64,000 nt of DNA. It comes from Dictyophora rubrovolvata. Its lineage: Eukaryota; Basidiomycota; Agaricomycetes; Phallales; Phallaceae. The first letter of the stretch is position 1; each line of letters opens with the position of its first letter. The position numbers were made by a program, and so were the translations under genes. The notes beneath the pieces are model-generated. The model was not told where the DNA came from. It made no database searches and was given only the letters and a program-made list of their open reading frames with translations. Shown one piece after another: positions 1 to 64,000 of this stretch. Location: assembly GCA_029959195.1 (NCBI GenBank), contig CP114127.1, forward strand, positions 558,001 to 622,000, read 5' to 3'.

Positions 1-265
1 GATGATGTGGAGAAGGACGTCCATAGGTATTGTGGTCATTCTCTACGAGCGCTGTGAGAAGAGTAGCCGTCAAAGAGCGATCCTCGATGTGAACTGGGAT
101 ATTGTCAGTAGTTCAATATGTTTGTTTGTAGATATTTGACGTTGCTAGAGGCGTCTGGAGACGCCAGAATTCTCGTGATCTCAGCTGAAATAGCTTGTCG
201 CCGAAGTGCCGGATCAGGCTCGGCCATTCCGCACAGAACGTGACATTGTGTTCTGCTTCCTGCTG

Positions 266-2343
266 ATGGGTCTATATCCTTCTTACGCTGCATGTTCGAT
301 TGATGATATAGCGACGCCTTTATCTTCGTCGGAATCCAATGTCAAAGAATATGATTACATTATCATAGGCGGTATGTCTTTCTTTAATCCCCAGCTCCGA
401 ATCCTCAGGCTCTTATGTTTTCTATTCAGGTGGAACAGCGGGGTGCGTGCTTGCCAACCGCCTCAGCGAAAATCCGAACATATCCGTCTTACTGCTCGAG
501 CGTGGTCCCGTTTTGAACACTTGGACATCCCGTGTGCCTTTGCTTTCCATGAACGTGCATTCTGCCGGTTACCCAATCTACAGATGGCCTAGTGCTCCAA
601 TCAAAGGCGCAATCAACGGTTCCACGGATTTAGTTAGTGGGAAAGTATTGGGTGGAACCTCTAAAGTAAATGGGTTTACCTATTCTAGGCCATTTCCAGG
701 TGAACTGGACCGATGGTCTCGCAACGGTCGCAAAGGCTGGTCTTACGAAGATGTTGAGCCTCTTTTTATTCGATCCGAGACGTCTCTGACTCACCAAACT
801 TCGTCGCATCGAGGCACCACAGGTAAATCACAATGGATTCAATGTTCAGGTATTCTTCTTTTTATCCATTTGTAGGACCCTGGCAAAACCAAGCTTCCGA
901 GATCTTCCTAAAAAGTGTCGATAGGTTCGTGATAAACATGCTCATGAAAATGTTTTCCCTATGGATGATCATCATAGGATGGTAAAAGCCGCAGAAACTC
1001 TCGGTTTCCCATTCATTAAAGAAGCGAATCGGCCAGAAGGTCCAGTAGTTGGGACAATTTTAACGGAACGCACCATCGATGCGAAAGGTTACCGCACCTC
1101 AGCGTCAGATGCATTCTTACCCCAGTCCCTCGTTTCAGAAAGGAAAGCTCGTCTCAAAATCTGTCCCAACGTACTTGTGACAAAAATTAAATTCGAAAAA
1201 GACGACCCTGACAACTCTGGCGACTGTAATATTCGAGCACGGGGTGTTTTTATTGAGCAAGACTCAGCCTTGGAAGCCGCTCGACCAACATCTTATTATA
1301 TCGTCGCTCGCAAAGAGGTTATTCTCTGTGCAGGAGCCATTGCGTCACCCCATTTGCTTATGCTAAGGTTTGAAAATTCTCTCAAAACTCATTGATGTGA
1401 ACTCAATTCTTTTATAGCGGCATAGGGCCGCAGTCTCACCTAGAATCAGTGGGTGTTTCAGTCGTTCAAGACATGCCCGGTGTCGGAATGCATTTGGTAT
1501 GTTTTTACACCCTTCTCACGATTTGGTTTTTCACAATTACAATAGCAAGATCACACTGGAGCAGCAATGATTTTCCGTGTCCCTCTCAAAGACACTTTAC
1601 ACGTGATTGAACAAAACCCGTTGTACGCCTTGGGTTCCTTCCTCCAATATCTCTTCTTCAAACGGGGTCTTTTCACTGCTCCTCTAATCGACGTCACAAT
1701 CTACACACGATCGTCTCTGATAGACGACAACATGAGAGTTAAAATCCACAACCCTTCCGAAACCGACGCTCGCAACCCGGACAACATTCCCGACATCGAA
1801 ATCATGCCTACGCCTTATAACGCCAGCCTCACTACCAAACATCCCCTCAAAGGCAAAGGCCTGTTCTCTCTCCTTTCCGCAGTTCTACAACCCAAATCCA
1901 CCGGAACAGTTCGTTTAACATCCAAAGATCCAAGGATCCGACCTATTTGCGAACTAGGCTTATTCAAAGATCCCGAAGACGCTGTCGTTTTGCGTAAAGG
2001 TGTTCGTCTCGCTCTTCGAATTTCTCGACAGGTGCGTGAAGAAGGGTATGAGATGGAAGATGTATTCGTCCCCAAAAGCGAGAGCGATCAAGATATTGAC
2101 GAGTTCGCGTTGAAAGAACCTCTCTCTACATTTCATTACACATCTACCTGCCGGATGGCTCCTCTAAATGATCCATCTCCTGGTGTAGTTGATGACGAGC
2201 TGCGTGTACATGGGATTAAAGGCCTTAGGATCGCGGATGGAAGTATCCTCCCAAATATTCCTGCGACGCATACGCAAGCTGCTATCGTTATGGTAGCTGA
2301 GAAGTGTGCTGATCTCATAAAAGCCGGCTGGAAAGATTTGTGA
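266..2343 (+). CDS. GMC family FAD-dependent oxidoreductase (aryl-alcohol/choline oxidase-like)
   Basis: Flavoenzyme of the glucose-methanol-choline family, which oxidises alcohols and passes electrons to oxygen or quinones; many fungal members are secreted H2O2 producers in wood decay. Six exons join in frame: 266-371, 430-822, 876-924, 978-1367, 1418-1496, 1546-2343, giving 604 aa. The FAD-binding GGGTAG motif is at residues 35-40 and is split by intron 1; the family motif GMHLQDH ends at H342 and is split by intron 5. The two C-terminal histidines expected at the active site are H536 (in HYTSTCRM) and H581 (in THTQA). The start at 266 is the first in-frame ATG. The in-frame codons just upstream (from a GTG at 206) read like a signal-peptide core, so a short 5' exon upstream may be missing from this model. 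The subfamily cannot be assigned from sequence alone. Confidence 0.9.
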
Positions 2344-2519
2344 ACGGCGTGAGATTGGGAGTTTCCGGTCCCGATATTATAACTTATTATTCATATGTTG
2401 TTCGGGCAAATGGGACTCTGACTATTCTTATTGATCAAGTTGTTTACGTATGTAAATCATACCTATACTAGGAATCCTTGATACCATGCTTTCCAAGAAA
2501 AGAATAAGGTCAATGAAAA

Positions 2520-4580
2520 TCACTGATCAATTGTAAAACCTGCGGCATGTAGCGCGACAGCCAACTATTGTTAGAGGGAAAAGAGACAAATCAGTAGACA
2601 TACTAAGATGATTCATCCCAAAACAAAGACACGTACATCGACTTTAGCAATGGATTTGATTTGACTGATGTCATAACCTTCTCGGTCGCTCAAATCACCT
2701 ACAGATAAACAATGAATTTGAATTACAATATGGTCGTATGAGAACAGTGAACCTACCACTGTTATGGTACATTGGATCAACTATAGGGCCAGCGCGCTCA
2801 AATAATTGCATGGCAGCGAAACCTTGTCGATGGAAGGACTAATAAAGCAAACGGACTCGACCATCACAAGGCAAAATAACAAATGGAAAAGGTGAAAACT
2901 TACCTCATGATCTGAACAGCAAGCCTTTGAAAAGAATGAAAATGAGAAAAGTGTGTTCTAGGTGTTTTAGAACGACGTACGGAAGTAGGTCCTACTGCCA
3001 ATTCTGGAGAATACAGGGCAGAGACATTTTGAATAAGATACGCGACTTCGATTGTTCCGACACTTGAAGAAAGGTAAGATTAAAGAATAGATAGGAAATT
3101 CAGACGTCTTACGATGGAGTGTAAGCTAATTGAGGAGGTTCCTCGGGACTATGATATCCCAGCATATCAGCTTGTATCATCATTGCTACATCAACGTTGT
3201 TCTCTCGAAGAGACTCTGCAATTAAACGAATTCACAGTTAATTATCCCCCAAATCTGAAAGAAAAATAAAATATAACCATACGAGCATAGGCACGACTTC
3301 CAAGTAGACCCTGCTCTTCTCCTGCGAACGCGGCAAATTTAACATTAGCATTGAATTTGATGCCGTTGTTCTTAATGGTCCGCGCGATTTCAAGAAGTGC
3401 AATTGTTCCTGAACCGTCATCATTTGCTCCAGGAGCGCGGAGACTTTTACGAGAAGCTTATATCAATAAACCTATACCAGAGAGTGCAAGTGTTTGTATA
3501 TACATACCTGCCAAAGCTGCCACGGGAATCGTAGTGAGCGGCGAGAACACTTGATTCAAGGTGGGTAAATGCGACAATCGCTCTTTGAATGAGAAGTACT
3601 TACATGGTTTCGGAGATGCTTGACAGCGAAGGATATTCACTGAGAAAACTCAAAAGTTCAGAGCTGTTAAAAAGAAGCGGGTGGGAAAAAAAGATAATAC
3701 CATATGACGTTAGGCGCAAAGCCAATTAGGAATGACTGTAATTCGCATTGTAACCCAGATTCTTCAAAGTGTGCTTTGATCCATTTGGCAGCTGTCCGAG
3801 CACCTGGAGCAAACGAGTGGCGACTGATAATATCAGAATCGGGGTCTTCCCCGGAAAGGTACCGTATGTTGCTTAATAATCTTTCCTCCTACAAAATCTG
3901 TTGACTCGCCGCAAAGAGCGCTGAGAACTGGGGTAACGCACGGATATCGAGTTGACAATATCAACTACATTCGCATCAAACTTCAGAGCATTCAACCACT
4001 TCTGAACACGACTGATAGATTCAGCTGGAACCGGTATAAGAGCTGAATCCAGTGGAACGTGTACTGAAACTAGAAAGCGGGGAAGGAACATATCTAGCTC
4101 CGGGATTAATTCGTTGGGAACTGTGATAAGGGCGGAAGTGGGCGTTTGATGGATAACTCCAGCTGTTGGTGTACGAAATTTTTGCTGGTTGACTCCGTAT
4201 TCATATTGATTGGATGGCCCGGAGGTCCAATCCTTCAGATTACCCATAAGCTCCTCCAAAACGACTCCAAATGCGGCGTCACCATCTCCTTTGAGGCTCT
4301 CGTCAACTCCCGCGTCCTGAATGTAAAACACCTGATTGGTATCTGTATCGGGTATAGTGATAATTTTGTAGTCTCGCGAATCCGAACGGTCGAGGTCATG
4401 AATGTAATCAGGCTGCAAGCGGGAGACACGATAAATATGTTGTCCTACACCGTAGATTCCTAGGACAGTCCCGTGCACATACTCGGTCGTAACATTGATG
4501 TTCGAGATAGCTAGGCTAGAGCCAGAGAGCGCTCCTCTCGCAAGAAGAGGCAGAATGACGACGAGACACGAGACAAGCAT
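2520..4580 (-). CDS. M28 family zinc aminopeptidase, secreted
   Basis: Co-catalytic two-zinc exopeptidase of family M28. Eleven exons close in frame: 4580-3942, 3888-3701, 3639-3604, 3549-3508, 3443-3283, 3215-3113, 3062-2981, 2924-2904, 2838-2757, 2698-2637 and 2564-2520, giving 486 aa. A hydrophobic N-terminus (MLVSCLVVILPLLARG) looks like a signal peptide and is followed by a propeptide-like region of about 200 residues. Metal ligands and catalytic residues are visible: H293 and D295 in AAHYDSRGS, D310/D311 in GANDDGSG, E344/E345 in GEEQGLLGS, D372 in QADMLGY and H423 in CCSDHESF. Exon 8 is only 21 nt and carries the last histidine ligand. The gene lies divergent to the GH127 gene and convergent with the GMC gene (176 bp between stops). 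It looks intact. Confidence 0.92.
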
Positions 4581-5215
4581 TTGACTGATTCCGGCGAACT
4601 CCCGGAGCGCCCAAACTTACACGGAGTTTGAAAATTCTACGGAGTCATATGATCATGTTGTCGAAAGCTCGCCGTTCTCGGACGGCTATTTTTTCGTCCG
4701 TAAGTATACCATTAAAAGGTCTAACACGGTCTTACATACGACCCAATGTTACTTCAATTTTCGAAGAAGAACAATGTCTAACCGTTTGAAAACGCCGGAA
4801 TTCAGTCTTCAAAAGATTGATGCATCTGAGGTTGTTCCTGTATGTTTCTATCCATCGGTGCCTCTCCAATATGTCGTCATTCCTGTTCTCTAGAAACAAC
4901 GAACATGCATATCTTCTCCGCGATAATAACTTTCATGGTTCCAAAGTGCCCCCAATTGGCTCTGGAACACAGCCGTGTAGTACATGCAGTTCAAATCATT
5001 TCTCCTGGATCTTTTCTCGATGGGATTTGGGTGGTATAAGTCATAGAACATGTCGTCGGCGTAACAACTGCTTTGTTCTTTCAACTCAAGTTGCGTTAAA
5101 TCACCACGTGCTTGATTCCCAGCCGGTAGACGGCAAGCAGGTCGGATCGGCTTCTTGTTATTCACACAAGCACCGAGATAGATTGTAACTCTGTTTCAAT
5201 TCCACAGTATCCGCT
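4581..5215. other. Divergent intergenic region between M28 and GH127 genes
   Basis: About 635 bp separate the two divergent start codons. No open reading frame here shows family features. It presumably holds both promoters, but no clear TATA box was found. Confidence 0.4.
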
Positions 5216-7941
5216 ATGAACACTCCATCGACATCTAATCTATCTTTGAAAGGTATTCCCTATAATCAAGTCTATATCACATCAGACTTCTGGAGGAATC
5301 GAATTCAAACTACTAAAACCAATACGTTACCTGCAATTTGGAAACAACTCAAAATAACCGGTCGCTGGGATGTATTGAAACTGAACTGGAGAGAGGGCAT
5401 GCCTAATCGACCGTACATGTCTTCTTAAACGTCTGTTACTTTTCATATGTATTTATCTAAGCCATTATATCAAGGCATCACTTTTGGGACTCTGATATTG
5501 CGAAATGGACTGAAGCCACTTGTTACGCTCTCACGTCATATCCCAAATCACTTGAAGGATCAGTTTTGGGTCTTTCCACGGATGAAAAGGAACTTGACTT
5601 ATTCTTGACTTCCAAAGTCGCTGAGGCTGTCGATATGATATCGAAGGCTCAATGGAAAGACGGCTACATTAACAGCTACTTTACGGTACGCACAATAACC
5701 TGAATTTTTAACCCCCAAAATATCCATGCGATCCTTCGTTCAATAGGTAGTCGAGCCAGGAAAGCGATGGACTAATGTTGCGTGAGTAATACAATACATA
5801 CTTCCTCTCTGCTCGTGTTGATCTTTCTCTCACGATCTTGTCAGCTGGAATCATGAAATGTATTGCGCCGGACATTTGTTGGAAGCCGCTATCGCCCATA
5901 ATGACTATGTCAGGTCAAACAACGCTTCTCGCATGTCTAGCGATGACCCAGACGAGCTTGCATTATTACGACCCTTAATAAGATATGTGAAACACATCAA
6001 TCGGATTTTTGGACCTGAGGAACGCCAAAGACGCGGGTATGTAAGATATTCCCCACGGGAGTGGCTGATTTAAAGATGTTGATACTGCTTTACTAATACC
6101 CGAAACTTAGATATCCAGGGCATCAAGAACTAGAACTCGCTCTCATGAAGCTTCATGATCATCTCTCTCGACTAAATTTCGATAATTCTGTCATTGAGTT
6201 GAATAAAATCCGGGACGACGCTCTTTCCCTTGCTTCATTTTTCGTTCGAGAGCGTGGTACAACACGGAATGGTACGCATAGTACTATCATGACAACTCGC
6301 CGCCTGACGAATTTGCATAATCACGACTAGGAATGCATTTCTACGATTATGAAGCTAAGTTGCGTAAAAACGATCCTCCTGCAACTCCTGGCCCCTCGTA
6401 CCCTGATGCCCCTCGGTGGACATACAATCAGGCTAGTGCCCCAATTGACCGCATACAAAGTGTCGAGGGACATAGTGTTCGAACGGGGTAGGCATTTCAC
6501 ATAGTAAATAATGACATAACATACTTAACATGTTCCGCTGTCAGGTACTGGCTTACCGGAGTTTGTCATGTCGCTCGCATTACGCACGACGCTTTGCTAG
6601 CAGAGAGCTCGAAAAGGCTCTGGCAGAGTATGTCAGGGCGTAAGATGCACATAACTGTAAGGCACGTTTGATTATAAGATCATGATATTCCACTAACATT
6701 ATATTCTGAGGGCGGTATAGGGGCTATCGGTGACTGGGAAGGCTTCGGACCAGATTATTATTTCCCTAACGAAACTGGTATCTGCAAATCTGCTCCACTA
6801 CAATTAATAGCGTCCTTTTTAACTGGTTTTATAGCCTATCTTGAAACGTGTGCTGCTATATCTTTGATATTCTTCGCCCATCAGATGCATCTTCTCGAGC
6901 CTTTTGAACCGAGACACTACGACGTCCTTGAGCGCGCTTTATATAATGGTGCTCTGGTCGGATTAAGCCTGGATGGAAAGAAGTTTTTTTACGATAATCC
7001 TTTGGCCACAGTCGGAAAACGTGTAGAGAGAAAAGAGTGGTTTGAGGTAAACAGCACGTTTCCTAGAACATAGCAGATACCAGTGCACGCTAAGTTTCAT
7101 ATTAATTAGGTTGCATGCTGTCCCCCCAATATCACCCGTCTTCTCGCTTCAATGAGCAAGTATATACATAGCTATGGACCTTCGAATGATACCAAAGAGT
7201 ACTTATTCATAAATCTTCTCATCCCTTCCCGGGCAGTCTTTCAAACTCGCAGCGGAAACGAGATCTTTGTAAACCAAGAACGGAACGGAAATAATTTTAC
7301 ATTTCGGATTACTGGACTCGAAACTCCGGTAATAGAAAATCATTTCTCCACTGTATATGACTGGGCAAATTTGGAAGATATCGACGTAAGAAATATAGTA
7401 CCATCGCCCTCTTTCCTTTCATTCACCCGCGTATTAATAGTTCAATTGCCAAGACTGCGCTTGCGCATTATCCCCAAGTCCACGAATTGCCGGATTCATT
7501 GTTTCGGGATCTTTCCCAACGATTTATATGCATCTGACAATCCGACCACGTCTCGTATATCCGAATCCGAGTGACTCCGTGAATCGAGATTGTGTCGCTG
7601 TGCAATATGGCCCGCATATATACTGCATCGAAACGGTCGACAATGAAGAAGTAGCCGATTTGCGCCAGATTAGAATACCTCGGAATGCTACAACAAATTT
7701 TGTTCGGGTGCATAAGAAAATTGGGGGTATTGGGCTGGAGTGTCTGAGGTGTCAGGCATACATCGATGATCATGAATCAACGGACGAGGGCGGCGGCCGG
7801 GGAGGTTGGGTGGTTCTTCCTCAATTGAAAGATTTGCGTCCCATTGAAGTGGAGTTAATTCCGTATTTTGCATGGGCGAACCGAGGACCATCTGATATAC
7901 GGGTTTGGCTTCGGTTGATTGATGTATATGATGACTACTAA
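5216..7941 (+). CDS. GH127 (DUF1680) beta-L-arabinofuranosidase-like glycoside hydrolase
   Basis: Family GH127 enzymes release beta-linked L-arabinofuranose using a zinc-bound cysteine nucleophile. Eleven exons close in frame: 5216-5412, 5475-5685, 5747-5781, 5845-6036, 6111-6271, 6331-6487, 6545-6656, 6711-6777, 6835-7046, 7110-7385 and 7441-7941, giving 706 aa. Landmarks run in family order: [42 protein letters not shown] and the terminal YFAWANRGP. The zinc/nucleophile set seen in characterised members (E-x-C plus a CC pair) is present as E381, C383, C451 and C452. No signal peptide is evident. The stop codon at 7939-7941 lies inside the target-site duplication of the LINE that follows, so the native 3' UTR has been split from the coding region. 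A rearranged fragment of exons 1-2 lies near 20.8 kb. Confidence 0.92.
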
Positions 7942-7949
7942 TGCGGAAG
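7937..7949. repeat. LINE target-site duplication, 5' copy
   Basis: The 13-bp string ACTAATGCGGAAG occurs here and again at 13789-13801, directly flanking the LINE. The 5' copy contains the GH127 stop codon. Confidence 0.9.
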
Positions 7950-8054
7950 GGACCTCTCACGCTCTTACCACTACCATTAAAAACTTCTTAACACACTACC
8001 TCCCTTCACACACATCTAAACAACTAAACTTGATTAGATACCCTTTCCATCCAC

Positions 8055-9698
8055 ATGTCGGCCCCAAACCCGACACAAAAAACAAAGCTTCCATCTGCGA
8101 CAACAGATAAACGAGGAAAGTCAACGAGCGACCCACCAAAGGATGACGACAGCCTTAATAGACGCTCGACAAGATTAGCGACACAGGTTGATAAGTTCGT
8201 GAAACCTAAATGGGAAACCCTACTCGAAGCAAAACAGAATATATTTGATCAAGAGTCAGCATTGAGATATTTAATAGAGTCCGAATACATTGAGGAGACA
8301 ATGACTATAAACCTGGATCATTTGAGCTATGCACTAATGCTTTTTTCAGCCACAACGAACCTCAAAGCCATACAAGAAGGCGTAAGAGCGATTGCAATAT
8401 TACTCAGAGAAAAGAGCAATATCACAAGAGGTGAACTCATCAGTGAGGCATTAGATGAACGACTGACTCCAACAGTGAACCAGCTAACAGAGATAAAAGA
8501 AGAGCTGGGAACAATAGTGAGTCAACTAAAAGAAACCAGCCTAACACAGAGACAGGAAACAACAACATACGCAACAGTGATGAAGAAACCAGCAGAAACC
8601 AGAGGCTCAACAACGGACATCAAAAGAAGACAGATATTGATAGAACAAGAAGGGAGAGGTGAGTACCCCAACGCACTGATAAAACTGACAGAGGTACAAT
8701 TAGTGGCAAAGGCAAATGAAGCAATAAGCATAGCAAAAATAAAGGGAGAAGGGGAATGTAAAATTATAAGTGCAAAGAAGCTACAAAGGGGTGGAGTGGT
8801 ACTGGAACTCAATACAACAGATGCAGCGGACACCATACGACACAAGAAAGCGGAATTCTGCAAGTCATTCAGCCCAACAGCACAACTACGCGAAAGGAAC
8901 TACACAGTGAAACTCAACTTCGTCCCAGTCACACATGATACCAACAGCGAATGGGAAAGACAACGCATCGAGGAACGATCGGGTCTGCAAAATGACCAAC
9001 TAGCGACGACCACATGGATCAAACCGGCAGACCGACGAAGAGAGCATCAAGAAGTCGCAACACTAATAGCCCGATTCAAAAGCCCAGAGGCTGCAAACAA
9101 GGCAATAAGGGAGGGAATGATCATACAGGGAAAAAGGGTAAGAGGAAACAAGATGACTAATGGCCCAATCCGATGCTTCCACTGTCAAAGGTATGGCCAT
9201 TTCGCTGCTAACTGCCCACAGAGACAGGACTCCACAAAGTGCCCGATATGCACTGGACCACACAGAAGAGAGGAATGCGAAGAGACGAGGAAGCAGGATT
9301 TTAAATGCCCCAACTGCAAGAAGAGAGGCCACGCAGCATGGGACCAGGAGTGTGAAACCTATAGAAATCAACTAGAACGACTGATAAAGAAAAATGAAGA
9401 GATACAGTACCGGTTCTACCCAACAAGTGAGAAATGGACATGGGAGAAAGATCCCATATATGAGGTGAGCACTGAAGAAAAAACTGAAATACAAGAAGAG
9501 ACTGCAGGTGAGAGAGTGGACAGTGAGAGTGAAGAGGAGGGAGAAGTGGAAGAAGAGTGGAAGGAAGTACGGCAACGCGGGAAAAAGTCAATGGCAAATC
9601 CAGGCCTAACTCAGACAACCCTAGAAGGTTTTGCATATAGGAAACAGACAAACGATGAAGAGGATATCAACGGGGAGGGCAAAGTAGCCAATGAATAG
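8055..9698 (+). CDS. LINE ORF1, gag-like nucleic-acid-binding protein
   Basis: Uninterrupted 547-aa protein, charged and rich in Glu, Lys and Arg, probably with a coiled coil in the first 180 residues. Three cysteine clusters lie near residues 372-435: CFHCQRYGHFAANC (CCHC), CPICTGPHRREEC and CPNCKKRGHAAWDQEC. These resemble the zinc knuckles of retroelement ORF1 proteins that bind element RNA. The C-terminus is strongly acidic. Its stop TAG at 9696-9698 overlaps the ORF2 start by 8 nt (ATGAATAG), suggesting that ORF2 is translated by termination-reinitiation or frameshifting. Confidence 0.9.
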   Translation: MSAPNPTQKTKLPSATTDKRGKSTSDPPKDDDSLNRRSTRLATQVDKFVKPKWETLLEAKQNIFDQESALRYLIESEYIEETMTINLDHLSYALMLFSATTNLKAIQEGVRAIAILLREKSNITRGELISEALDERLTPTVNQLTEIKEELGTIVSQLKETSLTQRQETTTYATVMKKPAETRGSTTDIKRRQILIEQEGRGEYPNALIKLTEVQLVAKANEAISIAKIKGEGECKIISAKKLQRGGVVLELNTTDAADTIRHKKAEFCKSFSPTAQLRERNYTVKLNFVPVTHDTNSEWERQRIEERSGLQNDQLATTTWIKPADRRREHQEVATLIARFKSPEAANKAIREGMIIQGKRVRGNKMTNGPIRCFHCQRYGHFAANCPQRQDSTKCPICTGPHRREECEETRKQDFKCPNCKKRGHAAWDQECETYRNQLERLIKKNEEIQYRFYPTSEKWTWEKDPIYEVSTEEKTEIQEETAGERVDSESEEEGEVEEEWKEVRQRGKKSMANPGLTQTTLEGFAYRKQTNDEEDINGEGKVANE

Positions 9699-12600
9699 AG
9701 AAACAGGTAACAAACAAACGCAGGAATTACTCACAATCAGACAGCAAAACCTAAACAAGTCAATGATCGCAACACAAAGTATGATAAATACAGTAAGCCC
9801 AACTAACACAGATATAATAGCAGTACAGGAACCGTACCTGGATTTCCTTAAAAGAACCAGAGCAACACGAGCATGGGCCACAGTATATCCAACAAATCAC
9901 AACAGAGATGGAGAAGAAAGGTCGAGAGCTACATTCCTTGTGAATGCGAAGATCAAAGTGTGGCAACAAATACAAGTCAACTCACCAGATATCGTCGCAA
10001 TAAAGGTAACAACAGGTATAGGAGAGATACTGATTGTTAATATATACAGTGATATCGAAAACTCTACTGCAGTTGAAACAGCGGCAGAGATAAGCAAACA
10101 AGAGTCACAAAAGTATGGCGGGAACTTACACATACTATGGGTAGGCGACTTCAACCGGCATCATCCCCTATGGGATGAATTGAGGAATGCACACTTGTTC
10201 ACAAGAGATAATCTTGAAAAAGCGCAAATTCTCATTAATACCACTGATGAATTAGATTTGCAGATGATACTACCGCGTAACATACCTACCCTCAAAGCAT
10301 GGACCACTGGGAACCGAACCAGACCAGACAATGTATTTGCATCTAGAGGAGTAGCACAAAACTTGGTATTTTGCAACTCTATAGAGGATGAAACTCCTGC
10401 ACAAACAGACCATTTTCCTATAATCACAAAACTGACTGTCAATATAGATAAAGCGGTAGACAGGGAAATACTCAACTTCAAAAATACAGATTGGGAGGAG
10501 TTCAGAGAAAACCTGGAGCCCCGGTTAGAGCAAATACAGAGAGAAGAACACATACCAAACAGGAAGGTTTTTGACGAACGTCTCACTACACTGATGAAAG
10601 CTTTAGGTGACACAATCAAGGAGACAGTACCAATAGCGAAGATTACTAGTTTTTCTAAACGTTGGTGGACTAAAGAGCTCACAGTGATGAGCAAAAGCAT
10701 GCGCAGCCTAAGAAACAGAAGTAGAAAAAGACGGCATGATGCAGAAGACCCAGTGCACGACTTACTTCGGACAGAACAGAACAAGTATGCCCAGGCCATA
10801 CGTGATGCAAAACAGTCACATTGGGAAAGCTTTCTAAAAGAAATAGATGAAAAAACCGTATGGGTAGCACACAAGTACGTGACAGGAGAACCTACTGATG
10901 GCGCTAACTCCAAAACTTTATCACTAAAAACCGTCAATCAAAATGGCGAGCAAATCCAAGTAGATCGAGACGAAGAAAAAGCAGACCTCTTCCTCCGAAC
11001 CTTCTTCCCTGATAAAGGAAATTACCCAAAGCCCCCTCAGAGGTACAAATACCCGCCACCTGCATTCGATTTTAAGCCAATAACCAACGAGCAAATAAAA
11101 AGAGCAATTGAGCGATTGAAACCATACAAGGCACCAGGTGAAAGCGGCGTACCTAATGTAGTGCTGATAAAAACAGCAGACCTAATCATCCCAATCCTCG
11201 GCCCACTTTTCCGTGCTACGTTCAGACTGAAATACTTCCCACAAGAGTGGAAGGACTCAACTATTGTGATCCTCAGAAAACCAGGAAAGCCGGACTACAC
11301 AAACCCCAGTGCATACCGCCCAATAGCGTTACTAGACACCATCGGTAAAGTGTTATCATCGTGTGCATCGGAAGATTTACTATACTACGCTGACAAACAC
11401 ACACTCTTGCCACATACCCAATTTGGCTGCAGACCAGGTAGAACCACAACAGATGCAATTCAACACACAGTATCTTTTGTAAAGAATGCCTGGCGTGCGG
11501 GAGACGAAGTGGCAGCACTGTTCCTTGACATAAAAGCGGCTTTCCCTAGTGTATTGCCCGAGTGGTTGGTTCACAGTATGTGAAAGAGAGGGATACCTAA
11601 ACAATATACTGACTGGTTTAGTGAAGTCCTACGCGATCGAAAAACCACCCTCACCTTTGACAAATACAAGTCCACACCAAAGGAGCTGAAGATAGGTCTG
11701 GACCAAGGGCGCCCAGAGTCTGGACCGATTTTTGCATTTTACAATGCAGCAATAGCGGACATAATGGAGGACAAGAAAAAAGAGGAAGTGGTGATATTCG
11801 CCGACGACACAACACTACTAGCAAGAGCCAAAACATTAGAAGACGCAACAGTAAAGTTAGAAGAGATGATGGACAAACTAACGGGACCCAACAAATGGGC
11901 GACCACACACAACTGTGTTTTTGCAATGGACAAATTCGCCCTCATTGGCTTCTCAAGGAAGCGGGAAAGAGATCCGAACAATCCAAGAAAGACAGTCCCT
12001 AAGACCCGTCCAGTGATCCATATAAATGGTGCGGAGATAAAACCCACAACTCACCATAAGTTTCTAGGCATAATTCTAGACGAGGAACTGAGGTTCAAAG
12101 CGCACGCTGACTATGCGCTAAAAAAGGGAGTGACCTGGTTAAGTCAGTACAGATGTCTTGCCAAACCGACGAGAGGAGTCGCTCTAAAGTACATGAGACG
12201 ATATTACCTGACGGTTGCGCTCCCAAAAATGCTATACGCGGCAGAAATCTTTTTGGCGAAAGGGACAACAGGAGTGGTGGGGGCGAGGGGCATGGTAGGG
12301 AAGCTGGCGAAAGTGCAAAGGGAGGCAGCTATCCTAATCACAGGTGCAATGAGAACCACAGCTACTGATGTTTTAGACGTGCATACAAACATCATACCTT
12401 TCAACCTCATGGTAGAGAAGGTGATCCGAAACGCCGGGACAAGGCTAGCTACCTTGCCAAAAACGCATGTCCTGCACAAACAGGTAAAACGCGCAGCGAA
12501 CAGATATGTCAACAGACATAGATCCTCACTCCACGAGGTCATGCACATAGTGGGAGCGGACACAGCCAAATACGAATGCATTAGGCCCCACACCTGGGGG

Positions 12601-13626
12601 CCGAAGTGGGAAAGAAGACACCAGATAGAGATCGCGCCAGACAAGGCAACAGCCAAACAGCAGTTGGATAAGTACAATGGCTATCATGTAGTGTATACGG
12701 ACGGCTCAGGACGGGACGGAAAAATAGGGGCAGCTGCAGTGTACACTGCAGCTAACGGACAGAAACGAATACGGCGGAAGTACCTGGGCCGGGAAACAAA
12801 ACACACAGTCTATGAGGCAGAGTTAACAGGGATACTGTTAGCAATAGACATTGCAAGAGGCATAAGATGGACTAACAGGGTCTATATAATGCTTGACAAT
12901 CAAGCAGCAATAAGGGCGACGGCAAAACAGCAGGCGGGCCCAGGCCAATATTTAGTAGAACTCATCCAAGCGGAGATCGAGGACCTCCACAAAAGGCAGG
13001 GTAAAAATATCACCATAGCGTGGGTGCCAGGACATGAGGAGATAGTGGGAAACGAAGAAGCAGATGAAGAGGCTGCAAAATCAATCACTGAAGGGAACAA
13101 AAACAGCGATCAGATGAAGCACCTACAGAAACTGCCGATTAGTCGATCCGCGGCGAGACAAGCAATGGAAGCAGCTTTGAAAAAACGAGCGGGAGAGAAA
13201 TGGCAAAGCTCGCCACGATATAAGAAGATACGAGATATTGACGAGACTCTACCCGGACCATCCTTCCTAAGAATGATCGCTAAGTGGCCCAGACGAAATA
13301 CTTCAGTACTAATGCAGCTTCGTACAGGACACGCGCAACTAAACGGCCACCTGTATAAGATAGGCAAATCAGCGACCCCAATATGTCCGGCCTGCGAAAT
13401 GGAGACAGAAACCGTAACGCACTTTCTCTCCATATGCCCTCGATACGACACGCACCGCTTGAAGATACAGCGACACTTCAGACAACACACCGTCCCAAAG
13501 ATCCAATTGCTGAAAGATCGAAAAGCGACGAAAGTCCTTTTTGAATACATCAACAAAACAGGTCGCTTCATGCAAACACACGGAAAACTAGACGAACCAA
13601 AAGGGAGACAGAGAGGAGGAGAATGA
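9691..13626 (+). pseudogene. LINE ORF2: endonuclease, reverse transcriptase and RNase H, with one in-frame stop
   Basis: Reads in one frame for 1312 codons apart from a TGA at 11581-11583 (codon 631), which splits it into 630- and about 680-residue parts. Domains in order: AP-type endonuclease (QEPY; GDFNRHHPLWD near residue 152; TDHFPI), reverse transcriptase (YRPIALLDTIGK, LDIKAAFPS, GLDQGRPESG, catalytic FADDTTLL near residue 702, KFLGIILDEE), RNase H (YTDGSG near 1003, YEAELTGI, LDNQAAI, GNEEAD) and a C-terminal CPAC...HFLSICP zinc motif. The stop falls between the LDIKAAF and GLDQGRP blocks. A CGA-to-TGA transition would explain it, as expected from CpG deamination or RIP-like mutation; that cause is inferred. 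This copy probably makes no functional polymerase. Confidence 0.9.
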
Positions 13627-13772
13627 AGCAGTACGGTGGGAACATCGATCCCCACGACACCTCATTACGCGCCTGACGAGTGAAGAGTACACGAGAAATG
13701 ACGCGAGACGGCCATCTCAACGGGTTAAAGTCCCGGCACATAGGGCTCAGCCCCCAGGGACTTAATAGATTT

Positions 13773-13790
13773 ACACACACACACACACAC
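13773..13790 (+). repeat. (AC)9 microsatellite forming the LINE 3' tail
   Basis: Nine AC units sit exactly between the LINE 3' UTR and the 3' target-site duplication, overlapping its first two bases. The minus-strand remnant at 30646 also begins with GTGTGTG, so a CA-rich tail seems to be a property of this family. Confidence 0.85.
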
Positions 13791-13801
13791 TAATGCGGAA
13801 G
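13789..13801. repeat. LINE target-site duplication, 3' copy
   Basis: Second copy of ACTAATGCGGAAG. The sequence after it should be the original 3' flank of the GH127 gene. Confidence 0.9.
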
Positions 13802-14103
13802 AGTCTTTTATTGTATTGTAAGAAATGAGTTTTATTCACCATCCATTATCTGCGCTCAACTCAGCAGCATAGCCTCAGACTGAATACAGATAGCACTGTC
13901 AGCAATTCCAAGTTAACCAGAGATTTCAACTGTAGACTGATCATTGCATGTGTGTTTTACGCCAAAAATGGCTTTAATTTAGGAATACGACGAGTGGCGA
14001 AGCTTTTGTACGTCGTACGTCTATTGTTCCCGCCTTCCCTGTTTGTCTACATGTAGGTTTGAAAGAGTCAATATATACCTGGTTTGATTTTCCATCTTCT
14101 AAT

Positions 14104-14427
14104 CTAAGGGTTTAAGCCCTTGTTTTCTGAGAAGTTGAACAGATTCGGCTCTCTTTCATGACCAGCGACTCCGAAGGTGGATATCTGTATGTTAATCGGC
14201 TGGAGTGGGACTTGATGATTCATTTGTTTTGTTGGCCCTCCTGACATCACGGGATAAAATTTTTTTTCAAGTCTGTCGCTTCTTCCGACGAAGGGGTCCG
14301 GGTCGCAGTCGTCTTTGAATATCATCATCATCATAGGTACTGGATCGGTGATGTCGGTGTAAACACAGACGTCAGAACAAATAATGATATCTACGAATGG
14401 GTGCTGCGAAGATGTAGTGATGGACAT
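14104..14427 (-). CDS. Small hypothetical protein (107 aa)
   Basis: ATG-initiated uninterrupted frame on the minus strand. It begins MSITTSSQHPF and has an acidic block (KDDCDPDPFVGRSD) followed by a Pro/Gln-rich tail. No family is recognised. A TATA-like stretch (TATTTATA on this strand) lies about 125 bp upstream near 14550, which gives mild support for transcription. It could also be the last exon of a longer gene. Function unknown. Confidence 0.35.
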   Translation of the reverse strand: MSITTSSQHPFVDIIICSDVCVYTDITDPVPMMMMIFKDDCDPDPFVGRSDRLEKKFYPVMSGGPTKQMNHQVPLQPINIQISTFGVAGHEREPNLFNFSENKGLNP

Positions 14428-16229
14428 ACATATAAATTGTACGATGTTAATCGCCCGGTGTTCTCGGCTTTGGGGAATTGGTTCAATTCACTAAAAATGA
14501 TGTTGCCACTGCAGAGTATAAGCGAAAGTGTTGTTAGTACGCGCGAGCCTATAAATAAGTACCGGGAATTTGGAAGGGGGGATATTGGGCTAAAGCCTAA
14601 GAGTGGACGAAGACGCTTATATGTGCTAGGAATCGCGTGACAACACGTGACAGACGCGTATGACGCGCCTAAAGCAAGCCTAAAGTTTTGAATTTGTTCA
14701 AGTCGCACGACTAGAAAATTCCGACGAAAGTTCGGACTTGATAGATGATGAACGATTAATATGATGAACGATGAAATATTATTTAAAACAGCCAAACAGA
14801 AACACAGAATTGAGAGAAAAAAACGGTTAAAAGTTCGAGTTGCTTCGCAATAAGAGAAAGGTTCTGGATCAATAACGAGACAAGTTGGCCTGAAGAGGTT
14901 AATTGTCTCGCAAGTGACCTTTTTCCTTTGTCCTAATCGTCGTTGCAACCGACAACGAGAGATCAGAGTCTACTATTCTTCCAACCAACCAATTCCAACC
15001 AAGCAAATAGTAGACAGCGCCAGCTGTAGGATACACCGTCAGGTGTAGCGAGCAGCGGGTTGAGCTTCCTCGTGAAGCCTCCAACACAATTTCCCCTTCT
15101 TTCCCTTCGACTTGTGTGCCGAATGCCCTTTCCATCCAGTGCCACGACCCGACCCGAAGAAAGGTCGTCGAGCTCATTCCGCCCAACCTGGCCATTGCAA
15201 TAACTGCCCACCCCCATATTTCCTCCCACAATCCCTCAAAACAAGCTCACCAATTTAACGCCGAGTTCCAAGAAAATCGAGTCACCCCAACCCTCAGTCT
15301 CAATTTACTCAGATGAGCATCAAAAATAGCTGATCAGGAGCCAGATTGAGATTGGGAACCGCGATGGGATGGCGCCCGGTTTTCTCTCTAGGCTGGCATA
15401 AGAACCGTGTTTATGAAATGAGCAATGATCGTGGCTCTTACAAAAGGTACTCGTTTCGGGGCTTTGTCGCGACTCCCCCACTTGTCGCTAATTGTTCCCG
15501 CCGATGTTTTGGTCAAATTATTCACCGTTGACAAAACTACCTCACTTCTTGCAGCCCCAGATTGGCTGCGGGATATTACTGAGTTGCTACGTTGCGAAAA
15601 CATTTTTTAATGACCTGTTGTTAGTTTCAACAAACTGTGGCTCCAAATGAACAGTCATCGAGAGTTAAACTTACTATGTTCGTTTGGAGGGGAGGGACGA
15701 TCTTATCACGGAAAGTTGTTGAGGGAAAGGGAAAAGGAGAAATGTGGGGTTTATATACGTAAAAATGCAGCTGAGGCAACCAAACAATTGTGACGACCAT
15801 CATGACAATATGGACGAGGAGTCGGGGTCGCGTTTCCAGTCGCAGTGAGTCAGGACAGCAGTTGGACAGCAGCCACAATCCGGCGTCCTCAAAGGTGTTT
15901 TTTGTCCTAATGTGTCCAGTGGGTAAAGCTTCCATTTTTGTATTATAGTTAAAAGAACATTACAAAGTAAATCATACCTTTGATGGATTGACGCATTGAT
16001 AGATTTACGCAAATGTGAGTGTCGGGCAGATTGACATGTCACATGTGTCACACACAGGGAAGCTCGGAGCTTGAAGTGAGCGCCCGTGAAGCACGTGCAA
16101 CGTCGCGCAAAGAGTCAAGCGTCGATGTTTTGTTAGCATCTAATATGCGATATTGAACACTGAGGTTGATTCATAATATCTGCACCACTCTAAGTGACAA
16201 ACCACACATTTCGCACATACACGACCCAG
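14428..16229. other. Intergenic, no confidently supported gene
   Basis: Several short frames exist. Two overlap on opposite strands: 15425-15610 (+, 61 aa, ATG start) and 15388-15603 (-, 71 aa, ATG start, with a TATATAAAC-like box about 150 bp upstream near 15756). Neither shows a known domain, so both are left as possible small ORFs. Confidence 0.3.
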
Positions 16230-17717
16230 TCAATTGCCCTCCCAGGTGTATGGCTTTGGAGATGTCGCATCAGTTCGAACACCCAGCTCCCCTACGCTCC
16301 ATCTCCATTTAACCTCGCCTTCCTGATTTATCTGTATCCGGCCTCGAGCAAATTGCAATGCCGTTCTATGGAATCTCCAGCGGTTTTTAATATGGACGTC
16401 TTCCTTCCGTAAAAACGAGAGAAGGTAAGCCTTCCAGTCTTTGTCTTTCTCCACCGTGGATGATTTACCCATATCGAACGTCCCATTCTGCCAATTTTTC
16501 CACTCATGTGGGGTTGCGGGAAGCATCCATCCGTGTTCCCAGGCCAAGCGCAGGAAAACGTCTTGACGATCATGCACCATGGCTGCATAGAAATCTTTGC
16601 TGACTTGAAGTAAGGAAAAGACGGTGTATGTGGCTAGGGCAACGGAAGGTGGAGTATAGACAGTAGCGGCTTTCATTTCTTGTGCAAGTTCTGTTTGGGA
16701 AGTTCCGGGGCTGACGATAAAATCGAGGATAAGATCGAATAATTCTGGGATTTTAAGAACCTTGAGGTATTGCGGCATTGATGAGACCGAATTCGTTGAG
16801 GCCGACACAACAGGGATGGAAAGGCGTTGAATGAGGGGGAATACACAGGGTCTGGCGAGAATCCACTGCAGATCCTCCATCGAGGAAGGATCATACCAAC
16901 GGTCAATACCTTCTTCACCATCCTTGCGGGGCGTTTGCCTCTCAATTGCATATCCAAACCATTGCCCATCACGTCCTTCCATGTCATAGTACTTCAGACA
17001 GTATAACAAGGTGGGATGATTGGCTCCAAATTTCAAATAATCAGATCCGGGTGAGAAGAACGATTCCCATATTTCCTTGGGCGTTGCATTAATCCGACGA
17101 CTGAGAAAAGAAAGGCAGTGGCGGTGGATAACGAGATAATGTCCGGCAGTATCCTGCCAGTCGGACGAGCCATTAATAGAAATTCCTCCAACACTGTCTT
17201 TGATCAAGCTAAGACAGGATCAGCCAATGCTTCAACATATTTATGGTGACGTATGAAAAAAATATACCCGCTTGGAGATACAAAAGATTCCCCCCAATGT
17301 TGACCGACACACACGAAGTCCTCCCAGAATTTGCCATCTTCTTCGGTGATGGTTACAACATCTTTTGTTGGAGCAGGCGGGGGTGGAAAACTCAAGTTGA
17401 GGTTATCTCTCCAGGTCTGTACTTCGTATAACCAAGCCTGTCGGGCATCACAAAGTGGTCCTGCGCTTTACACGAAGGTAAGCTGTATTTAATAAAACAA
17501 ATTCTTGAACCTTACCAAAAGCAACAATATATTTCAAAACATCCCATTGATCGTAGTAGTTGGCTAACGCTACGGGTGGAAGGAACTAGCGCGTGACTTT
17601 GCAGGGTAATTGGCGTCTAGCTTAGACTCTAGAGGTCTCCGTTCGGCGTTGGTAGTGTTTCTACCTCAGTATAGCGTATTCTATGAGCTCACCCAACATC
17701 TTCGCCTTCATGAACAT
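16230..17717 (-). CDS. F-box-like hypothetical protein
   Basis: A protein of roughly 430 residues built from spliced exons. The large 3' exon runs from about 17206 to 16230 and holds an F-box-like segment (IPELFDLILDFI... LLQVSKDFYAAM) typical of the large Agaricomycete F-box-like families. Upstream exons read ANYYDQWDVLKYIVAFG, then PLCDARQAWLYEVQTW, then a Pro-rich stretch and VSPSG, joining in frame to LIKDSVGG. The 5' end is uncertain: an ATG at 17717 (MFMKAKMLG) joined by a GTGAGC donor to the next exon is my best model. Such proteins usually recruit substrates to SCF ubiquitin ligases, but the motif is degenerate and the role is inferred. The downstream neighbour is a DUF6534 gene in divergent orientation. 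Confidence 0.65.
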
Positions 17718-18250
17718 TTTTTAATCTCTCATGACGTCGCCGTTTGCTTTTCATTCTCTTCAAGTCGAAGTATTACTGGCGTCAGTACATCATCGGGAAA
17801 CTTCGCCGAAGCGAAATATATCTCACTGGTTGCAGAACATGTCGAACTTAGCGAAAGTGCCGAAGTGGAGCCGACCAGAAATGTACAACATGTCGGAGTT
17901 TGCGATGCTGTCGCGATAGATTAGATCTTGATTAGAATTTATAATAATATCCCGAAACGCGGGTCGATGATTATGTCTTTTGACCCAAGCACCCCAGGTA
18001 TAGTATTGTCTAGCTATTCACAATATACGTCTTTTGACGGAAGACCTCAGTGCTTAATACAACAGTTCTTATATGAACTGGATATATATTCTTTCTTGAG
18101 TATTCATCACTGCGAATTGAGGCTCCTCAACATCTCACTGAGACCCCACCTCAGTTCCATTTTTAGGGCAACAACCGTTCTCAGGAGGCAATAAAAGCCG
18201 AAGTCACCCCATTCACCTTTCTTTCACTCAAACCTGAGTCTCCTCCAGCC

Positions 18251-20059
18251 ATGGTCAACGTGGAACCGATGTATGTATAACATTCTCTCAGAAATTAATC
18301 CAGATTGTTAACCTGCTGATGTTAAGCTTCGGTCCTATGCTCATTGGCGTCTTTCTTAACAGCATATTATATGGCGTGAGCGATTTATCTGAAGCCACTT
18401 GCGTCCCATGTTTACTAATTTGCTCAGGTCCTCCTTGTTCAAGTAAACAACGTTATGATTTAATTATGTAAAAAACTCATATCAATTCCCTGCTTCAGGT
18501 AATTATATATTACCAAAACTATAAACGGTAAGTGAGTCTGAGAGCTTATTATAATAGATCTCACAAGTCTGACAACAACCCTCAGAGAATGGATTCGGTA
18601 TCTAGTACAGCTCTGTGATGATATACACGACTGTTTGTTTTATGTTATTTTTCTTCCTTTAGGTCTTGTATTTGTTCATTTGCGAGACTATTAACACACT
18701 TTGTGACATTGGGATGATGTACGAGCCGCTAGTTGCTCGCTTCGGTATTATAATCTATTCTTTACGTCAAGATGTGTAGTAATTTCGTCATCAGGAACCG
18801 AAAGGGCGGTGACAAGGTTGCCAATATGTATGTCAATTTATGTCTTGGAATTCGAGCTAATCAAGATATGTGTTACATAGTATTCACAGCAGGTGAGGGG
18901 GGGAGTTCTCTTCTGGTATCGTTGGACCTGGTTCTTATTATATCGTTTAAGATCCCTTGTTAACTGTACTGAGCATCCCTTCCTTACGTCTAGTTTGCAT
19001 TGACAAATTCACATAGGTTCTCGTATCCACACCAGTTCAACTGTTCATCTGTTGGCGAATAAAGGTGTTGTTCAAGATGATAGGTGCGAGATTTCAAGGC
19101 ACGTCATATTTTATCGCTTTTCTTTCCCTCTGTTCATTCGGTAGGAGCATTTTCTACCCTGAGATGATGGATAATTAACGATTTCATCAATCCACGACAG
19201 TCGGAGGGATATCTCTTTCTGTGTTTAATGGTCACATACCGAAATTTAAACAACTCGGTGACGCTCGCTGGGCTATCACTCTTTGGCTTGTTTCCTCAGC
19301 CGTAGTGGATCTTTCCATAACTACATGTCTGGTATATTCATTCGTAAGTTGTCCGATCTCATTTGAAAGACTTTTTATCCTTCTCATGCTGATTCTCTTA
19401 GCGAAAATGTCGAACAGGATTAGAGAGAACAGACAACGTGATGAATAGAAATATTCGACGTAAGCCTATCCTGTTTGTTCGTCAATGCCGTTGATACTCA
19501 CGATTAAATGAATAAATCAGTTGCCATTCACACAGGTGCCGTTACTTCTACGTTTGCAATCCTAGACTATCTAGTCTTTCAAACTGTTCCCGTAAGTGGT
19601 AATATGAACTTGTGGTGAGAAAGTGTAATAACCTTCTGATTTTAAAGCAAACAACGGCGTAAGTTGTCTCGCTTTCATTCCCGGAACAACTCAAAACTCG
19701 CGCATAGTAATTTTGCGTTCGACTTCGCCCTCGGGAAGCTGTATTCTAATTCCTTGCTGTCCACCTTCAACGCCAGAGCATATTCTACTATTAATGAAGT
19801 CGAAGACCAAACGAGCTACAATATCTTGTTCGGACCGCAAGACAATGCGCAATTAACTGTGAGGGTCTCGTTAAGCTTTTTTTTCTTCCATTTTTACTAA
19901 ACGCCGGAACTTGAAATTGAGTCTTTGAATCAGCCGGTTTTGTTCCCACAGGCTTCAAGTGGCGATCTTGAATTGGCACAAGTGTCAACAAACGACTTAC
20001 AATCCAAAGTCTCGATTAGGGTAAAACAGGACAAAGATACGGAATCCATACCTGTCTAG
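18251..20059 (+). CDS. DUF6534 multi-pass membrane protein
   Basis: Reconstructed from about a dozen exons. The N-terminus reads MVNVEPIFGPMLIGVFLNSILYG, continuing (over later exons) with VLLVQ, VIIYYQNYKR, EWIRYL, VLYLFICETINTLCD, VLVSTPVQLFICWRIKVL, TLWLVSSAVVDLSITTCLVY and FAFDFALGKLYSNSLLSTFNAR. This order of helices and the terminal GKLYSNSLL-NAR motif are the signature of DUF6534 proteins, Agaricomycete-specific predicted seven-helix membrane proteins of unknown function. Two exons are tiny: 18428-18442 (15 nt) and 18586-18604 (19 nt). The final exon encodes a hydrophilic tail ending DTESIPV. The gene appears intact; the exons between 18745 and 19080 are least certain. Confidence 0.8.
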
Positions 20060-20812
20060 TAATTAGTACTCTATTGCATCAAATATTGTCGGTTTGAATG
20101 TGAGTACTTTGGATAGTCTCTTAGATAATTTGAACGTTATTTGAATTTCGTACGCCGCGCTGCCTGTGCACAAGTATGTAGTTTCGGCGCGACGATACCG
20201 AGCTTTCTATATAAGATGGAAATATGGCACACTAAACAGTATTATCATTTAACTCGCCTGCTGCAGTTTCTCTCATAATGCAACTTACTCCGAGTCGTGC
20301 CTCGTTTATCTCTTCTCTCAGACTACTATACTATAGAGTAGCAGGTTTTCTACCATGTACAGACGAGTGTCCAGGTCGGTGCGGAGGGAATCGGTGTATT
20401 CCGTCTTTCCCGGTGAAAAAATGAACAATATCTCTGTGGTATGTCTGATCGCTTTTTTCTTGATTTGATGTTGACTCCTTGTAGGCTAGGACGCTGAAAT
20501 TTTGAATCCGACCGCATGAAATTAAACGAGGCATTCTGGTAAGAAAACGCTACGCTGGCCTCATTCTAGTACATTATTTAATAATGATGATTGTTAGATA
20601 GAAACTTTAAATTTATTCAAATCCCCATGCTTGATAGTTCTGACGCATTAGCTGCTTTCTTTCTGGACGTGTCGCGCTAATTAAGTTAGCTATCGATTGC
20701 CTACTTTTTTTTATAAAACCTCCACAGAGAATTTATGATCTCTAGCCTGGAAAGTACTCACTTTTGGATCTGTTTTGAGGTATCTAACAACAATGACAAT
20801 ACTCAACATCGT
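20060..20812. other. Intergenic, no gene seen
   Basis: AT-rich sequence without supported coding regions. A TATATAAG-like stretch occurs near 20210 with no matching gene downstream. Confidence 0.3.
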
Positions 20813-20961
20813 TGGGATGTATTGAAACTGAATTGGAGAGAGGGTATACTTATTCGACCGTAAATACATGTCTTCCTTCAAGTGATTTGGGATATGGGCC
20901 ATGGCGTGAGAGTGTGACAAGTAGCTTTGGTCCATTCCGCCATATCAGAGTCCCAAAAGTG
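20813..20961 (+). pseudogene. Rearranged fragment of a GH127 gene (exon 1 end plus inverted exon 2 start)
   Basis: Bases 20813-20876 match the end of exon 1 and the start of intron 1 of the GH127 gene (about 5354-5422) in the same orientation. They are followed directly by 20877-20961, which matches the reverse complement of exon 2 (about 5479-5556). The copy therefore contains an internal inversion and cannot code. A stop codon also arises at the old splice junction. It is a local relic of a second GH127 gene or a templated repair product. Confidence 0.8.
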
Positions 20962-21476
20962 GTAGGGAACATTGAACGACAAAATACGGACGTTTAGCGA
21001 AACGATGTTTCGTTTTTTCTTTCATTGCTTTTACAGAGTTATCCCTACTCCGCATTTTCCAAGGTTGTACATTCCAGGTCGACTGGTCTTTATGATATAC
21101 ACTCCGAGTCGTCTGCTATGGGCAACAGATTATTTTGTGATGCTGAGTTCTCTTCCATGTTAAACTATTAGCCTTACAAATTATATGACACAAGAAGTAT
21201 ATAACAAGGTCTATTAGACTTCAAATGATCCAGCCTCGCCCCTGGGCCGCTTCTGTTACACTATCACATCTTTGTTTGCATCCTTCTACGCCGTTTACAT
21301 TTCACCACCAAAAAGCTGGTCTTTTATCCATTTTCTCCGCTTCACAAATTTCCGATTGATTTTTCACCACGGAAAACCTATCCCAAAAGCCACCTCCACC
21401 GCAACAAAGAGAGCAAAGTGCAATTTATGACAGTCTATGGCAGCTGTCTACCTTTTTCAATAATCTTTCATTATGA

Positions 21477-21578
21477 TACCTAAGAGACAACTTCCACCAA
21501 CACTGCAGCGCATTCAATAGCGCCCGCCTTCTTGGTGGTCATTGCAGTGCTGGTGGAAGGTGCCACTTAATTTAGGTA
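21477..21578. repeat. Imperfect inverted repeat (MITE-like hairpin), about 100 bp
   Basis: The left end TACCTAAG...CTTCCACCAACACTGCAG pairs with the right end TGCAGTGCTGGTGGAAG...TTTAGGTA. The inner 17-bp arms differ at one base and the outer TACCTAA/TTAGGTA ends also pair. No coding capacity. It could be a miniature transposon or a transcribed hairpin; no target-site duplication is clear. Confidence 0.55.
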
Positions 21579-22971
21579 CGAGATATTTTTGAAAAGAGAC
21601 TGTCATAAATCCCATTTTCTTTCCTTTCCTTGTTGGGGTAAGGGTAATTTTTGTGATGGGTTTTCCATGGTGAAAGGTGAATCAAAAAAAGTGTGAAGTA
21701 GAACAAATGATTAAAAGGCCAGCTCCTTGGTGATGGAATGCAAAAGGAAGGATACAAACAAAGAGGATGGATTGATAGTGTATCGGGTTTTCGAGCAAAC
21801 TGAAGGGGCCGGTCTTGATATTGACGATATACGGTCACCTTTAACCTGTCTTCGGGGGCGTAGTGATGAAACTTCCTTTGAGTTGGGAGAAGCAACCAGC
21901 CCTCACTCTTTATATACCCACACGGTTTCCGCGTCCCCCAACGTGTCCCTAGGTGGACTTCAAATTATTACGTTGGACCTATTGTATCGCAACATCGTCC
22001 CCCCGAATGTGTCCTTCTCTGCATTCAATGTCCCGGAGTCGAGAAGGACAGCATCGGGATCTATGACTGTCCGTTACTGTACTTTCGCTGCTCACCGAAC
22101 AGAGCGGAAACGCATGCTAAAGCGTCCTAATATGGCTGTCCGACGACAACGTCCGTGACGACAACCAACATTGGCACCCACGAGCTGACTGGTAGACACG
22201 CTCGGGGCTACGTCAACATGCAGGATGAGCATGAAGATTTCGACGCATATGGTTCTCGCTCTTCTACACGCTGGTACCCCAACTAGTTCCCATCGTGTAC
22301 CCATGGGTCAAGCATCATCACTTCTCATTTCGACGTTTTGCTGTTGGATTACCTCAGAAGGATTCTCCTCTGATTCACATCGTTGTTAAGCTTACAATAT
22401 GGAAGATGACATTAACGCGCCGCGCCGCCACCCCTCCCCATCCGTTACGTCTACTCGAAGCTCCAGCCGTGGCAACTGAATTCATTACATTCACCCCCCA
22501 AGTCGGACCGTCTATTCCAAATTTCCAATTTATTTGTTGTACCAGAGGCATTCAATCCCCATTCCCCCACAACTGGCAACTCAGGCCGTTACGGAGAATT
22601 GGATCCTGAACCCCGCAGAATTTTCTTCCACTTCATGCTTATCAGGATTTGATGATACTCGCCCGTATGTATGTATAAAGTGATAGCCCCGATAATTGCA
22701 GCTTTGTAATATTCGGCCCCGAAGCATAGCTGTAGTTTAAATATATCCAGCTGTCAAAACCGGGAAATGGTCCACCCTGATCCTACGATATATCGTACAT
22801 ACATTATATCATACATACATAAATACATGCATATTGCCAGTCATGATACGAAGAGAATTCAAAGAGAATTTGCATAATTGTCTCATACTGGTTAGCTATT
22901 ACTACAGAGGGAACATTGTGTAAATAGTGGTTTACATATTGAAGAAATTCATAAAATAAGGGCAAACAGTC
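21579..22971. other. Intergenic with possible coding relics
   Basis: A TATATAC box near 21908 (+) is followed by short frames, including a codon-like stretch ending DEHEDFDAYGSRSSTRWYPN (stop near 22286) and another at about 22400-22480 beginning MEDDINAPRRH. No family is recognised and no consistent spliced model could be built. From about 22747 the sequence matches 27503 onward and belongs to the duplicated oxygenase unit. Confidence 0.3.
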
Positions 22972-24554
22972 TCAAGTTTTAATGGGCTCAGTACCGCGGG
23001 AAGCTTCCCAAGATTCAGCTCCCTATAGAGGAAAAAAAGATTCATCAGACGAGCACGCTGAGCAGCTAACGTCATTTTGTTGAATTGAGATTCTCACCTT
23101 GTAATTTTCAGTTCTGAAGCTCAATACGCGACGCTTAACCCATTCGCCGTTAGTGGTATTCGGTGGAATATCGGCAATGGGGTTTTCTTCGATCGCTTTG
23201 GCTATCAGAGGGGATTCACTAAGGGGCTGCATAGCAGCACTGCTGTGCGGTCTACGGGTATCCAAATTCAAACGGGGCATTATTACGTGTATACAATGTG
23301 GAATCAGATACCTCATGAAATAGACCAAACTCCATCTCACATATTTGGCTTGCTCTCCGGGTGCAGGGACAACACGGTGCAGACTGGATCGTCTATAAAG
23401 ATGCGCACGTAATGTTAACGAACTTCTTACTCTGTCAAGATGATAATGAGATTTTACAAAATTCCACCAGAGTAAATTGCAAGCGCGTCGCCAATATTAC
23501 AAACAACATGTCCTTCCAGGGGCTAAGAAATTGTTGGGATTTTGAATATAGTGAAAAATGATGGAGTGAAATGACCCACTTTAACATACGTCCAACCTTG
23601 ATTTTTCAAATCGTACACTTGTAGACCTCCTAACTTTTGATGATATACCATTGACTATTGAGGCAAGGTTAAAGCTTCCAATGCTTGTTGTGCGCAGTTC
23701 AAGGAATCCTCACCAAAGAGCCAAAATCAGTGTGTGGGACCAGTGAAACTTTATCGGTTTCTACATTAGCCGGGTTACGAAGGATTCGACATTCGCTGAA
23801 ACTCTCCAATTCATATTTGTGTCTCTCAAGGAGGCTTCCGGGAGGTAGCTTGAGGTAATCGTTAAGTATCTCTATTATGGTACGAGTAGTCTTCTCAGAT
23901 TCTTCGACAAATCGTTTGACCTGGGGCATCCCGTCCATAAGAGGCTGAGGATATTCGTCGCGCAAGATAGCAGGATACTCCAACGCATCATCCTTCCATA
24001 TGCTGAACATAATTAATTAGTTAGTTGTTCATGGGTTGTTTCATTAAGGCCTCACTTGTAGAATTCGACTGTGTCTTTAGTTCCCTTTTGATCAACGATA
24101 CCTTTACCTGTTGCTTTGAACCTGGAACAAAATGTTTGCATCTACGTTAAGCATTGACTGCGGTTGAAACGTGCTGACCTCGGAGTACGACCAGAATCTT
24201 GTCGTTCATATTTGGATTTCTCATCCAGAGGTAACTCCAACGTCTTTTTACCAACCTCCCACATAGGTTCTACATCAATTTCGTAATTTTTGAGGCTAAA
24301 CAGTACCCTCCAATAAATGCCAAAGTTCTGAAAAGAGGAAAACATTACGCACTAGAAAAAGCCAATAGTGGTACACGCATTCCACAATGAATCCTGGAGT
24401 GATGATTGTTATAAAAGTAAGTAAGTGGATGAGGAGTATAGATCACCTTTTCTGCTTCATCATTGGCTCGCAATTTGGAGTAGTCGACCACAACCAGAGG
24501 ACATGTGGGGACGTCGTCTGGAAAAGCAGGAAGCGAAGGTATATCTACAGTCAT
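22972..24554 (-). CDS. Isopenicillin-N-synthase-like 2-oxoglutarate/Fe(II) oxygenase, copy 1
   Basis: Ten exons close in frame (24554-24447, 24393-24353, 24295-24179, 24121-24056, 24002-23714, 23654-23586, 23522-23458, 23392-23312, 23251-23098, 23022-22972), giving 346 aa. It belongs to the DIOX_N/2OG-FeII_Oxy superfamily. The iron triad is visible as H201 and D203 (PHTDFG) and H257 (SSLHRVVPAPG); the 2-oxoglutarate-binding RxS is R271-x-S273 (RWSLVYFMRP). The N-terminal DIOX_N part contains DSLWNACTTIGFFYLKNY, restored only by splicing across 24296-24352. The C-terminus ESWEASRGTE is typical of the fungal family. The substrate is unknown. It is one of two closely similar paralogues on the same strand flanking sod2. 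Confidence 0.9.
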
Positions 24555-25547
24555 GTTGGATAACAGAATAGATTGGATCAGCTTGCTGAAACTACTTACA
24601 GCAGACTTTATATATCGACAAAGCCGGCTTCTGGACTTTTCCGCGGAGAGGACGTGCTCCGATTGTGACTCTCCGATCGCTCTGGCTGTGAGGTATGTAC
24701 ATAGTTGTCTCACGGGGATCGGGTCGTGGAGACCGTGACGACACCGCCGCTTTCACATTCGAATCAAAATATCTATTCATAGTCATCTCAGGGCGATGAG
24801 TGATGGAGCTGAAAAAAATGAGGGTGTGGCCTCATTCTTCAGGAAAGAGTATCCATGCAAAATCAACTTTATTTAAAGCAATACAGCCCTAGTAGGAACA
24901 TAGAATACACGGACTTGATAGAACCAAACTTGAAGGGGTATCGCGTTGGACGCCCAATTATGTTGTAATTATCATGATACCGAGGACTTAGGTTCATTCT
25001 TTAACTTCTCGTATCTAAGTCTGAATCAAACGTTTTTTTTTAATCCGACTACGGTAATAATAGTCAATACTTGATATTCGTACCTATTTCTGGCAGATAA
25101 TACCCTCAATGTGCGTTCTTTCTCTGACTGGGTCATACTCTGCCAATTGGCTATCCGAGAGACAATCTTTAAGGGGAAACTTATCAGCAATAAAGGCAAA
25201 CAGAGTAAGAAACGACACAGACACCATCTGTATTGACGACAATTGGGCCTAATTCGTCTAAAGCTATTGAAGAGTTTACATTTAACGTCGGAGTGTCTTC
25301 GAGGTAAGGTTGGGATTGTGATTCATTGGGACTGGGAAGAGCAGCGGGAGGAGTTGGATTGTTCTACATACAATCTAAGTATCAGATAAGTAAGCTCGGG
25401 CTTTTATAAGTGGTTGGTGCAAAGAACCCTTGACAAGAATGTTCGAGCAGGAGCCTCACTTGGGCGCTAAATGTCGGAAGTATCCGGTGTCGCTTCCTTC
25501 GTCAGCTTCTTACATCATATTACCCGACAGTCCCTCTCTCAACCAGC
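24555..25547. other. Divergent intergenic region, oxygenase copy 1 and sod2 promoters
   Basis: About 1 kb between divergent starts. No supported gene; short frames near 24600-24790 are not family-like. Confidence 0.35.
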
Positions 25548-26593
25548 ATGTTATCCCTTGCACGCCCTGTTGCTGTTAAAGCATTCTCTAGAGGATTGGC
25601 ATGGAAATTGCCAGGCGTTGGTGTTGCTACAATCTACACTCTCCCCGACTTACCATATTCCTACAATGTGCGTTGTGCGTCCCGAGATCAAACCATTTCG
25701 CTCCTGCTTACACGTTTGTTTTTTCACAATGAGAACAGGCTCTTGAGCCTCACATCTCTGAAGAGATTATGAAGCTCCACCATCAAAAGCATCATCAAAC
25801 CTACGTTAATGGCTTAAACGCTGCGAAAGAGAAATACGAAAAGTCAGCTGACGTTAAAGAACAAATTTCTCTTCAAGCTGCTATCAAATTCAACGGCGGA
25901 GGTGCGTCAGTTTTCTTGGAATTCGGTTTATTTGATTTTGATTTTATGGAACATCGAATTCACTTAAGGCCATATTAATCATTCGCTTTTCTGGAAAAAC
26001 CTTGCTCCCGCCGGTCCGACCAACCAGCCCAAGGGCGCTTTGAAAGGTGCCATTGAGCGCGATTTTGGCTCCGTCGATGCATTCAAGAAGGAGATGAATG
26101 AGAAAACTGCTGCTATTCAAGGTAGCGGATGGGGTTGGCTTGTAAGTCCCCACAAAAACGTTATCTTGATGACCAACTCCAAAAAAAAATCAATGATGGA
26201 AATGAAAACAGGGCTATAACAAGACCACGAACAAATTAGAAGTTGTCACGACTGCCAACCAGGATCCTCTTCTCAGTAAGCTTTATCATTGACTTCACAA
26301 TATTTCCGGCCTTTTAATTTTTGTTCTAGGCCATGTACCCATCCTCGGAATTGATATTTGGGAACATGTAAGTGTATTAAATAGGGATATGATTAGGTGA
26401 TAAAATAATGTGTGCAACCACGTTTCAGGCTTTCTACCTTCAGTACAAGAACGTTAAGCCTGATGTAAGTGACTTTGTTACTATACTGAATATCAATAGA
26501 AGTCTCATTCATCGTTCATAGTACCTCAAGGCCATATGGAACGTGATCAACTTTGAAGAAGCCGGAAAGAGATTTGAGGCAGCTGCTAAGTAA
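25548..26593 (+). CDS. SOD2: Mitochondrial manganese superoxide dismutase
   Basis: Converts superoxide to H2O2 and O2 in the mitochondrial matrix. Seven exons: 25548-25667, 25739-25901, 25969-26141, 26212-26275, 26330-26367, 26429-26464 and 26522-26593, giving about 221 aa. The N-terminal 30 residues are basic/hydroxylated and look like a mitochondrial targeting peptide; the mature part starts near [11 protein letters not shown]. Metal ligands are visible in [20 protein letters not shown] and DIWEHAFY (His, His, Asp, His), with the Mn-type GSGWGWL motif. Phases are consistent across all introns. A decayed copy of its last three exons lies at 31862-32330. Confidence 0.96.
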
Positions 26594-27697
26594 AATAAAA
26601 AACTAACTCCAAGTCAATTTCCACCATCTTTTTGCATATAAAAAAAACTATTGTTTTTTTCACCTTATATAAACAATCCAAACATTTCGACACCTATACT
26701 ACTAGGGTGACCCTAGGGGTCGGCCGTAACGTACAGTATTATCCAAACAGCCTGAGTATCCGTATCGTATCTTGTCCAGCCCGAGTCCTTTACGGTACTG
26801 TACGGCTCCCTGCACCGATCTGGGCTCTACGGTGTCATTCGGAAACATTTGGTGTTAAAACTGGAACCTAATTTGAATTTGAAATTATCAGTGGATTCGG
26901 CAGTCCAATCTGAATATGAATTTTCTAGAACGTCGGTGGTTTCTAAGTGTTCTATGGGAGGTCGTTGGGTGCGGTAAAGCTAATTATCAGATTGTTTGTT
27001 TCAGCTATCATCAAGATTGCGTAGGCAGTTTTTAGCCCAATCGATCTCAAGCGGCGATCTTAAAAGACGGTCTTTAACAGGCTCTCCTGTTTCAGTGCCA
27101 GCTCTTCCGGTTCCCACTTAAAAGGTACACACACTCGATCTATCATCTTTGTAACGCTTGTAGTTATTTGCTTGAGAACCAACATAATCCGAGTTTTCAG
27201 TAGGCCGGGAGGTGCTAACTCCGTCAGTATACTATCCGATTTCACCTGACCGTCAACCAGACTTCAATCACGAAGGTTCCAGAAGCGTTTCGCGGCGCCG
27301 GCTTCACCTGTTCATTGAATCAAGTCAAAATTGCCAGTAAGACTGTCAGGCCTACTTAATTGTTATAAGACGTGTGCAACTTATATTTTACGAGTACTGC
27401 ACAATCCCTGACTGGTTACCGGTTACCAGTTATGAGCGTATTATATATACGCGGGTTGCCTTCCTCTGATAGTAGTTCACATTTCGTATGCACACTATAA
27501 TACCAGCTATCAGAACCGGGAAATGACCTATCCTGACATCTCCTATTATCGTGCATACACTCATATCGCCAATGGACTGGTCAAAAAAATTTGCATAGTT
27601 GTCAAATACTACTTAACTACAGAGGGAATTGAGTAGAGAGTTGCTTATTGTTTACGGAATGAATAAATAATAAAATAAGGACAAACGAACGGTCTCA
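26594..27697. other. Intergenic between sod2 and oxygenase copy 2
   Basis: Up to about 26690 this is the sod2 3' flank, which is duplicated near 32320. A 15-bp near-perfect palindrome CTAGGGTGACCCTAG lies near 26702. The remainder has no supported gene; from 27503 it matches the region downstream of oxygenase copy 1. Confidence 0.4.
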
Positions 27698-29271
27698 TTA
27701 AGAAGGTCTAATTGGCTCAGTACCGCGGGAAGACTCCCAAGACTCATCTCCTCCCTATAGAAGAAACAATTTCATCAGACCGGCATGAGCAACCAACGTC
27801 ACTTTATTGAATTTTCTCACCGTGTAGGTTTCAGAGCTTAAATTGAATAAACGACGCCTGACCCATTCGCCGCTAGTGGTATTAGGGGGAATATTATGAA
27901 CGGGGTTTTCTTCGGCCGCCTTTGCTACCAGAGGAGATTTGATAAGGGGCTCCATAATAGCACTGCTGTGCGGTCTGGGGTGTCCAATTTAAACGAGGGG
28001 ATTACTACGCGTATAAAACGTGAACTCAGATACCTCATGGAATATACCAAACTCCATCTCTCGTATTTGCCTTGCTCTCCGGGTGCCGGCACAACGCGGT
28101 GCAGACTGGATTGTCTACAAAGATGCATAATGTTAACGAGCTTACTCGGTAAATATGATAATGAGATTTTACAAAATTCCAGCAGAGTAAATTGCAAGTG
28201 CGTCGCCAAGATTACAAACAACATGTCCTTCCAGGGGCTAAGAGATTGTTTGAATCAATTAACACCATGTGTGAACAATCATGGAGTGAAATAACCCACT
28301 TTAACATATGCCCAATTTTCATTTTTCAGATCGTACACTTGTAGACCTCCTAACTTTCGATGGTGTACCATAATCTATCGAGAGAGGGTTAAAATTTCCG
28401 ATGGCCTATTGTGCGTGGTTGAAGGAATCCTCACGACAGAGCCAAAATCAGTGTGTGGGACCATTGAAACTTTATTGGCTTCTACATTAGCCTGGTTACG
28501 AAGGATTCGACATTCGCTGAAACTCTCCAATTCATATTTGTGTCTCTCAAGGAGGCTTCCGGGAGGTAGCTTTAGATAATCGTTAAGTATCTGTAATATG
28601 GTACGAGTAACCTTCTCGGATTCTTCGACAAATCGTTTGACCTGAGGCATCCCGTCCATAAGAGGCTTGGGATATTCGTTGTGCAAGATATCAGGATATT
28701 TCATCGTATCATCCTTCCATATGCTGAACAGAATTGATTAGTTGTTCGTGAGTTGTTTCATGTAAGGCCTCACTTGTAGAATTCGACTGTATCTTTAGTT
28801 CCCTTTCGATCGACGATACCTTCACCTGGCGCCTTGAACCTGGAACAAAATGTTTGCATCTACGCTAAGCATTGGAAATGTGCTGACCTCGGAGTACGAC
28901 CAAACTCTTGTCGTTCATATTTGAATTTCTCATCCAGAGGCAGCTCCAACGTCTTCTTACCAATTTCCCACACCGAGTCTACATCGACTTCGTAGTTTTT
29001 GAGGCTAAATTTTCTCCAATGAGTTCCAAAGTTCAGAAAAGAGGAAAAAAACTCATTACGCACTAGAAAAATCCAATAGTGGTACACGCATTCCACAATG
29101 AATCCTGGAACAATGATTGTTACAAAACTAAGCGGGTGGATGAGAAGTATAGATCACCTTTTCTGCCTCATCATTGGCTCGCAATTTGGAGTAGTCGATC
29201 ACAACCAGAGGATATGTGAGGACATTGTCTGGAAAATCAGGAAGCGAAGGTATATCCATTGACACAGTCAT
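27698..29271 (-). CDS. Isopenicillin-N-synthase-like 2-oxoglutarate/Fe(II) oxygenase, copy 2
   Basis: Paralogue of the gene at 22972-24554 with the same ten-exon structure; about 350 aa. Iron and cofactor residues are conserved: H203 and D205 (PHTDFG), H259 (SSLHRVVPAPG) and R273-x-S275 (RWSLVYSMRP). Differences from copy 1 include a two-residue insertion after MTVS, a change of GGILRSS to AGILQSS, and divergent C-terminal residues. Splice sites and frame are intact, so both copies could be active. It lies in the second unit of the tandem duplication. Confidence 0.88.
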
Positions 29272-29518
29272 GTTGAATAATTGTGATGGGCGCGAGGCAG
29301 TAGTAGGGTAAGGAAGGGAACGCGCGTAGTCGTATGTCTATAGAGTAGGAGTAGTAATAGAGCTGTGAAATAACAATAGAAAGGAGTTCGAAACAGCAAA
29401 TAGCGTTGAGACGAAACTAGGATGAGAATAGAGGCAAACGACGAGTGAGACTGTCTTTTCCCTGGGTTAGAATCTCAAAAGGGAAAAGAGACGATGATAT
29501 TCCCCAGCCAAGAGGTTG

Positions 29519-29530
29519 GTTTTATATACA
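29519..29530 (-). promoter_or_regulatory. TATA box upstream of oxygenase copy 2
   Basis: TATATAAA on the minus strand at 29521-29528, about 250 bp upstream of the start codon at 29271. Placement is plausible for a long 5' UTR; untested. Confidence 0.45.
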
Positions 29531-30141
29531 TTTTAGGTGCGTTTTCCAACGGATTATCGATAATATTGTATCTAGATGAACGAAACCTTGTTCGAAAGAA
29601 GGAGAAAAACGGAAAAGGAGAAGAAAGAAACAAATGGGGAAAGAAAAACGCGTTCCGTTACGGATTTTATTAGATGCCGGACTCATAAACGAAGTTTTGT
29701 TGTTAAGAAAACTGTAAGGAAAAAAAGGATAGCGAATCCAGAGAGCCTTTTTGGTCAGGGAGTGGGGACCCGTGCCTTGAGATGGCAACCCCAGCCCCCA
29801 ATTCCGCCCAATCATTGTTTCAGACCATACTGTTGGACTGTTGATATGCGCGTGCCAGGAATAGGCAGAGAAAGAAAGGGAACCAGTGTAAGTGTGCTCA
29901 GAGAGAAAATGAAGAGAGAAACGTAAGTTTTTTATTTTCTAAGCTAAAAGATGATTTTCATATACAATTTTGAAGTTAAAATTCCGGGGCAATAGAACTG
30001 GTGTTGGTATGTAGTTTGGGTAAAAGGCAGAATGCTTGGGAAGCCAGAGAAGATTATGGAAATAATGGATTTGAAAAGAAGAAAAAGAATTCCCCCGCAT
30101 GCAGGCAAGCGCCCTCTTGATGATCTAAATTGCTTCCTAGA
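29531..30141. other. Intergenic, no gene supported
   Basis: Frames of 97-116 codons exist on both strands but are Lys/Glu-rich shadows of low-complexity purine tracts. Confidence 0.3.
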
Positions 30142-30213
30142 GGCGTTGGGGGCGTTGGGGGCGTTGGGGACGTTAGAGGCGTTGGGGACGTCAGAGGCGT
30201 TTGGGGACGCCAG
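30141..30213. repeat. 9-bp tandem minisatellite (GGCGTTGGG / GACGTYAGA)
   Basis: About eight 9-nt units in register, alternating GGCGTTGGG with GACGTTAGA-type variants and ending in a GGCGTTTGGGGACGCC half-palindrome. The 9-nt period would give a 3-residue peptide repeat (P-N-A) on the minus strand, but no gene is evident. The last unit resembles a palindromic sequence at 148-169. Confidence 0.7.
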
Positions 30214-30248
30214 ATCCCTTGCATGCGCGGGATAATACATTAACACTG

Positions 30249-30307
30249 TTGGTATCAGAGTGTCTGGCGGACACGGAAATTAACCAGAGCGCCGTCTCCG
30301 ACGGCGC
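30249..30307 (+). other. PBS-like site and perfect hairpin, possible retroelement leader
   Basis: TGGTATCAGAG at 30250-30260 matches the initiator-Met-tRNA primer-binding site used by many Copia elements. Downstream, GCGCCGTC-TCC-GACGGCGC at 30289-30307 forms an 8-bp stem with a 3-nt loop. No LTR pair or pol gene was found, so this is at best a fragment. Confidence 0.3.
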
Positions 30308-30633
30308 ATTAGTAAAATCTTATAAATCCCGGTAGATAGTTATCACCATTTAGTATTGATATTTTGTATATAAACTGTTATATTTTCGAGCTAATAATAC
30401 AAGTTCTATCTAGATCATAGCCGCTAGTTGCGACAAACACGAAATAATTTATTGATTCATAATGTTTCACAAAAACAACACTTGAGATTCTCACGGACGA
30501 CGTATTTTTACCCTTATTTTAATCCAGCTCAGCCTTCTTGCCCAATGCTCTCGACAGACTGTCGAGCATCCTCCTTTTGTTCATAGACATCAATCCGGAG
30601 CGGAAAAAAGTCGTGAAAAGTCGTGAACCACGT

Positions 30634-30645
30634 GCAATATCCCTT
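30634..30645. repeat. Target-site duplication of the short LINE remnant, first copy
   Basis: GCAATATCCCTT, repeated exactly at 30686-30697. Confidence 0.8.
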
Positions 30646-30685
30646 GTGTGTGAGAATCTATTAAGTCCCTGGGGGCTGAGCCCTA
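30646..30685 (-). mobile_element. Severely 5'-truncated LINE insertion (40 bp)
   Basis: On the minus strand this 40-bp stretch matches the last bases of the LINE at 13742-13779 (AGGGCTCAGCCCCCAGGGAC, then TTAATAGATT and the CA tail), with two mismatches near the tail. A perfect 12-bp target-site duplication flanks it. It is a dead insertion consisting only of the 3' terminus and shows that this family truncates at the 5' end. Confidence 0.85.
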
Positions 30686-30697
30686 GCAATATCCCTT
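30686..30697. repeat. Target-site duplication of the short LINE remnant, second copy
   Basis: GCAATATCCCTT, identical to 30634-30645. Confidence 0.8.
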
Positions 30698-30716
30698 AAC
30701 ACCGACGTACTCCTTC

Positions 30717-30962
30717 ATGGATTATAAAGCTCAGGCGCAAAGTATATCACCACTTTTAGTGGATATAGCTAAACCGCCGTCTGGAGGTTTGACAACATCC
30801 AACACCCACATCGCATTATCGAGGCCGAGACGGCGCGAGCACACACGGATTCCGCAAGACTTCGACCGGAGGGTTTTCGTACAGGAATGTAATGAAGACT
30901 TACGAATATTCGATGAGAAGTTAGAGGCGCTAGACGCGGAGACAATGCAGAAATATGATTGA
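30717..30962 (+). CDS. Hypothetical small ORF (81 aa)
   Basis: ATG-initiated frame with arginine-rich (RPRRREHTRIPQDFDRR) and acidic segments and mixed codon use. No family recognised. It lies between mobile-element debris and may be part of a decayed element. Confidence 0.22.
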   Translation: MDYKAQAQSISPLLVDIAKPPSGGLTTSNTHIALSRPRRREHTRIPQDFDRRVFVQECNEDLRIFDEKLEALDAETMQKYD

Positions 30963-31861
30963 GGAGAAGGTAAGTACATTCCATCATAAAAGACAATACA
31001 GGTGTGCTTATGACCGCTAGCAAATGTCGGACAGGAGCACAAGGAAAACGGCGCGAAAGTGTGACAAAGGTCACGCGAGTGTAACGATGTATACTAAAAA
31101 TAACTCCCGAAATAAACCGATACAAACAAATAATAATAAATATCAAATGGAGAGCCCTTGGGCCTTGCCTGCATGCAAGGGAATAATAGAATAGAGTAAT
31201 ATGTAGTATTAGTCTAAGTAGAACATAACTTAGTATAATTCTTACTATATCATAATTTTGAAGCCCTGCACACTTGGAGTGAATTCGAAGTTTTGAATAC
31301 CAAGGGAAAAAGTATATGTATATATTTGTACTTATGTAAAAACTCAAGAAAAAACTCTGGTTTGCAATGTTTACAAATTGAGTGAAGCTAATTTACCCCT
31401 ATTGGCGTTTTTTAGATGGCCATGGGGTTCATTGATTCTTTGAATGGTTAATTGACCAAATTAACCTAAGCTGCATTTCGCGCGCGCCTAACACGTCTAA
31501 CTAGGATTAATTAACCTGTTTTGATTTTTGCGACAGTCAGGTGTTCTCGGACTTTTGGGCGAAAAATGTATATATTAATGAGTCGTTTGGACTCTGAAAT
31601 ATCATCGAAACATTTTCCTCTTCATCGCAACTTTTCCTTCAGCTCCTATTTTGAGGAGAGCAAGCATTTTTCGTGCTGTCCGTGAAAACCAGCTTTCTAT
31701 TCATTCAATCTCTATCTTACGAAATAATCCCTATCTTTTCCTCCCTTCCCTTCTTTCCTTGCATACCCCTGCACGACGTATATCAACATACTGTTAACAT
31801 GGATCGTGATTGGCAGCGGCAGCCGTCTGCGATCGATCCAGTTTGCTGAAAACCTCTCTCA
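30963..31861. other. Intergenic with a promoter-like tract
   Basis: A pyrimidine-rich tract (about 31600-31790) of the type found upstream of fungal genes leads to ATG at 31799, but that frame closes after 16 codons (MDRDWQRQPSAIDPVC), just before the SOD fragment. It may be the 5' end of a gene cut by the duplication. Confidence 0.3.
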
Positions 31862-32330
31862 GAATTGAAATTATTTGGGAACATGTAGGTGTGATAAAAA
31901 ATAGTGTTAGTAATCGCGGAACTATTTACAAACTGTATATAGTACTTGAAGCTGGCGCTCAAACGCTAAGCGTTTGAACAGCGTATTTCTTAATACATAC
32001 TCAAACTTAGGCCGCGATTTTTGACAAGGTGCGTTAGATAGCAATATGATTAGATGATGAATTACTGTGTACAACCAGGTTTCAGGCTTTCTACCTTCAG
32101 TACAAGAACGTTAAGCCTGATGTAAGTGACTGTGCTACTATACTGATATAAATAGAAGTCTCATCCATCGTTTATAGTACCTCGAAGCCATATGGAACGT
32201 GATCAACTTTGAAGCAGCCGGAAAGAGATTCGAGGCAGCTGCTACGTAATATTAAAAAAAACTGTCAACTTTCTCCATCTTTTTACATATAAGAGAAACT
32301 ATTGTTTTTTCTCACCTTACATAAATACTC
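31862..32330 (+). pseudogene. Decayed 3' fragment of sod2 (exons 5-7)
   Basis: Matches SOD2 from the end of exon 5 (IWEH) through exon 6 ([12 protein letters not shown]) and exon 7 ([23 protein letters not shown]) and into the 3' flank; the terminal Lys is now Thr. Exons 1-4 are absent and intron 5 carries an insertion. It is the second SOD copy of the tandem duplication and cannot make an enzyme. Its end abuts the convergent DUF6533 gene. Confidence 0.9.
31905..32036. repeat. MITE-like insertion in the sod2 fragment
   Basis: About 130 bp with no counterpart in the parental SOD2 intron 5. The ends share an inverted ATCGCGG/CCGCGAT, are flanked by short GTTAG repeats, and the interior holds a perfect TCAAACGC-TAA-GCGTTTGA hairpin. 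Non-coding. Confidence 0.45.
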
Positions 32331-34270
32331 AACACATGTCAAGGTTAGAATACCTCCTCCGACGCGAACTCAGAAACCGCGGCTTAGATATTTTGATGGC
32401 TGATTTGGGCGGTGGCCTCGGTAAACTTCGAAGCTGAATCTGAACTCGATGGTCGCTAACTTCCACACCTATCTGCGAGTTCTCTGAATCCTCAGGCTGA
32501 CTGCGGAAATTTCTTCTCAAACTAAGTGTGATGCGGCTCATCATGGTCACCTGAAGAATTGTTTTGTCATTTTCGTGCCTTTGTAATGTAATCTCTCCAA
32601 ACTTACGGTTAATCTGATTCAGTAAAGACTGGGTATTGTCAGTAAGAAAAAGGCGGTACTATTCACGTACAGAAGCTGAAGTCTTGAAGGTAGCACACGT
32701 CAACAGCGAAATACCGTTTAACGGATAAACAAACTCACTGTGCGCAAATATTTTTAATACCATCCTTGACATACATGCATTTTGAGTTTGGATAACAAAG
32801 GAGGATTCGGGGATGAAACATACCGGTGCCTTGACAATCATAATTGCTAATACAAGATTAATGGCGAATATTACGCTTGAAGAAAAAAATAATACATTTT
32901 TTGAAAATTGGTTTCAAAATGTAAGTCACTTACGTATAATACATAATTCCATCGCGAATTAACACCCTAATGATTTTAGAATGCCGGGTGGCCTTTACTC
33001 GTAGACTCCTCCATGTTCGAAGGATCACAAAAACGATGACGGCGGTATCGAAACAAAGCGGTGTCCATGCTGTTGCAGAGACCCAACCGCCACTTAAGAA
33101 GAAAATAAGAGCTACGTAACGAGAAGATTGGCGGTGTGTTCAAACCTACATATGCTCCTTTTGTCCGAATAACATACTACAGCCTGTGTAAAATGGTTTA
33201 AGTTTAAGAATGACTGCGTACGAGAAAAGCCTATCATCTCACCGCTTATGCCGACATGCTTCACAGCTATTAATGAAATTCAGTCGATATAAATATTCAT
33301 ATAGGAATAGAAGAAACCTACGACCGGCCGTGGTAAGTAACCATACGTTCACGCCGAACATAAACAAGTACAACGACCACAGAATGACCATAACATATAG
33401 TTCACCATTATAAATAGCCCGAACTCTATGAGAGGTGAATATTTGAGAAACAACAAGCCTAGCGTACAAGTGTAACGCAGACATACCGCACTAGCATCAT
33501 AAGAGAAGCAATTGCTACACCCAGGAATCCCAAGGTGCCCTCATAAACTACAAAATGTTGACAACTAACGAGAAACGGCGGGAGGATAGCTAATTAGCTA
33601 ATTGACACGGAGTGGAATGGTGGACAGACGAACGTCTAAGGCAATTCATATAAGCTATTAAAACAGGCTCTGAAGTTGCTAATACATACCAACGCAGACC
33701 ATGCCGGAGAAAGATATGCTAAACAAATCACAAGTTCATAGTATGATTATGAATGTTCCCAACTTTTATCAGCTCACCGTTCAAATTAACAATGAAACCT
33801 AATGGCGTAAGATAACGGTTCTTTTTCGCTATGAGCGACTTTCTCAAGCTAAAATTTGGCTTCTGGGCTTACGAGTAGAAAGAGCCAGGATACTTCATGT
33901 TTTGTAAGTTTACGACGGAAGCACCCGCCCACAACGCAAGACTCAACTAGTTTTCTTCGGTTTAAACCATATATATTGTACCTAAGGCAACCTTCTGTGT
34001 GAGATCTACGCCAACAGTCTAGTAACAACATACCTCATCCGGGAAAGTTAATAATTGATCATAGATTAGCATTGTGAAGCCCGCTAGGCCCACATACTTG
34101 GAGCACGAGTCAGTCGAGTTGCGCTCTGGCCGCTTTAAATGTTGACTTACATTGGTCGAATATCTACAGAAGAGGAAATTCAGTCAATACCATTGGTTGA
34201 GGACGAGAAAGGAAACATACAATTCGGTTTTCTCTTGAATTACCGTCTGCTGTAAAGTAGAATTAAACAT
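32329..34270 (-). CDS. DUF6533 multi-pass membrane protein, paralogue A
   Basis: Spliced model starting MFNSTLQQTVIQEKTELYSTN, then YVGLAGFTMLIYDQLLTFPDE, which is the DUF6533 N-terminal signature (aromatic..YD..LTF..E). Later exons give KNRYLTPLGFIVNL, YEGTLGFLGVAIASLMMLVR, AIYNGELYVMVILWSLYLF, GWVSATAWTPLCFDTAVIVF and a cytosolic tail after MMSRITLSLRRN. Six to seven hydrophobic helices are expected. The family is abundant in Agaricomycetes and of unknown function. The last residues and stop (32329-32331) lie at the edge of the duplicated SOD unit, so the native C-terminus may have been altered. Some internal exon boundaries are approximate. Confidence 0.75.
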
Positions 34271-35604
34271 CGTGCCATTCACGTAGGCTTTGGCTACTTG
34301 GCTACAACTCAGGTATTGGAGTAAATAGAAGGAATGCGCCGCACAAAATTAATGAAATGCTCTTTAAACGGAATTGTCCACCTGGCTCTATAATTCAAAT
34401 CCACTAAACTTCCTTTGATGCTGATGGTGGCAATATTTGGAGTCAGAAACAATTGCTCCACAAATCTTCGGTGCCAGCACTGGCGTTTGTATTGTTAAGT
34501 CACGGCAAGGTTTAGAAATCATAATTATGGGCCAATGAATTCTTTTTGAAGAGTAATGTCAGCGCTGTGGTTATGTTATATTTAGATTTAATTTGAAGGC
34601 TGGAGTGAGAAGCGAAAAATGCACCAAACCGGGGTCGTTTTTAGCTCGGAGCGCTGCAAAAAGGGCGTGTTATGGTCTGGCTTCAAGTGTCGTGGTATCA
34701 GATTGTAGGGTTCAATCCTATGACGACGTCGTAAGCGCTGCTACTCCGATGATACATGGGCGCTTACTCCTGCCGCTGTCCAACTATGCCGCTAGCAGCT
34801 TAAATCAACAGGGAGTTGACAGAATGTGAGGAAAATGGAACCAAGCACATATACTTAGTTGTTAAATGTCCGCTCAGCTGTATTACACTCCTAACGTCCC
34901 TTGGGTTATTCTAAATGTGGATAGGCGCAATTTGCAAATGCGACAATCCTCCTTGCCAACGGGAAGCTATGTTTGTTTGCTTATGCGTAGGTCATTTTGA
35001 GCATCGCCGTTTATCATGACTCATGAGACAGTTGCAGACAAAAGAGGAGATGACGAAAGCTCGTCGCCTACGACGGCCCTCGGACTCCCACCACTGGCCT
35101 TTCACAGTTAATTATTGTGTAAACTAAAAATGCCCAATAGTACTTACAACCGACGAACCTGTTCTGAAAGAGCCTGAAAGCAATACTTTGAAACACCGGA
35201 ATGGCGAGGGATAGCCGTCAGCTGCAGGTAATCTTCAAGCACGTCTCCGAGTCGCTCGCCCGAATATAATTTCCATGTGTAATATCCCTGAAGTCGATTT
35301 ATTTTTGTAAGCACCGGTCCGGACTAATTCGCATATATGTGGTATGTAGTTTTGATATGATCAATAACATAAAAAAACTCCGGAATGCGGACCATATGTT
35401 AACTCCTATGTATCCAAAGAGAAATACTGATATATATACAATACTCATACATGCAGACTACTGTAACAATTTCAAAAAAGCCACTACTGACGCATGAAGG
35501 TACCGCCCAAAAAGAAGAAATGAAAGTTATCCAAAAAGAGCCTTTTACTGCCGATACATACGCGAATACTTTGCTAATAAATACTGGACAAAGGGATATC
35601 GAAA
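34271..35604. other. Intergenic between the DUF6533 paralogues
   Basis: No supported gene. A T-loop-like GGTTCAATCC near 34710 does not fold into a tRNA. Confidence 0.35.
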
Positions 35605-37518
35605 TCATAAAACAAAGGCATGTTGACGACGAATCTCCAAAATATGGGCGGTTGGAGGAAAGATTGGATATGCATCTTTCATTATAGAGGTTGTTTGGAA
35701 TTTGCTCGTCGAGGATGTGGATATGCGCCCATTCATGGTAGGCAATGTTTTCACATTGCTCTCTTGCAGGTGTTTCCGAAGGTTGAGCGTAACACGACTG
35801 ATCATCGTCACCTGCATAGAGAATTAAAAGCATGAGACATTCGAATCATAGGTTCAACTCCCAAAACTCACGGTTATCCTATGATGATTTATCAGTTTCG
35901 TCTGTCATTTGATGTTTCAGATTAAACTCACAAAAGTTGAAATCTGTAGCCGCAGAAATCACAAAGCGTCAGTCTCTTCCGTTTTCCACGGACAAAAAAA
36001 AAAGGTGACACCCACTGTGCACAAATGTTTTTGATATTAGGCTGAAGAGAAAACCACGCCTTTAAATACTATCTTTCAGATGACGGGTGCTTATTATACT
36101 CACAGATGCCGTTTCAATCATAATCGTCAGAACTAAGCTCACAACCGTAATAACACTGCACCAAATCGTGTGAGCGACACAGCAAAAAAAAAGCTCGTTG
36201 GTATTAAAGGCATCTCACCTATAATACACAAGCCCGTCTCTCAGAAGCCGTTTGACGAGTATGTCTTGACCTACTACGCTGGCTTTGGCTAACGGTGTCG
36301 CACGGATTATGACAAGAAAAACAATGATAGTATCGTATAGAAGCGGAATCCATGCTGACGCCGAAGCCCAGCTTCCGCTGAGATAAAGATAAATCAGTTA
36401 ACCGGTATATACGCTGGTAACAAATACTACGAACACACGTGGACCAAAGATCATGGTACAGCCTTGAAAATAGCGAGATTTTTCAGTATCGAAATATTAT
36501 TATATGAGATGAATTGCTACTCACCATGAATTCCGGGATGACTAACGGCTGGACAATATCAATATAGAAATGACAAGATGTTCTAATGAATACTGGTCAC
36601 CAACCAATTCCAGAAGTCAGAAGCCAAGCGTTGATCCCAATAAAGCTCAGAAGAACCGACACCAACAAAAGTTTGACGAAATAATTCCCACGATACAGTG
36701 CTGATACACTACCATTCATGTTGAAAGATCGGGTCAAGAAGTCAGACAAAAAGCCTACCGCAACCCCATGAGAATGGCAGCAATCGATAAACCTATCATT
36801 GTCATCGCTCCTTCGTATCGTACAAAATGATGGCATCTACGAAAGGAATTGATAATGAAGAAAAGAGAAAGGACATAAATCACAAACATCTGTAAATAGT
36901 TGAGATACAGATGGGATCGTATATGAAGATACTCACATTGGGGGACCACGCAGGATCGAAGTATGCTTCGGAATTGGTTACTAATTATAGAGTTCCGTCT
37001 CAACTCGACATGACTCACCGGCTAGATTAACAATGAATCCCAAAGGAATGAGGTATCGGTTCTATCGTTTATCAAACCTACAGTCTTTTCAATTTAGAAA
37101 GAGACAACACTTACCAAAAGAAAGAAAAAAGAGACTGTCTAGAAAGTCCGATTGAATCAACCTAATACCTACTACAAAGAATATTACCTTTTGAAAACTT
37201 CCTTTTCCAAATTAACTCAGCCTACAAAAAATGTGACCTCCATCTTAACGAGTGAATCAAACCTGAGCTTCATACCTCATCATCAAAAGTTAACATATGA
37301 TCATATACCAAAACGACAAAGCTAGCAAGACCGAAATACTGTAATTAGAAGAGGCTAAGCATTAAATGATATCTCCAAGGAATATAGACTGAGATGAGAT
37401 CGAAGCTTACATCCGTAGCATCTCTGGCATCAGAGGAACTTTGAACAAGTGATCGAATCAACCACAGGAAAAATCGACCCACAAATCTGTTAACTCCGTA
37501 ATGAAATCGTCCAAGCAT
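35605..37518 (-). CDS. DUF6533 multi-pass membrane protein, paralogue B
   Basis: Tandem paralogue of the gene at 32329-34270 with parallel exon order: QSSSDARDATD joined to YFGLASFVVLVYDHMLTFDDE (DUF6533 signature), then NRYLIPLGFIVNLAG, CHHFVRYEGAMTMIGLSIAA, LYRGNYFVKLLLVSVLL, GSWASASAWIPLLYDTIIVF and RLLRDGLVYYR, with a hydrophilic C-terminus after MISRVTLNLRKH. The ATG at 37518 (MLGRFHYGVNRF) is the best in-frame start, but a short 5' exon cannot be excluded. Predicted polytopic membrane protein, function unknown. Confidence 0.72.
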
Positions 37519-39690
37519 TTGACATCGCCCGCTGGACACAGTGCAGAAACACTCATTCCGTCCGACATGGATGCAGAAAGTGGATAATTTGATTTTTTTT
37601 TGACGTCAGCCAGAGTCGATGCAACGTTCCACTTTTGGAGTAGAATAAAATATGGAAAGTAAGAGTCTAGGAACATGAGTGCAAATAATAACAGAGAATA
37701 ATAAATGAAGACGAGCTTACAAATAATTCCGCTCAATAGAAAAGAGATTACAAGAGTCGGCCGTGAAATAAATACCTGATTAGAAGGAGAATAGATACTG
37801 AGTGAAGGAATTAGAAGATCTACAATAAGAAAAAGAGAGGAAAAATATGTGCGCGTATACCTTAGAGCGCAACCCGTACGTTAAGTACTCCACATTTCAG
37901 CAATCAAACTGTGATGGAGCTAGTCGATATGAAGTCATATTTAGACAACCAATTATTCGAATCAAGAAATGATAATCTCTTTGACGATCTTGATTCTTAT
38001 CATACCGCCAATTGGCTAAATTCCGGGTGGCCTGAACCAGAAATCTGTAGCCTTGCATAGCACGCACACATTCCCCTGGGTGATATTTGATTCCAGTCGC
38101 TTGGTGTAGGAATTAGGAAATTTCCATCTTAGAGTGGCCAATTAGAACCTATTACTGGCGGTATAACTAAAATCAAGTAGTCATTATTAGGTAGTCCAGC
38201 GGCCCGCTCCACGTTCATCAAAGCTTAGCGTCAGCTCACCTCAGAACTTGAAAAGTGAACCGCCCATTTTATCAACAATATTGCCTTGACAGAGATCCAA
38301 TTTATTTGCCAGAGTGACAATTGAACTCTTGGACGGGAGTGAACGGGTGTCAAATTAGACGAATGAGATGTGTTCTATAACAAAGCAACTAATTTGATTT
38401 AATGTAGGCGAGTCTACCACCCACATCAAAGCTAAAATTATCATATGCGACATCATATTAAAGGATGAAAGGATGAATACATACTACGGACGATATGGAT
38501 ACGAGTCTTATATTCCTATCTCCTCCATCCAAAATCAAACTTCAGGTTGTCATGTGCATATGTCGAACGAACCAGAGCCTGTGTATAACCTTCAAGAAAG
38601 AACGAGTAGTCGGTGTTTTTGTTTTTGAAGACAAAAAACGGAAATGGTCAACCTTCTCACCTCAGAACCGTTGTATAGTGTATAGCGGGCTCTGCATCAG
38701 ATCGGATGATTGTAATGCTTTTCATTCTACCTAGAATTTTTTACGCCAAAAATTCTGGGTGTCGTTAACGACGCAGAGCAATAGGAAGTCGGAGGCGTTG
38801 ATTCTTGAATTTTTCACGGACTTCAGAGGCGAGACGCGGGCGCTAATATTTGTTGCGCTAATGAATCTATTCTAGCACATTCACCAAAAATAAATCTTCC
38901 TAACCGACGCAAAGAGATGCATCGAAGTTCGAAGCAATCGCCAAATATAACACTCCTACAATATGAAAATATGTATTTACATGACCTCCGAGCACACGTG
39001 TGGCTATGGTCATATGAACAGTGAGCATACGGAATTAAAAGATAGGATGATTTGAATAGACCATAGACAATGCAAAGGAAAAACACGTCAAGCGTGTCAA
39101 CTTGAAGTTTGTGAAGGATCACGAGCACGAGTCAGCTGCCAGAAATCGGAAATTGTCGAGTTAAGCGACAATACGTACTGTACAAGCGAAGGAATAAGCT
39201 TTTTGTATGTGTCAAATGAATGGAATAAAAATATATTCTCGGACTAGCCGAGAAGAGAAGGATGAATAAGAATAGAACTAAAAAGGTATGAATGGAAAAA
39301 GAGAGCATGTGAGGCGTTGTAAAAACAAATGGGATATATCAGCGGCAGATGACGAAGTGTAAAAAGAAGTTGAGTGTTGATATTCAAAAAAAAGGAAAGA
39401 AGTCCCACTGCTCAGGTACTAAAAAGAAACGAATGTAAATTCCGAAGCTAGATAAGCAAGAAGAGAGAGAAAAAGTCTTGCAGGAAAGGCGGTATAACTT
39501 TTGACGAACATGTTCTGAGAGTCCAAATATAAAAAGGGAGGGAGAGGAGACACGAATCCGGATTTGATGGTAACCGAGAAGAAGGGTGAAAAGGGGGGGG
39601 GTGGGGGAACAAGTGACGACAGTATAAACGAGAAGAAGAAAGTTGAGAAGAAGAAAAAACTCCTTTCCCTCAACCAATCTAATAATAAAA
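37519..39690. other. Intergenic, no gene supported
   Basis: Contains a perfect hairpin (AGAATTTTT...AAAAATTCT, near 38731-38756) and a G9 tract near 39590. Frames at 38495-38734 and 39384-39736 have no homology-like features; the latter is probably GH79 3' flank. Confidence 0.35.
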
Positions 39691-42219
39691 TCACGATAAT
39701 AACCGTAAGATAGCACTTGCACCGCCAAGCAAGCAAACGGCAGTCACAAAAGCACCCGAAAGTAAACCTCTCGAACCAGTCGCATCGCTACTTCCGAAAC
39801 TAGTGCTTCCAATCTGATTATTAAGTCCACCATATCCATTCGAAGTTGCAAGTACAGACGGGTTAATAGATGCCGTGTTCTTGACTGACACAGTTGTGAC
39901 GGTTGTCGAAAAGGTTTTTACTTCAGCGGTGTTTATCGCATCAGCCTCTGCCTGTGGAGTAAGGAACACGACAACGACTGAGGGTGCCTGCACCATTACG
40001 GAACAGAGATTGTTAGCTGTGTCGCAAGGAATCGTTTCGGTCACTTGGTCCCCTTGAAGTATACCGTTTGATGTCAGAGGCGGTCCGAATGTCTATAATT
40101 ATGCAGAAAGATATATTAATACACAATCTAAAAAAAAAAACCCAAGAAATTATCACCAACCTGATTAGCATAGTAAAACGGAGCATGATCAGCAGCACTA
40201 TTATTATGCGACGTCAACCGCCTAACGAAGACCTGATTTGGAGAGGCATTAGGCAAATTGAGCCCACTACCATCGATCGCTATCTGGGCGGTATAATCGT
40301 TCGCTCCAGTTGGATCAGTCACGTAGTTAATAAGTACCACCTTGGTAGGTAGGCGGTTTTCATAAATGACGTAACCAGCCATATTGTCATTGTTGCCATT
40401 GAGTTGCAAATCGGCTACTTGGGCTGTCCCAGTCGACCCCAACGCTTCGGCAACGACAATGGCAGAGTATATAACTGGTCCCATCGTCCATCCCATACCT
40501 CTCTTCGCCGCTATCCCAGGCGGTGGCGTAATTGGCTGCAAGGTGTAGTCTTTGAATTTAAAGAAAACGAGACACACGTGCGGGCTTACGTTGTAAACAG
40601 CGTTTTGCCCACCAAGATGATACATAGCGGCAGTAGTATTGATAGTAACCATTTGAAGATCGTAGTCGACGGCCCAGATGGCAGCCAAGAATGCATCAGA
40701 TGTACCAAAGAATCCAGCACACGAAGCGGTGTTCGTTTCTAACATGACATAAGGTTTGTTATGTTGTTCAGCGAGTTGCACGTCCGCTATATATCCGGCG
40801 ACTGCGCTAGTAACAGTACTATGTCCTACATATAGATCAAATGCTTCATCCACCGTAAAGGTTTGATTGGTCGACTATCAAGCAATAAGTGATATGATCT
40901 ACGTAGCAATCCGTAAGACATACGTTGCAATTATTATTAGGATCTTTTTAAAAGGAAGATGAGAACGTTCAGTATATGTCTGACTGCAAAACGAGCGCAA
41001 GTATGCGCGTGTTACTCACAACTGAGCAGGGGGTCAGCAATGCGCAGAAGAAGGACACAAGCAGAATGAACTTACTGTTCAGCAGCAAACCAAGAGAAAC
41101 TGGAATCGAATTGTGACGCAAAGCCGGCATCAAAGACCTGCTCGGGGGTCCATATACAGCAGGTGCTGGGACCCATCAGATTGGTCTTGTTCGGCATACC
41201 GGAGTCACTGCCGATAGCATTGAGCATAATTTGAATATCGTTGACATAATCTGTGGTGTTATAGTCCGGACCACGAAGGCCATGCTTTATTTTATTACAA
41301 AAAAGAAACATAGAGGTCATAATAGGAACAAGATAGGAGAGAAGATGAACTTACGAGACCGTATAGATCAGGTTCGTTTCCAAGCTGGAGTCCTAACAGA
41401 TATTTGCCCAAAATAGCTTCACTGGCATCTCCTATTTCTAGACGTGGGTTCGATGTGTCGTTAAATGGAAGGCCAATAAACCAATAAGTTTCGGTGAGGG
41501 CCGAGATGTTGGCCAACGCATAGATAAGGTCGATACCCACATCAATGGTAGGTGTATCAGTCTACACCAAAGGTGAATTGGGGCACTCAAAGAAGACAAA
41601 GGAAGACACGAACTGGACCATGGACATTGGATTTGTCTTTAGTGATTGTTTCACCCCCGGGTAAACCACCTGGGAAAAAGACAGCTTTTTCCTGAGTGTT
41701 CCCGCCCACACGAATTTTAACTTCACCACTCCTCGCCCTGATAGTCTGCAATACATTAAGGAATGTCGGATTGATATGTGCACTGAAAGAGTGTGTCCAC
41801 TTTTCAGCGCGGATCTTGAAACGAGAAAACTACAAGGCGCATAGCTTACCCACTCTGGCCGACTTTTTTTTTTTGAAAAAGAATCAGCACAAACCCCGAT
41901 ATTCAAATTGTCAGAACAACATACCAACTTGATCTGCAACTGATAATTCAATACTGAGTCCCATATGATTGCCTTGGACTGTCTTGGACATGTTAGGCAA
42001 CGGGGCGGACTGTAATTGGACTACAAAGGGATTGGGAGGTGTAGGGGGCGGTGGTGGTTGGGCCATAGCGAGATCATGGTGAGCGGGTGAAGTGACGAGA
42101 GGCGAAGCGGTTGAAGAGGGTCCTCCTGGTCCAAAAGTGACCTGGGTGTAGATAGTGACGCTGGCTTGGACCGTGGCGATGAGGAAAGGAGAAAAAAGAG
42201 AGACAAGAACGGCCCGCAT
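39691..42219 (-). CDS. GH79 beta-glucuronidase-like glycoside hydrolase, GPI-anchored
   Basis: Family GH79 retaining hydrolase, predicted extracellular. Ten exons give 658 aa with exact phase: 42219-41925, 41862-41850, 41782-41614, 41561-41355, 41284-41076, 41021-41020, 40943-40924, 40874-40590, 40535-40161 and 40092-39691. A signal peptide (MRAVLVSLFSPFLIATVQA) is followed by a Pro-rich linker, the sugar-binding RVGGNTQE, the acid/base E222 in GNEPDLYG and the nucleophile E351 in VMLETNTASC. The C-terminus is Ser/Gly-rich and ends in a hydrophobic segment (FVTAVCLLGGASAILRLLS) typical of GPI anchoring. Exon 6 is only 2 nt: without it a stop follows at once; with it the family motif HYPNNNC (H298-Y299) is restored. 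The gene is therefore intact only if that microexon is used. Confidence 0.88.
41020..41021 (-). other. Putative 2-nt microexon of the GH79 gene
   Basis: The dinucleotide TT (minus strand) sits between a strong acceptor (CCTGCTCAG) and a strong donor (GTGAGT). The flanking introns would be 54 nt (41022-41075) and 76 nt (40944-41019), normal for this window. It turns CA|TT|AT into His-Tyr. Confidence 0.6.
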
Positions 42220-42225
42220 TATATA

Positions 42226-42256
42226 CTTATATAAATGTATATATAATATATATAAG
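42226..42256 (-). promoter_or_regulatory. TATA-rich tract directly upstream of the GH79 start
   Basis: Alternating TATATA stretch a few bases upstream of the ATG at 42219. The closeness suggests a very short leader or a T/A-rich initiation region. Confidence 0.4.
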
Positions 42257-42595
42257 CGGAGAAATGAGGTGCGATTTTTAAATGGATTGTGGTTGTGAAG
42301 AATTCCGGATCAGAGGAGGAGGGAGGGGAGGAAGGATGCGAAGGACGACCGACCGTACAAGGGAACCACACAGCTCACAACTTTAGACGCCCATTGTCGG
42401 AAATTAACTATAGCCGTGACCGCCGAGGAAGTCACTTACTCAGAGCATTTTACTTGTACCCTTGGTAAACAAATGTATTTTAATTTACTTGTTTCCGTAT
42501 GTAACCAAGAACAAACTACTGATAATAATCATACAAACAAGAAGACGTGATAAAAAAAGGGAGGGGAAAAAAAAAACAGAGCCTCAGCTTCCTCT

Positions 42596-43949
42596 TCAAG
42601 TCGATATGGCAAATTTACCTGCATTTGAGCCCGCACTCGCCGACGACGATGCCGCTGTGGTCGTACTGGGCCCGCTAGCAACAGTGGGTGTACTAGAAGT
42701 CGCATTACTAGTCAAAGTCCCCGGCGGCGGTTTTGGCAATCCAGCAATAATCCCTTCAGCATTAACGAAATGCAACCAGTTCTTCATCTCATTCACATTC
42801 TCCTCCCACACAAACTTGGTCGCCTTTCCACCCCGATACAATGCAGACGAACACTGGTACGTTTCTTCCAGTAATAGTCCGTGCCTAACAACGCCAAGAT
42901 TCGCCTTGAACAGTCGGAACTCCCAGCCCAGCAGCGGCTTCCCGTCCACCATCATCGACTCTTCCGGTATATTACAGTCGATTCGGCTATAATCAAAACC
43001 AGCAGGCTGTCCTAAAGCCTTGATGTACGCGGACTTGATCGTGAGTAGAATACATAAACGCCGTAAAATTACTTCATCTTTCAGCTTGCCATCCAGAACC
43101 AATTCCTCATTCGGAGTTAGCTAAATGGGGTTTCAAAACCATCATCAATGTTAGTAAAGTGACATGACATGACAAGCAGCAGGAAGAGTCGCACGCACCT
43201 TGTGGGCAAAGGAATCGGCAAACTTACGAGCAGAAATCCCACGCGGTACGATGAGTTGCATGATGTCGATTCCAATGTTAATTACTTGAGGCTTATTACC
43301 ATATGCAAACGCTATCGTCACCAGCGAATCGCCTCTCGCTGTATCATAGCCAAAGACCTGGGTGGAATCTGCACAACCCTACTTTGAGATAAGAACGGCA
43401 TTCCACGTTACCGGAATACGAAACGAGGAAAAGAAGAAAGAATAGGGTGTGGAGGGCGAGAAAGAAAGAAAGAAAGAAAGAAAGGTTAAGCTTACAAAGT
43501 AATCTTTCCCGTTTTTGGTGACATTATGACACCACTGCGAAGGTGGTACAGTAGGATGTTCTCGCCACAGAACAACGGAAGGTAATAGCTTCGAAAGAAC
43601 ATATCCTAAAGAGCACACTATCTTGAGGGATATAAAAACAGGACGAGAAACCAATGGACACATACTAAAAGCATCATTTCTATTAGCAAACTTTTCAGCC
43701 TTTACTCGCGCTTTAGGGTCTACCAAGTTCAGACATGTGGCAAACTCCTAGAAAACTACTAGCTCAGAAAAATAACCACAATCTCAGATAATGTTTACGA
43801 CAAACCTCTCTCGAAATTTTCCTATTTATCGATACAGCCCATATTTGCATGAATGGTTGGACCCCGTTGACAGTGCTCGCATCCTGCGCTGGCACCAAGG
43901 TGGTAGTAGTAGTAGTAGTCATGGACATGGAAGGTACGTTTTCAGACAT
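42596..43949 (-). CDS. Sfp-type 4'-phosphopantetheinyl transferase-like protein
   Basis: Enzymes of this family transfer phosphopantetheine from CoA to carrier domains of polyketide, non-ribosomal or lysine-biosynthesis proteins. The spliced model starts MSENVPSMSMTTTTTT (an alternative ATG lies at 43928) and reads MQIWAVSINRKISREEFATC, NRNDAFSIVCSLGYVLSKLL, WCHNVTKNGKDYF, then DSLVTIAFAYGN...GIDIM and LTIKSAYIKALGQPAGFD. GIDIM and the K-x2-A-Y-I-K-A-L-G block are the two family signatures. Oddities: the glutamate of the usual KEA/KES magnesium-binding motif is serine here (KSA), the preceding Trp is missing, and the protein ends in an unusual Ser/Thr/Ala-rich tail. It may be divergent or catalytically weak. 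Confidence 0.7.
43461..43484. repeat. (AAAG)6 microsatellite in an intron of the phosphopantetheinyl transferase-like gene
   Basis: Perfect tetranucleotide tract inside the intron after KDYF. Further ACA/AGT-type triplet tracts lie at 43900-44060 upstream. Confidence 0.8.
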
Positions 43950-46900
43950 GCAACACGATATGATTTTTATGCACGGAAAAGGAAAAACCGCAAACGCGAC
44001 AACAACGACAACAACAGCAACAAAACAGCGACAACAGCGACGACAACAACAACAACCAAATTGCAGCCCCAGCACCAGCACCAGCGGCAGATGCTACTAG
44101 TAGTTGTGGCATCCGGCCAAGTAGCCGGTGGGTGTCCGTTTTTGAAGTAAAAAATGTGGGCATAACTGACATAAGCCAGTGTCAGTGAGTATTTTTTTTA
44201 TGTTTTTCCCCTTCACATCGAGGTTCATTACGGAGGATAAGGATAAGTCTTAAGTTTATGGCATCGACACGTGTATCGATTGAACTAATGTCAATTTCAA
44301 GCCCCGAATTTGTTCCCCTTCGCACTCCTATTTGACTGTTGAAATATATAAACATTGATGTTAGAAATATACGCAAAAAATTATACTTTAAACCTTATTA
44401 ACATTTGCGCTCATAGATCACGTCAATTCAAAATTTTGGAGGATTTCCGATTCTACAAACCACTAGAGCTGGCATGCAGGGAAAAAATCTGGATTATGAC
44501 GTCCCAACCATCAGGAAGGTTATCTATTTAATAATATTATTCGAAATAATAATAAATTCTCGAGAAAAAAAATAAATGACTCTAGTTGGACGAGAAAGGC
44601 GTGCTTCATTCAGAGCACAGCATTGGAGATGTCCCTCCAGGAGGGAACAGACCATGGTCAGGCGCTTAATGCTATGTATAAATAAAGTCTAACTCTCCTC
44701 AGGAGACGGGTACACTGTACACACTAACACGGCATCGTCCTTTCTTTATAAAAAAAGGGAAAAATTTCAAAGATCGGGAATATAAATCAGAAAATAATTA
44801 AACTAAAAAGAAACCGTTGATTATTCCATCTTTCCAGCGCCCATCGCGCCCAGTTGCGTTGCTGAATGTTCATCTTCGAGCTATGGTACATGATATGAAA
44901 TAAAGTTGGATTCCTTCCAATCAGAAAACGGCTCCGCGAGAGGAAGTTCTCACAAAATAAACGACGATAATTGTGTCATTAGTTGACTACGAAATCATGG
45001 GTGGCAGAAGGTGATGATTGCGAATTACATTTCGGCGAGGATCCGGTCATTACAAGCTCATTTCAAACGTGTTTTCTGCAGCCGAACACGCAGGGTTGGC
45101 TGGTTCCGTTCAGTAATTGCATACGTACATACGTACTTCTGCGACTATGTATGTACATATGCAACACCCTTCAAGGCCATGGACCGGACCATCATCCCTT
45201 TTGCTTCCGTTCATATTCTCAGTTCCTCGTCTCGCTTAGATATGCACAGTTTCTCAAGTATTTATCGGGTAAATTTACCCCAAGCTTACTTACCATGTAC
45301 CACTCGGCGAACAGCGCTCTCTCAGCCCCTTGGCAGCTGTACCATGTACACACATATGAGCTGAGTACGTACAGAAAGCGAGACGTGGGACCCCATGGCA
45401 AATTATACAGATAGCAGCTCGAGTCAGTCCATGGCCAGACTTTGTAAACTCTGATCTGATTTTTTCTTCTCCCCTATTTTTTTTTTTTGAAATCCGCGAG
45501 CTCAGTTCCGAGTCCCGACTTTACTATGCATGCCCCCACGGTTCATGCACGCATGCACTTGTTCATCAGCTTATTCCTTGAAGTAATAGTAAGCCATGAC
45601 CCCCATGGCATCCAAGCCGTATGTTTCCTGCCTTTGATCGCGATATTCAAGGGTTCTCGCAAGTCCAAGGCCGGGACGCCAGTGTTTACACATGCTCGTA
45701 CTAGCAGTCAGCACTTACATATGTACTGTACCCCGCACGATTTTTTCCACCATCCGCAGAACAAGCAGGCATCCGCCCAAACCTGCATTTACACCCCTCG
45801 CTATAATTTTTAGTACGAAATTCCCAAATCGGATCTCACGCCACAAGACCTGTCGCCCATATAAGGAATGGATGTTCCAGCCGTATAACCGCAAGTTGAC
45901 CTAAACTCGCGCGCAGGTTCATCTATATCAAGTTTCTTGATTTAAAGATCAATGATGTACATACCTTTTAATCAAATGTGTTCGGCAGCTTTTGACATCA
46001 ATGAACTCACTCTCACTAGTACGTACCCGTTTAAACGCTAGACATGATCTATGACGAAGGTAGCCTGTGGAACCATGAACGAAGCTGAAGGAAAACGTCA
46101 TGTTTAGGCTCCAGGTCTCAGATGAATGATGCGAGAGAGCTAACACGAAGCCTAATTCTTCCGTGATCCAGCCGTTATGGGGAAATTCCTTTTCACAGCG
46201 ACATCGGGTTATTCAAATATACAGATGCCATCCTGTACCAAAATCAAAAGAAAAGGAGATATTAAGCAGCCTTCTTATTTCATATAAGAAAGAAATCAAA
46301 CTTCAATGATCACACGCGATTAAACGAAAAAATAAGAACTTGTAAGTGCACGAATTTGGTTTCAACATTTCATATCCAGATTCTGTCTTTGATTTTTTCC
46401 CATACACGTATTGATCCTTACACCTGAAGAGCTCTTCCGACTCGTCTGTGGTTAGCCGAGGTTATTCGAGATTGATAGCTTACTCACTTAAGCTACATAA
46501 ATAACACGCGCATGTATAACATATATATCTGACGAGCTTCTTGAAGGCTTTTTCGAAGATACCAATGAACCAGTACATGTGTTCAGATGTTCGTACCGTG
46601 ACGTAAATGGATATCGAGGGCGCCGGTCCTTTTATCTCCTTTAACGTTACCGTTATCACCATGGGTCGTCGCGAAATACAGTCATGACAAGGAATCATTT
46701 ATGACCATTCATCTCGTTGGATAAAGTCAGTAAACACCAAGCGGGAAGCTCGAAATAAGGTTTTCCCATTCAGATGGCGCCGAAAGCTGATATATGAAAT
46801 CACGCCGCCCATGCAATTTGAAGTGGCTTCGAAAGCAAATGTCAAAAAAAAACCGCCAGTTAGAAAAGAAGGTGAGAGAAGGTGAGAGAATACCTACGCG

Positions 46901-48949
46901 TTGGACTAAAAGCGAAGCGAGAGTGGTTCTCCTGTTCCCTCTTGAGAATATGTAGGCACCGCCGACTTCCATTATATGTCTTCTTGCTTACCCATGATTT
47001 GAAGCATGGCACCTACTTGATGGGTTTCCCAAGGAACTGATGAAGAGTTTGATCTATAATCCAGTTCAATTCGCTGAGAAAACGTGAAATACACGTTGAG
47101 GCAATTTGAGAGCTTGCGGGAGATAATCATTTTAAGCTTGAGATGAGATTTCAGTTCGTACCACTCGGGAACGGAGAGAGTTGAACAATCTTCACACCTC
47201 AGTGAGACGCATTGTTGCTTTTTTCCTAGTAAGCCATTGATTGCCTTTTTTTATGTTCCCTCGAGCAACACGGTCGAACTAAGGACGAAATCCAACCTAG
47301 TCATGCTTTATTTCGGTTGAGCAATAAACATGTGTTCAAAATGGCGAGCGATCATCGCGTGCAGTCCAAGAATTGCATAAAATGCGAACCGCCTTTTCGA
47401 CGTAAGTGCGTTGAGTCTTCCAGATGCCATAAATTATCGCCTGATTCGACACGAGTCCGTAAAGCAGGCAGGCAAATCTTTTATGAGGGAAACGAAGCTG
47501 ACACCTCTGCTTAATTGCGCCACTTAAGCTACAGTCGCGTGATATAATATTGAATCAATCATTTCCAATATTTGATTTTTCTAGATTTTCCCCAGGGTTG
47601 AGTATTTGAGTCAAATTTAGGTTAAGGCGAGGAATTTGCACGATGCGCTCACTGGTTGGTGCCGGTGAAGGATGGTAAGCGGGCGTGCCGTACAGTCACG
47701 TGTTGGTTTGCGTGACTAAACGTGTTCAAGTAAATTGACATTGCGTCCTACCATCTCAGGCTACACCTATGGATATGATTCTGGACCTTTTTTCTACGCG
47801 AATCGAGACAGTTCCGGTACTGCTTTTTGTTACTCATTTAGGTTATCGGCTTTCGACTATGAATCAAGATCGGAGTGTCGACGCGACCTCAGCACCTCCA
47901 GCGGCCAGTCTGGCAACTGTGTGCCATTTAACCCTCGTGGACAAGTCTTGCAGCTTATCACGAATGTCGAATTTTTCTTCCTGTCAGGAAAAGAGATACC
48001 TCCCTACACGTCGATGTCTGGTGGAATTACAAATGACCCGGCGAGCGGCAACAAGTTACAATACTGAGGCTCTTAGGCTGCGATACACGAGTCACTCAAA
48101 CTAATCGCTGGTAATGCACTTTTCCCATTTGGCAATAAGTGAAAAAAAATCACTCAAGATTTGATCTATAGAGATCATATTTGAGCGGCATGTATTGTTC
48201 GTTCCTAGCGCGCTCTCACACACACCCATGGTCGGACTTTTCTCTTTTGAATATCGGAAAGTTTTCAAAACCACAATTTTGGGTTACAACATGCGGAAAC
48301 AGCTCTTTTGTTAAATGAAAAACCGAGTTACCATGTTCCCCCACCCCACGCCCCCATTTCTTAGCGTTGCCAGTCCGGCGTGATATTGTATTTGCCGGAG
48401 CAGCCAGCCTGAGGGTGTTCTTTGTGGCGCTCTTGGGAATATCTCATAGGCTGACACTTTGGCATTGCGCGCGCGCGCAGTTTGAAGTGCCAAGTTGCAT
48501 CACAGAATCTGATTTACGAATCTGGCGAAGTTTCTATGTATGTCTTATTCTTGATTTCTTAATTTCTCTCAAGTTTCTCAAGCGCTTGGTTTGATCGCCG
48601 GGCATTGCCATTGAATTCAATTCAAGCTAACCTATGAATTAAAGCACAGCATTTATATACAAGTCTAGTGAAATGCACTACAATGTTTTGGCAAGGCACG
48701 TACCCTTTTAAATTTTTCGCTTATCCCGAACTTTCATTTCATGATATCACTAATATTTGTTTCTGGAAAATTTTGGACTGGTTTAGGAATAACACATGTC
48801 GAGGAAGTCAAATTTTGGATACCTGTTTTCAAGAATTTCTGATGTTCTTATGCAATTTTGTTAGTTCTATATACAAAATGAAGCAATTGCATACTAGTCC
48901 GTTCAGTGCAAAAGGTAAGTTCCAATTAACTCCAGTGTTGTGATTCAAT
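43950..48949. other. 5-kb gene-poor region
   Basis: No gene could be supported. Frames longer than 100 codons near 44983-45414, 45487-45813 and 47735-48104 mostly lack an ATG start and show no family features; 47769-48104 has an ATG but no recognisable domain. Minus-strand ATG frame 46727-46972 (81 aa, MEVGGAYIFSRG) and the one following it (46480-46698) look weakly coding but could not be spliced together. Palindromic words such as GTAC, CATATG and GCATGC are frequent at 45120-45790. Confidence 0.35.
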
Positions 48950-49882
48950 CTAAGCAGTAACGGCTGCGACTTTGGCGTAAGACTCTTTCACAGAAGGCCT
49001 TTCCATCAACGATTCGTAGTATTTGGTGAGATTAGGATACTTTTCTGCACTCAGCTCCAAACCGGCAAAACCTTTAACATGAATCCCTATAAAAAACGCT
49101 TGGTAATCTTGTTCTCGGTGAGGTTTCAAGTAAACTACTCACATGGAAGGACAGAGCAGTCTGAATGGTTTGTATGGTTAGAGATCGCTTGAGACATTAG
49201 TAAAGATTGCTCCTCACCAACAATGGTGAAGTGATGTCCACAAATATAATCACCCTGTTCTGCTAAACGCTTCTCCAAAACATCCCATGTGCGATGAGCC
49301 TCACTCTTGTATCGTTCATACACGGAGTCGTGAATGTCCTTGATGGGGTGAAGATGTTTCCAGTATACCGCTTGCTCGGTCATGACATTCTGTCCAGAAT
49401 TCTACAAAATCGTTTATGAATTAGCCCAAAATTCGGTGCTAATCCAGACTCACAGAAAAATAAAGCCAGGTGTGAATGTCAGTACGACCTTTGAGATCTG
49501 TAGCAAAAAGTTTGTTTTCTTTGTCGAAGCGCTCTACGAGGTATAACAGGATAGCACCAGATTCCCAGATGACGTAGTCCCCGTTGGTATGGTCGACAAG
49601 AGCCGGGACACGTCCATTTCTAAATAAATTTTTAATTGAATGAATTTCTGGAGGTCTAGATAAAACAAACGTACGGATTAATTTTAAGGAAGTCGGGTGA
49701 TTTAATACCGTTGGGACCATCGCCGAAATCCTACAGGGCCATTAAGACAAGGCTAACAAAATGGAAGACAGAAGTTTAACCTTGTGAACTAATTTGTAGG
49801 TGACGCCTAATTCTTCCGCAGCAATAACAAGCTTCATGGGATTGGGGACGGCATTAGAAATGTAGATTGTTACGTCGGACAT
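48950..49882 (-). CDS. Ure2p-like glutathione S-transferase
   Basis: Cytosolic GST with thioredoxin-fold N-terminus and helical C-terminus, about 220 aa. The N-terminal exon reads MSDVTIYISNAVPNPMKLVI; further exons give DFGDGPNGIKSPDFLKINP, NGRVPALVDHTNGDYVIWES with GAILLYLVERFD, and NVMTEQAVYWKHL. The motifs N-G-R-V-P-A-L and E-S-G-A-I-L-L-Y-L are the glutathione-binding region of the fungal Ure2p-like class, large in wood-decay basidiomycetes. A short exon (DCSVLPW) precedes the last exon, which ends VKESYAKVAAVTA. Substrate unknown; detoxification is inferred from the family. Confidence 0.88.
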
Positions 49883-51576
49883 GTCTATGTAACTTGAGGA
49901 ATTTGAGATGGCAAATTACAATCCAATAATTTGACAAGGTCTGAGGTGATCTCAAATCCCAAGTCTCCATACTTTCATTCCTTTTATAGCATTGAAATAA
50001 GACCCTGACTTTTGCCTCTGCGATGATGGAACGGAACAGTGTAGTAATAGTGGAATAGATGACAAATGCTTTCATACCCGAGAACCAAGATCACAACAAA
50101 TCTACGCGATATACAACGTATCAGGTCAATTCTACAATGTACATAAAGGTTGTCCTTACTCACCATTCCCAAATACGCCTCCCGTACTCGTTAATTTCAA
50201 TAGCTGTTGCAGTCTAGTTGATAATTGAGGATGTCGCGTGTTACTTCAGTCTCGAAAAAAATTCTTCGCTTGGTAAACATGGCTTGATAAACATGCTGGA
50301 GTGAGTAAGTACGTCGGCCGGAGCGGTTAGTCATCCCCAGAAAAGTGAAGAGCGCCCAATGGCTCGGAAGAAGCCGATACGAAGAAATGCTTCCGCTAAT
50401 CATGCACTCATCGTTTCTGAGTAGTATTCCGCCTGCGAATTCTGCCAGTGAACCTTATTCCCAACTTTGTTGATTCCTGGAGTTGTGCTTGGTTTATATT
50501 GATTATAAAATACGGAAACTCATGGATCTTTCTAGTAATTCATCATCAATAGTCGTCTGTTTACCTCCATTCACTGACGGGCTATCAATTTAGCTCGGTA
50601 ACAATCTGTATCTCCTTTTTTCAAAGTCGTTTCGTGTCCAACTCGTAGTGGAACTGCCGAGCTTATATTACCTACTGGTTGTGCTATCGCAACATGCATT
50701 ATTCAACGAAATTATAAAGAAGTCGCGTACTAATGACACGCGTTGGTTATCGTTTTACGAGCGGAGCTTATGAAACTGACATCTTACCTTCGAGTTGGAG
50801 GGAGACCGTTCAAAACTTTTCATGTCGACATCCAACATGAGGGGTGCTTTCAAAGTACAGCGAGTACCATGTTTGTTTGATCATGATAGCTAATTATCGG
50901 TGTTTTGACACTATTCGCAGCCGCAGTTGACATCCAACCGGGGCTGCCAGTTTATGAGCCGATTTTGCCTTGCGATAGACTTCCCTTCCCTTTCCAGACT
51001 TCTTCAACCTTCTGAGAAGTTTGCCTTGCTCCTCGTTGAGTGGTGGTTTTTGAGACCCGTCGTCGGGCTTTCGACATCATACAATCGTCTCTACTGCCTA
51101 GATCATCAGTATTGAACGCCCGTTAAACTCAGTTCAACATATATCACATCTACATTACGGGATTACGGGAAAGGGGTCTTCATCTCCAAGTGCCTGGGAA
51201 GTTCATTTCGGTGAACCCGCCATTTCCGAAGCAAGGCCTATATTGAGGGTAGGCCCAGTTCACGGCAATTTCAAATTGACAAAGGTTCGACGACTATTTA
51301 ATTCAGAACCATACCTACTTTGCAACTGTGGAATCACTCACTGCCTATCTTTGGTATCATTTGTAAGGTTTATCTTTGGAATTGAACTACACGCATCTCA
51401 GTCCGAAAGTTTGATGTAGCTTGTTTTTAGAATATCAAGTTGTGGCCAACACAATTCAATTTTGCATCTTTCGAACCCTGTTCCACTGATATTCTCAGAC
51501 TCATGATAGTGAACTGGCAAATACTGTTGGACGACTCAAAATGCCGTTATATAATTAATATAATCTCTCCCACCAC
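49883..51576. other. Intergenic, no gene supported
   Basis: Only short frames without ATG or family features. Confidence 0.35.
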
Positions 51577-51912
51577 CTATTCAAAAAAAAAGCCTTCTAT
51601 CGAAACCTTTTTCATTTTTGGACTTTCACTAGGAATAACTATTCCCCGGAGCGGTTCATCTGAAGATGAGGCGTTTGATTTAATATCCATGGTATCTATT
51701 TGAATTGTTTCCTCCTCCTTACTAAATACATTTGCAGGTAGCCAAGTAACGTAGCCAGTCAGCCATATGCACCGGTGGTGTAATGCATGAGCTAATTTTA
51801 AACAAAGTGCGGTTATCATGCGGCAATCCATGCGTTGGTTGGACTGTCCGAACGATCGAGACCTTTGTAGTAGTCGTAAGCATGATTTGTTTCTGACATT
51901 ATCTTCCATCAT
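51577..51912 (-). CDS. Hypothetical small protein (111 aa)
   Basis: ATG-initiated uninterrupted frame with a basic N-terminus (MMEDNVRNKSCLRLLQRSRS) and a Ser/acidic C-terminal half. A TATATATA box on the same strand near 51968 is about 55 bp upstream, a reasonable promoter spacing. No family recognised. Confidence 0.3.
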   Translation of the reverse strand: MMEDNVRNKSCLRLLQRSRSFGQSNQRMDCRMITALCLKLAHALHHRCIWLTGYVTWLPANVFSKEEETIQIDTMDIKSNASSSDEPLRGIVIPSESPKMKKVSIEGFFFE

Positions 51913-52617
51913 CTATCCCATGCAATGATCACTGACGTGGCAACTCGCTTCATGTGTTAAATTAAGATATATATACGTGGAGCATCTAAATTAGGTATTA
52001 CAATGTTTGGTCAAACGTTATAAACAGCAACTGAGTGCAGAAAAGAAAAGGTAGCTCTACCATGAAATATATACTGCCAGAACGAAAGTCAAAATAAAAA
52101 TTGCTTGGTATTTTTCTTTTTGAATTAAGAAGACGAAAGAATTCGGATGACGAAAGGGGAAAAGTATAATGCATGATCCTTTCGGTCGGAACAGAGGAAG
52201 AATGATAATATCGATAAGGAGGTGGGAATACATACTGTTTCTGTTCCAATCAGGATATCAGGAAAGGCGTTTGTGAGAAGGCATAAAATATTGTAGAGCG
52301 TGAACACCCAAAAAAGTCAAGAAATGTGCCATACACAACTTCGAAATTTAGTCAGCTCTTTTCCTTTCTTCTACAATTTTGAAATTATCCAACCCCAGCC
52401 AAATTCACTCGCAAAGCACATGTAAGTCATTTACGGTTTCGTGACGAGAGAGAGAGAGATGTACGGAAACGGAAAAGAAAAAAAACAGATATTGAGAGAA
52501 AGAACAACGATTAGGGATGATTGACGATGACGGACAGAAAAACACAAGAAAAGATTGATGGCAACTTTAAGGAAACAGCGCCGGATGTGTTTGACGAACA
52601 AAAGAGAAGGATATAGT
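51913..52617. other. Intergenic, Rho GTPase 3' side
   Basis: Purine-rich tracts including a GA repeat near 52450; no gene supported. Confidence 0.3.
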
Positions 52618-53628
52618 TCAACAAATGTGACAGCATTTGCCCCTTTCTTCATCTTCAGCTTCGTGAGTATGAGCTTTGGTTCCTTCTCGCATGAGCATGC
52701 TAGCCCGAGTCGCTGCTTCAAAAACATCGTCCACACCCTCGCTCTTAAGAGCGCTGCATTCTTTGTAGGCACGAGCTCCTATTTCTCCAGCGACACGCCT
52801 GCCAGCTTCGGTACTCACGAAGAGATGAGAGTTAGGCGAACCAGGTGGCGGACGCAAGTCAGTTTTGCAGCCAACTAGAATGACGGGGACATGGGGACCA
52901 CAAATGGAGCGGACCTCCTCAATCCACTTGGTAAGCGAGCTGTCAGCCTGAAAGTCAAATCTCAGGGTAAACTAAGAGGCGGGTACCTTAACGGTAACAT
53001 TCTCCAATGAGTCTGGCGTATCTACCGAGAAAGCGATAAGGATGACGTGGGATTTCGAGTATGACAGTGGTCTAAGGCGCTGTGATAGCACATTGGGGCG
53101 CAAATTAGCCTACGTGGTTGTGCAACAAAAAAGACAACGAACTTCATATTCTTCTTGACCACTGTGAAACAGATAAGCTATTTATCAGTTTGAAATGTAT
53201 TTAGACATACGCAGTATCCCACAAGGCTAGTTGGACTGGCTTGTTGTCGAGGCGGATCTCTGCAACATAGTTGTCGAAAATGGCTTAGGGGAGGTGATCA
53301 ATGCCAAGTATACTACATGGCCAGAAGTGTTCTTACTTGGGTGCTAAATGTTTCAAATCATTAGACAGAACTCTGGAGAGGCTAACATGACCTACGTATT
53401 CCTTTGGAAACTCCCCCAAGGCAAAGCAACACAAAAGACTCGTCTGAAAAGAGGATATCTCAGCACTCTCTAGCCAAAATCGAATACCAAGAGAATTGAC
53501 CTTTCCACAGGCACCATCGCCCACAATGACGAGTTTCCGACGAATCTGTTTTGGTAAAGAGTTGAGTATGGTACCACCGTACCGAGGCGCGACAAAAAGG
53601 AGAAGTGGCGCACTGGATTTTGTGACAT
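52618..53628 (-). CDS. Rho family small GTPase (Rho2-like)
   Basis: Membrane-anchored molecular switch for polarity, cell-wall or actin control. The start exon MSQNP joins by a GTGCGC donor to [19 protein letters not shown] (P-loop). Then come [13 protein letters not shown] (switch I), WDTAGQEEYERLRPLSY (switch II), LVGCKTDL (guanine specificity), SAL and a C-terminal CCHIC prenylation CAAX box. WIEEV, the absence of a long N-terminus and the switch regions fit Rho2/RhoA better than Rac or Cdc42. A 7-nt exon (53337-53343, CACCCAA) supplies His-Pro and the first base of Thr of the effector loop HPTIFDNYV. About 205 aa. The gene looks intact. Confidence 0.9.
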
Positions 53629-53865
53629 GAAAAATACAAGATTGACGAAAAAATGACTAGAGTAGGAAAATATAAATGCAAGGGATGAAGCAAATAAGAA
53701 AGGACGATGAAAATCGTAAGGAGAGGAAAGGGAATGAGGTGTGTAGTAAAGCTGTGCGTCAGGAATCCTCGGCCTTGCGGTTTTAGCGCCTGAGTGACCG
53801 CGAAACAACGACTCGGCGAATGGTGGAATGTTGGCCCGCAATTCAGACACATTTAACACACAAAC

Positions 53866-53878
53866 TATATATATATAT
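53866..53878 (-). promoter_or_regulatory. TATA tract upstream of the Rho GTPase gene
   Basis: A 13-nt alternating TA run about 240 bp upstream of the start codon at 53628. Confidence 0.4.
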
Positions 53879-53946
53879 GAATAGGTAGTGTACATGTATT
53901 TAGTTGTCCGTTCCGAGTGCCTTCGAAATTATACATTGTAAGGTAA

Positions 53947-54359
53947 TCAATTCAAAAAGGACGTCAGACCTCGCGTGCCTCGTCTTTTCCAGAAATACGA
54001 AATCAGAACTGCAGCTCCAACGACGAACATAATGCCACCTGCAAGACTGAGTCCAAGAATGGTACCCATGGAAGGATGCGAAGAGCCTATCGAGAGCGTA
54101 GCAGAAGGTGACGTGGAATGCAATGAATTAATGGTCTCTGATAGTGTGCTAGTTGAAGAGCCAGAAGCTGACGGGCTCGTTTCACGAGTAACGGAGAATG
54201 ACGAAGATGTGTTACTTCTGCATTCCAACGTCATTCTTCATATATTCAATAATTACGGTTAGATACCACTTACGTAGATTGTAATATATCATTCGTGGGT
54301 ATCGGATATGAACGTGAGGAATCATTTCCACTTCCATCCGATGCGAGGTTGTTTAACAT
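53947..54359 (-). CDS. Ser/Thr-rich single-pass membrane protein
   Basis: A two-exon model starting MLNNLASDGSGND and spliced (TCTAC|GTAAGT...) to MTLECRSNTSSSFSV. It has a long Ser/Thr-rich stalk, one transmembrane helix (ILGLSLAGGIMFVVGAAVLIS) and a basic cytosolic stop-transfer WKRRGTRG, ending SFLN; about 122 aa. The layout (glycosylated stalk, helix, short basic tail) is that of fungal cell-surface proteins. No signal peptide is visible, so 5' exons may be missing and this may be only the C-terminal part of a larger protein. Confidence 0.55.
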
Positions 54360-55215
54360 ATGTCATGAACATTCGTCGCCGGCGGACGTTGGGTAAGAGA
54401 GACGGGGATAAGAAAGGTGATGGCGAAAATCAAGGGGTGGGCAAGGTACGCAGTAGCGTACTTATGCTGTGATTAGAGCTGAGACGGTGTCAGATGATAA
54501 CCGTAGACGGAAAGCAAACCCCTAGATCGCGTAGACAGTGGGAGATGATCTGCCAGGGAAAATAGGCATCAAGGCAATTATGGAGAGAAGATATAGAGCT
54601 AATGTGGATCACATGCGAGGAAAGGAGATCCGTGGAAACCAGCCGTAAATGAATGTTCTTTTTGGTGAATAAGATCGAATCATGATACAAAAAAGCCAGG
54701 AGGAGCCAGGAGGACGCTTTGAATGAAGGTTATACGAAATGCACACAATCATAGCGCCTTGGGATCGTCTAACCATTTTGAGCGAGGTACACCGAATGAA
54801 TGGCCAATAGCCAACAATCCCAATGACGATGAGCAAAGTTTATGTGCGATTATCAATCCGTTACATAAACCTTCAAAGATAAAATGTTCTGCCGGTCCAA
54901 TAGCGTAAAATTTAGACCCAACTGTCTCACAGTTATCTCAGTTTGTTAGGCAGAACGAACAAGTCTAGATGCAATCAAAACATCAGAAATCGTATTCACA
55001 TGTCGGACATACGTGTACAAGATGCCGTACGTCAGTGACATCAAAACATGCACCATTTCTAAGAGGCGTTGGTATCATTAACGAATGGATATCTTGTAAT
55101 AAGCAGTTTTAGGATCCGAATGACTGAAAAAAATGTGAATGATAGTCCATACATCAGGAAATGAAGTTCTGCTCACATGGGTTTCAGCCCAAGAGAAGTT
55201 TGATCAGTAATTCAA
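54360..55215. other. Intergenic, no gene supported
   Basis: Short frames only (for example 54609-54836 minus, without an ATG). May contain missing 5' exons of the preceding gene. Confidence 0.3.
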
Positions 55216-55563
55216 TTAGACATGTGAAGTCTTTTTGTTGCTGGAACTATCTTCGGAACCCCGTAAAAGACTCGCTGTATTCAAGTTCTCGTTGCTATGA
55301 ACATTTTGTGTCTGATGACGATCCGCACTAGCAGCATCAGTCTGGCGCTGCCTCTCCTTTCCTCGACGACGTTCCTCGTCGCGTAAAACACCTTCATACA
55401 TTCTCTATGGCAACCCTCTATTAGAAACGAGAGGAAACGAGGGAAAAGATCGGCGAAGGAAGCTTACGTTGCGTTCCCATTCCTGCAAGAAATGAACGCC
55501 CCAAATTGTGAAGCCCGACAGTAGCACTGAGCCAACAAGGACCGTTTTTGCCCTTCTACTCAT
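55216..55563 (-). CDS. PET117: Cytochrome c oxidase assembly factor PET117
   Basis: Small mitochondrial inner-membrane protein needed to assemble complex IV and coupled to heme a synthesis in yeast. Two exons give about 94 aa. The first encodes MSRRAKTVLVGSVLLSGFTI with the single membrane helix and then VHFLQEWERN; the second begins RMYEGVLRDEERRRGKERQR. The Y-x-G-V-x-R-D-x-E-R-R-R motif after the helix is the PET117 hallmark. The C-terminal tail is longer and polar. Shares a 111-bp divergent promoter with the ZNHIT2-like gene. Confidence 0.9.
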
Positions 55564-55674
55564 TGCACGCAAAAGAGAGAAATAACAGCGAATTTACCGC
55601 GGGAGCACAAGTTGCTTGAAAAACGTATTAATTGCGTCCACAAGCACCCGCATGACTTAGTAAGCACCGCGATC
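55564..55674. promoter_or_regulatory. Compact bidirectional promoter, PET117 / ZNHIT2-like
   Basis: Only 111 bp separate the two start codons, so the genes must share promoter elements. No TATA box is evident, which fits housekeeping genes. Confidence 0.6.
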
Positions 55675-57222
55675 ATGAATCGCATAAAACTCAACGTCAA
55701 AACGCGAGCACCCATCGTCGAGCGGACAGACAGACCTCCTTGTGAAATGTGCGTATCTTGAGTTCTTTTGACCTTTAAAATAACAATTGACCTACCAGAT
55801 GTAAACGTCAAATATCGCGTTATGTTTGTCCAACGTGCAATCTGCCCTATTGTTCCATAGAGTGCTTCAAGTCCGAGGTAAGTTCTGTGAAAAAGTTTCT
55901 TCTTCAGTCGTCTAATTGGAGCTATAGAACCATTCAGAATGCTCAGAAACCTTCTTTCGAAAAGAAATTGAAACCGAAATCAAGCTCGATCCTAAAAAAT
56001 CCACAGATGAAAAACGAACAATGATGGAGCTATTACGCAAATTTGAGGAAGAGAGCGCACAGCAACCAGATCTATTAGCGGAGGTGGAGGGTCCTGATAA
56101 TGATGGTGAAGGTCAAGACGACCTAACTAGTAAACTTGAAGGTTTAGATTTAAGTTCGTGCCTTTCGAATCATCCGTACCCCTCGAATGAAGCTATATCT
56201 GACATGGTCAAACTTTTCCATTGAACAGATGAGACAGACACAAACACATTATGGTCATTGTTGTCCCCCGCTCAGCGCAATACATTCCTGCGAGCAATGC
56301 GAGACCCGTCCAGCGAGCTAGCTCAGCAGCTTCTAGTAGGAGAAGAGCTACGCGAATTCCATCTTCAGCCGTGGTGGGAGTCTCCCGCATTCCAAACAGA
56401 GGAGGCTACTTCAGTTGCCCCTAAATCTAGGACAGTACGATATGGATCTATTCCCGATATGATGCCTATTCCAGAGCAACTCCTCGCATCAGCTCGAAAT
56501 TCCACGCCGTCGTCTTTATTAAACGTCACTTTGCTGTACAATATACTCGCTACGTGGTACGTGTGCATGCCTGCGGATATCCCTAGATGACGACGGCTGA
56601 TGGTCTATTGGGACAGCCTAGCGTATGCGTATGTAACGCGAAAGCTATTAATGTCACCTTTATCCTCCATAAAGACAAATGATGCGGACCGAAAGATAGC
56701 GAGAGATCTGTTCAATCGGGTTGCCCCATTCTTAACTGAGAAACGGTCAACACTAGTTTTCTCAAGTGTTGACGACATACTTACGTTCTTCTGGTCTAAA
56801 CTCGCCACGGTAAGTAAGCGATGTCAAATAGCTGCCTCGCTGTCAGGTCCAACATTATGTACTGTCGCTAATATCCCACATGTTTTTTTCCTGGTGCACA
56901 GCTCTCAGACACTCCAACAGACACGTCCATCGCCAAACTTCTTACCGATACGACATCGTTACTAAACCCACCATCAATTACCACCATCAGTTCTGATGAT
57001 ACTTTTATGAGTTTACCGTGTCGCACAACATTACTCGTTCTGTCGGATATCTCACGTCTATTCGCGGACATCAAATATATATCCCACAAGCTGAACTTCT
57101 ACGCTGCGCAGTTGTGTGTGCACGACACGTTAACACTCAAAGCAGTTGTCGAAGAAACACGCATCACGGCTCTTAAAATACAATCTCAAGCCCGGAATCT
57201 CACTACTGACCAAGATGAATAA
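55675..57222 (+). CDS. HIT-type zinc finger protein, ZNHIT2-like
   Basis: Six exons (55675-55748, 55799-55877, 55928-56153, 56229-56556, 56617-56809, 56902-57222) give 406 aa with exact phase. The N-terminal HIT finger reads CEICKRQISRYVCPTCNLPY then CSIECFKSENHSECSETF, with paired zinc Cys/His in the family order; intron 1 splits the second residue after the first Cys. The middle has an acidic region and the PWWESP-type block seen in ZNHIT2 proteins, which work with the R2TP chaperone in U5 snRNP assembly in animals and fungi. Assignment to ZNHIT2 rather than another HIT protein rests on overall layout. Confidence 0.82.
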
Positions 57223-58669
57223 CAACGTACAAACACTCGACCATTCATTCGTTCGATTCGATGTGGGGGTTCTTCTAGGGAGACGGAATCGACACCTTTC
57301 CCAGTAGCCAAGGACTGTTGAATGTCGAACGGTGCATCTCCGTCGAAGTTACCCAACCCTACGGCACCGGCGTTCCAAGACATGGTAGGGTCGATATTAC
57401 TTCTGCATCACCCCATCTTACCAAAACAAAACGAGCAGTTACATAATTATGTACCAACCTGGAACTATTCCTACAAAAGCTGTACAGCCCTAGCGAGGGT
57501 TACATACATATATGTAGTGGTGGTCGGGTCATTTGATCCTTGGGTTCTGACCCTGCGTACATGCTTTACTTTGGACATAACCAAGCCTGAGCACGTTCCC
57601 GTAATGAAATAGAAATCCAATTAAGGAATTACTTTGTTTGGAGCTTTTGGCACATTCACACATGATATTATGGCTCTGAGAATCTTGTGTGTTTCCGAGT
57701 CTCGTCTTTTTCATAACCGGGTTCTTTCTTCTCTAGAGAACCTCTGAAACTTCCATTGTGCTCTTAGGGACTTAATGTTCCAAATCACAGAATTAACCAC
57801 ACTGCGTACAACGTATATATGTATTAGGGATCAATAATAAAAACTTCTTTGATTCTTTCTTCTTTGATTCTTTGATACTTCTTTTTGTTCGACTGTACAT
57901 CTATCTAAACATCTCCCCAGAGCAATGAAGGAAAAGGAAAAAAAGGGAAGGCAAGGCAAGTAGAAAAATCCATAATGATAGCCGGTCCTTAAGGGAAGAG
58001 AAGCTGGATGTGGGTGGATGGATGGAATGGGATGAGATGGGAAGGGAAGGGAAATTACATGCAAGCAAGCGATGACAAAGATGAAAAGGGGAGAAGAAGG
58101 AAACAAACAAGACGACGCGCGAATTGACTAAATTGGTTATTGATGGGACGATGAATCGTGATGAGACGAAACACAGGGATGTAAACGGGACAGTGCCAAG
58201 ACAATTGACGAGAAAAGAGCGGAAAATAAGTAATGTAGTGTGACATGGAAAAAAAAACGTCAAGAGAGAGGGATCGCCAAAATACATAAACAGTTTTTCT
58301 TCTTATTCTGCTTGATTGACTTTGTTCGAAATTGTGAGACAACATCTTGATGGCACAGGTATGAGACGGAAACCATTGAAAAAGCAAACAAAAAGGAACA
58401 AAGAAAGAGTGAAAGGGAAAAGGGTGGCAGGAAAAAGAACCATCGAGTAGCATGGCAGTTGAAGAATCTGGAAGGGAAAAAAAATAAGACAAGACGACAC
58501 AAGCGCGATAAATCTGGCGAGAGAAAAGAAATTTGTGGATATAGAATGGCAATAGAAAAAAAAGATGAAAGAAAAATTTATGAAGCAAAAAGAGAGAGAC
58601 CCAGACAAAGATCGGTCGGAAAATGACTAATGAGAAGAAGACCATCCCTCCCGCTCAGTCTTATTTCGA
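57223..58669. other. Intergenic and GATA gene 3' flank
   Basis: 57223-57830 has no supported gene (an ATG frame at 57322-57612 lacks features). 57830-58669 is purine-rich on the plus strand; its minus-strand frames are Phe/Ser/Leu-rich shadows and it probably holds the GATA 3' UTR. Confidence 0.35.
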
Positions 58670-61600
58670 TCAATCCATGGGCTGCATCATGGACTCGAAC
58701 ATCTCCACTATAGAATTAGCAGAGTCAGTGGAGTTTGAATTTGAATCGAACATATTGCTGGAGTCGTCCCTGTTCCAATAGCTGGGAAGCATGGGTGGAT
58801 GCACGTAACCAGGCATGGGAGACTGGTGCCCTTGCGGTAACATCTGGGGCTGTATGTACGACATCATCGTTACGTCTTCGTTAGGAAGCATCTGAGGATG
58901 AATATAGGAGTTTGATGACATTTCCGAAGGAAGCACCATGGGCGGATGGAAACCAGGTGGAACCACGTCGTCGGGAATAGCCATAGGCGGATGCAATTTC
59001 TCCCATGAATAGTTTTCATATCCATCGTAAGATGAGTAAATGGAAGAGAATGGTAAAGAGTAGACTGAGAATGTCGGCGAAGCACCGGGGGACCTGCTAC
59101 TGCTGTTTAAGGAAGTAGCTGAAGGGGGCGGATCAGTAGGCGGTGAAGAACTCTCATGAGAAGCTGACGAAAGACGGCGACGCTTGTTGTTTCCCTCAAT
59201 GCTGTACGCCGAGGATTCCCCATTGATCGACGTCTGGATCGGTGGAAGGTCGGAAACGGACGAGGTATATTGATACAGGTAGTCCGGATGGTACGGTCCG
59301 GGGAAATATGGGAAATTGTTGCCGCCACCGCCACTGTTGCTACTATTAACATTATCACCGTTAGTATTGTTGTTATTAGAAGTCGTAGACGTAGTAGCGT
59401 TGCCTCCGCCGCCGCCGTTGCTATTATTGTTTCTAATATTATTCGCTTCTTGGTCTTGCAAAATGGTAGAGCTCAACATCGTGTCGTTCGCAATCGAGGT
59501 TTCTTTCGTACCGTAGTCCGCTCTTGAAGACGAACCGGCAGGTGTGGACGTGTAGTCGTAAGAAAACTGTGGAGTTTTCTGTTCGTCTTGTGATTGCTCA
59601 TCCTCAGTGACTGCAGCAGGCTGAGGGCTTGGAACTCGGGCGGGTGAAGTCCGCCGACTGGCACCGGGGCTAGCAGAGTGAATCTCAGAACTAGAACGAA
59701 CCAAGCCAGCGCGTTTTAACTCGTGCCTTGATCGTTTACGAACAACATCCGACTTCATAGACAATGGACGATTAGTCCCGTGAAGCTTGTAACTAAAAAA
59801 AATCGCACAATAATTAGCCCAGTTTGTAAAGCCGAGATTTTTAAAAGGAGAAACTTACTACAACCCACAACTGCACAAAAGAAAAAAAAAAGACGGGAAA
59901 GTAAAGGCTTCACGAACCTGTTCGGTAATCTTAAAGGGTGGATTTAAAACTTACGCATTGCAAACAGTTTTGCCTTCGTCGTCTTTACGCCATAGAGGTG
60001 TAGCTGTCGTGTGGCAGTTGAAGCATTTCGCTGCTGGAAAAATATCAGAAATCCAACAAAAAGCAAAACAAAACGATCGGTTTCCGTACCGCCAACTACT
60101 TCTGCGTCAACCGAACGAGTATGGGAATGATGCCCACCCCGAGTATTGTCACCGCTCTGAGTCCTCATGGTCTTGGGACGGGGGCGTTTATGCTAATAAT
60201 GGAACTATATGAGTAACAGATAATAGTCAGAAATACAAGCTTTATCCTTGCCAATTTGCAGTAAAGACCGCAAGCATTGCAGTTGAGTTCGTCATTTAAT
60301 CCTCGACGCCACAGAGGAGTATGAGTAGCTCCGCAGTTCGAGCACTCGGTCTTGGTTCCGGCAGGAGTAGAAATAGGAATTACGGTCGCACCTGGTGCAT
60401 TTGACGGTCTTGTAGAAGTTGAAGTAGGTGCGGGGCTGGAAGATGGAGGATTGTTCATTAAGGCCATGGGGTTTAAGGTAGTCGCCTGAGCCTGAGCCTG
60501 AGTTTGAGTTTGAGCCTGAGTCTGAGTCTGAGTCTGAGTGGTATTGGAAGAAACAGAAGATTGCCGTTGACGAGAATTGGTGGAGGAACGTCTAGAGAGA
60601 TAGGAAGGAGAAACGTAGGGAGAAGACGAGGATGAAGTTGAAGGCTGTTGCTGCTGCTGCACCACCGCAGTCTCCATTACTACTTGTGGCTGCTGGGGTG
60701 CGACAGTCTTGGTGGTGGTCGCAGCCGCAGCAGCAAGACGAGAATTTTCAGCTTCGATCCACTTGGCCATTTCGAAGCTGGTGGAATCGAATACGGTGTT
60801 AGACTCGGTGGGTTCTTGTTTGGAAACAATGGCATTCGCAGTCACGTTTGCGGTTGCGGTTACGTTTGTATTCGGGGTCGTAGTCGTGGTAGTGTCGTTA
60901 TTATCGTTAGGAGAAGGTTGATCAGAAACGCTGTTTTCTTTCATGGTTCGGTCACTCTGGGAGTTAGCAGCATTGGCTTCCTCTTCAGCAGCCTGGGCGG
61001 CCTGGGACGCATCAATGGAAGCAAGAACTTGCTCCCAGCAGGTGGGACTCCCGCCTTCCACTTCCAAGAGCTCGTCCAGCGGTAGCTCTATCGTCGGTCT
61101 GGAAATACCCAGTCCAGAGCTGGGGGAAACTTCGTTAATGTACGTCATCGGAACATCTTCACCGTAGGTCTGGGTAGGCGCATAAGAAGGGGACGGATAA
61201 AGGATTGCTGTAGGACCGAAGTTACTGGAGAAGATGCTGGGAAGGCGAACAGCAGCCTGCTGGGGATGATAATGAGAAGTCGAGGAAGAGTAATTATTGG
61301 ACCGGGTGATGGTAGTAGCGTTCTCGTTGGGGGAAAAGGGTGTAGAAGTAACTTCGGCCATAGGTTGATCTTCATCATTGGACCTGCCGTCAGACCCATC
61401 GCCATTACCGTTCGGGAGCTGACCATGCGCCGAAGAAGCATTGACGTTTTTGGAGATGACACTAAGATTGACTTTAAGAGCCGGCTCCTTGAACGTCGTT
61501 TGCTGCTTCTTGCCGGTGGCAGGGGATACGGCAAGCTTGGACTTGGTTCCATTGACGACGACGGGAGGCGAGAGACCGTTCGGGGCGGTCGTGGAAGTGG

Positions 61601-62220
61601 GCGCAGATGATGCAGTCGTACCGGTAGCTGGCTGGCTGGGAGTGGGATTATCGAGGGAAAAGGTGAACTGCATGCGACGAATGCCGCCGGAGTGTGCGGC
61701 ACCTTCGCGAAGTCGTTCGATTTCTTCAGCGCGGCGTCGCATCTTGTCTGAGGATTGGGTACGCTTGTACCCGGGAGCACGAAGCTCTTCAATATTCCTG
61801 AATGGATAGGTAAGATACCGTTGAAGCGCCTAGCGGCGGGTGAGGAAGGGGATGGACGAGGACGAACTTTCCCTTTTCTCTGTCGAGCTTGTCACCCATA
61901 TTCCTGGAGAGTTTCTTGAATTCGCGCTTGGACTTTGCATTGTCGGATTCGACCATGATGTTGTGGAGGTGCCAAAGCCGCCAGCTGAGGTTCTCAAGAC
62001 GTTGTCCCTGCTCGAGATGGGCAGCGACCTTGGTGCATACTTTCCATGTTTTGGTGAGCGAGTCGCCGTCGTTCATGTTGTGAAAGGCGACAAAAGACTT
62101 GTTGCCCTGGAAAAGAGAGCAAAATAAAAATATATAAATCACGGCATGAATATGGGGCTTTTAAAAGAAAAACAAAGGCAGCAGGCAACGTGCCTTGAAC
62201 TTGAGAATGAAGGGCGCCAT
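58670..62220 (-). CDS. AreA-like transcription factor: DUF1752 plus two GATA zinc fingers
   Basis: Nuclear regulator of 1042 aa in seven exons (62220-62194, 62106-61868, 61797-60252, 60192-60090, 60033-59955, 59870-59859, 59792-58670), phases exact. The N-terminal DUF1752 region contains DGDSLTKTWKVCTKVA and RLENLSWRLW, as in AreA/Nit2-type nitrogen regulators, followed by GGIRRMQFTFSLD. Finger 1 has C574-x2-C577-x17-C595-x2-C598 (CSNCGATHTPLWRR). Finger 2 has C642, C645, C663 and C666 (CFNCHTTATPLWRK), followed by YKLHGTNRPLSMKSDVVRKR. Between and after them are Gln/Thr/Asn-rich low-complexity regions. Introns 1 and 3 seem to use GC donors; for intron 3 a GT donor 15 nt downstream is possible and would add five residues. 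Target genes (nitrogen or iron) are not determinable here. Confidence 0.87.
59859..59870 (-). other. 12-nt microexon of the GATA factor gene
   Basis: Flanked by an acceptor (TTTTGTGCAG) and a donor (GTAAGT). It encodes the end of Ala665, Cys666 (last zinc ligand of finger 2), Gly, Leu and the start of Tyr. Skipping it would remove a zinc ligand. Confidence 0.8.
60485..60539 (-). repeat. Hexanucleotide repeat coding (T/A)Q in the GATA factor
   Basis: About nine CTGAGY units on the plus strand; on the coding strand they give an alternating TQ/AQ tract. Likely length-variable between strains. Confidence 0.8.
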
Positions 62221-64000
62221 GGCTTAATTATGAAAAGTAACGTCTTGAAAAAGAATCAGCAGCACGAACACACTCGAAAGAATAAAAACGTAAAATCGAT
62301 GGTTGAGAGAGAACGAAAAGGATGGTGATGAAGGAGGTCTGGCGTGAAAAAGAAAAAAAGAAAAAAAAAACTCAAAGAAAATATTGGCCTCGAGTTATGT
62401 TCCGAAGTGGGAATCTCCGGCGCTTCTTTGCACTGCACAGCACGTTGCAATTCAGGCTCGAACCAATTCGGAAGAATGATGACTAATTTACGCGCAAAAT
62501 CTTTTCAGAAAATTATGGAAATTAATTTTCGGTCCAAAATATCTCGATATCCCCGTGACATCAGGTGTAAATTAAAAAAAGACAGTATCGTGTCTAATTC
62601 CCGCACCGAATTTTCCGACCAACGACAAATTAGTTAACAACACGTTCCCCGGCCATGCAACTTTTGTAAATGTCAGCTAGCTAGCGGCTCGGCCATCATT
62701 CCTGCAATATACAATATATTTTTTGGACAGCAAGATGTCATTCATTCAATGCTCGAGTGAGAACATACACCTTGTGCCGTGGTGGGGAGGCTTACGTTCG
62801 TTCTTGCCCATTCCCGGCAAATGCAGGAAGTTAGTCTTGCAGGGACACCCATGCAATACATACCCATATCCATATCCATATCCTCTCTTGAATCTTATCT
62901 ATTTCGCTTCCCAGATGGCAAGGGGGGGGAACTCTTCAAAGATCTACCACGTTGCCAGTAGTACTTACTCCATCTGATCATCCCTAAACGGCTAGCTGGC
63001 GGAAGGGAAGAGAAAGGTTAAGCCTTTGTTGTTCAATTCAATCCTCGCCCCCCTTCACGACTCCCAAGTCGTCTTCTGTCAGGCGCGGTGGGAATTCACC
63101 CGGTCACTCGCGACGTCTAAATATGAAATTACTTCGGATAGCGAACCCCTCGACTACTATCCCCATCAAAAATATGTCATCGCGCTATTGTATTCCTTGC
63201 GAACACGAAGCTGCCATTCCGTAATATTAAACCGTTTATATATATTCGCACCCTTCCTCTCGAAAAGTTCTTGTTGTGTTCAATTAAGCCAACACCAGAT
63301 TTAATACAATATTCGAAACCTCTTAAATGGCTCACACAATGATCTTTCCTGGAGAGGTGCCTTTACCTCATGGCGAGGGAGATGGATAAACTCACCATGT
63401 GTGCGTGCGGGGTAGACTTGCAACATATCAATAGAACTCTGCCCTGTAATATCAACAAACCGTAATGGCAGAATCCGACGACTTGTGAAATCCGTTATCA
63501 GCAAGGCAGTTATGTAGTAAGTTTACCACGGATTGATATTCTTTCTTTGTAAGGGGCGTGGACTGGTTATCTCTCTCAATGACCGGTTGCCCGACGTCGT
63601 CTTCTCAGGTTAGAAGTCTCAAAAATGCACTACTAGGTTCAAGGACTGACTAATAACGGATACTGATACGTAGCCTTCCAAGGGAAAAAGCCACAGTTAT
63701 ATTAAATTCACGTGCATATTCTCATGCAATCAATTGATTGTGATTGCGCAACTCAAGTCAGAAGGGGTCTAGTCCCCGAATTGTTATGAGTCACTGGTCA
63801 GGCAGTGGATCGCCAGCACGGATGGATCAAAGCCTTCGCGTCCCTCGTTCATATGGAGGTACCAAATGGCAAATCCACCATTATCTAGGCACTATCGTTT
63901 CACGCACGAGAAAGATGTTTGTTCCATGAAATAATTCCGAGGGTGATAGATGGAAGAGCTTCGTTTCTAAATTAAACCGGCATGCCAGGGTCCTTACCAA
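62221..64000. other. Intergenic upstream of the GATA gene, no gene seen
   Basis: Purine-rich just upstream of the GATA start, then mixed sequence with only short frames lacking family features. A CATATC tandem repeat lies near 62860-62880. The window ends without a further gene. Confidence 0.35.

Follow-up and report, generated by a model that had tools for sequence, protein, structure and literature searches.

A predicted two-nucleotide exon in a GH79-type glycoside hydrolase gene of Dictyophora rubrovolvata

Gene structure and the predicted two-nucleotide exon

The window (the whole stretch of 64,000 nucleotides of Dictyophora rubrovolvata DNA analyzed here) contains on its minus strand what is best explained, as far as the sequence can tell, as an intact GH79-type glycoside hydrolase gene whose predicted sixth exon consists of only two nucleotides, TT. 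We give this reading a probability of about 0.84. The gene runs from 42219 to 39691 and, with TT included, its ten exons code for 658 amino acids followed by a stop codon, with no internal stops. The exons and the two introns that flank TT are the following:

Exon 1, 41925 to 42219, minus strand: 295 nt, with the start codon at 42219
Exon 2, 41850 to 41862, minus strand: microexon of 13 nt
Exon 3, 41614 to 41782, minus strand: 169 nt
Exon 4, 41355 to 41561, minus strand: 207 nt, carries the GNEPD motif
Exon 5, 41076 to 41284, minus strand: 209 nt, ends in phase 2 with GAACA
Intron 5, 41022 to 41075, minus strand: 54 nt, GTAAGT donor and CTCAG acceptor, GTAAGT...CTGACCCCCTGCTCAG
Exon 6, 41020 to 41021, minus strand: predicted microexon of 2 nt, TT, supplying the last base of the His298 codon and the first of the Tyr299 codon
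Intron 6, 40944 to 41019, minus strand: 76 nt, GTGAGT donor and AAAAAG acceptor, GTGAGT...CTTTTAAAAAG
Exon 7, 40924 to 40943, minus strand: 20 nt, starts with ATCCTAATAATAATTGCAAC and codes for the remainder of the Tyr plus PNNNCN
Exon 8, 40590 to 40874, minus strand: 285 nt, carries the ETN motif
Exon 9, 40161 to 40535, minus strand: 375 nt, most of the PF16862 match, last residue 525
Exon 10, 39691 to 40092, minus strand: 402 nt including the stop codon, hydrophobic C-terminal tail

The observation behind this gene model is confirmed. Exon 5 ends with GCT GCT GAA CA at 41076, in phase 2, and exon 7 starts with ATCCT at 40943, both as read in the original prediction, and 132 nt lie between them. 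Joining the two exons directly leads, as had been stated, to an immediate stop, the protein breaking off as AAEQS followed by three stop codons in a row. Within the 132 nt, a TT at 41021-41020 is found between CAG and GTGAGT, and its inclusion closes the His codon (CA+T) and opens the Tyr codon (T+AT). The claim that these two bases restore the frame held over all ten exons, i.e., 658 codons plus the stop. Six internal GT-AG exons are possible in the 132 nt when the flanking introns are set to at least 35 nt and the exon to at most 60 nt, and the frame stays open with TT only. This leads to a clear prediction for the cDNA, which should read GAACATTATCCT across the TT exon. Apart from TT, the same gene has two other microexons, of 13 nt (41862-41850) and 20 nt (40943-40924).

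It might be that only a share of the transcripts includes TT, with skipping leading to an immediate stop, so that the exon would switch the enzyme on and off. Such a role is compatible with the presence of the 2-nt exon, and the AAEQS truncation obtained by skipping is what it would need; furthermore, a switch-like microexon of 20 nt is known from Trichoderma Xlr2, as far as the available part of the source describes it. Nevertheless, the loss of any exon whose length is not divisible by three disrupts the frame, so positive evidence would be needed, and we consider regulated inclusion unlikely.

Relatives and conserved residues

The spliced protein matches PF16862 (Glyco_hydro_79C) at residues 454-566 with an E value of 1.1e-12 and 49.1 bits (the cut-off being 27), and AcGlcA79A, the solved GH79 beta-glucuronidase of Acidobacterium capsulatum (3vny, 5g0m), matches it at 1.3e-14. 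The two proteins share, besides this sequence relation, the GNEPD and ETN motifs and a Tyr at the place of the TT exon, and they differ in that the bacterial enzyme reads H-Y-Y where the window protein reads E-H-Y. Judged by eye from its N-terminus, the protein appears to be secreted. Its C-terminus (39691-39800, minus strand) combines a stretch rich in Ser and Gly with a hydrophobic tail, which together, also by eye, resemble a GPI-anchor signal.

A PF16862 search of the whole genome (11 contigs, 28.2 Mb) gave four loci, C2, C9, C10 and C11, the last one being the window gene. The other three paralogues were spliced by hand from homology and frame, and C2 could be fitted in part only. The hand-made model of C9 uses an exon of 23 nt, and the C10 paralogue (L015, C10:667001-674000, positions 4083-2307, minus strand) is close to the solved 4-O-alpha-L-rhamnosyl-beta-D-glucuronidase 7dfq (2.2e-106). 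Queried as a single sequence, the spliced protein found no relatives in the prokaryote genomes or viral contigs scanned; through a five-sequence alignment, 92 bacterial relatives were found, 80 of which were retained, and all 80 were used.

The Glu of GNE and the Glu of ETN are both intact and fall in columns that are invariant across five aligned sequences; we take the one in GNEPD (exon 4) to be the acid/base and the one in ETN (exon 8) to be the nucleophile. The Tyr completed by TT is equally constant, being Tyr in all 80 bacterial relatives used, in the three paralogues and in AcGlcA79A (residue 243 by count). The spacing Tyr-x4-Cys is present in 3/3 paralogues, and the Cys is absent from many of the bacterial relatives. 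Of the HYPNNNC motif expected at this place by the original prediction, the relatives compared here bear out the Tyr and, in the paralogues, the Y-x4-C spacing; the motif seen in them is H-x-Y. The family His is located two residues before the Tyr (H-x-Y) in 80/80 bacterial relatives, 3/3 paralogues and AcGlcA79A, and the window protein has a Glu there, reading E-H-Y-P with its own His outside the His column. This replacement may be a trait of a subfamily; presumably, many mushroom GH79 proteins have E-H-Y-P at this place. Fifteen columns reach 95% conservation or more in the bacterial set, and the H-x-Y His is the only one of them in which the window protein alone departs. It matches 9 of the 15, compared with 10 for C9, 12 for C10 and 7 for the partial C2 (three of the C2 misses are gaps), so that the window gene is not strikingly degraded.

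These data bear on the possibility that the gene is dead or dying, with its frame lost at the junction of exons 5 and 7 and the TT placed between CAG and GTGAGT by coincidence. The missing H-x-Y His, present in all the other sequences compared, would fit such decay. To see how easily coincidence could produce the exon, we took random 132-nt segments from 264 kb of the genome (both strands) and dinucleotide shuffles of the stretch, and counted the cases having a consensus acceptor with an upstream CTRAY, a consensus donor and, between them, an exon of at most 20 nt that brings back the frame. The search was prompted by the frame break, and the figures, being post hoc, should be read as guides rather than as clean P values: a frame-restoring exon appeared in 282 of 200,000 genomic segments and in 125 of 50,000 shuffles, and one yielding EHYPNNN in 11 of 200,000 segments (a pool that includes the real site, which could explain all 11) and in 19 of 50,000 shuffles. 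The scarcity of the last class argues against coincidence. Since, in addition, the rest of the coding sequence is open, with 658 codons over 10 exons once TT is included, and both the GNEPD and the ETN motif are in place, a dead gene is disfavored and appears quite improbable.

Splice sites and alternative paths

Splice sites were scored with a model built from 25 other GH79 introns, all from the four genes and positioned with homology and the reading frame as guides. Introns predicted ab initio in 264 kb of the genome were tried for this purpose and rejected; they amounted to only 4 introns, or to 21 versus 5 in a reversed-sequence control, and in larger sets the reversed control was too high (e.g., 72 versus 19). 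Of the 25 curated donors, 21 score no higher than the donor of intron 5 and 10 no higher than that of intron 6. The acceptor of intron 5 is weak, with only 1 of the 25 curated acceptors as low or lower (9 in the case of intron 6), and its score is reached by 27% of all the AG sites in 264 kb, both strands considered. Intron 5 has a branch-like site, CTGAC, with its A located 12 nt before the end of the intron. In intron 6 there is no branch-like match to YTRAY, as is also the case in 9 of the 25 other introns. Both flanks of TT are nonetheless canonical GT-AG introns, and their lengths of 54 and 76 nt fall inside the 44-79 nt range of the other 25, while a single intron of 132 nt would fall outside it.

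We listed GT-AG paths leading from within exon 5 to within exon 8 through up to three introns of 40-180 nt. Among the 1561 paths obtained, 98 are in frame without a stop, and the best mean site score of these (11.67) belongs to the TT path. Ranked by the worst site, it ties with a second path that also uses TT, with a donor at 41090 and WFAAEH dropped. YPNNNC is retained in 8 of the 98 paths, six of which use TT; the other two depend on a weak donor at 41117, lose SQFDSSFSWFAAEH and score 5.86 and 1.2. None of these eight in-frame paths places a His at the H-x-Y column of the family, and a search for a 5-nt exon able to give H-x-Y found none with AG and GT flanks. Together with the open coding sequence and the GNEPD and ETN motifs, the top mean score of the TT path and the family-invariant Tyr that it restores at the Y-x4-C spacing support the preference of the original prediction for a spliced 2-nt exon over a dead gene.

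Only 5 of the 98 paths leave both exon 8 and the end of exon 5 whole, namely the TT path and four others that skip TT. The transcript could in principle follow one of these four, for instance 41075-40984 plus 40919-40875 (AAEHQTYTERSHLPFKKILIIIATYSTNQ) or 41075-40980 plus 40966-40875 (AAEQHILNSTNQ), the first of which even retains a Tyr, with a His three residues before it. However, Y-x4-C is lost in all four and found in the TT path only, their mean scores range from 3.57 to 8.15 versus 11.67, and each of them includes a very weak site (worst score at most 0.2 versus 3.66 for the TT path), which makes them very unlikely substitutes. As for an assembly error, a small indel disrupting a simpler gene structure, there is one assembly only, but the two introns flanking TT have normal lengths and canonical ends and an intron is present at this very position in the C2 paralogue, so that we regard an error as extremely improbable.

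Mechanism and origin

Inclusion of the predicted TT exon would require two short introns of ordinary type (54 and 76 nt) to be recognized by intron definition and excised in succession, since an acceptor and a donor only 2 nt apart could hardly both be occupied at the same time. Intron definition with removal in turn has been proposed for a 1-nt exon of Arabidopsis (PMC4674806, available text). Exons of one or two bases probe how small an exon the spliceosome is able to define.

Intron 5 coincides in column and phase with the third intron in the fitted part of the C2 paralogue, both interrupting, in phase 2, the codon that precedes the Tyr. Such exact coincidences are few among the aligned introns of the four genes: this one and one C9/C10 pair. 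That intron 5 shares its position and phase with an intron of a paralogue suggests that intron 6 is the later one. Most likely, there was an older intron at this place and a second one was inserted 2 nt downstream, leaving the 2-nt exon in between. The gain of a second intron beside the old one would be the simplest history, although C2 might equally well have had both introns and lost the second. When the genome was searched for further copies of intron 6 (with common words skipped), only intron 6 itself was retrieved, with no sign of a repeated introner element. C2, in which one intron occupies this place, offers a natural case for comparing the ways in which such exons originate. A more elaborate version, in which the insertion 2 nt downstream of the ancestral GH79 intron was followed by use of the new exon as an inclusion-rate switch, seems doubtful; if true, skipping two bases would halt translation at once, and the rate of inclusion would set the amount of enzyme.

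Comparison with known ultra-short exons

Exons of one or two bases are readily missed by gene finders and short-read aligners, and the genes that contain them therefore seem broken. The original prediction considered them extremely rare. They are indeed of a very rare kind, but 1-nt exons have already been proven elsewhere, one fungus included. In the available text of PMC12940212, the CYP621A P450 genes of Fusarium are described as having a 1-nt exon that RNA reads confirm and that is conserved across 20 Fusarium orthologues. What pointed to it was a mismatch in phase together with an intron of 139 nt, too long against the median of 56, and a relative devoid of introns served as a length marker. 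The parallel is close, since in both cases a fungal enzyme gene has an ultra-short exon inside a conserved motif and the same reasoning led to it, but the GH79 exon has 2 nt and is predicted from the sequence of one genome. The plant genes APC11 and VPS55 have 1-nt exons that are experimentally verified and conserved across land plants, according to the portions available of PMC4674806 and PMC8831610. There, too, an exon of one or two nucleotides is located between two introns and was overlooked by annotation, the difference being that the GH79 exon is fungal and predicted. The P450 genes of the basidiomycete Phanerochaete chrysosporium have many tiny exons and small introns, similar to this enzyme gene, with 6 bp as the shortest exon given in the accessible text (PMC1184071). 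Exons of 2-5 bp are known in Arabidopsis, Drosophila and humans, again following the available text of PMC12940212, and in what is accessible of PMC3990503 and PMC4014442, microexons appear only as an aligner setting. Among the matches listed (titles and beginnings of abstracts, with most subscription journals outside the scope), there was no 2-nt exon in a fungus. The TT of the GH79 gene is thus a rare, predicted addition to the 1-2 nt exons already known.

Other features of the window

Upstream of the GH79 gene and on the same strand, an ORF at 42599-43120 (minus strand) gave no Pfam matches at an E value of 0.001. Another minus-strand ORF (60168-61829) has a GATA zinc finger close to its end. 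On the plus strand, an ORF at 1546-2340 contains a GMC oxidoreductase C-terminal domain, and adjoining long ORFs at 8034-13623 with a zinc knuckle, endonuclease, reverse transcriptase and RNase H resemble a non-LTR retrotransposon.
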